A stretch of 41,184 nt of DNA from Candidatus Eremiobacterota bacterium (GCA_019235885.1 JAFAKB010000007.1:1-41184), one strand, 5' to 3'; counted from the stretch's first letter, positions 1-41,184 are shown. Made by a program: numbers and translations. The notes: generated by a model not told the origin, from the letters alone.

Positions 1-2437
1 CCAGCGCGAGGGCCGCGAAGGGCAGCACCGACTCCGGGACCACGGACGTCGGCGGGATGAGGCGCGTGTCGCCGATCCCCGCGGTCCCGTCATAGAGCAT
101 CGACGGCTTGCCGCCGGTGCTGTGGGTCAGGGTCACCGCGAGGCACAGCGAACCCCCCGCCGGAACCGACAGCGCGGCCTGGCTTGCGCTGGTGGTGACC
201 GTCAATGGGCTGCCGGGGTTGGCGGTCGAGTTGCCGTACTGGGCGGCAAACGTCGTGCCGGCATTGGGGACCGACGCGCTGAACCCGGCGCAGCTCGCGC
301 CGGCCGACACGCCGACGGTCAGCGACACTGTGTCGACGGTGTTTCCGTTGCCGCCAGTCCAGTTGAAGACGAACGTCCAGGCGCCGGCCGCGACGGTCTG
401 CGCCGGAATGCCCGAGAACGCGAAGACCGTGGTGACGCCGCCCGATTGCGACTGGACCTGGCAGGGCGTGGACCGCGTGCCGGCGACCTGGTCGATGGTG
501 CTGGCGCCTGAGCAGTTCGGGGCGGTCCCGGCCCTGTGCAGGAACAGCGGGTTGCCGGCAGCCTCGCTCACCGGCGCGCGGGTCGCGGCCCAGGCGAGGC
601 CGAGGATCGCCAGGACGAGCGCGAAGGCGACGATCCAGCCGATCCTGGGCGTCCTGGTGCTGACCGGCGGGCGCGCCATGCTCATGTGGGGCTGCACGGC
701 CGGATTCGCGCCCCGCCCATCGCGGGTTCCCAGCAGCCAGCGCCGCAGCATGCGAAGCCGGCGGAGGTGGTGGACCTCGTCCGTGATGCGCCCGGTCTTC
801 GGCGTGCGAAACCAGGGACCCTCGTCCCTGCTGATCAGGCCCTTCAGCGCCGCCCAGCCCTGGAACGGGACCAGGGCGAACGAAAGCACCAGCGCGCCGA
901 GCACGCCCGAGAGGTCGCGGCGCGGCGCCTCCTCGAGAATCAGCCCGCCGAGATTCATCAGCGGCAGCGCGAAGATGTTGGAGAAGAGCAGCGACCAGCC
1001 CAGCACCGCGGTCCAGCCGGGAACGTGCGTCGAGAAGACGACCTCGGACAGGAACCAGCTGACCGAGCCCAGGACGAAAAGGGCCGCCTGCAGGTAGTAA
1101 GTCGCGTCGTAGGCGAACTCGAGCTTCTCGAGCGGGCTGACGAAGGGCGACAGCATGATCGGCCAGAACCACTTCCGGACGTTGTGGGTGTGGCCCTCGG
1201 CCCAGCGCATGCGCTGCCGGGCCAGCCGGGAGAAGGTCGCCACGCACTCGGCCGGCGTCTCCGCCCATGGGGTGTACGCCACCTTGTACCCGCGCGCGTA
1301 GAGCTTCAGCGTGAGCTCCCAGTCCTCGGTGAGGCTGGTGCCCCACCCGACCTCGCGCAGGATGTCCGCGCGGATCATGTACGCGGTGCCGGCGACCATC
1401 TTCAGGGAGCCGATGGCGTCCTGGAATGGGCGCTCGATCATGTAGCTGCCGGCGTACTCGGCGCGGACCGCTTCGGTCAGCCAGCTCTCGGACTTGTTCA
1501 GGACATGCCACTGGTAGCTCTGGACCGCCGCCACGTCGTCGCGGCGCCGCGGCCCGCTTCCGTTGCCCTCATAGAAATAAGGAAGGAAGCGATCGATCGA
1601 GTCCGGAAACGGCATCGAGTCGGCGTCGAACACGACGACGTACTCGGCGCGAGGATCCATCGCCCTCAGGGCGGCGTCGAGCGCCCCGCCCTTGAAGCCC
1701 TGGCGCGACGCGCGGTGGATGATCTTGAACCGCGGGGTGCCCTGCCAGCGCTGGAGGATCTCGACCGATTCGTCGTTCGAGTCGTCGACGACGATGACCT
1801 CGTACTCCGGATACTCGAGGTGCGCCAACGAAGCCATGAGCCGTTCGATGACGCGCTTCTCGTTGAAGGCGGCAACGTGGACCGACACGAACGGGTGGTA
1901 GCCGAGGTCGACGTGATACCCGTTGCCGTTCCCGTTTCCGTTGCGGCCGCGCGTGATCCCGCTGAGGCCTGAGGCGTGCTGCCTGCCGTTGCCGTTGCCG
2001 CCACCGCTGCGCCTGCCACCGGACACCAGCGCGGAGAGCAGCACCATGAAGGTGCTGAGGTAGTACTTGACCGCGTACGCGAAGAAGACGGCGCCCAGCA
2101 GGAGGCCCGCGAACGCGAGGCCGTAGGCGACCGCGTCGCGCGTCGAATGTAGGTGCGCCTGGGTGAAGAGGTCGACGAACCCGCGGACGATCGCGACGAC
2201 CGGAAGCACGGCCATCGCCATGCCGAGCACGAGCACCGCGTCGAGGACGGTCGACCACAAAAGGTCGGCGCCGTGAGACCCGCGGCGCAAGGTCCAGACG
2301 ACGCCGGCGACCAGCGCCACGCCCACGAGCGCCGCCACCAGGCCGAGCGGCTGTCTCAGGATTGCGGCCGCAAAGGTGCCGACGGCCGCGAGGACTCCGC
2401 CTCCGGCGAGGCACAAAGCGAAGACCGGTCGACGCAT
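1..2437 (-). CDS. Cellulose-synthase-like GT2 glycosyltransferase fused to a C-terminal exported domain (3' end cut by window edge)
   Basis: An open frame runs from ATG at 2437 to the left edge, about 812 residues with no stop. Two hydrophobic hairpins (residues about 5-50 and 60-140) and a Gly/Asn-rich linker (about 145-170) precede a GT2 domain at about 178-430. The processive-transferase signature is complete: VVDDSND, the DxD in VFDADSMPF, TEDWE, and QRMRW of the QxxRW motif. Three or four membrane helices follow, the last at about 600-622, and then at least 190 Thr/Ser/Gly-rich residues that should lie outside the membrane. The family polymerises sugars from nucleotide-sugar donors at the inner membrane, for example cellulose or mannan; the product here is unknown. 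The exported tail is unusual for the family. Near the edge it reads VVPESVLPFAALAL, perhaps leading into another helix. Function class is firm; substrate is not. Confidence 0.85.
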   Translation of the reverse strand, partial: MRRPVFALCLAGGGVLAAVGTFAAAILRQPLGLVAALVGVALVAGVVWTLRRGSHGADLLWSTVLDAVLVLGMAMAVLPVVAIVRGFVDLFTQAHLHSTRDAVAYGLAFAGLLLGAVFFAYAVKYYLSTFMVLLSALVSGGRRSGGGNGNGRQHASGLSGITRGRNGNGNGNGYHVDLGYHPFVSVHVAAFNEKRVIERLMASLAHLEYPEYEVIVVDDSNDESVEILQRWQGTPRFKIIHRASRQGFKGGALDAALRAMDPRAEYVVVFDADSMPFPDSIDRFLPYFYEGNGSGPRRRDDVAAVQSYQWHVLNKSESWLTEAVRAEYAGSYMIERPFQDAIGSLKMVAGTAYMIRADILREVGWGTSLTEDWELTLKLYARGYKVAYTPWAETPAECVATFSRLARQRMRWAEGHTHNVRKWFWPIMLSPFVSPLEKLEFAYDATYYLQAALFVLGSVSWFLSEVVFSTHVPGWTAVLGWSLLFSNIFALPLMNLGGLILEEAPRRDLSGVLGALVLSFALVPFQGWAALKGLISRDEGPWFRTPKTGRITDEVHHLRRLRMLRRWLLGTRDGRGANPAVQPHMSMARPPVSTRTPRIGWIVAFALVLAILGLAWAATRAPVSEAAGNPLFLHRAGTAPNCSGASTIDQVAGTRSTPCQVQSQSGGVTTVFAFSGIPAQTVAAGAWTFVFNWTGGNGNTVDTVSLTVGVSAGASCAGFSASVPNAGTTFAAQYGNSTANPGSPLTVTTSASQAALSVPAGGSLCLAVTLTHSTGGKPSMLYDGTAGIGDTRLIPPTSVVPESVLPFAALAL

Positions 2438-2483
2438 CAGGACCTGGTTCCCTCTCCCTTGAGCTGCTCAGCGGGGGCGGCGG

Positions 2484-2503
2484 GATCGAGCGAGCGCTCG
2501 ATC
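2484..2503. promoter_or_regulatory. Palindrome upstream of the glycosyltransferase
   Basis: GATCGAGCG and CGCTCGATC form perfect 9-base arms around a 2-base centre. The site lies 47-66 bases upstream of the glycosyltransferase start, where an operator would be expected. The centre is too short for a good RNA hairpin, so a protein-binding site is likelier than a terminator. The role is inferred from position and symmetry only. Confidence 0.3.
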
Positions 2504-2822
2504 AGAGCCCGGTGGGTGTCCGGGCCGTCGGCTGCCTCCCTTGAACGCGGCGTAGTGTGCAATGTGGGCGCTGAGCCAACGCATCATTAGCACCTTGGGC
2601 TCGGCCCTGCCAATAGGCACCCTTGGAACTTCGAGAGTGGCATCGGTGCTTTGTCGTCGAAAATGCGCAGAAAAACCTGTGTAAGCGCGGCAGTGCCAAC
2701 CTAGACTCAACCGTGCGAGGCAATCAGCTCGTCGCTGACGGTTTCCTCGAACTTAATCAGAACCTCACCCCCCGCAGCCAAGCTCGGTGCCGGTGTCGAG
2801 AAATCGCCCGGCCCGAGTTTTT

Positions 2823-2844
2823 TTATGCGCAGAATCACGCATAA
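2823..2844. repeat. AT-rich inverted repeat
   Basis: TTATGCG (2823-2829) and CGCATAA (2838-2844) are perfect 7-base arms around an 8-base spacer, preceded by a run of seven T on the plus strand. The T run is on the wrong side for a terminator in either direction, so an operator or chance structure is more likely. Confidence 0.3.
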
Positions 2845-2907
2845 CGTGTTAAGCACCGGCTAAAGTGTCGGGTTAGCGAATCTTGCCTTCACCCCTCCCT
2901 TGAGCCC

Positions 2908-2928
2908 TCCTCCCTCACCGGGGGAGGG
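2908..2928 (-). terminator. Possible hairpin at the end of the GGDEF/EAL gene
   Basis: CCTCCC (2909-2914) pairs with GGGAGG (2922-2927), extended by one wobble pair, and the stop codon lies in the loop. There is no T tract after it in the minus direction. The sequence resembles the palindromic GC-rich spacers common between genes in high-GC genomes. It is a weak terminator candidate. Confidence 0.3.
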
Positions 2929-5900
2929 CCGGAGGGACTCGCAGCACTTCACCGAGCTGCGCCTCCGGCTCAGGCTTGCCGATGAGAAACCCCTGCGCCG
3001 CGTCGCAGCCGGCCTCCACGAGCATCGCCTCCGCATCCGCCGCCTCCACACCCTCCGCGATCACCCTCATCCCGAGGTTGTGGCCGAGGCCGATGGCCGA
3101 GCGCACGATCGCCGAGGCGTCCGGGTCTGAGGGAAGCGTCTTCACGAAGGACCTGTCGACCTTGATCTCCTGCACCGGCAGCCGCTTCAGGTAGACGAGC
3201 GATGAATAGCCGGTGCCGAAGTCGTCGAGCGACAGCCGGACGCCGATGTCGTGCAGGCGGTGCATCGCCTTCGCCGCCGCCGACGACATCGCGACGCTCT
3301 CACTGATCTCCAGGGTGAGCCGGGATGGCTCCGCCTTCGTGGCGGCGAGCGCGCGGGCCACGTCGTCGACGATCGAATGGTCCTCGAGCGTCCGCGGCGA
3401 AACGTTCACGGCGACCGAGATGTCGATGCCCGCCGCGAGCCAGCGGCAGAGCTGAGCGAGCGCGGTGTCGAGGACCCAGCCCGTGAGCGGCCCGATCATG
3501 CTCGTCTCCTCCGCGATGGAGATGAACCGGTCCGGCGGCAGCAAACCCTCGCGCGGATGGTTCCAGCGCACGAGCGCCTCGACCGCGTAGGGCTTGCGAC
3601 CCGGCAGCAGCACGATGGGCTGGTAGTGCAGCACGAGCTCGGCCTGCGTCATCGATCTCCGCAGCTCGCCGCCGAGGCCGGAGTGCCGCAGGCTCTGGCC
3701 CTCCTGCTCCGGCGAGTAGACCATGAACCCGCCGCCGGCGCGCTTCGCGACGTACATCGCGACGTCGGCGCGGCGCAGGAGCGTCGAGGGATCGTCCCCG
3801 TGCAGCGGGTACATCGCGATGCCGATGGAGGCACCGGTCTCGACCATCTTGTCGCCGATGGAGAACGGCCCCTCGAGCGAGGCCAGGATCTTTCGCGCCG
3901 TCGCGACGATGTTGTCCGGGTGCTTCGCGTCGGTCGAGACGACGGCGAACTCGTCCCCGCCGAGCCGGCTGATGGTGTCCGTCGCGCGGAGCACGCCCTT
4001 GAGCCGCGTCGCGACCTCCTGCAGCAGGGTGTCGCCGCGGTCGTGGCCCAGCGCGTCGTTGATGTCCTTGAAGCGGTCCAGGTCGAGGAACATCACCGCG
4101 ACGCGCGTCCCCGCTTCGCCGGCCAGCGCCAGCTCGTCGCGCAGGCGCTCGGTGAACCAGGCGCGGTTCGGCAAGGCCGTGAGCTGGTCGTTGTACGCCA
4201 AGTGCTTGAGCCGCGCGCGCGAGCGCCCGCGCTCGATCGCGGAGCCGACCAGCGCGCCCATCAGCTGCACCAAGTCGCGGTCGCTTTCTTTGAACGCTTC
4301 CGGGCGCGGCGCCGGTGCGGCGAACGAGAGCGTCCCGTAGAGCGAGCCGGCGACTTCGATCGCGGTGCCGACGTACGCGAGCGGCGCCGACTCGCCGAAC
4401 TCCGGCTCGGCCAGATACGGCAAGCCGTTCAGATCTTCGATCGCGAGCGCGCCGTCGGTGGCGAGCGCGAGGCGCGCCAGCCGGCGCGGGATCGGCTCGC
4501 CGACCGTCGCGACGCTGCGGTCCGCTTCGGCGTCGTAGAGCGAGCCGGCGCTCATCCCGAGCAGCCGGCATCCGGCGTCGATTGTCGAGGCGATGAGGTT
4601 CTCCGCGGTCGCGTTCGCCGACGCGGCGACGAGGTACAGCTCGCGCAAGCGGCTGCTTTGCGCCAGCACCTCGCCCTCGGCGCGGTGGATCGCGGTCATG
4701 TCGCGCGCCAGCAGGTGCACGCCGGCGATCGCGCCGCGGAAGACGATCGGGATCAGCGTCGCGAGCACGGGGAACGTCGTTCCGTCGCCGCGCTGCGCCG
4801 TCGCTTCGAACGTGATCGCGTTGCCGTGCGCGGCTTGGCGGAACGCTTCGAGCGCCGCGCGGACGTCGGCGGGGACCAGCAGCTCGGTCGCGTGCCGGCC
4901 GACGAGCTCTTCGGCCGCGTAGCCGTGGTTGCGCGCCGCGGCCGCGTTGGCGCGCGTGATCTCACCGCTGAGAGAGAGGGCGAGCATCGCGTCCGGGCTG
5001 TAGTCGAACAGCGAGCGAAAGCGTTCCTCGCTCGCCTCGAGCGACGCCGTCGCTTCGACGAACGCGCTCATGTCTTTCAACGTCGCGACCGCGCCGGCGA
5101 CGCGGAAGCCGACGCGCATCGGCGCGATCGACGCGGTGACCGGGAACGTCGTGCCGTCGAAGCGGCGCATCCGCAGCGAGTCGGCGACGGTCTCGCCGAG
5201 CACGACCCGGCCGAACGAGGAGCGCCCGATCCACGCGCTCTCCTCGGCGACCATCTCGTAATACGCGCGCCCGACCAGCGAGGACGACGGTGCGCCGAAC
5301 ATCCGCTGCGCCGCGGCGTTCGCGTGCGTGATCGTTCCGGACGGATCGAGCAGCAGCATCCCGTCGGCGGCGCAGGTGAAGACCGAGCGGAAGCGCTGCT
5401 CGTTCTCGGCCGCGGCGGCGCGGATGCGCACCTGATCGGTCACGTCGTCGACCTGCGAGACGATCTGGTGCGAGCCGTCGATCGGAAGCACCGAGTTGAA
5501 CCAGCGGCAGTGGATGACGCGCCCGTCTTTGGTGAGGTTGCGGTTCTCCGAGACGTTCGTCGTCACCGCGCCCTCTCGCAGCGCGCGCTTGATCTCGTCG
5601 ACCGCCGGCACGTCGGCGGCGTAGATCAGACCGAGCTCTTCGGCCGTTCGCCCGCGCACCTCGTCGAAGGTCCAGCCGAAGATCGCGCTCGCGCGCGCGG
5701 ACCATTCGACGATGCGCAGCTCGTGATCGCAGCGCACGAACCCCAGCCGGGTGTTGTCGGTGTACGCCTGCAGCATGCGGTTCGCGAACGCGAGCTCGCG
5801 GTGCGCCCAGCCGGTGTCGGTCGGCCAGTCGCCGTCGCGCTCGCGGTGCAGCGTCAACGCCACCGCTTCGTCGCCGCTCAGGCGATGCGTCATCACGGTG

Positions 5901-6154
5901 AAGGGCTCGTCGCCGCCGAACGGCCGCAGATCGTTGGCGAAGACGTTCCGCTCGTCGAACGCGCGCGCGACGAGCTGCTCGAGGACGTCGGCGGCTTTCG
6001 GCGAGACCGCGCGCAGCCGCCGGCCCGCTAGCGCGGCCGGGGTGCTGTCGAAAAGTGCCGCCGCCGGCGCGTTTACCGCGACGAGCTGCAGGCTGCGGTC
6101 GAACGCGAGGAGCGCGTCGTGCCACCCGTCAGCGAAGCGTTGCCAGAGGTCCAC
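2915..6154 (-). CDS. PAS/GAF-regulated diguanylate cyclase and c-di-GMP phosphodiesterase (GGDEF-EAL)
   Basis: This 1079-residue soluble protein makes and/or breaks cyclic di-GMP. Domain order is a PAS-like segment at about 10-100, PAS at about 120-245, 252-370 and 376-495, GAF at about 505-645, GGDEF at about 650-810 and EAL at about 830-1070. The cyclase site LGGDEF (731-736) is intact and carries the inhibitory site RATD five residues before it. The phosphodiesterase motifs are also intact: EALVRW from 859, LEISES, DDFGTGYSS from 977 and KVD at 998-1000. Both activities are therefore possible. No membrane helix or signal peptide is visible, so input should be cytoplasmic (ligand, redox or light through PAS/GAF). 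The chosen start is GTG, 70 bases after the aldehyde dehydrogenase stop. Codon use changes sharply near residue 685; see findings. Confidence 0.93.
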   Translation of the reverse strand: MDLWQRFADGWHDALLAFDRSLQLVAVNAPAAALFDSTPAALAGRRLRAVSPKAADVLEQLVARAFDERNVFANDLRPFGGDEPFTVMTHRLSGDEAVALTLHRERDGDWPTDTGWAHRELAFANRMLQAYTDNTRLGFVRCDHELRIVEWSARASAIFGWTFDEVRGRTAEELGLIYAADVPAVDEIKRALREGAVTTNVSENRNLTKDGRVIHCRWFNSVLPIDGSHQIVSQVDDVTDQVRIRAAAAENEQRFRSVFTCAADGMLLLDPSGTITHANAAAQRMFGAPSSSLVGRAYYEMVAEESAWIGRSSFGRVVLGETVADSLRMRRFDGTTFPVTASIAPMRVGFRVAGAVATLKDMSAFVEATASLEASEERFRSLFDYSPDAMLALSLSGEITRANAAAARNHGYAAEELVGRHATELLVPADVRAALEAFRQAAHGNAITFEATAQRGDGTTFPVLATLIPIVFRGAIAGVHLLARDMTAIHRAEGEVLAQSSRLRELYLVAASANATAENLIASTIDAGCRLLGMSAGSLYDAEADRSVATVGEPIPRRLARLALATDGALAIEDLNGLPYLAEPEFGESAPLAYVGTAIEVAGSLYGTLSFAAPAPRPEAFKESDRDLVQLMGALVGSAIERGRSRARLKHLAYNDQLTALPNRAWFTERLRDELALAGEAGTRVAVMFLDLDRFKDINDALGHDRGDTLLQEVATRLKGVLRATDTISRLGGDEFAVVSTDAKHPDNIVATARKILASLEGPFSIGDKMVETGASIGIAMYPLHGDDPSTLLRRADVAMYVAKRAGGGFMVYSPEQEGQSLRHSGLGGELRRSMTQAELVLHYQPIVLLPGRKPYAVEALVRWNHPREGLLPPDRFISIAEETSMIGPLTGWVLDTALAQLCRWLAAGIDISVAVNVSPRTLEDHSIVDDVARALAATKAEPSRLTLEISESVAMSSAAAKAMHRLHDIGVRLSLDDFGTGYSSLVYLKRLPVQEIKVDRSFVKTLPSDPDASAIVRSAIGLGHNLGMRVIAEGVEAADAEAMLVEAGCDAAQGFLIGKPEPEAQLGEVLRVPPALPR

Positions 6155-6223
6155 CGTGACCGGTGGTTCGACCGACCGCGGACAGTTCCGAGGAGAGCGA
6201 GCGAGCGATTTGGCTCGAACTGC

Positions 6224-7657
<1,434 letters not shown>

Positions 7658-7710
7658 CCGCAAGGGTTTCGCTTCGGCTGCCGCGCTCCCCGGCCATCGA
7701 CGCACGCCGA

Positions 7711-7734
7711 GGCTGGGGCGCATCCGTCCCAGCC
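7711..7734 (-). terminator. Hairpin between the membrane-protein gene and the aldehyde dehydrogenase
   Basis: GGCTGGGGCG (7711-7720) and CGTCCCAGCC (7725-7734) form a 10-pair stem with one wobble pair and a 4-base loop. No T tract follows on the minus strand. It could be a weak terminator or a processing structure in a continuous transcript. Confidence 0.35.
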
Positions 7735-7775
7735 TTCGAGGTGACGCCGGAGTCCTCCGAATCCCCGCTCCGTGC

Positions 7776-7805
7776 GGACCACCGAATGGGCCCGATCGGT
7801 GGTCC
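7776..7805 (-). terminator. Second hairpin in the same gap
   Basis: GGACCACCGA (7776-7785) and TCGGTGGTCC (7796-7805) are perfect 10-base arms around a 10-base loop. It lies 52-81 bases beyond the stop of the upstream gene and 119 bases or more before the aldehyde dehydrogenase start. No U-rich tail follows. A further short palindrome, CGAGGGACCCTCG, sits just before the upstream stop. Together they suggest a transcript boundary or regulatory leader. Confidence 0.4.
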
Positions 7806-7856
7806 CGTCCCCGTCTTCGGATCAAACCAAAACAGGGGGAGCGAGGGACCCTCGGG

Positions 7857-8846
7857 TCAGGTTTGAGCCTGCTCAGGGTCTGCGGGCCGCGACCAGCGTG
7901 CCGGCAGCGTAGCACCTTCGCCGGCCGGCGGCAAGCGGTCTCGGCGGAGCTCGCGCAACCTTCGTTCGACGTAGCTGCGGGCGGCGGCGAACTCTGGCTC
8001 GCATGCCGCCGCCGCGTCGCCGTCGCGCCATGTGAGGAGTACGCGGGTCTCCGTATCGTGCGGCCAACTCGCCGGCGCCGGGTCGGCCCCGCTTCGCACG
8101 GCGGTGAGGACGTCGCACAGCAGCGCCTCGCAAAGCAGCACCCGCCACAGCACCGGAGAGCGCTCCGGTGAGAAGCGAGCAAACACCTCGCGCGACCACT
8201 TCAGCGCATCGACCAGCTGCACGTTACCGTTCGCGAGGCGCTGCTCGAACGCGCCTCGGGACGCGATTCCCTTCGGGCCGATCATCTGCTTCGCGAAGAT
8301 TTCCGCGGGAAGGTATTGCGCGGGCTCGCCGGCAGCGCGACGCCGGTACGCCGGAAACGGCGGGACGACCTTGGACAGCGCTTCATCGTCGTCGAACAGC
8401 TCGTTCAGCAGCTCGACGATCGGCCAAATGTGGGCGACCGTTTCGTCCTGCGCCATCGCACTTTCGGCCCGGTCCTCGTACAGCTCGCAGAGCCGCAACG
8501 CCACCGCTTTCGGCGCGTGGATATCGTACGCGAGCGCGAACAGGTCGCGCAGCCGAGCGGACGCGAGGGATGGGATCCCGCTGCGACTGTCGGATGCGAG
8601 CTGCCCAATCCGCTGCTTCGCGAACCGTAGCTGCTGCTCGAGCTGTCGCGAGGCATCGCGGATCTGACGTGCAGGAATGTTCTTGTAGTCTTCGGCGTAC
8701 AGCGTTCCCTGAAGCTTGATCCCTTCCAGCCGGCGGCTCGAGCGGTCGGCGTACAGTTGGGTCACCAGCGCGGTGACGGAAGCGATCAGGCCACCGATCA
8801 CGACCGACGCGATCGCGAGCCACCACGGTCCCGGATCGTTCGCCAC
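7857..8846 (-). CDS. Membrane-anchored protein of unknown function
   Basis: I do not recognise a family. The 329-residue protein opens with one clear membrane segment at about 8-28 (WWLAIASVVIGGLIASV), and the remaining 300 residues are charged, helix-prone and soluble-looking, with no catalytic motif I can name. The GTG start lies 2 bases after the deoC stop, so translation is probably coupled to deoC. A much longer open frame exists upstream but reads as a shadow of deoC, which is why GTG 8846 is preferred. The layout, a short N-terminal anchor and a large helical cytoplasmic part, resembles many unnamed bacterial DUFs. A role in the deoxyribose pathway is not implied by the sequence. Confidence 0.75.
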   Translation of the reverse strand: MANDPGPWWLAIASVVIGGLIASVTALVTQLYADRSSRRLEGIKLQGTLYAEDYKNIPARQIRDASRQLEQQLRFAKQRIGQLASDSRSGIPSLASARLRDLFALAYDIHAPKAVALRLCELYEDRAESAMAQDETVAHIWPIVELLNELFDDDEALSKVVPPFPAYRRRAAGEPAQYLPAEIFAKQMIGPKGIASRGAFEQRLANGNVQLVDALKWSREVFARFSPERSPVLWRVLLCEALLCDVLTAVRSGADPAPASWPHDTETRVLLTWRDGDAAAACEPEFAAARSYVERRLRELRRDRLPPAGEGATLPARWSRPADPEQAQT

Positions 8847-8848
8847 GA

Positions 8849-9739
8849 TCAGTCCTTGGCGATGTAGTCGAGCGAGCCGTAGCGTCCTGTCGCGAGCTTG
8901 CCGCGCTGCAGGAGCAGGTCGTCGAGCAGCGCGCTTGCGCCGATGCGGAACAGGTCCGGCGTCAGCCAATCGCCGCCGAGAGTTTCGTCGATCAGCACGA
9001 GGTATGCGATCGCAGTCTTCGTGTTGCGCACGCCGCCAGCGACTTTCAGGCCCCGGCGCGCGCCGGTGCGGTGGAAGAAGTCGCGCAGCGCTTCCGCCAT
9101 CACCAGCGCGCTCGGGAGCGTCGCCGACGTGCCGATCTTGCCGGTTGACGTTTTGATCACGTCGGCACCCGCTTCGAGTGCGAGGTCGCTTGCGCGCCGC
9201 GTCGCGTCGTAGGATCCAAGCTCGCCCGTCTCGAGGATCGCTTTGAGGTGCACCGGGCCGCACAGCTTTTTCACCGCGGCGATCTCGTCGAAGACGTGCT
9301 GCTCGTCGCCGGCGAGGAACGCGCCGCGGTCGATCACCATGTCGATCTCGTCGGCGCCCGATTCGAGCGCCGCTTCGGTGTCGCGCAGCTTCACGTCGAG
9401 CGACGACAGCCCGCTCGGAAACGCGGTCGCGACCGAGGCGACCTTCACGTCCGTCCCGCGCAACGCATCCTTCGCGACCGCGACGAGGTTCGGGTAGACG
9501 CAGACCGCCGCGACCCACGGCGCGCCGGGCGCGGGAAACGCCGCCTTCGCGCACAGCGAGCGAACGCGCCCGGGTGAGTCGCGGCCTTCGAGCGTCGTCA
9601 GATCGATGCAGCGGATCGCCAGATCGATCGCGGCGAGCTTCGCCTCGTTCTTAATCGACCGCTTGGCGAATCCCGCGGCCCGAGCCTCGAGCATGACGGC
9701 GTCGACCGGCGGCGACGCCGGCGAAAGAACGAGCGGCAT
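8849..9739 (-). CDS. deoC: Deoxyribose-phosphate aldolase
   Basis: DERA (EC 4.1.2.4) splits 2-deoxy-D-ribose 5-phosphate into glyceraldehyde 3-phosphate and acetaldehyde, the last step of deoxynucleoside breakdown. The 296-residue protein carries ILETGEL, the Schiff-base lysine in VIKTSTGK, and the second active-site lysine in LKVAGGVR. It is longer than the roughly 220-260-residue enzymes because of an N-terminal helical extension, as in other long-form DeoC proteins. The start is set at ATG 9739; the frame continues upstream but is unlike the family. It heads a minus-strand group with the unknown membrane protein and the aldehyde dehydrogenase, which could dispose of the acetaldehyde. Confidence 0.92.
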   Translation of the reverse strand: MPLVLSPASPPVDAVMLEARAAGFAKRSIKNEAKLAAIDLAIRCIDLTTLEGRDSPGRVRSLCAKAAFPAPGAPWVAAVCVYPNLVAVAKDALRGTDVKVASVATAFPSGLSSLDVKLRDTEAALESGADEIDMVIDRGAFLAGDEQHVFDEIAAVKKLCGPVHLKAILETGELGSYDATRRASDLALEAGADVIKTSTGKIGTSATLPSALVMAEALRDFFHRTGARRGLKVAGGVRNTKTAIAYLVLIDETLGGDWLTPDLFRIGASALLDDLLLQRGKLATGRYGSLDYIAKD

Positions 9740-9780
9740 ATGGGCAGGTTCGCTGGACGGCCCGCGACCAACCTTGAAGC

Positions 9781-9960
9781 GTGGACGACGTGTCGCCCGA
9801 TCCGGCGATATCCGCCGAGCGTGACCGGCCGGGGTCTCCGGACCCACGACGAGGACTTGGGATCGACAAGGGCCTCTTCGAGGTCCCAGACGATTTTGAT
9901 GATCCGTTGCCGCCTGAGATCATGCGGTACTTCACGGACGTGGATCCTCTAGAGCCGTGA
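9781..9960 (+). pseudogene. Orphan antitoxin-like C-terminus (Phd/VapB type), probably a remnant
   Basis: A 59-codon frame starts at GTG 9781 (GTG 9790 is an alternative), just after an in-frame stop at 9775. Its second half, including GLFEVPDDFDDPLPPEI, closely resembles the toxin-wrapping tail of Phd/VapB-type antitoxins, usually written K-G-x-[FIW]-x-x-x-D-D-F-D-x-P-L-P. The N-terminal DNA-binding Phd fold that should precede it is absent in all forward frames, because deoC occupies the DNA upstream. No PIN-domain toxin follows: the stop overlaps the GTG of the CoA-transferase by 2 bases. I read it as the broken end of a lost toxin-antitoxin pair, but a short functional protein cannot be excluded. 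Confidence 0.5.
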
Positions 9961-11123
9961 GCACATATCGGCCGCCGCTCGACGGTATCCGTGTGCTGGA
10001 GCTGGGCTCGTCGGTGGCGGGGCCGGCCGCGGGGCGGCTGCTGGCCGACTTGGGTGCGGACGTGCTGAAGGTCGAGAGCGACGAGGGGGACGGGCTGCGG
10101 ACCTGGGGGCCGCCGGCGCCGGACGGGACCTCGTGGTGGTTCAAGTCGCACAACCGCAACAAGCGTTTCTTGCGCTTCGACCTGCACGATGAATCAGACC
10201 GCGCGACGGTGCGCGCGATCGCGCTGCGGTGCGACGTCCTGCTCGAAAACTTTCGGCCCGGGCGGCTCGCCGAGTGGGGACTCGGCTACGAGAGCTTGCG
10301 CGCCGACAACCCGCGGATCGTCTATGCCTCGATCAGCGGCTTCGGGCAGGACGGCCCGTACCGCGACCGGGCCGGGTTCGGCAACATCGCGGAGTCGATG
10401 AGCGGACTGCGCTACATCACCGGCTTTCCCGATCGTCCGCCGGTGCGAGTCGGGATCTCGCTCGCCGACGAGCTCGCGGCGCTGTACTGCGTGGTCGGCA
10501 TTCAGGCGGCGCTGCTGGCGCGCGAGCGCGACGGCGCCGGCGACTACGTCGACGTCTCGCTGCTCGAAGCCTCGATTGCGCTGACGCAAGGAATGCTTCC
10601 CGAGTACGACGCGCTGGGCATCGTGCGCGAGCGGACCGGCAACTCGCACGCCGCCGTCGCGCCCTCGAACATCTACCCGACGCGCGACGGCAAATGGATC
10701 GCGATCGGCGCGAACGCGAACTCGCTCTTCCGGCGCTTCGTCACGGCGATGGGGAAACCGGAGCTGGCCGACGACCCGCGCTACCGCGGCAACCGCGAGC
10801 GCACCGAGCGCGGCGCGGAGATCGACGCGTGGGTCGCCGACTGGACCCGCACGCTGGACGCCGCGGAAGCCGCGGCGATTCTCGCGGAGGCCGGCGTTCC
10901 CGCGGGGCCGGTCTACTCTATCGCCGACATCGTCGCCGACGAGCAGGTGCGCGCGCGCGGCGTCGTGCGCCATCTGCCGGACGATGCGGGAAACGAAGTG
11001 GCGACGACCGCGCCGGTGCTGCGCTTTCGCGCGCACCCGACCGTCTCGCACCACGCCGCGCGAGCGGTCGGCGCCGACACCGCCGCGGTGCTCGACGAGC
11101 TCGGGATCGGAGGCGCACGATAG
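9957..11123 (+). CDS. Class III (CaiB/BaiF family) CoA-transferase
   Basis: Family III CoA-transferases move coenzyme A between carboxylic acids through a glutamyl or aspartyl anhydride and thioester. The 388-residue protein has the normal length. Family features are GIRVLELGSSVAGP near the N-terminus, VLLENFRPG, SISGFGQDGPY, and YVDVSLLEA with the aspartate that forms the intermediate. It starts at GTG 9957 and ends at 11123, where the stop TAG overlaps the first codon of the ABC ATPase. The three next genes encode an importer, so the enzyme probably activates the imported acid. The acid cannot be told from sequence. Confidence 0.9.
   Translation: MSTYRPPLDGIRVLELGSSVAGPAAGRLLADLGADVLKVESDEGDGLRTWGPPAPDGTSWWFKSHNRNKRFLRFDLHDESDRATVRAIALRCDVLLENFRPGRLAEWGLGYESLRADNPRIVYASISGFGQDGPYRDRAGFGNIAESMSGLRYITGFPDRPPVRVGISLADELAALYCVVGIQAALLARERDGAGDYVDVSLLEASIALTQGMLPEYDALGIVRERTGNSHAAVAPSNIYPTRDGKWIAIGANANSLFRRFVTAMGKPELADDPRYRGNRERTERGAEIDAWVADWTRTLDAAEAAAILAEAGVPAGPVYSIADIVADEQVRARGVVRHLPDDAGNEVATTAPVLRFRAHPTVSHHAARAVGADTAAVLDELGIGGAR
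11109..11113 (+). promoter_or_regulatory. Shine-Dalgarno GGAGG placed for an ATA start
   Basis: A perfect GGAGG sits 6 bases before ATA at 11120, the ideal spacing for initiation there. No ATG, GTG or TTG lies in frame between this site and the Walker A motif, so this site decides the start of the ATPase. Confidence 0.6.
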
Positions 11124-11905
11124 CGATCATCGCGTTCGGTCACGTCACGAAGACGTTCGAGACGGGCTACACGGCGCTGCAGGACGTCGACCTGGCGATC
11201 GAGGCGCAGCGCTTCGTCGCGCTGGTCGGGCCCTCGGGATGCGGCAAGTCGACGACGCTCTCGCTCGTCGCCGGGCTCGATCAGCCCACCCGCGGGACGG
11301 TGAGCGTCCGCGGGAAGCTGGTCGACGGGATCACCGACGGCACCGGGTTTCTGTTTCAGCGCGACGCGCTGCTGCCGTGGAAGAGCGTGCGCGACAACGT
11401 CGCCCTCCCGTTGCAGCTGCGCGGCATAACCGGCGCGAGCGCGCGCACGCGCGTCGACGAGTGGATCGGGCGCGTCGGGCTGCGCGGCTTCGAGGCCTCG
11501 TACCCGTACCAGCTGTCCGGGGGGATGCGCAAGCGCGTCGCGCTCGCGCAGACGCTGGTCTACGACCCGGAGATCCTGCTGATGGACGAGCCGTTCTCGG
11601 CGCTCGACGTGCAGACGCGCAACTTGATGGAAGGCGAATTGCTGAGCCTCTGGCAAGGCTCGGGGAAGACCGTGATCTTCGTGACTCACGACCTCGAAGA
11701 GGCGATCGCGCTCGCCGACGAGGTGGTGGTCATGACCGCCGGGCCGGGGCGCGTGAAGGCGCGCTACGACGTGACCCTGCCGCGTCCGCGCGACATCGAA
11801 CAGGTTCGGTTCGACCCGCGCTTCACCGAGCTCTACTCGAAGATGTGGAACGACCTGCGTGACGAGGTGCTGGAGAGCTATGCGCGAGCGAACGCAGCCG
11901 GTTAA
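11120..11905 (+). CDS. ABC transporter ATP-binding protein, NitT/TauT type
   Basis: This protein hydrolyses ATP to drive the importer formed with the next two genes. All motifs are present: Walker A GPSGCGKST at about 37-45, Q-loop FLFQRDALLPW, signature LSGGMRKR, Walker B ILLMDEPFSALD, and H-loop VTHDLEEA. It resembles the TauB/SsuB/NrtD branch and would be 261 residues long. The start is odd. Homology must begin near AFGHVTKTF, but the frame offers only ATA (11120) or ATC there. ATA has a well-placed GGAGG and forms the 4-base overlap ATAG with the upstream stop. The permease start overlaps its 3' end by 26 bases. Confidence 0.9.
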   Translation: MAIIAFGHVTKTFETGYTALQDVDLAIEAQRFVALVGPSGCGKSTTLSLVAGLDQPTRGTVSVRGKLVDGITDGTGFLFQRDALLPWKSVRDNVALPLQLRGITGASARTRVDEWIGRVGLRGFEASYPYQLSGGMRKRVALAQTLVYDPEILLMDEPFSALDVQTRNLMEGELLSLWQGSGKTVIFVTHDLEEAIALADEVVVMTAGPGRVKARYDVTLPRPRDIEQVRFDPRFTELYSKMWNDLRDEVLESYARANAAG

Positions 11906-12659
11906 CCGCGCCGCCGTCGCGGCGATTCAGGCTGCGCTCGCCCTCCTCGCGCTGGTGCTCTGGGAGCTGGGCGTGCGCGCGGGCAAGATCGATCCGTTCT
12001 TTTTCTCTTCGCCCTCGCAGATCGCGGCAACGATCGGCAGCTGGTGGCAGCACGGCTACGTCGTGCGTGACGTCGCCGTGACGATGCAGGAGACCGTCTT
12101 CGGCTTGCTGGTCGGCGGCGCGATCGGGGTCGTGCTGGCGGTGATTCTCGCCTCCAGCAGCTGGCTGGGCGCGATCTTCGTCCCTTTCTTGGTCCTGCTC
12201 AACTCGATCCCGCGCGTGACGCTGGTCCCGCTGTTCATCCTGTGGTTCGGCTTCACGCTGTGGTCGAAGGTCGTCAGCGCGGTCGTGCTGGTGCTGTTCG
12301 TGGTGTTCTTCGCGACCTACGACGGGATCAAGGACGTCGATCCGACGCTGGTCGCGAACGTGCGCGTCCTGGGCGCGAAGCGGATCGGCGTGATGCGCCA
12401 CGTCCTGATCCCCTCGGCACTGACCTGGATCTTCTCGTCGCTGCGCTCGGCCGTCGGCTTCGCGCTGATCGGCGCGGTCGTGGCGGAGTACTTCGGCGCG
12501 CAGGCCGGGGTCGGCTACCGCATCCAATTCTCCGAGTCGCAGCTCAACACGAGCGGCGTCTTCGGCGGACTGTTCATCCTGATGGTGCTCGTGTTCTTGA
12601 TCAACCTGTTCTTCCAATGGCTCCAGCGGCGGCTGCTCGTCTGGAAGCCCGCCGACTAG
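11880..12659 (+). CDS. ABC transporter permease, NitT/TauT type
   Basis: The 259-residue inner-membrane subunit has about six hydrophobic segments and the cytoplasmic EAA loop near GAKRIGVMRHVLIP, which docks onto the ATPase. Family resemblance is to SsuC/TauC. The start is set at ATG 11880, preceded by GGAGAG; an ATG 21 bases upstream is also in frame. The gene overlaps the ATPase gene and is followed 9 bases later by the substrate-binding protein, so the three are one transcription unit. The conserved SIPRVTLVPLFILWFG segment lies in the transmembrane core. Confidence 0.92.
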   Translation: MRERTQPVNRAAVAAIQAALALLALVLWELGVRAGKIDPFFFSSPSQIAATIGSWWQHGYVVRDVAVTMQETVFGLLVGGAIGVVLAVILASSSWLGAIFVPFLVLLNSIPRVTLVPLFILWFGFTLWSKVVSAVVLVLFVVFFATYDGIKDVDPTLVANVRVLGAKRIGVMRHVLIPSALTWIFSSLRSAVGFALIGAVVAEYFGAQAGVGYRIQFSESQLNTSGVFGGLFILMVLVFLINLFFQWLQRRLLVWKPAD

Positions 12660-12668
12660 GAGGTTCCG

Positions 12669-13712
12669 ATGCCGCACATCTCACGCCGCACGCTGATCGG
12701 CGGTTTGGCCGCTGCCGGGGCCTCCACGACGTTCGGCGTGCCGACGATCGTGATCGCCGCCGCGCCGAAGGAGAAGGTGCCGGTCGCGGTCGGTTCGGAG
12801 CACGCGCTCGTCTATCTGCCGTGGGACGTCGCGAAGGCGCTCGGCTATTTCGACGCGGAAGGCCTCGACGTCGACCTGACCTACACCAAGGGCGGCAGCG
12901 AAGCGGCGACGGCGCTCGCGTCCGGGTCGGCCGAGTACAGCGGAAACGCGATCGACCACGCGATCGCCGCGGCCGAGCGCGGGAAGTCGCTGGTGATGAT
13001 CGCGGACTTCATGAACCAGCCGGGGATCGCGGTGATGGTGCGCCCCGCGGACCGCGAGAAGTACAAGACGTTCGCCGACTTCAAAGGCAAGACGATCGGC
13101 GTGACGTCGATCGGCTCGGCGACGCACGTGCTGGCGACCTGGATGGGGCACCGCGCGGGCCTCGGCAAGGACGATCTGAAGATCGTCGGCGTCGGCGGCG
13201 GCGCGACGATGATCTCCGCGCTCAGCGGGAACCAGGTCGACGCGGCGTACGGCAACGACCCGTACGCCACGACGCTGATCAAGACCGGGCGCGGCGTGCA
13301 GTGGCTGGGCCTCTACACCTCCGCCGACACGCGGCGGGCGCTCGGCTTTCGCGAGTACTGCTTCACCGGCGCGCTCACGCGCGGCGAGGTGATTCAGAAG
13401 AATCCGGAGCGCACGCAGAAGATCGTGAACGCGCTGGTGCGCGCGCAGAAGTTCATGGCGACCAGGACCTCGGCCCAGATCGCGGCCGCGCTCTCCGACG
13501 AGTTTCGCGGCGGCACGCCGCAAGCCGACTGGGCAGCTTCGTACAGCCACTCCCGCCCGGCCTACACGCAATACGGCACGATCGCGCTCGACGGCGTGCG
13601 CGCCGTGATGGAGACCAACAACTACTTCCTCGGCGCGAGCTCGAAAGTCGATCCGGCGAAGCTCTACGACAACACGTTCGTCGACAAAGCCGCCCGAACG
13701 GTGAAACTCTAA
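12669..13712 (+). CDS. ABC transporter substrate-binding protein (NMT1/SsuA-like) with Tat-type signal
   Basis: The 347-residue periplasmic protein captures the substrate for the adjacent importer. The N-terminus SRRTLIGGLAAAGA has the twin-arginine pattern followed by a weakly hydrophobic stretch, so export in folded form is likely. The mature part follows the NMT1/THI5/SsuA fold: VYLPWDVAKALGYFDAEGL, then DLTYTKGGSEAATALASGSA, and later DFKGKTIGVTSIGSATH. Such proteins bind sulfonates, nitrate, pyrimidine precursors or aromatic acids; this ligand is unknown. A strong AGGAGG lies just before ATG 12669. The 3' end overlaps the convergent small gene by 4 bases. Confidence 0.92.
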   Translation: MPHISRRTLIGGLAAAGASTTFGVPTIVIAAAPKEKVPVAVGSEHALVYLPWDVAKALGYFDAEGLDVDLTYTKGGSEAATALASGSAEYSGNAIDHAIAAAERGKSLVMIADFMNQPGIAVMVRPADREKYKTFADFKGKTIGVTSIGSATHVLATWMGHRAGLGKDDLKIVGVGGGATMISALSGNQVDAAYGNDPYATTLIKTGRGVQWLGLYTSADTRRALGFREYCFTGALTRGEVIQKNPERTQKIVNALVRAQKFMATRTSAQIAAALSDEFRGGTPQADWAASYSHSRPAYTQYGTIALDGVRAVMETNNYFLGASSKVDPAKLYDNTFVDKAARTVKL

Positions 13713-13909
13713 GGCTTGCGCTGCTCGCGCTGCTGGTACTCCGGTCTACGCCAGTAGTCCGTGGGTACCAGCGGTTCGCCGGTTCGATGGTCGTAGACGT
13801 AGTAATTTTCAGGCCGTTTCTCACCGGGTGCGAGAAGTCGAATTCCGCACTTGTCGGCGAGTCTCCGCCCCATTTCACGCAGGCGCTCTCGTGAGTTCAT
13901 CGTGTTCAT
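13709..13909 (-). CDS. Small hypothetical protein
   Basis: The 66-residue product is charged and has no membrane segment. It begins MNTMNSRERLREMGRRL and ends in a basic, Gln-rich tail. I do not recognise a family. Support for the gene comes from its start: ATG 13909 overlaps the stop of the upstream membrane-protein gene in an ATGA, which implies translational coupling. A second in-frame ATG at 13900 is an alternative. Base composition is less GC-rich than most of the window. It converges with the ABC operon and overlaps its last 4 bases. Confidence 0.55.
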   Translation of the reverse strand: MNTMNSRERLREMGRRLADKCGIRLLAPGEKRPENYYVYDHRTGEPLVPTDYWRRPEYQQREQRKP

Positions 13910-14505
13910 TGTACCACACTTCCAGCCGCCCGGCTCAACAACACGAGAAGTGCGCTCCCGAATAGCAGCGTCACCGCGGCGATCGCCGCGCGGCGTTTCC
14001 GCGCGCACAGCCGGGCGTTGTCATCTCCCACCAGCGCGCATCTTTCGATCGCTTCCCGAGTAGTCTCGGCTGGGTCCAAAGCAAAGTCGACAACGAAGCG
14101 CAAACGGCTCCCGATGTCCCTCGGGCCGTGTACGAACGCAAACGCGCACGTCGTGGCCGAAACGAATAGCATCCCGAGGCCGGCGATCCGCTCAACAGGA
14201 TGAAGCTGTCCCAGCTTGTCGGCGGTAAACAGCGCCACGCCGATGATGCCGGCGGCGATCGCGATCAGGCCGTTGTCCAAGGCATCGATGCTTTGAACGA
14301 AACCGTCGTTGTAGCGCACGGTTTCTCCATAGAGAAATCTGGTGTCTTCATCCAGCGGGTCCTCGATGCGGTCGCTGCGGTCAAGATCGGGCTGAGCGGG
14401 CGGCGACGGCACGACCTCTCGGCGTCCGAGGTCGCGCGCGAGCGCCAGAACCAACAACCCCAGTTCCGCGACGAAAAACGCGAAGGCGACCCACGAGCCG
14501 TTCAT
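13906..14505 (-). CDS. Membrane protein of unknown function
   Basis: The 199-residue protein has about four hydrophobic segments: near residues 5-22, two adjacent ones near 80-120 (IAIAAGIIGVALF and IAGLGMLFVSATTCAFAF), and one near 172-190. A charged cytoplasmic-looking region separates the first from the rest. No catalytic motif is visible. It is followed by a coupled 66-residue gene and preceded by a small zinc-finger-like gene 53 bases upstream on the same strand. The group looks like a small accessory operon of lower GC content. Confidence 0.7.
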   Translation of the reverse strand: MNGSWVAFAFFVAELGLLVLALARDLGRREVVPSPPAQPDLDRSDRIEDPLDEDTRFLYGETVRYNDGFVQSIDALDNGLIAIAAGIIGVALFTADKLGQLHPVERIAGLGMLFVSATTCAFAFVHGPRDIGSRLRFVVDFALDPAETTREAIERCALVGDDNARLCARKRRAAIAAVTLLFGSALLVLLSRAAGSVVQ

Positions 14506-14558
14506 CCCGCTGCATCGTCTCAGAAGGATGTGGCCGGACGGTGTCCAGGTTCAGCAGG

Positions 14559-14873
14559 TTACGCGGCGCCGTCCCAGAGCGCGCTCAGGCGCGAGACGAT
14601 TGCGTGGTCGTGGGGCTGCAGGCCGGTGCCTTTGCAGACGCGGCACGCAGAAGGCGCGCATTCATCGCAGGCGCCGGTCCCCGTGCAGTGGCGGCAATCG
14701 TCTTCCGGCGAGCGCCGGCGGCGGCGCTTGCGCGGCAGCGCCCACCGCTCCGCGGCGCGGCGGCGCTGCTCTTCGCGGTAGAGCTCGGTCTCTTTGAGGA
14801 GGGCGCACACGCCGAGGACGGAGATGCAAGCCAAAGCACCGACGACGAAGTCGGTGAAGCTGCGATCCTTCAT
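14559..14873 (-). CDS. Small membrane-anchored protein with DnaJ-like CxxC repeats
   Basis: The 104-residue protein has one N-terminal membrane segment at about 8-25 (FVVGALACISVLGVCALL), then a very basic stretch, then a cysteine-rich part CRHCTGTGACDECAPSACRV followed by CKGTG. CxxCxGxG units are the hallmark of the DnaJ central zinc-binding domain, and here two partial copies can be counted. There is no J domain. Anchored DnaJ-type zinc fingers usually bind unfolded protein or act as thiol-redox modules; that role is inferred. ATG 14873 opens the reading frame. Confidence 0.65.
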   Translation of the reverse strand: MKDRSFTDFVVGALACISVLGVCALLKETELYREEQRRRAAERWALPRKRRRRRSPEDDCRHCTGTGACDECAPSACRVCKGTGLQPHDHAIVSRLSALWDGAA

Positions 14874-14882
14874 TTACGTACG

Positions 14883-15980
<1,098 letters not shown>

Positions 15981-16044
15981 GACGTAGAGCAGCGCGTTGA
16001 ACGCGCCGATCGCTACGAAAAACCCGAGGAAGAATGCCGCGTCG

Positions 16045-17157
16045 CTAGAGATTGCCGCGCTTCGCCTGTTCCTGCTCGATCGACACGAACAGCGCCTTGA
16101 AGTTACCTTTACCGAACGAGAGCGAACCGCGGCGCTGGATGATCTCGAAGAACAGCGTCGGCCGGTCTTGTAACGGTTTGGTGAAGATTTGGAGCATGTA
16201 CCCCTTGTCGTCTTTATCGACGAGAATGCTCAAGTCGCGTAGCACCGCGACGTCTTCCTGGATCGCTCCGACCCGCTCGCCGAGCGTGTCGTAATACGCC
16301 GCCGGCGTCTCGATGAGCTCGACCCCGTTGGAGCGCAGCGCGCCGACCGTCGCGGCGATGTCGTCGGTCGCGATCGCGACGTGCTGGACGCCCGGCCCGC
16401 CGTAGAAGTCGAGGTACTCCTCAATCTGCGAGCGCTTGCGCCCCTCGGCCGGCTCGTTGATCGGCATCTTGACCTTGCCGCTCGGGGACTGCATCACTTT
16501 GGAGCGGAGCGCGGTGTACTCGGTCGAGATGTCTTTGTCGTCGAACCCGATCAGCTGCGTGAACCCCAGCGCTTTGGCGTAGTAGTCGCACCAGCGGTCC
16601 ATCTCGTTCCAGCCAACGTTCCCGACGCAGTGGTCGATGCGCACCAGCCCGACGCGCGGAGAGGGCGGCATCGCCGCCTGCCACGGCCGGTAGCCCGGGA
16701 GCCAGACGCGGCGGTAGCCGCCGCGCTCGATCAGCGAGTGGACGGTGTCGCCGTAGGTGCCGATCTGCGCTCGCACGACGCGGCCCTGCTCGTCCTCGGC
16801 GGCGGCCGGGTGGGCGAGGGGGCGCGCCCCGCCGGCGAGCGCCGCATCGAACGCCTCGCGCGCGCCGGAGGTGCGCAGCGCGACGTCGCGGACGCCGTCG
16901 CCGTGGCGGGCGACGTGCTCGGCGATCTCCCCCTCGGGCCGGAGTGAGCACGTCAGCACCAGCGTCAGCTCGTTCTGGCGGACGACGTACGAGGCGCGGT
17001 CCTTGACGCCGGTCTCGGGGCCGGCGTACGCCAACGGCGCGAAGCCGAACGCGGTGCAGTAGTAGTGCGCGGCCTGCTTCGCGTTGCCGACCCACAGCTC
17101 CAGGTGATCGAACTCGAGCGACTCGAGCGCTGCCGAGCGGGCGGTCATCGTGCTCAC
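16045..17157 (-). CDS. hppD: 4-Hydroxyphenylpyruvate dioxygenase
   Basis: HPPD (EC 1.13.11.27) converts 4-hydroxyphenylpyruvate to homogentisate in tyrosine breakdown. The 370-residue protein has the two vicinal-oxygen-chelate halves typical of the family. The iron ligands are His176 in IDHCVGN, His259 in VQHVAI and Glu338 in FFEIIQR, and the C-terminal GNFKALFVSIEQEQ is diagnostic. GTG 17157 and ATG 17148 are both plausible starts. It is divergent from the repeat-protein operon. No homogentisate dioxygenase is in the window; the FAH-family gene at 40 kb could act later in the same route but looks exported. Confidence 0.95.
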   Translation of the reverse strand: MSTMTARSAALESLEFDHLELWVGNAKQAAHYYCTAFGFAPLAYAGPETGVKDRASYVVRQNELTLVLTCSLRPEGEIAEHVARHGDGVRDVALRTSGAREAFDAALAGGARPLAHPAAAEDEQGRVVRAQIGTYGDTVHSLIERGGYRRVWLPGYRPWQAAMPPSPRVGLVRIDHCVGNVGWNEMDRWCDYYAKALGFTQLIGFDDKDISTEYTALRSKVMQSPSGKVKMPINEPAEGRKRSQIEEYLDFYGGPGVQHVAIATDDIAATVGALRSNGVELIETPAAYYDTLGERVGAIQEDVAVLRDLSILVDKDDKGYMLQIFTKPLQDRPTLFFEIIQRRGSLSFGKGNFKALFVSIEQEQAKRGNL

Positions 17158-17268
17158 GCCATCCGGTTACCCCGGCCGGGCCGGGTTCCCTCGTTCGGCG
17201 GCGAGCGAGCGTTTTCGCGCCGGTGGGTATGACGTTGTCCGATGCTCTTCAACCCGGTGAGGGATCGC

Positions 17269-17832
17269 ATGCAGACACAAGACGTTCGCGAAGCCGCGCA
17301 GAGCGCGGTGGACCAGTCGAAATCGTTCTTGAGCAAACAGGTCGACGAACGGTCGACCCAACTCGGACAGCAGATCGAAACCGTCGCGCAAGACCTGCGC
17401 CGCGTGGGCGACCACTTGCGCGAGACCGAAGTCGGCGGCGGCGCGGCGCGCTACGTCGACCAAGGCGTGGAGCTGATCGAGCGGCTCGCGCGCTATCTCG
17501 AAGACTCCGACGGCGAACGGCTGATCGGCGACGCCGAGAACTACGTTCGCCGCCAGCCGTGGGCGCTCGCCGGCGCCGGGCTCGTGCTTGGTTTTGCCGC
17601 CTCGCGCTTCTTGAAGGCCTCGAGCGCGCGGCGCTATCGCGAGACGTACGGCGGACCGCAGACCTACGGAACGCAATCGGACGGAACGCCGTCTTACGGA
17701 ACGCCGTCGTACGGAACGCCATCATACGAAACGCGGTCGGACGGAACCGAGTCGTATGCGACGCAGTCGTATCGCGGTACGGCGACCTCGTATCGCGAGA
17801 CCGAAAACGACGGCGGGCGCTATGCGACCTGA
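17269..17832 (+). CDS. Membrane-anchored protein with a pentapeptide-repeat tail (YqjD/DUF883-like)
   Basis: The 187-residue protein starts with a long amphipathic helical region (about 1-100), followed by RRQPWALAGAGLVLGFAASR, a single membrane helix in the position and style seen in YqjD/ElaB/DUF883 proteins. The C-terminal 50 residues are a low-complexity tail of seven 5-residue units of the form G-T-P-S-Y. ATG 17269 is chosen because GAGGG lies just before it; an ATG nine codons upstream is in frame. It heads three overlapping genes of the type often induced by envelope or osmotic stress. The exact function is unknown. Confidence 0.75.
   Translation: MQTQDVREAAQSAVDQSKSFLSKQVDERSTQLGQQIETVAQDLRRVGDHLRETEVGGGAARYVDQGVELIERLARYLEDSDGERLIGDAENYVRRQPWALAGAGLVLGFAASRFLKASSARRYRETYGGPQTYGTQSDGTPSYGTPSYGTPSYETRSDGTESYATQSYRGTATSYRETENDGGRYAT
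17668..17772 (+). repeat. Seven tandem 15-bp in-frame repeats
   Basis: Seven 15-base units follow the pattern GGAACGCCGTCGTAC and encode GTQSD, GTPSY three times, ETRSD, GTESY and ATQSY. Units three and four differ by one silent base, so the array may be young and able to change length by slippage. It encodes the tail of the membrane-anchored protein. Confidence 0.85.
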
Positions 17833-18238
17833 CGCCCCGAGCGAGGCCGATCGTCCGATCGGCGAGCTCCTGCGCGAGCTCGGTGACGAGATCTCGACGC
17901 TCGTGCGGGCTGAGATCGCGCTCGCCAAAGCCGAGTTCGCCGAGAAGGTGAAGCCGGCCGCCGCGTCCGCCGGGATGTTCGGCGGAACGGCGCTGCTCGG
18001 CCTCGGCGCGTTCGGCGCCGCGACCGCGTTCTTGATCGCGCTGATCGCGCTCGCGCTCCCGGTGTGGGCGGCGGCGCTCGTCGTCGCCGTCGTCTACGGC
18101 GCCGTCGCGCTCGTCCTCGCGCAAACCGGCAAGAAGAAGTTGCAAGAAGCCGCGCCGCTCGTTCCGGAGCAGACCGCGCAAACCGTGAAGGAAGACATCG
18201 AATGGGCCAAGACTCGAATGAAATCCGGCGCGAGATAG
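17822..18238 (+). CDS. Holin-X/YqjE-like membrane protein (Phage_holin_3_6 family)
   Basis: The 138-residue protein has a charged N-terminal helix (PIGELLRELGDEISTLVRAE) and two adjacent membrane helices at about 50-105, the standard layout of the putative actinobacterial holin-X and YqjE family. Despite the name, chromosomal members are generally not lysis proteins and travel with DUF3618 or YqjD partners, as here. ATG 17822 overlaps the upstream gene by 11 bases, and the next gene starts inside its 3' end, so the three are translationally coupled. Confidence 0.8.
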   Translation: MRPDAPSEADRPIGELLRELGDEISTLVRAEIALAKAEFAEKVKPAAASAGMFGGTALLGLGAFGAATAFLIALIALALPVWAAALVVAVVYGAVALVLAQTGKKKLQEAAPLVPEQTAQTVKEDIEWAKTRMKSGAR

Positions 18239-18816
18239 AAGAGACGCGCGCGCGGATGGGCGAGACGGTCGAAGCGCTCGGCTACAAAGCGGACGTTCCG
18301 TCTCGCGTGAAAGACGCCGTGAACGAACGCGTCGAGACCGTGAAAGGGACGATCTCCGACGCGGTCAGCGGCGTGAAGAACACGGTGAAAAGCACGATCG
18401 GTCAGACGACCGGGAGGGTAGGCGAAGTGACGAGCAGCGTGAGCGGACGAGCCGGCGATGTGGCGAGCGGCGTGGCGGATCGCCTCGGCGATGCGAAGTA
18501 CGCCGCCCGGCGCGGGGTCGGGATGGCGATCGAAAACCCGCTCGGACTCGCGCTCGGCGCGCTGGCCGTCGGCTTTCTCGCCGGCTTGATCGCGCCGGTG
18601 ACGGAGCTCGAGCGCGAGAAGATCGGGCCGCTTCGCGAGGAGCTGCTCGAAAAAGCTCAGACCGTCGCCGGCGACGTGGTCGAGCACGGCAAACAGGTGC
18701 TGCAAGAGACCGCACAAGCTGCGGTGCAGACCGCGCAGGCGTCGGCGCAATCGCACGGCCGCGAGATCTTCGGGGGTGAAGGCGGCGGCGAGGCCGGCGA
18801 AGGCGAAACCGGCTGA
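18202..18816 (+). CDS. DUF3618 family membrane protein
   Basis: The 204-residue protein begins with the DUF3618 signature (IRREIEETRARMGETVEAL), continues as a long helical stretch with repeated VKxT and VSxxAGDVAS motifs like those of LEA-type or apolipoprotein-like helices, then has a membrane helix at about 113-130 (LGLALGALAVGFLAGLIAP) and a Gln/Ala-rich tail. ATG 18202 lies 37 bases inside the preceding gene. A strong bidirectional hairpin follows the stop. The trio probably forms an envelope-associated stress module; this is inferred from partner families. Confidence 0.8.
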   Translation: MGQDSNEIRREIEETRARMGETVEALGYKADVPSRVKDAVNERVETVKGTISDAVSGVKNTVKSTIGQTTGRVGEVTSSVSGRAGDVASGVADRLGDAKYAARRGVGMAIENPLGLALGALAVGFLAGLIAPVTELEREKIGPLREELLEKAQTVAGDVVEHGKQVLQETAQAAVQTAQASAQSHGREIFGGEGGGEAGEGETG

Positions 18817-18824
18817 AGAGCGAG

Positions 18825-18854
18825 AGGGCCCGGACGCGGTTTCGTCCGGGCCCT
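18825..18854. terminator. Bidirectional terminator between DUF3618 and secretin genes
   Basis: AGGGCCCGGACG (18825-18836) and CGTCCGGGCCCT (18843-18854) make a perfect 12-pair stem with a 6-base loop. It fills the 41-base gap between two convergent genes and would serve both strands, although no long T tract follows. Confidence 0.8.
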
Positions 18855-18857
18855 TCA

Positions 18858-20849
18858 CTACGGCGCCGGTGAAGCCGGCGCGCTCGTACGCGCTGCGGCG
18901 GGGGTCGCGCGCGGCGGCAGCGTCGTCCCCGGCGGAAGCGTCGGCAGCGGCCGCGCCGTCGGGATCGCCGGAAGCGGAGGGCCGGGCGAAACGTTCGGCG
19001 CGCCGGGCGTGACGACGTGCGGGGTGACGGTGATGATCAGCTCGTTGCGCTGGCGGTTCAGCTCTTCGTTGCGGAAGGCGCGGCCGAGGAGCGGCAGATC
19101 GCCGAGCAGCGGGATCTTGCTCTCGGTGCGCGTCGTCGTGTCTTGAATCAGCCCGCCGATCACCAGCGTCTGGTCTTCGCGCATCGCGACCGTGGTCTGC
19201 GTGTCGCGCGTCGCGATCTGCGGGATCCCGTTCGAGATTCCCGCCAAGCTGTTCACCGTCGGGTGCAGCGCGACGGTGATGAAGCCGTCGGCGTTGACCA
19301 CCGGCGTGATGTCGAGGGTCACGCCCGTTTGAAACGTCTGCAGCTGCGTGGTCGCGACGGTCCCCGTTCCGCCGCCGGTGGTGGTGAGGATCGCGATGTT
19401 GTCGCCGGCGCGGATGGTCGCGGTGCGACCCGAGATCGTCGTGATGCGCGGGTCGGCCAGGACGCGGCCTTTGCCGTTCTGGATCAGCAGGTTCAGGTTC
19501 AGGCCGAACGAGATCGGCGTGCGGCTGAACTGCTGCAGGCGGATGAACGGCGGCGGCGTCCCGCCGTCCGGTGAGGACGGCGGGACCTCGCCGAACGTGC
19601 TGGTGATCACCGGCGCGGTGAAGCTCAGCCCCAGGTTGCGCGCGGCGGTCTCGTCGACTTCGAGAATCTCGGTGTCGAGCACGACCAGCTTCTGCTCGAC
19701 GTCGAGCTGGTCGATCAAGCTCTTCGCGAGCCGGATCGAGTACGGGCTTCCCGTCAGCACGAGCTGCGTGCCGTTCGGCGGCACGGTGATCCGCAGATCC
19801 GGCGGGGTTCCTTGCAGCGCTTGGGTCACCGTCGTCGCGATGTCGGTCGCCGACGACGACGGCGCGCCGTTGAGCCCGGGCGCCGCCGCTTTGAGCGCGA
19901 CGACCTCGATCCCGGCGGCGCCGCCGGCGAGCGACTCGGCGTTCCCGGGCTGCTGCACCGCGACCCCGCCGGCCACGGTGTTGGCCGAATCGAGCTGCGC
20001 GAGCGCGTCGGCGATCCGCTGGTGCTCGGCGCTCGTCGCGAGGACGGACAGCGCGTTGAGCGCGGCGTCGACGGTCACTTGCGCGTCGTGGAACGAGCGC
20101 GCGATCAGATCGCCGGCGGACCGGGCGTCGACGAAGCGCAGCCGGTAGATCTGCGTGTAGCGCACGCCGGCTTGCGGCTGATCGATCGATGCGACCAACG
20201 CCTTCGCCTTCGCGACGTCGTCCGGCGGGCCGCCGAGCACGACGGACTGCCCGGCGACGCTTGCGCGCACGGTGCGAAACTGATGTGCGACCGCGCGCGC
20301 GACGTCGCGCGGCGCGGCCTTCGTCACCCGCACCGCTTCGATGGGACCGGCGGCCGGTGCGGGCGTCGCGAGGCGGCTGTCGACCGTCGCGAGCAGCGTC
20401 TTGATCTGCGCGAGATCGGCCGGACTCGCTTCGATCAGCAGCGTCGCGTTCGGCGCGACCGCGATGCGCGCCGACGGAAACAGCGCTCGCAGTCGCGCCG
20501 CCGTCGCCGGCGCGGATGCGTTGTGAAGCTGGACCGCGTCCGTGGTCGGCTTCGTCGGGTTGCGAACGTCGATCCCTTGCAGCACGACGCGCATCGCGGC
20601 GACGTCGTCGGGCGGCGCGACGACGACCAGCGCGTTAGCGCTCCGATCGACGGTGATCCGCGCGCGCGGGTAGAGCGCGCGCAGCACGCCGGCGGCACGG
20701 CCGGCGGAGATGACTTGCACGCCGAGCACGGCCGGCGGAAAGGTTTTCGGCGGCGGCGGGCCCGCCGCGAGCGTGCTCGCCAGGAGTAGCGCGACGAGCG
20801 CGACGACGTTGATTGAACGGGCTGAACGCGATGACCGGGGCGACAACAC
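18858..20849 (-). CDS. Secretin (GspD/PilQ family outer-membrane channel)
   Basis: The 663-residue protein forms a ring channel in the outer membrane. A signal peptide (VVALVALLLASTLAAG) is followed by several secretin N-domains at about 40-310, a Ser/Gly-rich linker, and the secretin core at about 395-610. The core contains VLADPRITTISGRTATIRAG and the hallmark IPLLGDLPLLGRAF, then a Pro-rich tail that may be disordered. The GTG start has GGAGG about 9 bases upstream. It stands alone, without pilus or type II secretion genes nearby, divergent from the TetR-type regulator. It could be PilQ-like or serve a system encoded elsewhere. Its presence implies an outer membrane. Confidence 0.9.
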   Translation of the reverse strand: MLSPRSSRSARSINVVALVALLLASTLAAGPPPPKTFPPAVLGVQVISAGRAAGVLRALYPRARITVDRSANALVVVAPPDDVAAMRVVLQGIDVRNPTKPTTDAVQLHNASAPATAARLRALFPSARIAVAPNATLLIEASPADLAQIKTLLATVDSRLATPAPAAGPIEAVRVTKAAPRDVARAVAHQFRTVRASVAGQSVVLGGPPDDVAKAKALVASIDQPQAGVRYTQIYRLRFVDARSAGDLIARSFHDAQVTVDAALNALSVLATSAEHQRIADALAQLDSANTVAGGVAVQQPGNAESLAGGAAGIEVVALKAAAPGLNGAPSSSATDIATTVTQALQGTPPDLRITVPPNGTQLVLTGSPYSIRLAKSLIDQLDVEQKLVVLDTEILEVDETAARNLGLSFTAPVITSTFGEVPPSSPDGGTPPPFIRLQQFSRTPISFGLNLNLLIQNGKGRVLADPRITTISGRTATIRAGDNIAILTTTGGGTGTVATTQLQTFQTGVTLDITPVVNADGFITVALHPTVNSLAGISNGIPQIATRDTQTTVAMREDQTLVIGGLIQDTTTRTESKIPLLGDLPLLGRAFRNEELNRQRNELIITVTPHVVTPGAPNVSPGPPLPAIPTARPLPTLPPGTTLPPRATPAAARTSAPASPAP

Positions 20850-21009
20850 CCTGCATTACCTCCGCCCTGCGCCGGCAGGGGACTTCCGTCACGAATTGCA
20901 TACGACCTCTGCGCCGCGCGCGACGCGCTGAAACCCCCGCGTGCTGCACGGCGTTGGAACGAAAAAGCAGGCTCCGACGAGCAATCCTTTCCGGGTGAGG
21001 ACGCTGACG

Positions 21010-21786
21010 GTGACTGATACGGGTGAACGGCTCGGCGCATCGTGCGCCGGCGAACGGGACGTCTTGGCTGCGGCGATCGCCGATCCGGCGACGCCGGACT
21101 ACGCAGTCGTGCGCGCGCTGGCGGCGCTCGGCGGGGAATCGAACGAACGGCTCGCGCGATTTACCGGGATGGGCAGAGAGTTCGTTGTCGAGGTACGGCG
21201 GCGCGCCGCGTGTGACGGCGCCGCCGCCGTGCTGGCCGGCGCGCCGAGCGTCTGCGAGCGCATCTTGGAGTCGGCGACGGAACAGATCGTGGCCAGCGGC
21301 CGCCGTGACGTGGAGATGCGCGCGCTCTGCGCCGCAGCACGCGTGCCGCGCCGCACGCTCTACAATCTGTACTCCTCGAGCACCGACTTGGTTCAAACGT
21401 GCCAACGACGTGCGCAGACGATATGGCGCGCTCGCTTCGAGCAGCGCGTCGTGCGCAGTAGCACCGACGCGCGCGGACGGCTGTTCGCCGTCGTCGACGC
21501 GATCGACGCCTGGGTCGGCTCGACGCGGTTCCGCGCCGATCTGCTCCTCGTCGCGCGGCCGTCGCTCGCGAGCGAGCTGCGCGACGACGACCTGCGCGAG
21601 CACTTGGCCGAGATCGAACGCTTCGCGACCGCGCTCGCCGCCGACGCACGCGTGCGCGGGCCGCACGCGTTCGGCGCGTTCGTCGCGACCAGCGTCGCGG
21701 GCGCGAGCGCGTGGTTCGACCGCCGCGCCGCGGCGCGCACGGCGAGCGTCGCGTTCGTCGAGCGCTCGACCGGCCTCGTGCGCTGA
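21010..21786 (+). CDS. TetR-type transcriptional regulator with N-terminal extension
   Basis: The 258-residue protein has a helix-turn-helix at about 85-130 (ALCAAARVPRRTLYNLYSSS), matching the TetR pattern in which Y-x-x-Y ends the recognition helix. About 80 residues precede the DNA-binding domain, which is unusual because TetR proteins normally begin with it. The C-terminal 130 residues would form the ligand and dimer domain. GTG 21010 with GAGGA upstream is preferred; GTG 20941 is also in frame. It is divergent from the secretin and 134 bases upstream of a secreted-protein gene, with a perfect palindrome in that gap, so it may regulate either side. Confidence 0.78.
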   Translation: MTDTGERLGASCAGERDVLAAAIADPATPDYAVVRALAALGGESNERLARFTGMGREFVVEVRRRAACDGAAAVLAGAPSVCERILESATEQIVASGRRDVEMRALCAAARVPRRTLYNLYSSSTDLVQTCQRRAQTIWRARFEQRVVRSSTDARGRLFAVVDAIDAWVGSTRFRADLLLVARPSLASELRDDDLREHLAEIERFATALAADARVRGPHAFGAFVATSVAGASAWFDRRAAARTASVAFVERSTGLVR

Positions 21787-21793
21787 AGCGTTC

Positions 21794-21809
21794 TGGCACA
21801 CGTGTGCCA
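21794..21809. promoter_or_regulatory. Perfect 16-bp palindrome, likely operator
   Basis: TGGCACACGTGTGCCA is a perfect palindrome 8 bases after the stop of the TetR-type gene and 112 bases before the next start. Length and symmetry fit a dimeric regulator site. There is no T tract, and the zero-loop centre makes a terminator unlikely. Binding by the adjacent regulator is inferred. Confidence 0.55.
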
Positions 21810-21920
21810 ACTTCGGGCCCGTAGGATATTGCGATTTCTGACCAGATTGGGGCATCATAAAGTTCGCTCGACGACGTCCCGCACACGCGCGGGCTCGGCG
21901 AGGTCGGAAGTGAAGGTGTG

Positions 21921-22379
21921 ATGTTCCGACGATCGCGCGGCGCCGCTGGGGTCGCCGCGGTATCGGCTGCGCTCGCGACGGCGATCGGACTCCCTGCGCC
22001 GGCGAATCCCGTCGTCAGCGTTCGCATCGGCAACGCATCCTCCACGTTCGACCTCGCCTACGCCGCGAGCGCCTCGAGTCTGGGCGGGTTCGTCACCTCG
22101 GAGAACGCTCCGCTGGCGACGATCCCGCACGGAACCGGTGACTCGTACGCGGTCACCTCGGCAAGCCCGCGTGCGATCGCCGGCGCGCTGATCTACCGCG
22201 TCGCCGGCGAGCCGACTCGCGAGTGCACGTTTCGTTACACGCTCTCGTACGCCGGTACGAAGTTCGTCGTCACGGTCGATGCGCGCGCGAGTTGGACCGG
22301 TCCGGTGCGCTGCACGGCGGCGGCGTCCGCGCTCGAGCGGACCAAAGGCGATTTCACGGTGACCTTCACCATGCAGTGA
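21921..22379 (+). CDS. Small secreted protein, related to the next gene
   Basis: The 152-residue precursor has a signal peptide (GVAAVSAALATAIGLPAPANP) and a mature part of about 125 residues with alternating beta-type sequence and two cysteines, in RECTFRY and VRCTAA. The pattern from the first to the second cysteine resembles that of the next gene, so the two are probable distant paralogues. ATG 21921 with GAAGG upstream is chosen; the GTG immediately before it is in frame. No catalytic motif is visible. A secreted beta-sandwich binding or matrix protein is possible but unproven. Confidence 0.7.
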   Translation: MFRRSRGAAGVAAVSAALATAIGLPAPANPVVSVRIGNASSTFDLAYAASASSLGGFVTSENAPLATIPHGTGDSYAVTSASPRAIAGALIYRVAGEPTRECTFRYTLSYAGTKFVVTVDARASWTGPVRCTAAASALERTKGDFTVTFTMQ

Positions 22380-22419
22380 GCGGCGCCGTACGAGCGACCA
22401 CAAACAAGGAGAAGAAGAG

Positions 22420-22896
22420 ATGAACCGAGTCCAAGTCCTGTCGGCGCTCGCAGCGCTGGCAGTCGGCGGAGCATTGGCCGCCAGCACCGCGCCGGCCGCG
22501 GCGTACACCAACGTCGACGTCTCGTTCGCGGTGAAGAACAACGACGGATCAGCCAGCATGATTCGCACGTCGTCGCTTCCGAGCGGCGTGAGCGGGCTTC
22601 CCAACCCTGCCAAGTCCGTGCCGCCCGGCGGCACGGACCCGTCGAGCGGGTTCGCGACGTTTTCGGCGACATACCCGGGCGCCGGTCGCTCGGTGTCGGT
22701 ATCCTTGACGTACGCGAACGCGCTGGACCAGTCCAGTGCCTGCACGTACATCATCAAGGTGACCGAGAACAGCACCACGTCGTTCACGCTCCACTTCGAC
22801 ACGAGCGATTCGACGCGGTGCCCCGTACCGGGCGACAAGTCGAACAGCAACGGCCAGTTCACGGATCAGACGTACCTCTTGAACTGGCAGACGTAG
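22420..22896 (+). CDS. Small secreted protein, related to the previous gene
   Basis: The 158-residue precursor has a textbook signal peptide (VLSALAALAVGGALAAS, cleavage near APAAA-Y) and a strong Shine-Dalgarno AGGAGA before ATG 22420. The mature part is Ser/Thr-rich and beta-type, with cysteines in SACTYIIKV and TRCPVPG. These align by eye with the CTF and RCT positions of the upstream protein. The gene is 40 bases after its neighbour and ends at a large hairpin, so the pair is probably one transcript. Function unknown; I recognise no family. Confidence 0.75.
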   Translation: MNRVQVLSALAALAVGGALAASTAPAAAYTNVDVSFAVKNNDGSASMIRTSSLPSGVSGLPNPAKSVPPGGTDPSSGFATFSATYPGAGRSVSVSLTYANALDQSSACTYIIKVTENSTTSFTLHFDTSDSTRCPVPGDKSNSNGQFTDQTYLLNWQT

Positions 22897-22908
22897 CGCC
22901 GGAACGAC

Positions 22909-22940
22909 CGCGCGGGTGGATGCCGGCATCCGCCCGCGCG
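22909..22940. terminator. Large bidirectional hairpin between convergent genes
   Basis: The 16-base arms 22909-22924 and 22925-22940 pair throughout with a single G-U pair and no free loop except what the centre (GCCGGC) must open. It lies between the convergent stops at 22896 and 22961. No T tract follows, so termination relies on stem strength. Confidence 0.7.
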
Positions 22941-22960
22941 CGCCGGATGCGCCGCCCCGT

Positions 22961-25900
22961 TCAGTACGAATACGGCTGCACGCTGGTGCTGAAGATGAAA
23001 AATGAGTCGTACAACTCTTGTCCCATCGCGACGCCGGTTCGCGTCGTGCCGTTGACGCCGTTGAACACTTGTGAGGGGTCGTCGAAGCCCGAGTCGAACA
23101 GCCCGGGGATCGTCTTGGTGAGCCGTCCGCTTTCGTCGTACTCGTTCAGGCAGACGCGGGCGTTGAGATCGAACGTCCCGATCAGCGTGGGACACCACAT
23201 CGATCGCTGCAGGACGAGGTGGTTGACCGGGTCGATCCCGATCGTCGGTGAGTCGCCGCCCAGCAGCGACGGAAAGCCGTGGAAGGTTTGCTCGACCCCG
23301 AGCACGTGTTGGAAGACGCGCGTGGTCCCGCCCGACGAGAGGTCGAGCAGGGTGAGCTCCGAGGTGAAGCGGTCGTGGCCCAGGCCGGGCGGGCTGCTGT
23401 GACAGCCGGTCGCGATCGCAGCGAGATGCGCCGGCGGATCGAGCGCCAACCCGTAGCCCTGGCCCTGCAGCACGCCGGCGCCGATCGGTAGGGCGCGAAT
23501 CGACGACGTCCCGGTCGCGAAGTCGACCGTCAGCAGTTGCGGAGACTGCTGGTCGCAGGTCAAGGAACCGTCCTCGACCAGCATGTACGCGCGGTCGCCG
23601 ACGGGATCGTACGCGAACGTCTTCAGGCCCGCGAAGTCGAAGTTCGCGCCGAGCTGCGCGGTGACGTCGATTCCCGGGGAGAACCCGCTACCGGTCGTGA
23701 CGTCGCCGCGCGTAACGGTGAACGCGCCGGTGAGCACGTCCATCGCGATGTACGCCGAGCGCGCCGGCGCCGAGTTGAGCCCCACACCGAAGACGAACGC
23801 GGTGGCGGAGAGGCTTCCCGCCGGGAAGCCGAACTGCGCGAACGGCGCCGACGGCGGTGAGGCGCGAAAATAGTCCAGCGTCATCGGATCGGGCGCGTCG
23901 ACCGCGACCGCTACGTCGTTCTGCACGACGGGGTACGTGTCGTGATTCGGCGTCGTGAACGCGATCGCCGTCGGAGAGACCGCCCCTTGCTGGAGATCGA
24001 ACGGTTCGAGCGGGTAGAAGCTCGAGCCGGTCGCCGGCGACCCGACGCCGCCGAATTCGACCAGGAGGCCGTCGGTGCCGTTCGGGTTGAGGTAGAGGTC
24101 GGAGAGCGGGAGCCCGAAATCCGTCGTGAGGCCGTCGTACTGAACCGTCCCCGCATCGCTCGCCTCGGCGAGGACGCCGGTGCCGTTCGTTGCCAAGACG
24201 CGCACGTTCACCGTCGTCGTGGCCGGGATTCCGGCGGCGACCGGATCGATCCTCACCGAGCCGCTGGTGCCGCTCGCGCGCACGCTGTAGATCGAGCCGC
24301 TGATCGCGCCGTCGTCGTCGAGCTCGTTCCCGTTCGGGTTGCGAAACGTGTTGAACCCGGTTCGCACCGGATACCCGAAGAAGCTCGGCCCCGGCGCGGG
24401 CGCCGCGATCTCGACGATCGCACCGGTCGCTCCCGGCACCGGCGTGACGTCGAATGCCACGCTGAACGGCGAGGTGTACGGAACCTCGATGGTACGCGAA
24501 GGCGAGCCGGCGCCCGCGCGCGACAACAGCGGCGGCGCGGGACGGGCCGTTCCGGCGTCGACGCGGGTGAACGCGAGATCCGATACGTCGGAGAGCGGCG
24601 CGTTCGGGTTGAGATTGATTCCGAGCGTATACGTTCCGGCTCCGTCGAGCGCCGACACCGGAACGTTGACCGTCCCGCGCGGCGCCGAGAGCGGCGCCGT
24701 GTAAAACGGCGAGTCGCCGACGTTGAAGAACGGCGTCGTCGCCATCCCGGGCAACGACACCTCGAGCGTCGGGTTGCCGAGGAGCGCCGCGGGATAGCCG
24801 GTGAGATCGTAGCTGACGGGAATGGTCGGCCCGCTGACGACCGGCGGCACCTTTGGAGCCAGCACCAGCCGCGAGCTCGCCGCCGGCGGTCCGAAGGTCA
24901 GTTGAAAGGTCGATTCGGCGAGCACGTGCAGTCCGGCCGACGCGCGATACGTCAGCGAGAGCGTGCGCGAGGCGCCCGGCGTGAGCGGCACGCCGGCGGC
25001 GGCGAAGAGCTGCGCCGGAAGCAGTCGGACGTATGGCGTCGTCGCGATCACCCGGGACGGCTGTCCCGCGACGGTAAGGCGGTAAGCCGCGTTCGGCGGG
25101 ATCCCTTCCCAGTCGGGCGCGATGGTGATGTACGAGTTCAAATCCGCCGCGGTGTCGCTTCCCGGGTAGCTGATGCCGTTCGGGTTGCCGAGGCGCGTGT
25201 ACGGCCCGTCAAGGCGAATGTACGCGGGGTCCAGCGCGGCGACGAACACCGCGTCGTTCACGTAACGCGTGTTGGCGAAGGCGATGTACGAGCCGGAGCG
25301 GCGTCCCTGCACGGCGACGCGCGCGATGGCGGGTTGGACGGGCTTGCCGGCGGCGGCGAGCAGCTGCTCGACCGCGCGGCGGACGCTGACTTGCGGGCCG
25401 ATGCGCAGCGGAACGTCGGACTGCGGCGGGTTCGCGACCGGCACGCCGGTCGCGACGAGCAGATCACGCACTTGCGTCGCGCTCGCGAGCGGGTGTCCGG
25501 TGAGCCGTGCAACTTGGATCGCGACCGCGGCCGCGGCGGCGATCTCCGGCGCGGAGGCCGAGGTTCCACCGGCGTTCTCGAGCCCGACCGCGTCGTACTT
25601 TCCGCCGGTGAGAAAGAGCGCGTCGACGTTGTCGCCGGGCGCCGAGAGGTTCACCCGCGTTCCGAAGCCGCTGGAGAATCCCAGCGTGCCGTTGTAGCGC
25701 GTTTCCGGAAACGCTTTGACGTTGGCGAGGCTCGCCAGCGCGGGATCTTGCGGGTTCGCGGAGGCGATGTCGTCGAGCGTCGTCGCGCCGGCGTCGATCG
25801 CGCCGCTGTCGGGGTCTACCGACGGTCCGGTCGTGAACGAGACGTCGTCGATCGTCGTCGTGCCGGTCGTGCCGGCGTTCGTGGGCGCGCTGCCGCCCGA

Positions 25901-27544
25901 CGGGCCGATCGCCGCGCTCGTGAACGTCCGCGTGCCGTCGTTCGCGGCGATGCAGACGACGACGTTCGAGGCGACGATCCCGGCGATGATGCTTCGGCTG
26001 AGCGGATCGTCTTCCAAGTAGCGGCTCGGGAAGCCGTATCCGTCGGCGGAAAAGCCGATGCTCGCGGTGATGACGTCGGGCGCGGGCTGCTGGCGCGCCG
26101 CGCCGATCATCGCGGCCAGCGTGTCGCTCGTCGCGATCAGGCCGTTCGTTCCGGCGGGGGCGACCCAGCGGTACGACGCGCCGGGCGCGATGCCGAGCAA
26201 GTCGACGCCGAACGGCGCGGTTTCGCCGGGGCGCTGCACGTTGTCGGGGAGCGGCGCCATCACCGAGAAGTCGAGGCCGACCTCGACCAGCTGCGGATCG
26301 ACGTTGCACACTTCGCCGGTCGCGGACAGGTTGCCGCGCGCGTCGGCAACCCACACCGGGATCAGCGGGAGCGACGGCAGATCCAAGTAGCGCTGGCCGC
26401 CGACCAGGTGCGTCGTCGGACCGCCGTTGCTTACCGCGGCGTTGCACGGATCGTTCGGGTCGGCGAGCGCCGATGCGTCGTCGGCGTCGCCGAGCCCGAC
26501 GTTCGTGACGATCGTGCCGGTGCCGGGGAGCTGGTTGAAGCGCGTGCCGATCTCGTCGAGCGCTGCGACCGCGTCGACGGCGGGCGCGTTCAGCAGCGCC
26601 TGCAGGTCGAACGCGATCGCGGTGTTCGTCGGCAGCTGCGCTGCGGCGAGCGAGCTCGCTCCCGAACGCGCCGCGGAACGGACCGCGCGGCCGAACGTGT
26701 GCGTCGAACGGCGGAAGCCGGCGATCTCGCGCAGCGCTTCAGCCGGAAGCGGATGCCGCTCGGCGATCATCGATCCGACCGCGTAATCCGGTGAAACGTA
26801 CGCGACGCCGGGAAGCGCGCGCAGCTTGCGGACCGCCGCTTCCACCGATGCGCCGGCGACGTGCAGCGCGAACGCGTTCTCGAACGGCAACAGCGCGTGA
26901 TGCGTGCGCGCCTCTGCGCGGGCGCGCAGCGAGCCGAGCGTACCGCGGTCGAGCCGGCCGAAGAGGCGGTCGACGCGGTCGACGCCGAGCTTCGAGAGCA
27001 CCGCGTTCGTGCGGACGTCGCTGGTGAACGCGTGCGGCGTGACCGCGCGCCGGGCGAGGATCGCGCGTTGCAGCTCGCGCGCCGCCGCCGGCGTGAGCGC
27101 ATCGCTGTCGCGCGCGACGCCGATCGCCGGCGCGAACGCGACGATGACGCGCTGCGGCACGAAGCGCTGCGGCGGGTGCTCCAGATCGAACGCGATCTGC
27201 CGCCGCACGAAGTCCGGAACCCGATCGTCCAAGGGCCCGTAGCGCTGCAGCGAAAGCCATTGCTGCGAACGCGCCGGCAGCGTCGGCAGGCTGCCTCGCG
27301 AGCGCGGAACTCTGAGCGCGCCCGTTTTCGCGAAGCTGCTCTGCGGAGCGGTGAGCAGCGTCCGCCCGTCGGTGTAGACCGTCGCCAGCCGTCCGTCACG
27401 CAGCCGCATGCTGAACGCGACGGTGTTCGAGGGCACCGGCGGGCGCGCCGAGACGACCCGGTGGTACGGACGGGCGTCGCCGCTGCTCGCGAGCAGGCCC
27501 AGCGAGAGCGCGACCGCCGCCGCGGCACAGGCTTTAGAAAACAT
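22961..27544 (-). CDS. Very large secreted subtilase-like (S8) protein, possibly catalytically altered
   Basis: The 1527-residue precursor has a signal peptide at 1-24, a propeptide-like part ending VEAAVRKLRALPGVAYVSPD (about 234-253), a subtilase-like domain to about residue 710 and about 800 residues of beta-rich domains. The final 250 contain propeller-like units such as GYGLALDPPAHLAAIA. The serine motif GGTSASAP (Ser662) and the oxyanion asparagine in CIAAND (535) are clear. The DTG aspartate motif and HGTxVAG histidine motif are not: the equivalent region reads TIVTNVGLGDADD and later DLLGIAPGASYR. It may be a divergent enzyme or a binding protein on a protease scaffold. ATG 27544 overlaps the upstream lipoprotein gene by 11 bases, so it is the last gene of that operon. 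Confidence 0.82.
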   Translation of the reverse strand: MFSKACAAAAVALSLGLLASSGDARPYHRVVSARPPVPSNTVAFSMRLRDGRLATVYTDGRTLLTAPQSSFAKTGALRVPRSRGSLPTLPARSQQWLSLQRYGPLDDRVPDFVRRQIAFDLEHPPQRFVPQRVIVAFAPAIGVARDSDALTPAAARELQRAILARRAVTPHAFTSDVRTNAVLSKLGVDRVDRLFGRLDRGTLGSLRARAEARTHHALLPFENAFALHVAGASVEAAVRKLRALPGVAYVSPDYAVGSMIAERHPLPAEALREIAGFRRSTHTFGRAVRSAARSGASSLAAAQLPTNTAIAFDLQALLNAPAVDAVAALDEIGTRFNQLPGTGTIVTNVGLGDADDASALADPNDPCNAAVSNGGPTTHLVGGQRYLDLPSLPLIPVWVADARGNLSATGEVCNVDPQLVEVGLDFSVMAPLPDNVQRPGETAPFGVDLLGIAPGASYRWVAPAGTNGLIATSDTLAAMIGAARQQPAPDVITASIGFSADGYGFPSRYLEDDPLSRSIIAGIVASNVVVCIAANDGTRTFTSAAIGPSGGSAPTNAGTTGTTTIDDVSFTTGPSVDPDSGAIDAGATTLDDIASANPQDPALASLANVKAFPETRYNGTLGFSSGFGTRVNLSAPGDNVDALFLTGGKYDAVGLENAGGTSASAPEIAAAAAVAIQVARLTGHPLASATQVRDLLVATGVPVANPPQSDVPLRIGPQVSVRRAVEQLLAAAGKPVQPAIARVAVQGRRSGSYIAFANTRYVNDAVFVAALDPAYIRLDGPYTRLGNPNGISYPGSDTAADLNSYITIAPDWEGIPPNAAYRLTVAGQPSRVIATTPYVRLLPAQLFAAAGVPLTPGASRTLSLTYRASAGLHVLAESTFQLTFGPPAASSRLVLAPKVPPVVSGPTIPVSYDLTGYPAALLGNPTLEVSLPGMATTPFFNVGDSPFYTAPLSAPRGTVNVPVSALDGAGTYTLGINLNPNAPLSDVSDLAFTRVDAGTARPAPPLLSRAGAGSPSRTIEVPYTSPFSVAFDVTPVPGATGAIVEIAAPAPGPSFFGYPVRTGFNTFRNPNGNELDDDGAISGSIYSVRASGTSGSVRIDPVAAGIPATTTVNVRVLATNGTGVLAEASDAGTVQYDGLTTDFGLPLSDLYLNPNGTDGLLVEFGGVGSPATGSSFYPLEPFDLQQGAVSPTAIAFTTPNHDTYPVVQNDVAVAVDAPDPMTLDYFRASPPSAPFAQFGFPAGSLSATAFVFGVGLNSAPARSAYIAMDVLTGAFTVTRGDVTTGSGFSPGIDVTAQLGANFDFAGLKTFAYDPVGDRAYMLVEDGSLTCDQQSPQLLTVDFATGTSSIRALPIGAGVLQGQGYGLALDPPAHLAAIATGCHSSPPGLGHDRFTSELTLLDLSSGGTTRVFQHVLGVEQTFHGFPSLLGGDSPTIGIDPVNHLVLQRSMWCPTLIGTFDLNARVCLNEYDESGRLTKTIPGLFDSGFDDPSQVFNGVNGTTRTGVAMGQELYDSFFIFSTSVQPYSY

Positions 27545-29174
27545 CGCAGACTCCTTGAAGCTGGGTCAGGCCGAGCGAGGCCGGCGTCGGAAACGAGCGG
27601 CTCGCGTCGGGCGCGCTGAGATCGTCGAGGTACGCGGCGATCGCGTTGCTCGAGCGCTCAACGATCTGCGGCGCGCCGCTGTTCGGGTCGACGGCGATTC
27701 CGAACGGCGCGTTCGCGTCGGTGACGGAAGCGACGGCCGTGCCGAAGGCGTCGAACGCCGCGATCCCGTTCGCGCTCGTCGCGTAGAGCTGCGCGCTCGT
27801 CTGCGGAGATCCGTTCGGGCCGACCGGCGGCGCGTACGCGAGCGCAACCGGCGCCGCGCTCACCGCGCGCGACCCGAGCGAACCGCCGTTCTCGTTGAAG
27901 AACGCGAGCTTCGGCGTCGCCGACGCGTTGCCGACGACGATCCGGTTCAGCGCGCCGAACGGCCCGGCGGCGACGAACGCGATCCCGCCGGCGCTCGGCG
28001 CGGCGAACGCGGGCGGCGCACCGCCGTTCGGCGGGCCGCCGCTCGGTGCGAACACCGTCACGCCGCCGCTGCCGCTCGCGTAGACGTCGCCGTCGTTCGG
28101 ATCGTAGGCGACGCCGTTCACGCCCGCGACCGCAGGCGCGGTGAAGCCGTTCGCCGGCGCGCCGTTCTCGTCGAAGGCGAGCACCTTGCCGAGCCCCGCG
28201 TCGGCGACGAAGATGACGCGGTCGTCCGCGTCGTACGCGAGCGCGACGGGGTTTGCGAGCCCGCCGAACGCGCCCGGCGGCAGCGGCAACGCGGTGCCGT
28301 GCGCGTCGTAGCGCACGATCGCCGGCGCGCCGCCGTTCGCGTAGGCGGCGTAGACGGCGCTCGTCACATCGACGATCGCCGACGAGGTCGCCAGGTTGCC
28401 GTTCGCGTCCTTCGCGGTCGCGACGAGCGAGGTCGGATACGTCGTGCCGTTCGGCGCGAGCGCCTGCACCGCGAACTGATCGCTGGTGCCGCCGACCGGC
28501 GTGACGCCCAGGATTCCGGTCGCGCGCACGTTCGGCGCCAGCGTTATCGCGACCGGCGCGTCGGGCTGCACGATCACGTTGCCGCCCGCGTCGAGCGGTG
28601 CGACCGAGAACGTCGCCGGCGCGCGGCCGACCAGCTCCCATGCCGGCGGACTGGTGCCGGCCTGCGCGATGACGTTCGGCTGGCTCGGGAGCGGGCCGAT
28701 GCGCACGCTCGCGACCGTGCCGATCACCGTCGCGTTCAGCGTGTTGGTCGCGTTCGCGACGATCGTCTGCGCGACGCGCACGCGCCCCAGCTCGTTGCCC
28801 GCCGCGCTCGTCTCGCCCGGTGTCTGCGGCGCGTCGTACAGCGAGATGACGAAGACGTCGGCGCCGGCCGGTGCGTCGATCGCGATCGTCGACGTTCCGC
28901 CGCCGGCCGGCGCGTTCGCGAAGGTGACCGGGCCCGGCGCGGCCGCGTCGGGGTTCACCTCGACGATCACGCTCGCCGCGGACGGCGAGATGAACGCCGC
29001 GTGGCGGTGCGAGCGCGCCGTGCGGTCGGGCCAGTGCATGCTGAACGCGACGCTGACCCGCGCGCCGGACGCCGCCCGATGCGGCGCGGGAACCGCCCGC
29101 GCACCGCCCGCGCATCCGCTCGCGGTGAGCGCGAGCGCGAAGGAGGCGGCGACCGCGCGAACCGGCGCCGTCAT
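27534..29174 (-). CDS. Lipoprotein with NHL-like beta-propeller repeats
   Basis: The 546-residue precursor has a lipoprotein signal (AVAASFALALTASGCAGG) with the lipidated cysteine near residue 19. Beta-sandwich-type sequence follows to about residue 290, then at least five repeats of the NHL/SMP-30 kind, seen as PVALAYDADDRVIFVAD, VNGVAYDPNDGDVYAS and PFGIAVDPNSG. Such propellers bind proteins or sugars on the cell surface. ATG 29174 forms an ATGA overlap with the upstream lipoprotein stop, and the 3' end overlaps the subtilase-like gene. The propeller units resemble those near the C-terminus of that protein, which supports a shared role. Confidence 0.8.
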   Translation of the reverse strand: MTAPVRAVAASFALALTASGCAGGARAVPAPHRAASGARVSVAFSMHWPDRTARSHRHAAFISPSAASVIVEVNPDAAAPGPVTFANAPAGGGTSTIAIDAPAGADVFVISLYDAPQTPGETSAAGNELGRVRVAQTIVANATNTLNATVIGTVASVRIGPLPSQPNVIAQAGTSPPAWELVGRAPATFSVAPLDAGGNVIVQPDAPVAITLAPNVRATGILGVTPVGGTSDQFAVQALAPNGTTYPTSLVATAKDANGNLATSSAIVDVTSAVYAAYANGGAPAIVRYDAHGTALPLPPGAFGGLANPVALAYDADDRVIFVADAGLGKVLAFDENGAPANGFTAPAVAGVNGVAYDPNDGDVYASGSGGVTVFAPSGGPPNGGAPPAFAAPSAGGIAFVAAGPFGALNRIVVGNASATPKLAFFNENGGSLGSRAVSAAPVALAYAPPVGPNGSPQTSAQLYATSANGIAAFDAFGTAVASVTDANAPFGIAVDPNSGAPQIVERSSNAIAAYLDDLSAPDASRSFPTPASLGLTQLQGVCDVF

Positions 29175-29599
29175 TGCAGCGCCCCTTGCGTGATCGTCAC
29201 GCCGACCGCGAGGCTCGCGCGCTGCCCGTAGCTGTCGTAGAAGGGAAGGCTGCACGCGCCCGCGCTCCGCGCGGTGATCGTGAACGTCGCGGGCACCGCC
29301 GCCGCGAGCGCGGGTGTGACGCTCGCGACGGCGGTGCACCCGCTCGCGTCCGGCGCGACGAGGCCGGCGTAGGCCGGCTCGTTCGCCGTGACGGTCGCGG
29401 TTTGGCCGGCGGCGGTGAACGCCAGCGCGCTCTGCGAGAGCGTCAGCGCGCCGCCGGGCGTCGGCGCCGGCGAAGGCGTCGGTGAAGGTGTCGGCGCGAC
29501 GAAAGCGCTCGGCGGCGAGCCGCCGCCGCCACCGCCGCCGCAGCCGCCGCTCGCACACGCGAGCGCGAGAACGCTACCGATAACCGAAAGCCGTCGCAT
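29171..29599 (-). CDS. Small lipoprotein with glycine/proline linker and beta-sandwich domain
   Basis: The 142-residue precursor starts MRRLSVIGSVLALACASGGC, with two candidate lipidation cysteines, followed by a Gly run, a Pro-Ser/Thr-rich linker (TPSPTPSPAPTPGG) and a single domain of about 90 residues. The domain begins LTLSQSALAFTAAGQTATVT, a common bacterial Ig-like or cadherin-like pattern, and has two cysteines that could pair. ATG 29599 is preferred over an in-frame ATG four codons upstream. It is first in a coupled three-gene unit with the propeller lipoprotein and the subtilase-like protein. Probably a surface-exposed anchor or binding partner; inferred. Confidence 0.75.
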   Translation of the reverse strand: MRRLSVIGSVLALACASGGCGGGGGGGSPPSAFVAPTPSPTPSPAPTPGGALTLSQSALAFTAAGQTATVTANEPAYAGLVAPDASGCTAVASVTPALAAAVPATFTITARSAGACSLPFYDSYGQRASLAVGVTITQGALQ

Positions 29600-29707
29600 C
29601 TCGTACACCATCGTGCGCCGCTACGTGAACCGCCGCGCGTCCCACTTGTGACCGCGGCGTGCAACGTGCGCATTTGGCCGAAAGGAACGATGAGGTTGCG
29701 AAGGCGT

Positions 29708-31279
29708 TCAGTTCACGCCGAGCCGGCGCGCGATCTCGTTCGCTTCGCGCAACGACTCGTAGCTGCCGTACCGCTCGAGCAGCGGCAACGCTTCGCGCAC
29801 GTGGCGCTGCGCCTCGCGGACGCGGTGCTGCCCGAGCGCGATCCGGGCCAGGTGGCGCGCCGCGGCGCCGTGCAGCCGGCCGTTGCCGAGCTCCTGCGCG
29901 CCGGTTCGAATCGCGCACGCGAGCGCGCGCGCTTCATCGTAGCGGCCGAGATGCAGCGCGAAGACGGCGCGCCGGCAGCGCGCGAGCATCGCCTCGGCGC
30001 TGCGCGGCGCGGCGAACCGCTCCGCCAGCAGCGCGGCGTCCGTTCCGCGCAGCGGATCCGCTTCGTTCTGCGCGACCAGGCGCGCCGCGGTCGCGAACGA
30101 GAGCGACATCGTGCGCCGCTCGGCGGCGCCGAACATTCCGAGCAGCAGCTCGCAGATGCCGTCGGGCCGGCGCAGCACGGGAACCTCGCTCCCGATCCGC
30201 TCGGCCCGCACCGGCAGCAGCCGGCGCGCATGGCCGCTGCGCGCCGCCAGCTGCTCGACCGCGAGCAATCCGGCCCGGCCGTTGAGCGGCGGAAGGCGCA
30301 GCACGGCGAGCATCACGTCGGCGTGCATCAGCGCGAACCGTTCTTTCGCGCGCGAGGGGTCGAGCGAGCCGAGCACCGCCTGCGCGCGCCGGATCGCGTC
30401 GCGGCCGTGCTCCACGTCGCCGGTCTCCCAGCGCTGCATCGCGTACGCGGCGAGCGCGCGCACCAGCAGCGCGCGCCGCGCTTCGTCGGGATCGAGCGCC
30501 GCGCCGGCGCGCGCGACGACGAGCGGCGGCTCCATCGCGAAGCCGCCGGCCGCGCCGGTGTGGCGGCGCAGCGACCACGCGACGAAGTCGATCTGCTCGC
30601 GCGCGGTGCTCACGACGCCGGCGGCGAGCTCGCGGCGGCGCAGCGCGAGGATCGCGTCGGCTTCGGCGAGCCGCTGCGCGCACGCCTCGAAGCGCGCGGC
30701 GTCGAGCTCGGCTTCGGCGGCCAGGCAGAGCGCTTCGATGCGCCGCTCCGGCAGCGGCGCGGCGGCCGCCATCGCCTCGCACGCGGCCAGCGCGAGCGCG
30801 GACTGACCGCACTCGTGCAGCTCGACCGCGTGCGCGAGCCGCAGCGCGGCCAGATCGACCGCGCCGGCCGGCGCGCGCGGCGTTGCGGCGACGCGTTCGA
30901 ACGCGTGCAGAAACGCATCGTGCGCGGCGCGCCGCTCGCGCCGCAGCTGCCGCTCGGAGAGCCCGAGCTCGGCGGCGACGACTGCCGGCGCGGCGTTGTC
31001 GAGCTCGCAGCGCAGCAGCGCGGCGCAGATGCGGCCGACGCCGACGTGACCGCGTTCGGCGGCCTGCTCGCGGCAGCGCGCCAGCGCGAGCTGGACCGCG
31101 CCGCGCAGGGACTCCAGCGCCTGCCGGTCGGCGGCGAAATCGCCGCGCCGCAGCGCGCCGGCGGCGGCGAAGTACGGCTGCGCCAGCGGGTTGCGCCGCA
31201 GCGCGCACGCATCGTCGAGATTGCGCAACAGATGCCGTGACGCGCAATACGGCGAGCGCGCGGGATCAGCGCGCGGCAT
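29708..31279 (-). CDS. Transcriptional regulator with helix-turn-helix and TPR-like C-terminus
   Basis: The 523-residue cytoplasmic protein has a helix-turn-helix near residues 97-123 (VAAELGLSERQLRRERRAA), similar to sigma-region-4 or MalT-like DNA-binding helices. About 390 helix-rich residues follow with repeated Ala/Leu patterns (ALCLAAEAELDAARFEACAQ and similar), as in tetratricopeptide-type sensor domains. No ATPase motif is present. It lies 108 bases upstream of the lipoprotein/subtilase operon on the same strand and just downstream of the M3 peptidase, so it is a natural candidate to control that block. ATG 31279 opens the frame. Confidence 0.72.
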   Translation of the reverse strand: MPRADPARSPYCASRHLLRNLDDACALRRNPLAQPYFAAAGALRRGDFAADRQALESLRGAVQLALARCREQAAERGHVGVGRICAALLRCELDNAAPAVVAAELGLSERQLRRERRAAHDAFLHAFERVAATPRAPAGAVDLAALRLAHAVELHECGQSALALAACEAMAAAAPLPERRIEALCLAAEAELDAARFEACAQRLAEADAILALRRRELAAGVVSTAREQIDFVAWSLRRHTGAAGGFAMEPPLVVARAGAALDPDEARRALLVRALAAYAMQRWETGDVEHGRDAIRRAQAVLGSLDPSRAKERFALMHADVMLAVLRLPPLNGRAGLLAVEQLAARSGHARRLLPVRAERIGSEVPVLRRPDGICELLLGMFGAAERRTMSLSFATAARLVAQNEADPLRGTDAALLAERFAAPRSAEAMLARCRRAVFALHLGRYDEARALACAIRTGAQELGNGRLHGAAARHLARIALGQHRVREAQRHVREALPLLERYGSYESLREANEIARRLGVN

Positions 31280-31361
31280 CGTCGCCGCGCGGCGGGTGCA
31301 AGCGGTCCAGAGCCGTTCGACCTCCGCGAAGAGCGTCGAGCGGTGCCGCCTACACCCGCCT

Positions 31362-31386
31362 CTAGCGCGCTACGCTAGCGCGCTAG
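31362..31386. promoter_or_regulatory. Paired TAGCGCGCTA palindromes forming an 11-bp inverted repeat
   Basis: TAGCGCGCTA occurs at 31363-31372 and again at 31376-31385. Each copy is itself a palindrome, and together they form arms CTAGCGCGCTA/TAGCGCGCTAG around a 3-base centre. The site lies 25 bases after the M3 peptidase stop and about 80 bases before the regulator start. No T tract is present in either direction. A two-dimer operator for the regulator gene, or a strong stem after the peptidase gene, are both possible. Confidence 0.5.
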
Positions 31387-31410
31387 TGCGGCGGAGCGCA
31401 ATACCGAAGT

Positions 31411-33474
31411 TCAGCGCGCCGACGTTTGCGGCGGCGCGATGCCGAGCTCGCGGTAGAACGCGTTCGGATTCATTGGACGACCAAGGAAATTCCGCACTTC
31501 TTGGTCCGGTTCGACTAAACGCGCCGGCGCAAGGATGTCGTTGCGGTACGCCGCGCCGGCCACCGGGTTGGTGAGCCCTTGCGCCTTGAAGCGCGTGAAC
31601 ATGTCCTGCGCGTAGACCTTCGACCACAGATAGCCGTAGTAGCCCGCATCGTAGCCGCCCATCAGGTGGCCGAACTCCGACTGCGGGTGCGTCCCGGAGA
31701 CGTACTGGTTCGGCGTGGTCTGCGCGACCGTCGCGGCCCATACTGCGGTCGTGTCAACCGGCGGCTTCATCGTGTGGTACTTCATGTCGACGGTCGCGTA
31801 CATGATCTGGCCCGTCGTCTGCAGCGCGTAGTGCACGTAGCGCGCGGCGATCATCTTCTGGACCAACGCGTCAGGCAAAGGTTGTCCGGTGGTGACGTTC
31901 GAGCTGACCCGCTTGAGGATCGCCGGATCCCAGGCGAAGTTCTCGAGCATCTGCGAGGGCGCCTCGATGAAGTCTTGGCGGAAGCCGTTGGTCAGCGTCT
32001 CGTACGGCTCGTTCGCCAGCAGCGCCGCCATGCAGTGGCCGAACTCGTGGAAGAAGACCACGACGTCGCCGTGCTGCAGCAGTGCCGGCTTGCCGGGCGC
32101 CGGGAGCGGCCAGTTGCCGACGATCGCGCTCTCCGCCAGCCGCACGCTGCCGTCGGGCATCACGCGGCGCGGGATGATCGGGAAGTTCGCGAAGTGGTCG
32201 TACTTGCCGGGCCGCGGGAAGAGGTCGAGGTAGAAGCGCCCCAGCGGCTTGCCCGTCGCGGTGTCGGCGACGTCGAACGCCTCCACCGAGGGGTGCCATA
32301 CCGGAACGTTCACCTTCGTGAACTTCACCCCGAGCAGCTGCTGGTAGATTCCGAGCACGCTGTCGACCACGTGCTGGACCGGGAAGTACTGCTTGATCTC
32401 GTTCTGGTCGACGGAGTATTTCGTCTTGGCGAGTTGATTTTCGTAGTACGTTTGATCCCACTGCTCGAGCTGCGTGCCGGGGAACTGCGCGGTCTTCAGC
32501 GCCGCGTCCTCGGCGCGCTCCTGGCGCGCCTTCGGCAGAATCGCCGTGTCGATCTGGGAGAGGAAGCTCTCGACGCGCTGCGGCGACCCGGCCATCCGGT
32601 CGGCGAGCACGTACGCGGCCCAGGTCGGATATCCGAGCAGGTGCGCGAGCCGGTCGCGGGTCGCGATCGCGTTCTGCAGCAGCTGCACGTTGGCGTCGCC
32701 GCCGCGGTTGTTGTAGGCGACGTAGAACGCCTTGCGCGCCGCTTCGTCGGTCTCGTTCTGCATGAACGGGCCGATCGTCGACTCGTTGACCGGCACGGTG
32801 TAGCCGCCGTCGGCGTCTTTCTTGAGCGACGCGGCGACGAAGTCGGCCGGGAGCGACTGTGCCTGCGCGGCGGTGATCGCGATCGTCGAGGCGTCGTTGC
32901 CCAAGTTCGCGTTGTACTTGTTCTGCAGGTCGTTCAGCGACTGCGAGAGGCTGACGAACTCTTTGCGCTGCGCGTCGGGCAGCCCGGCGCCGCTGCGCTT
33001 GAGCGCGGTGAGCCAGAGCTGGGTGAGCTTTTGCTGCGCGGCGCCTTTCGCCGTCCCGCTGGCCTGCGCGTCGGCGAGCGCGCGGTACAGTTCCGGACGC
33101 GCCGAGATCTCGCTGAGCACGTTGCCCGCATCGGTCGCGCACTTCAGCGAGGCGTCGCGCACCTTCGGATCGGTCGAGACGTTGTAGAGGAAGCCTTGCG
33201 CGGCCAGATCGTCGTTGAAATCGGCCGAGGCGGTTTCGAGCGGGAGGACGACGGTCTCGAAGGTGCGGCGGCCGCGGACGCGCGCGATCGCGTCGGCGCG
33301 GCGCTTCATCGTCGCGATCGAGGCGGCGCACGACGACCCGATCGCCGCGGGGGTGAGCGACCAGTCGATCGCGAGGGCGGAAGCGGCGGATTTCGCCGCC
33401 GCGCCGAGCGGCAGGGTTGCCAAGAGCGCGGCGCTCAGCCCAACGGCCGAGCTACGTGAGAATACGGAGTGCAT
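31411..33474 (-). CDS. Exported M3-family zinc oligopeptidase
   Basis: The 687-residue enzyme cleaves short peptides. The zinc motif HEFGH is at 476-480, with the third ligand Glu504 in DFIEAPSQ. The substrate-binding tyrosine segment AGYYGYLWSKVYAQ near the C-terminus is typical of the thimet/oligopeptidase A group. Unlike OpdA or Dcp, it carries an N-terminal signal peptide (VGLSAALLATLPLGAAAKS), so it works in the periplasm or outside. ATG 33474 is divergent from the secreted-protein gene at 33528, with 53 bases between. It may trim peptides produced by other exported enzymes. Confidence 0.92.
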   Translation of the reverse strand: MHSVFSRSSAVGLSAALLATLPLGAAAKSAASALAIDWSLTPAAIGSSCAASIATMKRRADAIARVRGRRTFETVVLPLETASADFNDDLAAQGFLYNVSTDPKVRDASLKCATDAGNVLSEISARPELYRALADAQASGTAKGAAQQKLTQLWLTALKRSGAGLPDAQRKEFVSLSQSLNDLQNKYNANLGNDASTIAITAAQAQSLPADFVAASLKKDADGGYTVPVNESTIGPFMQNETDEAARKAFYVAYNNRGGDANVQLLQNAIATRDRLAHLLGYPTWAAYVLADRMAGSPQRVESFLSQIDTAILPKARQERAEDAALKTAQFPGTQLEQWDQTYYENQLAKTKYSVDQNEIKQYFPVQHVVDSVLGIYQQLLGVKFTKVNVPVWHPSVEAFDVADTATGKPLGRFYLDLFPRPGKYDHFANFPIIPRRVMPDGSVRLAESAIVGNWPLPAPGKPALLQHGDVVVFFHEFGHCMAALLANEPYETLTNGFRQDFIEAPSQMLENFAWDPAILKRVSSNVTTGQPLPDALVQKMIAARYVHYALQTTGQIMYATVDMKYHTMKPPVDTTAVWAATVAQTTPNQYVSGTHPQSEFGHLMGGYDAGYYGYLWSKVYAQDMFTRFKAQGLTNPVAGAAYRNDILAPARLVEPDQEVRNFLGRPMNPNAFYRELGIAPPQTSAR

Positions 33475-33527
33475 CGTCTGGTCTACGTTCGTGAGGGGGT
33501 CGGGCGTTCCGCTCCGAAACGGCGATC

Positions 33528-34643
33528 ATGCTTCGTTCGCTGCTTCGCGCGAGCGCCGCACTGGCGTTCGCCGCGCTGGTCGCTCCCGCCACGGCGCCCG
33601 CCGCGCCGCCGCCGGGGCTCGCCTACGACGAGATCGTGCGCGTCGTCGTGAACGCCACCCCGCCCCCGCCGGGCAACTTCCAGGCCGACTTGGCCGCGCT
33701 CGGCTCCCCGCAGACGGTCGCCGCCAGCCCGACGCCGGCGCCGAAGAAGCGCGGGATCAACCTCGGCAACCTGGCCGCCGTGATCGCGAGCGGCGGTGGG
33801 GCCGGCGACGTCGCCGGCGCGGCGGCCGGCAACCTAGCTGCCAACGCGATGGACAACGCGGTGCAGGCCTCGCTCGGCGCGCAGTTCGGCGCGCTGGCGG
33901 CGCTGGCCGGCGGCTTCCTGCAGCCGCACCTGTTTCACTACGCGTACCTGAACGGCTGGGAGCGGATCGACGACGTGACCGCGCAGACGGCGACGATCAA
34001 CAAGTGCGACCAGCGCCAGGTGATTCGCCTCGATCTCGCCCACCGGACCTACGCGGTCTACGACCCGAGCGCCGCGCCGGTCGAGACGCTCAGGCCTGTG
34101 CCCGCGCCGCGCGGCGGCCGCGCCGCCCCGCCCGATCCGGCCCAGCCGGGGACGGCGGTGGTGACCTTGACCGAAGCGACGCGCGGGCTCGGCGCGCTGC
34201 GGATCGAGAACCAGCCGACGACCGGCTACGACACCACGACGACGGTCGCAATGACGCAGGCGACCGGCAGCTGTCGCGACGCGAACGCCTCGCTCGAGAC
34301 GGTCCAGTACCTCTCGGCGCTAGCGCAGCCGACGACGAGATTGTGTCCGGTTCGCCGGGTCGTCGTGCCGCAAACGGCGACCGAAGCAGTCGCGCCCCGC
34401 AGCGGCGGCTGCACGCCGAAGTTCACCGCGAGCCGCAGCGGGCCGACGCCGCCGTCCAGCCGGCTCGCGCTCTATTCGCTCGTGAAGTTCTCCGGCGGCG
34501 GCGCGGCGGCGCCCTCGCCGCAGCCGAGCGGCGGCCCGAGCGGGGTCGGATTCCTCACCGAGCGCGGCAACCTGAAGACCCTCGGACCGGCGGACGCCGG
34601 CTTGTTCTCGATTCCGGCGGGGTTCACCAAAGCGACTCCGTAG
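33528..34643 (+). CDS. Secreted protein of unknown function
   Basis: The 371-residue precursor has a signal peptide (LRASAALAFAALVAPATAPA) and a mature part with a Gly/Ala-rich stretch at about 75-125 (IASGGGAGDVAGAAAGNLA) that could insert in or lie on a membrane. Proline-rich linkers and four cysteines follow (in NKCDQ, GSCRD, RLCPV and GGCTP), possibly two disulfides. I recognise no family. It is divergent from the M3 peptidase and is followed by the SRP RNA promoter. Composition matches its neighbours, so no transfer is suggested. Confidence 0.7.
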   Translation: MLRSLLRASAALAFAALVAPATAPAAPPPGLAYDEIVRVVVNATPPPPGNFQADLAALGSPQTVAASPTPAPKKRGINLGNLAAVIASGGGAGDVAGAAAGNLAANAMDNAVQASLGAQFGALAALAGGFLQPHLFHYAYLNGWERIDDVTAQTATINKCDQRQVIRLDLAHRTYAVYDPSAAPVETLRPVPAPRGGRAAPPDPAQPGTAVVTLTEATRGLGALRIENQPTTGYDTTTTVAMTQATGSCRDANASLETVQYLSALAQPTTRLCPVRRVVVPQTATEAVAPRSGGCTPKFTASRSGPTPPSSRLALYSLVKFSGGGAAAPSPQPSGGPSGVGFLTERGNLKTLGPADAGLFSIPAGFTKATP

Positions 34644-34644
34644 C

Positions 34645-34673
34645 TTGCCCACGGGGGCGCGGATCGTTATCAT
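34645..34673 (+). promoter_or_regulatory. Sigma-70-type promoter of the 4.5S RNA
   Basis: TTGCCC (34645-34650) and TATCAT (34668-34673) match the -35 and -10 boxes at 4/6 and 5/6 positions with an ideal 17-base spacer. Transcription would begin at about 34678-34681, exactly where the RNA's terminal stem starts. Confidence 0.7.
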
Positions 34674-34677
34674 AGGC

Positions 34678-34797
34678 GGGCCTCGACGAGGGTTGGGCCT
34701 CGCGCAACGGTAATCCGTGAACCCCGCCAGATCCGGAAGGAAGCAACGGTAAGCGGCCGTCCCGTGTGCCGCGAGCCACCTGGTCCTCGTCCTGGCC
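34678..34797 (+). ncRNA. ffs: Signal recognition particle RNA, bacterial 4.5S type
   Basis: The conserved Ffh-binding core CCGGAAGGAAGCA (34733-34745), with its GGAA tetraloop and asymmetric loop, is unmistakable, and GTGTGCCG on the 3' side completes the paired domain. The ends pair as GACGAGG with CCTCGTC, giving a single long hairpin of about 120 bases without an Alu domain. A promoter lies at 34645-34673 and a T-rich run (TTTCTTTT, 34798-34805) follows. The RNA with Ffh targets ribosomes making membrane or exported proteins to SecYEG. End positions are good to a few bases. Confidence 0.93.
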
Positions 34798-34807
34798 TTT
34801 CTTTTGA

Positions 34808-35299
34808 ATGCAGAACCTCATCACGGCCCTCGTTGCCGGGCTGGTGAGCGCGATCATCGTGACCGGCGGATATCATCTGCTCGTCGCGAGCCCGCGCTTC
34901 CGCCAGCTCAAGGCGGTGCTGGGCACTCACGACGGACTTCTCGGCGGCGGCGCGACCGGCGCGGTCGACCGGCTGGCGGCGCTCGAGCGCGAGAACGCGT
35001 CCGCGGCGGCGGCGCGCGAGGCCGCGCTGCGCCGGATCGAGGCGCTCGAGAAAATCGCGCGCAGTGAAGTCCCCCGGGTCGGGTTCGTGCGCTACAACGC
35101 GTTCAGCGACGTCGGCTCGGACCTCTCGTACGCGCTGGCGCTGCTCAACCGCGACGGCGACGGCGTCGTGCTGAGCAGCATCTACTCGCGCGAGGAGACG
35201 CGCACGTACGGCAAAGCCGTGGCGGCGTTCAAACCGGCGCAAGATCCCTCGGAAGAAGAGCTCGCGGCGATCGCCCGCGCGCGGGCGGCAGCATCATGA
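34808..35299 (+). CDS. DUF4446 family protein
   Basis: The 163-residue protein has an N-terminal membrane helix (about 4-25), a short helical linker and the DUF4446 domain. Its signature is visible as VGFVRYNAFSDVGSDLSYAL and YSREETRTYGKAV. The biochemical role of the family is not known. Its stop overlaps the start of the M23 peptidase gene in an ATGA, so the two are translationally coupled, and a link to the cell wall is suggested by that context alone. The ATG lies just beyond the SRP RNA terminator. Confidence 0.88.
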   Translation: MQNLITALVAGLVSAIIVTGGYHLLVASPRFRQLKAVLGTHDGLLGGGATGAVDRLAALERENASAAAAREAALRRIEALEKIARSEVPRVGFVRYNAFSDVGSDLSYALALLNRDGDGVVLSSIYSREETRTYGKAVAAFKPAQDPSEEELAAIARARAAAS

Positions 35300-36249
35300 A
35301 CGACGCGAAGAAAACCTTTCTGGTCAAGATCATCCCGCCGAGCGGCTACAGCGTGTACCGGCTCGCGTTCACGCGGCGGCATCTCGCCGTGCTGGGCGCG
35401 CTGATGGTGCTGGGCCTGCTGCTCGCGGCCGGGCTGCACACCTATCAGCTGCACACCGCGGAAGAGAACGTGCGCGCGCTGCAGTCGCTGACCGCCGAGC
35501 AGCAGACGAAGCTGCAGACGATCGACAAGCAGGCGGACGAGCTGGCGAACCAGCTCAAAGCGGTCCAGCGCGAGAACGCCGAGATCAAGACGCTGATCGG
35601 CGCCGACCGCGGCGCGAACAAGAAGCGCAAGAACCAGCACGCGTTCCTGGCGCCGGCGAGCGCGCGGCGCGGCGACTTCGCGGCGGTGCAGGCGCGGCTG
35701 CGCAGCTTGGCGCGCGCCTCGGCGGCGACCCGCGCGGACGCGGCGCACCTGCAGCGCACGGTGATGCGCGTGCTCAACCTGCGCCGCATGGCCTCGCTCG
35801 CGCGCGAGCGGATGATCGCGGCGATTCCGTCGGTGAACCCGGTCGGCGGCGGGATCGCGGCCGGCTTCGGCTGGCGCACGAACCCCTGGCCGGAGTTTCA
35901 CAAAGGCGTCGACCTGGAAGCGAACTACGGCGACATGGTGCGCGCCGCGGCCGCCGGCACCGTCGTGAGCGCCGGCTGGGATCCGGGCGGGTTCGGGATC
36001 AAGGTCGACATCGACCACGGCAACGGCTACCACACCTGGTACGCGCATCTCTCGCGCACCGCGGTCGTCGCGGGTCAGCGGGTGACGAAGGGGCAGCCGA
36101 TCGCGTACGTCGGCTCGACCGGCGAGTCGACCGGGCCGCACCTGCACTACCAGGTGATGCTCGACGGGCAGCCGATCGACCCGGCGCCGTACCTGCACGG
36201 CGTTCCGGAGAAGGTGCTGGCGACACTTCCCGAGCCGCCGGGCGTATAA
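35296..36249 (+). CDS. M23 (LytM-type) peptidase with coiled coil
   Basis: The 317-residue protein is anchored by a membrane helix at about 30-48, has a coiled coil at about 55-100 and ends with a LytM domain at about 180-300. Zinc ligands are His202 and Asp206 in FHKGVDLEA and His284 in PHLHYQV, with His251 in YAHLS. The intact site suggests active cleavage of peptidoglycan cross-links rather than an EnvC-like activator. It is coupled to the DUF4446 gene and followed 8 bases later by YggT. Members of this family act in wall remodelling during growth, division or sporulation. Confidence 0.92.
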   Translation: MNDAKKTFLVKIIPPSGYSVYRLAFTRRHLAVLGALMVLGLLLAAGLHTYQLHTAEENVRALQSLTAEQQTKLQTIDKQADELANQLKAVQRENAEIKTLIGADRGANKKRKNQHAFLAPASARRGDFAAVQARLRSLARASAATRADAAHLQRTVMRVLNLRRMASLARERMIAAIPSVNPVGGGIAAGFGWRTNPWPEFHKGVDLEANYGDMVRAAAAGTVVSAGWDPGGFGIKVDIDHGNGYHTWYAHLSRTAVVAGQRVTKGQPIAYVGSTGESTGPHLHYQVMLDGQPIDPAPYLHGVPEKVLATLPEPPGV

Positions 36250-36257
36250 CGTTCGTT

Positions 36258-36530
36258 ATGTGTTCGATATGGGAGCTCGTCGACTGGATCTTCAAGCTCT
36301 ACATCGTCGTGATGATCGTGTACGCGGTCGTCTCGTGGGTGCCGAGCATCCGCGGCCGCTGGTCCGACTATCTGGCGATGCTGGTGGAGCCGGTGCTCGT
36401 CCCGGTGCGCCGCGTCATCCCGCCGCTCGGGGGGCTCGACCTCTCGTTCCTGGTCGTGATCATCGTGATCCAGCTCGTCGACCAGAGCATCGTGCAGCAG
36501 CAGATACGCAGCGCGTGTTTCCTCTACTGA
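36258..36530 (+). CDS. yggT: YggT family membrane protein
   Basis: The 90-residue protein has two membrane helices and the family motifs [12 protein letters not shown] and [20 protein letters not shown]. YggT proteins are small integral membrane proteins linked to division and osmotic tolerance in several lineages; their mechanism is unsettled. ATG 36258 is close behind the M23 gene, and lepA starts 7 bases after the stop, so they are probably cotranscribed. Confidence 0.9.
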
Positions 36531-36537
36531 CGTTCAG

Positions 36538-38367
36538 GTGATTCAGCGCGACGCGGCCGTGGCCACCGCGGGCCCGGCCAACGTGCGCAACTTCTGCATC
36601 ATCGCGCACATCGACCACGGCAAGACGACGCTCAGCGACCGCCTGCTGGAGTTCACCAAGACGGTCGAGCAGCGCGCGATGGAAGAGCAATTGCTCGACG
36701 CGATGGACCTCGAGCGCGAGCGCGGGATCACGATCAAGATGCACCCGGTCACGCTGACCTACACCGCGCGCGACGGGCAGACGTACGAGCTGAACTTCAT
36801 CGACACGCCGGGGCACGTCGACTTCTCCTCCGAGGTCTCGCGCTCGCTGGCGGCGTGCGAGGGCGCGCTGCTGGTGATCGACGCCGCGCAAGGGATCGAG
36901 GCGCAGACGCTCGCCAACTACCATCTGGCGTTGGCGCAGAACCTGACGATCATCCCGGTCATCAACAAGATCGACTTGCCCGCGGCCGACATCGAGCGGG
37001 TGAAGGGCGAGATCGAAGAGATGCTCGTCATCGAAGCTTCCGACGCGATCCCGGCCTCGGCCAAGGAAGGGATCGGGGTCGAGGAGATCCTCGAGGCGAT
37101 CGTCACCCGCGTCCCGCCGCCGCGCGGCAGCGAGGAGAAATTGCGCGGGCTGGTGTTCGACGCGCAGTTCGACACGTACCGCGGGGTCGTCGCGTACGTG
37201 CGCGTCGTCGACGGCGAATTGAAGGCCGGCTCGCGGTTCATGTCGATGGCGCACCGGCGCGTCTACGAAGCGACCGAGGTCGGCGTGTTCAAGCCGGAGA
37301 TGCGCAAGACCGGCTCGCTCGCGGTCGGCAACGTCGGCTACGTCATCGCGAACATCAAGTCGCTCGGCGACATGGACGTCGGCGACACGATCACGCTGGC
37401 CGACGATCCGGCGGCCGAGCCGCTCCCCGGCTACAAGCCGATCGTCCCGATGGTCTACTGCGGGCTGTACCCGAACGAAGGCGTCGAGGTGTCGGACCTG
37501 CGCGACGCGCTCGAGAAGCTCTCGCTGAACGACTCCGCGCTGCACTTCGAGCCGGAGTCCTCGATCGCGCTGGGGTTCGGCTTCCGCTGCGGGTTCCTCG
37601 GGCTCTTGCACATGGAGATCGTGCAAGAGCGGCTCGAGCGCAACTACAACCTCGACTTGATCGCGACGTCGCCCTCGGTCGTCTTCCGCGTGACGCTGAA
37701 CGACGGTACCGTCGACACGATCGACAACCCGGCGAAGCTTCCGCCGCGCGACAAGATCGCGCTGATCGAGGAGCCGTACGTGCGCGCGACGGTGATCACG
37801 CCGCCCGAGTACGTCGGCTCGATCATGGAGCTCACGCAGAACAAGCGCGGCGCGCTCGGCAACATGGAGTACCTCCACGACGGCCGGGTGATCCTGACCT
37901 ACGACGTCCCGCTGGCCGAGGTGATCGTCGACTACTTCGACCAGCTCAAGTCGCGCACGAAAGGGTATGCCTCGCTCGATTACGAGGTGACCGGATACAA
38001 GGAAGGCGATCTGGTCAAGCTGGAGATCTTGCTGAACGCCGAGCCCGTCGACGCGCTCTCGTTCATCGTCGCACGCGAGAAGGCGGCGTTCCGCGGCCGC
38101 GCGCTGGTCGAGAAGCTCAAGGAGCTGATCCCGCGGCAGATGTTCGACGTGCCGATCCAGGCTGCGATCGGCGGGAAGATCGTCGCCCGCGAGACGGTCA
38201 GCGCGATGCGCAAGAACGTGCTGGCGAAGTGCTACGGCGGCGACATCACCCGCAAGCGCAAGCTGCTCGAGAAGCAGAAGGCCGGCAAGGAGCGGATGAA
38301 GCGCGTCGGCCGCGTCGACCTGCCCCAAGAAGCATTCATGGCGGTGCTGCGGCTCGACGAGTCCTGA
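36538..38367 (+). CDS. lepA: Elongation factor 4 (LepA GTPase)
   Basis: The 609-residue length is standard. GTPase motifs are [23 protein letters not shown] and NKID, and the LepA-specific C-terminal domain ends with [21 protein letters not shown]4 binds the ribosome and helps initiation or back-translocation under stress. GTG 36538 is the start that gives about 20 residues before the first beta strand, within the usual range. It is followed 22 bases later by rdgB. Confidence 0.97.
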
Positions 38368-38389
38368 TGCTCCGCCCGGATCTCCGCGC

Positions 38390-39007
38390 GTGAAGGTGTA
38401 CGTGGCGACGAAGAACGCCGGCAAGCTGCGCGAGATGGAGGCGCTCTTCGGTGAGGCGCCGTTCGAGCTGACGTCGTTCGCCGAGTACGAAGACCCGCTC
38501 GAAGGCGACGTCTCGTACGCCGACAACGCGGCGCTGAAGGCGCGCGCGCTGCACGCGCAGCTGCAGCGCGCCGGAACGCCCGGGAACGTGCTGGCCGATG
38601 ACTCCGGGCTGGAGGTGTACGCGCTCGACCGGCGGCCTGGGGTGCTGACGGCGTACTACGGCGGCGCCGGGCTGTCGTGGCCCGAGCGGCGGAAGAAGCT
38701 GCTCGCGAAGCTGGACGAGGCGCTCGCGGGCGGCGTGGCGGGGGACCGCCGCGCGCGATTCGTCTGCGCGCTGCATTTCATCAGCGCGGACGGACGGGAG
38801 CTGGCCACGCTGGGGACGGTGGACGGCGAGGTCGCGCCGGAGGAGCGCGGCGAGGCGGGGTTTTCGTTCGATTCGGTGTTTCTATACGTGCCGGCCGGCC
38901 GGACGTTCGCCGAGATGAGCGCCGAGGAGAAGAATCGGGTGAGCCACCGCGGCATCGCCGCGGCGGCGCTGGTGGCCGCGGTCAGCCGGGCTGGAATCAC
39001 GGCGTAG
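38390..39007 (+). CDS. rdgB: XTP/dITP diphosphatase (RdgB/HAM1 family)
   Basis: The 205-residue enzyme removes non-canonical purine triphosphates (XTP, dITP) from the nucleotide pool. Family motifs are ATKNAGKLREME at the N-terminus, DDSGLEVYAL in the active site and EKNRVSHRG near the C-terminus. The start codon is GTG. It is the last gene of the plus-strand run and is followed by a strong terminator shared with the opposing tRNA operon. Confidence 0.95.
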   Translation: MKVYVATKNAGKLREMEALFGEAPFELTSFAEYEDPLEGDVSYADNAALKARALHAQLQRAGTPGNVLADDSGLEVYALDRRPGVLTAYYGGAGLSWPERRKKLLAKLDEALAGGVAGDRRARFVCALHFISADGRELATLGTVDGEVAPEERGEAGFSFDSVFLYVPAGRTFAEMSAEEKNRVSHRGIAAAALVAAVSRAGITA

Positions 39008-39034
39008 CCCTGGCGGGCCAGCGCAAGACAAAGA

Positions 39035-39064
39035 GGACGGCCCGGTCGCTTGACCGGGCCGTCC
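39035..39064. terminator. Bidirectional terminator between rdgB and the tRNA operon
   Basis: GGACGGCCCGGTC (39035-39047) and GACCGGGCCGTCC (39052-39064) form a perfect 13-pair stem with loop GCTT. It lies between the rdgB stop and the 3' end of the first tRNA, which are convergent. Confidence 0.85.
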
Positions 39065-39068
39065 GTAC

Positions 39069-39143
39069 TGGTGCACCGCGAAGGATTCGAACCTTCAACC
39101 AAGAGCTTAAGAGGCTCCTGCTCTACCGTTGAGCTAGCGGTGC
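39069..39143 (-). tRNA. tRNA-Lys (CUU)
   Basis: The minus strand folds as a full cloverleaf: acceptor GCACCGC/GCGGTGC, D arm, anticodon loop CTCTTAA (anticodon CUU, reads AAG), T loop TTCGAAT, discriminator A and an encoded CCA. It is the last tRNA of the minus-strand cluster. Confidence 0.95.
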
Positions 39144-39207
39144 AACGTTGTCGAGAGTACCCGCCCGGCGCCGCCTCGTCAAGAGTCGCGGCTGCCAGGC
39201 GGGACTT

Positions 39208-39283
39208 TGGTGCGCCCGGCGGGGCTCGAACCCGCGACAAACGGCTTAAAAGGCCGCTGCTCTACCGACTGAGCTACAGGCGC
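39208..39283 (-). tRNA. tRNA-Lys (UUU)
   Basis: Acceptor GCGCCTG/CGGGCGC, anticodon loop CTTTTAA (anticodon UUU), T loop TTCGAGC and encoded CCA are all present. Only two bases separate its 5' end from the CCA of tRNA-His, so both come from one precursor. Confidence 0.95.
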
Positions 39284-39285
39284 GG

Positions 39286-39363
39286 TGGGGTGACTGACCG
39301 GGTTCGAACCGGCGACCTCCGGATCCACAATCCGGCGCTCTAACCAACTGAGCTACAATCACC
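39286..39363 (-). tRNA. tRNA-His (GUG)
   Basis: Acceptor GTGATTG/CAGTCAC, anticodon loop TTGTGGA (anticodon GUG), T loop TTCGAAC, position-73 C and encoded CCA. The base before the acceptor is G, giving the histidine-specific G-1 (39363). Its 5' end overlaps the stop codon of the HNH gene. Confidence 0.95.
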
Positions 39364-39841
39364 GCGCCACGGAAACCGCGTAGTATCCGGCTCGTGTTGG
39401 AAAATCCTCCTCCGTCGGGGAGTTCCAAAGCGTCCGTGCCGTTTTGCGGCGATGACAGTTTGCGCAACGAACCTCGCATTTTGCGACTTCGGCCCAAATT
39501 GCGGCCATCGGTCTAATGTCTCGCACCATCGCGCTGATCGCTGCTCGCTTACTGCCCCGCACATGGTCGAAGTCCAGCACGCGAACATCGCTCTCGCCGC
39601 AATCGACGCAGGGGTGTTCCGCGAAGTAGCGCACTAGTTCACGCCGGCGCGCCAATCGTGCCATGCGAGACCACGCAGCTATTGCGCGATGGTGCTTCTC
39701 TCGCCCGATGCGCTGTACATATTCTTCACGGTAGACGGCTTGGCATACTTTGCAAACACTGTGCCGACGACCGGCGGCCTTGTTGCGAAAGCCGAAGTCT
39801 TCCGTTTCCTTTAGTTCACCGCAACGCCCACATTGCTTCAT
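39359..39841 (-). CDS. HNH endonuclease-like protein with two zinc-binding CxxC pairs
   Basis: The 160-residue protein has a zinc ribbon at its start (Cys4/Cys7 and Cys30/Cys33) and an HNH-type domain at about 78-132. That domain has Cys78/Cys81, the catalytic pair DFDHV (Asp92, His93) and CANCHRRKT (Cys126, Asn128, Cys129, His130). This is the treble-clef layout of phage-type HNH nucleases. ATG 39841 is chosen because the zinc ribbon begins there. The gene sits between tRNA-Arg and tRNA-His, its stop overlaps the tRNA-His 5' end, and its base composition is visibly less GC-rich than its neighbours, all suggesting acquisition. Target and role are unknown. Confidence 0.8.
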   Translation of the reverse strand: MKQCGRCGELKETEDFGFRNKAAGRRHSVCKVCQAVYREEYVQRIGREKHHRAIAAWSRMARLARRRELVRYFAEHPCVDCGESDVRVLDFDHVRGSKRAAISAMVRDIRPMAAIWAEVAKCEVRCANCHRRKTARTLWNSPTEEDFPTRAGYYAVSVAR

Positions 39842-39892
39842 ACCTGCAGTGTAGCAAGGCGCTATGCCAGCACCATGGCACCGTTGAAGACG

Positions 39893-39968
39893 TGGCGCGC
39901 CCGGAGGGAGTCGAACCCCCATCGTTCCGCTTAGAAGGCGGATGCCTTATCCGTTAGACCACCGGCGC
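39893..39968 (-). tRNA. tRNA-Arg (UCU)
   Basis: Anticodon loop CTTCTAA (anticodon UCU, reads AGA/AGG), T loop TTCGACT, discriminator G and encoded CCA. The acceptor GCGCCGG/CGGGCGC pairs except for a G-G opposition at position 6:67, which may be a real quirk. One base separates it from tRNA-Pro. Confidence 0.92.
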
Positions 39969-39969
39969 G

Positions 39970-40046
39970 TGGTCGGGACGACAGGATTTGAACCTGCGAC
40001 TTCCGCGTCCCAAACGCGGCGCTCTACCAAGCTGAGCTACGTCCCG
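39970..40046 (-). tRNA. tRNA-Pro (UGG)
   Basis: Acceptor CGGGACG/CGTCCCG, anticodon loop TTTGGGA (anticodon UGG), T loop TTCAAAT, discriminator A and encoded CCA. It is first in the minus-strand tRNA cluster, about 10 bases after a plausible transcription start. Confidence 0.95.
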
Positions 40047-40062
40047 ATGGGCGTTCCCGGCA

Positions 40063-40071
40063 ATCGTACCA
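40063..40071 (-). promoter_or_regulatory. Possible extended -10 promoter of the tRNA cluster
   Basis: On the minus strand TGGTACGAT combines the TGn extension with a TACGAT -10 box, placed 17 bases before tRNA-Pro. No convincing -35 box is seen. The match is short, so confidence is low. Confidence 0.35.
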
Positions 40072-40110
40072 CGGCAGCCAAGGGCACCCCGTCCATGCGG
40101 AGAATCGCCT

Positions 40111-40128
40111 CCTCCCTCTGGAGGGAGG
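40111..40128 (+). promoter_or_regulatory. Hairpin that would mask the ribosome-binding site of the FAH-family gene
   Basis: CCTCCCTC and GAGGGAGG are perfect 8-base arms around TG. The right arm contains the only Shine-Dalgarno-like sequence before ATG 40140, 11 bases upstream of it. If the hairpin forms, translation would be blocked, as in a simple RNA switch. Confidence 0.4.
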
Positions 40129-40139
40129 CAAAAATCACC

Positions 40140-41141
40140 ATGAAGGCTACTCGTGGAGCATTCCTCGCCGGCGTCGCGGCGGGAGGCGCCGTCGCGACGG
40201 CCCGCCCGGTCTTCGCCGCCGCGAATCCCGAAACGGTCAAATCCGCCACCAAAGGTCTGACGTTCACGACGCTGCGCGACCGCGGCGTCGACCATCTCGG
40301 CATCCGCACGTCGAAGGGCATCGTCGACGTCGGACTCGCCGCCAAGAGCATGGGGATCAGCAATCCTCCGATGCACGTCGACGACGTGATCGTCGGCGCC
40401 GGCGACATCGGCGCGCTGGCGCGCATCGCGGCCAACGCGCCGGCGAGCGCGATTCGCGATCCGAACGCGGTCGAGTACGGTCCGCTGGCGGCGAATCCGC
40501 CGAAGATTTTGTGCATCGGACTCAACTACGCCGCGCACATTGAAGAGATGCACGACAAAATAGCGCCCGATCCCGAGCTGTTCAACAAGTACAACTCGTC
40601 CCTCAATCGCCACAAAGGGACGATCAAGATCAGCGGCATGCCGGGCGAAGGACACTTCGACTACGAAACCGAGCTGGTCGCGTTCATCGGCAAGAGCGGC
40701 AAGAACATCCCCGAATCGCAAGCGCTCGACCACGTCTTCGGCTATGCGATCGGCCACGACTTCACCGACCGCTACGAGCAGTACAAGCTGACGCAGTGGC
40801 TCCCCGGCAAAGCGCCCGATCAGTATGCGCCGCTTGGCCCATGGCTCGTCACCGCCGACCAAATTCCGGATCCGCAGAAGCTGCAGATCCAAACGTTCGT
40901 CAACGACGAGACGACGCCGCGCCAAAACATGAGCACGGCGCAGATGATGCGGCCGGTGAGCAGGTTGATTGCGTACTGCTCATCGTTCGTGCAACTCGTC
41001 CCCGGCGACATCATCTATACGGGGACACCACCCGGGGTGATCTACGGCTACCCGAAGGACAAGCAAGTCTGGCTCAAGCCGGGCGATCGCATCCGCAGCA
41101 CGATCACGAACCTCGGCGAGCTGACCTTCACCTTGGTCTAA
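40140..41141 (+). CDS. Fumarylacetoacetate hydrolase family protein with signal-peptide-like N-terminus
   Basis: The 333-residue protein has the FAH fold of beta-diketone hydrolases and decarboxylases: ILCIGLNYAAHIEEM, the metal-binding glutamates in FDYETELVAFIGKSG, GHDFTDRYEQ, PLGPWLVTADQIPDP and PGDIIYTGTPPGV. The family normally works in the cytoplasm on aromatic breakdown products. Here the first 28 residues (TRGAFLAGVAAGGAVATARP) look like a Tat-type signal in which the second arginine is glycine, followed by a PVFAAAN cleavage-like site. ATG 40140 is used; an ATG 15 codons upstream is in frame. The substrate is unknown. Confidence 0.88.
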   Translation: MKATRGAFLAGVAAGGAVATARPVFAAANPETVKSATKGLTFTTLRDRGVDHLGIRTSKGIVDVGLAAKSMGISNPPMHVDDVIVGAGDIGALARIAANAPASAIRDPNAVEYGPLAANPPKILCIGLNYAAHIEEMHDKIAPDPELFNKYNSSLNRHKGTIKISGMPGEGHFDYETELVAFIGKSGKNIPESQALDHVFGYAIGHDFTDRYEQYKLTQWLPGKAPDQYAPLGPWLVTADQIPDPQKLQIQTFVNDETTPRQNMSTAQMMRPVSRLIAYCSSFVQLVPGDIIYTGTPPGVIYGYPKDKQVWLKPGDRIRSTITNLGELTFTLV

Positions 41142-41148
41142 GCGTGCG

Positions 41149-41180
41149 CTCCCCGGGCGGTCCCGCGGCCGCCCGGGGAG
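41149..41180 (+). terminator. Terminator-like hairpin after the FAH-family gene
   Basis: CTCCCCGGGCGG (41149-41160) and CCGCCCGGGGAG (41169-41180) form a perfect 12-pair stem with an 8-base loop, starting 8 bases after the stop. The window ends before any T tract could be seen. Confidence 0.75.
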
Positions 41181-41184
41181 AACA

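What the first reader, a model, noticed from the sequence alone, without database searches (positions are those of the whole stretch)
21010..33474. Block of exported proteins with two regulators: a candidate undescribed surface system
On the minus strand an exported M3 peptidase, an HTH/TPR regulator, a small lipoprotein, a propeller lipoprotein and a 1527-residue subtilase-like protein follow one another, and the last three are coupled by ATGA or short overlaps. They converge on a TetR-type regulator and two related small secreted proteins. The propeller units of the lipoprotein resemble units at the C-terminus of the subtilase-like protein. Proteolysis, peptide sensing or surface adhesion are possible themes. 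That these genes form one system is inference from order and coupling.
Basis: partly seen in the sequence, partly recalled or inferred. Interest (0 to 1): 0.65.

Follow-up and report, generated by a model that had tools for sequence, protein, structure and literature searches.

The report
Secretin cassette with giant subtilase-like exoprotein
This is a conserved eight-gene cassette, found only in one branch of a soil-bacterial genus, that joins its own outer-membrane export pore to a giant secreted protein resembling a protein-cutting enzyme but without the usual catalytic histidine, together with two lipoproteins, two small secreted proteins and two regulators; it matters because pores of the same kind sit beside giant Rhs toxins throughout this bacterial family.

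Summary
The block is real, but its boundaries are different. In five related genomes the order secretin–TetR–sec1–sec2–(S8-like)–propeller lipoprotein–small lipoprotein–HTH/TPR is conserved, as far as their contigs reach. A complete genome of the same genus lacks all eight genes between the same two flanking genes. So the unit is about 18858-31279. The overlaps small/propeller/S8-like are conserved. A palindrome in the TetR–sec1 gap is conserved in all six carriers. The 1527-aa protein is S8-type by profile and keeps the Ser and oxyanion-Asn motifs, but no ortholog has a catalytic-His motif; an invariant E421-x-x-L-D425 recalls S53 peptidases. The secretin belongs to an Eremiobacterota subfamily of which 21 of 34 other loci examined carry a giant Rhs protein within 2.5 kb. 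Best reading: a dedicated outer-membrane pore with its own giant exoprotein and lipoproteins, a variant of a family-wide secretin–giant-exoprotein pairing. Export through the pore is inferred, not shown. Residual proteolytic activity is undecided.

The parts
18858..20849 (-). Orphan secretin, 663 aa (Secretin domain plus five Secretin_N repeats; no detectable N0/STN domain).
   Evidence: PF00263 E 4.9e-44, PF03958 E 4.7e-33; GspD/PilQ hits in PDB; island clade 96/98; no N-terminal STN-like segment
20941..21786 (+). TetR-like regulator (start may be 21010); TetR HTH preceded by a further predicted HTH
   Evidence: TetR_N E 2.7e-4, 8.6e-5 in an ortholog; HTH_29 in orthologs
21793..21810 (.). Conserved inverted repeat about 110 bp upstream of sec1 (core TGGCACACGTGTGCCA at 21794-21809), candidate operator
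   Evidence: kept in all six carriers, exact in G000, G003, G004, G008, variant in G001 and G007; one exact copy in the G000 genome
21921..22379 (+). sec1, small exported protein (152 aa from ATG)
   Evidence: signal peptide read from sequence; alignment A3, 55-59% identity to the window
22420..22896 (+). sec2, small exported protein (158 aa)
   Evidence: signal peptide read from sequence; alignment A4, 46-51% identity to the window
22961..27544 (-). Giant exported S8-like protein, 1527 aa: signal peptide, fervidolysin-like prodomain, S8-like domain (about 305-733), long C-terminal region
   Evidence: PF00082 E 1.8e-8, PF22148 E 2.6e-4; S8 Ser and Asn motifs intact, no His motif, E421xxLD425 invariant
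27534..29174 (-). Propeller-type lipoprotein, 546 aa; overlaps S8-like gene by 11 bp
   Evidence: paralogue L081 is Vgb_lyase PF24684 E 2.6e-65
29171..29599 (-). Small lipoprotein, 142 aa; ATGA overlap with propeller gene
   Evidence: homologues adjoin propeller paralogues at other loci
29708..31279 (-). HTH/TPR regulator, 523 aa
   Evidence: present in the same carriers
31411..33474 (-). NOT part of the cassette: M3 peptidase, conserved right flank
   Evidence: present at the block-less site in G006

Best explanation
An eight-gene cassette (18858-31279) encodes a T2SS-type orphan secretin and its presumed cargo. The Sec-exported 1527-residue S8-like protein is released or displayed through this dedicated outer-membrane pore. 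It is made in a translationally coupled operon with a small and a propeller lipoprotein, which act at the outer membrane as partners or anchors for it. The HTH/TPR protein would control that operon, and the TetR-like protein would control the convergent sec1-sec2 operon from the palindrome upstream of sec1. It is a variant of a secretin-giant exoprotein pairing seen across the family, in which the usual partner is an Rhs protein. Shown: the gene content, order, joint absence from a complete relative, conserved overlaps, conserved palindrome, secretin relationships and Rhs linkage. Inferred: export of this cargo by this pore, use of pilus or T2SS platform parts encoded elsewhere, the regulatory wiring, and a role in surface contact or competition. 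The S8-like domain lacks a conserved catalytic His motif, so it is either a non-catalytic scaffold or uses an unusual triad.
For: Order conserved in G001, G004, G007, G008 and G003 as far as their contigs reach. Clean block-less site in complete genome G006. Coupled overlaps conserved. Island secretins form one clade, 96/98. Subfamily relatives carry a giant Rhs protein within 2.5 kb in 21 of 34 loci, some in tandem (Pfam in 35, 99), while the four secA-linked copies carry none. Small/propeller pair recurs as tight neighbours at about nine other loci. Palindrome conserved in six genomes inside a diverged spacer. T2SSF platform proteins exist elsewhere in every genome of the genus.
Against: No secretion was tested. 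No inner-membrane platform gene lies in the cassette. The secretin is divergent from TetR and separated from the operon by three genes. No N0 domain was found, which in E. coli GspD is the part that binds the platform protein GspC (PMC3169554). The block-less site comes from one complete genome, and carriers look like one subclade, so shared order may partly be recent common descent. In G004 the secretin was not found and its propeller ortholog (L038) has lost the lipobox Cys.
Confidence: 0.5

Rival explanations
1. Two neighbouring units: the secretin (with TetR, sec1, sec2) and the small-propeller-S8-like operon with its HTH/TPR regulator merely share a variable chromosomal site; the S8-like protein leaves the cell by the general T2SS or stays periplasmic.
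For: The halves are convergent and have separate regulators; the palindrome was found only on the sec1 side; no cargo signal is known.
Against: All eight genes are absent together from G006, and no complete genome was found with only one half.
Confidence: 0.3
2. The S8-like protein is an active surface peptidase with a non-canonical Ser-Glu-Asp arrangement (E421/D425 with S662), and the cassette serves nutrient acquisition.
For: E421xxLD425 sits in an invariant block and resembles the S53 motif found in most S53 controls; Ser and Asn motifs are intact in all five full-length orthologs.
Against: Profile match is to S8, not S53; no Pro-kuma prodomain hit in the Pfam scans; the residue at the oxyanion position is Asn as in S8, not Asp; the E-D segment is separated from the GIAP motif by a longer stretch than known for S53 (own knowledge).
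Confidence: 0.25
3. The cassette is an antagonism system like the Rhs-secretin pairs, with the S8-like or sec proteins acting on neighbouring cells.
For: The same secretin subfamily pairs with Rhs giants; the predation secretin KilC of Myxococcus also lacks N0 (PMC8460266).
Against: No toxin domain and no immunity gene recognised in the cassette.
Confidence: 0.2

Closest known systems
Orphan secretin XqhA with XphA in Pseudomonas aeruginosa (hybrid T2SS; PMC6567927)
   Same: Secretin encoded away from the platform genes and presumed to borrow them.
   Different: Here the secretin lies in a cassette with a giant exoprotein and lipoproteins and has no recognised GspC-like partner gene.
Rhs proteins with signal peptides, >1500 aa, thought to be surface displayed (PMC10433427)
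   Same: Giant Sec-signal exoproteins; in this family they sit beside the same secretin subfamily.
   Different: The island cargo is S8-like with no recognised Rhs repeats or toxin tip.
Secretin KilC of the Myxococcus Kil (Tad-like) killing system (PMC8460266)
   Same: Short secretin lacking N0.
   Different: Kil has ATPase, platform and pilin genes in its clusters (PMC10433427); this cassette has none.
Peptidase family S8 (subtilases; closest PDB by sequence BprV/BprB 3ti7/3ti9)
   Same: Profile match, Ser motif, oxyanion Asn, fervidolysin-like prodomain.
   Different: No catalytic His motif in any ortholog and no match to the strict Asp pattern; 1527 aa with a long unmatched C-terminus.

Membership tests
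Type II secretion system (GspD-based) | Secretin pore domain with N1-type repeats | tested here: met
   PF00263 E 4.9e-44; PF03958 five stretches; GspD in PDB
Type II secretion system (GspD-based) | N0 domain on the secretin | tested here: not met
   The island secretin begins directly with N1-type repeats; the RHS- and secA-linked paralogues of the genus carry an extra N-terminal STN-like segment (STN E 0.003 in L097, weaker elsewhere)
Type II secretion system (GspD-based) | ATPase, platform and pseudopilin genes in the same cluster | tested here: not met
   None recognised in the island; T2SSF proteins only at other loci
Peptidase S8 | Ser motif GTS-x-[SA]-x-P and oxyanion Asn | tested here: met
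   S662 and N535, all five orthologs
Peptidase S8 | Catalytic His motif HG[STM] | tested here: not met
   Absent in all five orthologs; present in most S8 controls from the phylum
Peptidase S8 | Catalytic Asp motif | tested here: inconclusive
   Strict pattern absent, but it also misses many S8 controls; D401 or N348 could occupy the site
Peptidase S53 | Glu-x-x-x-Asp motif | tested here: inconclusive
   E421xxLD425 invariant, but no profile alignment places it there
Peptidase S53 | Pro-kumamolisin prodomain and oxyanion Asp | tested here: not met
   No PF09286 hit in the Pfam scans; Asn at the oxyanion position
TetR family | TetR_N HTH domain above the curated cut-off | tested here: inconclusive
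   21.1 bits in the window and 22.7 in an ortholog against a cut-off of 24
Rhs toxin loci | RHS repeats with variable C-terminal toxin and immunity gene | tested here: not met
   No RHS repeat hit in the S8-like protein

The most novel reading that the evidence does not exclude
Eremiobacterota use solo secretins, each encoded beside one giant Sec-exported protein, as dedicated cargo-specific outer-membrane exits; most serve Rhs giants, and this cassette is a branch in which the cargo has become a His-less subtilase-like protein with a lipoprotein pair.
Probability: 0.35. Interest if true: 0.8.

Novelty: new variant of a known kind. Interest (0 to 1): 0.55.

Why it matters
How large signal-peptide-bearing Rhs and similar giants cross the outer membrane of diderm bacteria is, to my knowledge, unclear; a repeated one-pore-one-giant gene pairing makes this directly testable. 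The cassette also offers a conserved S8-type protein that kept Ser and Asn but has no His motif, a case for either a pseudo-peptidase or an unusual triad.

Tried and rejected
M3 peptidase as a member: rejected, present at the block-less site. Shared propeller units: rejected, E 0.29. S53 membership by profile: rejected. AlphaFold with 5 orthologs: pLDDT 29.8, unusable; with 23 rows including S8 controls: pLDDT 44.4, Foldseek hits are subtilisins, but the alignment itself contained S8 rows, so this is not independent. Sec2 hits to picornavirus VP1 (E 0.0012): treated as spurious. L091, a 'Gemmatimonadetes' contig with the S8-like gene: the HTH/TPR gene is broken at the junction and the genes beyond it do not match the window, read as a chimeric or misbinned contig, not transfer. 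G009:C247, a sister N0-less secretin: its neighbours do not match the cassette profiles, apart from a weak hit of one neighbour to the small lipoprotein. Absence of N0 as island-specific: rejected, secretins of other genera lack it too. Rarity of the palindrome as such: rejected, the window has 12 perfect 16-mers; only its conservation counts.

Full report
Observation. On the minus strand run the M3 peptidase (31411-33474), the HTH/TPR protein (29708-31279), a small lipoprotein (29171-29599), a propeller-type lipoprotein (27534-29174) and a 1527-aa S8-like protein (22961-27544). On the plus strand, converging, lie a TetR-like gene (20941 or 21010-21786) and two small exported proteins (21921-22379 and 22420-22896). 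Small and propeller genes overlap as ATGA; propeller and S8-like genes overlap by 11 bp. The same overlaps occur in the orthologs wherever both genes are on the contig. Signal peptides and lipoboxes were read from the sequence by eye, not with a predictor.

True boundaries. The window is the whole of contig C7 of a 4.5-Mb genome; relatives found by name are Eremiobacterota/WPS-2 MAGs. In G001, G008, G004 and G007 the cassette genes keep the same order and orientation; G004 and G007 have parts of it at contig ends or on a second contig, and G003 has parts of it on two contigs. In G006, a single-contig genome, the left flank gene (window 17756) and its small neighbour are followed by M3, with nothing matching the eight genes between them. 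The S8-like protein was found in 5 of 149 genomes of the phylum, all in this genus. M3 identity to the window is 79-82% in carriers and 75-76% in two genomes in which no S8-like or HTH/TPR gene was found, G006 and G010, so carriers look like one subclade; no species tree was built.

The S8-like protein. Pfam gives Peptidase_S8 (E 1.8e-8) aligned only from profile position 74 on, and a fervidolysin-type prodomain (E 2.6e-4); orthologs behave alike. Against profiles built from S8 and S53 proteins of the same phylum it matches S8 (E 1e-9) and not S53. A motif scan finds the Ser motif GTSASAP/GTSASSP and the Asn motif AANDG in all five orthologs, no His motif, and E421-V-G-L-D425 in an invariant block. 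Catalysis is thus undecided. The C-terminal half has no recognised homologue in Pfam or the PDB, and its claimed similarity to the propeller lipoprotein is not supported.

The secretin. It has the secretin domain and five Secretin_N repeats. RHS- and secA-linked paralogues of the genus carry an extra N-terminal segment resembling the STN/N0 domain which the island copies lack. The tree separates an island clade (96/98) from a clade of Rhs-linked copies and from copies next to secA. Across 34 loci of this subfamily outside the island, 21 have a giant Rhs protein within 2.5 kb, divergent or in tandem (Pfam RHS_repeat and DUF6531). N0-less copies are common in other genera, so that trait is not special to the island. 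The background rate of Rhs genes was not measured.

Lipoproteins and regulators. Homologues of the small lipoprotein lie directly beside propeller-lipoprotein paralogues at about nine other loci, mostly in the order propeller-small, which suggests that the two act together. Between TetR and sec1 the inverted repeat TTGGCAC-N4-GTGCCAA is kept in the carriers, with its first base changed in G000, an altered centre in G001 and altered arms in G007, in a spacer that is otherwise diverged; the exact 16-base core occurs once in the own genome. Its symmetry alone is not rare here. The spacers before the HTH/TPR and small genes also hold conserved blocks, of unknown meaning.

Mechanism. The most likely reading is a dedicated outer-membrane pore with its own giant exoprotein, a lipoprotein pair acting at the outer membrane, and a separately regulated pair of small secreted proteins. 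Which inner-membrane machine drives export is not shown; T2SSF proteins are encoded elsewhere, and Vulcanimicrobium, a cultured member of the phylum, makes type IV pili (PMC9758169). The P. aeruginosa XqhA case shows that a secretin encoded outside a T2SS cluster can form part of a hybrid system (PMC6567927). The papers found with Eremiobacterota and secretin together use the words only in passing, as far as titles and abstracts show.

Verdict. A real, subclade-restricted cassette that is probably a new variant of secretin-dependent export; the family-wide Rhs-secretin pairing found on the way may be the larger result.

Noticed in passing
L077, L078 (G000:C74), L080 (G000:C10), L093, L094, L095, L097, L099, L161-L166, L168, L169, L173-L177: Solo secretins of one subfamily lie beside giant Rhs-repeat proteins (DUF6531 plus RHS repeats; the L078 one ends in an HNH nuclease domain), divergent or in tandem.
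   Followed up: partly
L079, L092, L096: One copy of the same secretin subfamily sits next to what looks like the secA gene in several genomes of the genus, with no Rhs neighbour.
   Followed up: no
L081 (G000:C69:1922-4475) and L017, L019, L023, L024, L031, L033, L035: A small lipoprotein and a propeller lipoprotein recur as neighbours at other loci, mostly in the opposite order.
   Followed up: partly
L091 (PMAE01000024.1): Contig labelled Gemmatimonadetes carries the S8-like and lipoprotein genes next to genes not found in the window, with the HTH/TPR gene broken at the join; probably chimeric or misbinned.
   Followed up: partly
whole genomes: S53 (Pro-kumamolisin) prodomain proteins are abundant in this phylum, up to ten per genome.
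   Followed up: no
window 31280-31410 and 29600-29707: Conserved non-coding blocks (CGGGTGTAGGCG..ACCGCT; CCTTTCGGCCAA) upstream of the HTH/TPR and small lipoprotein genes in the carriers compared.
   Followed up: no
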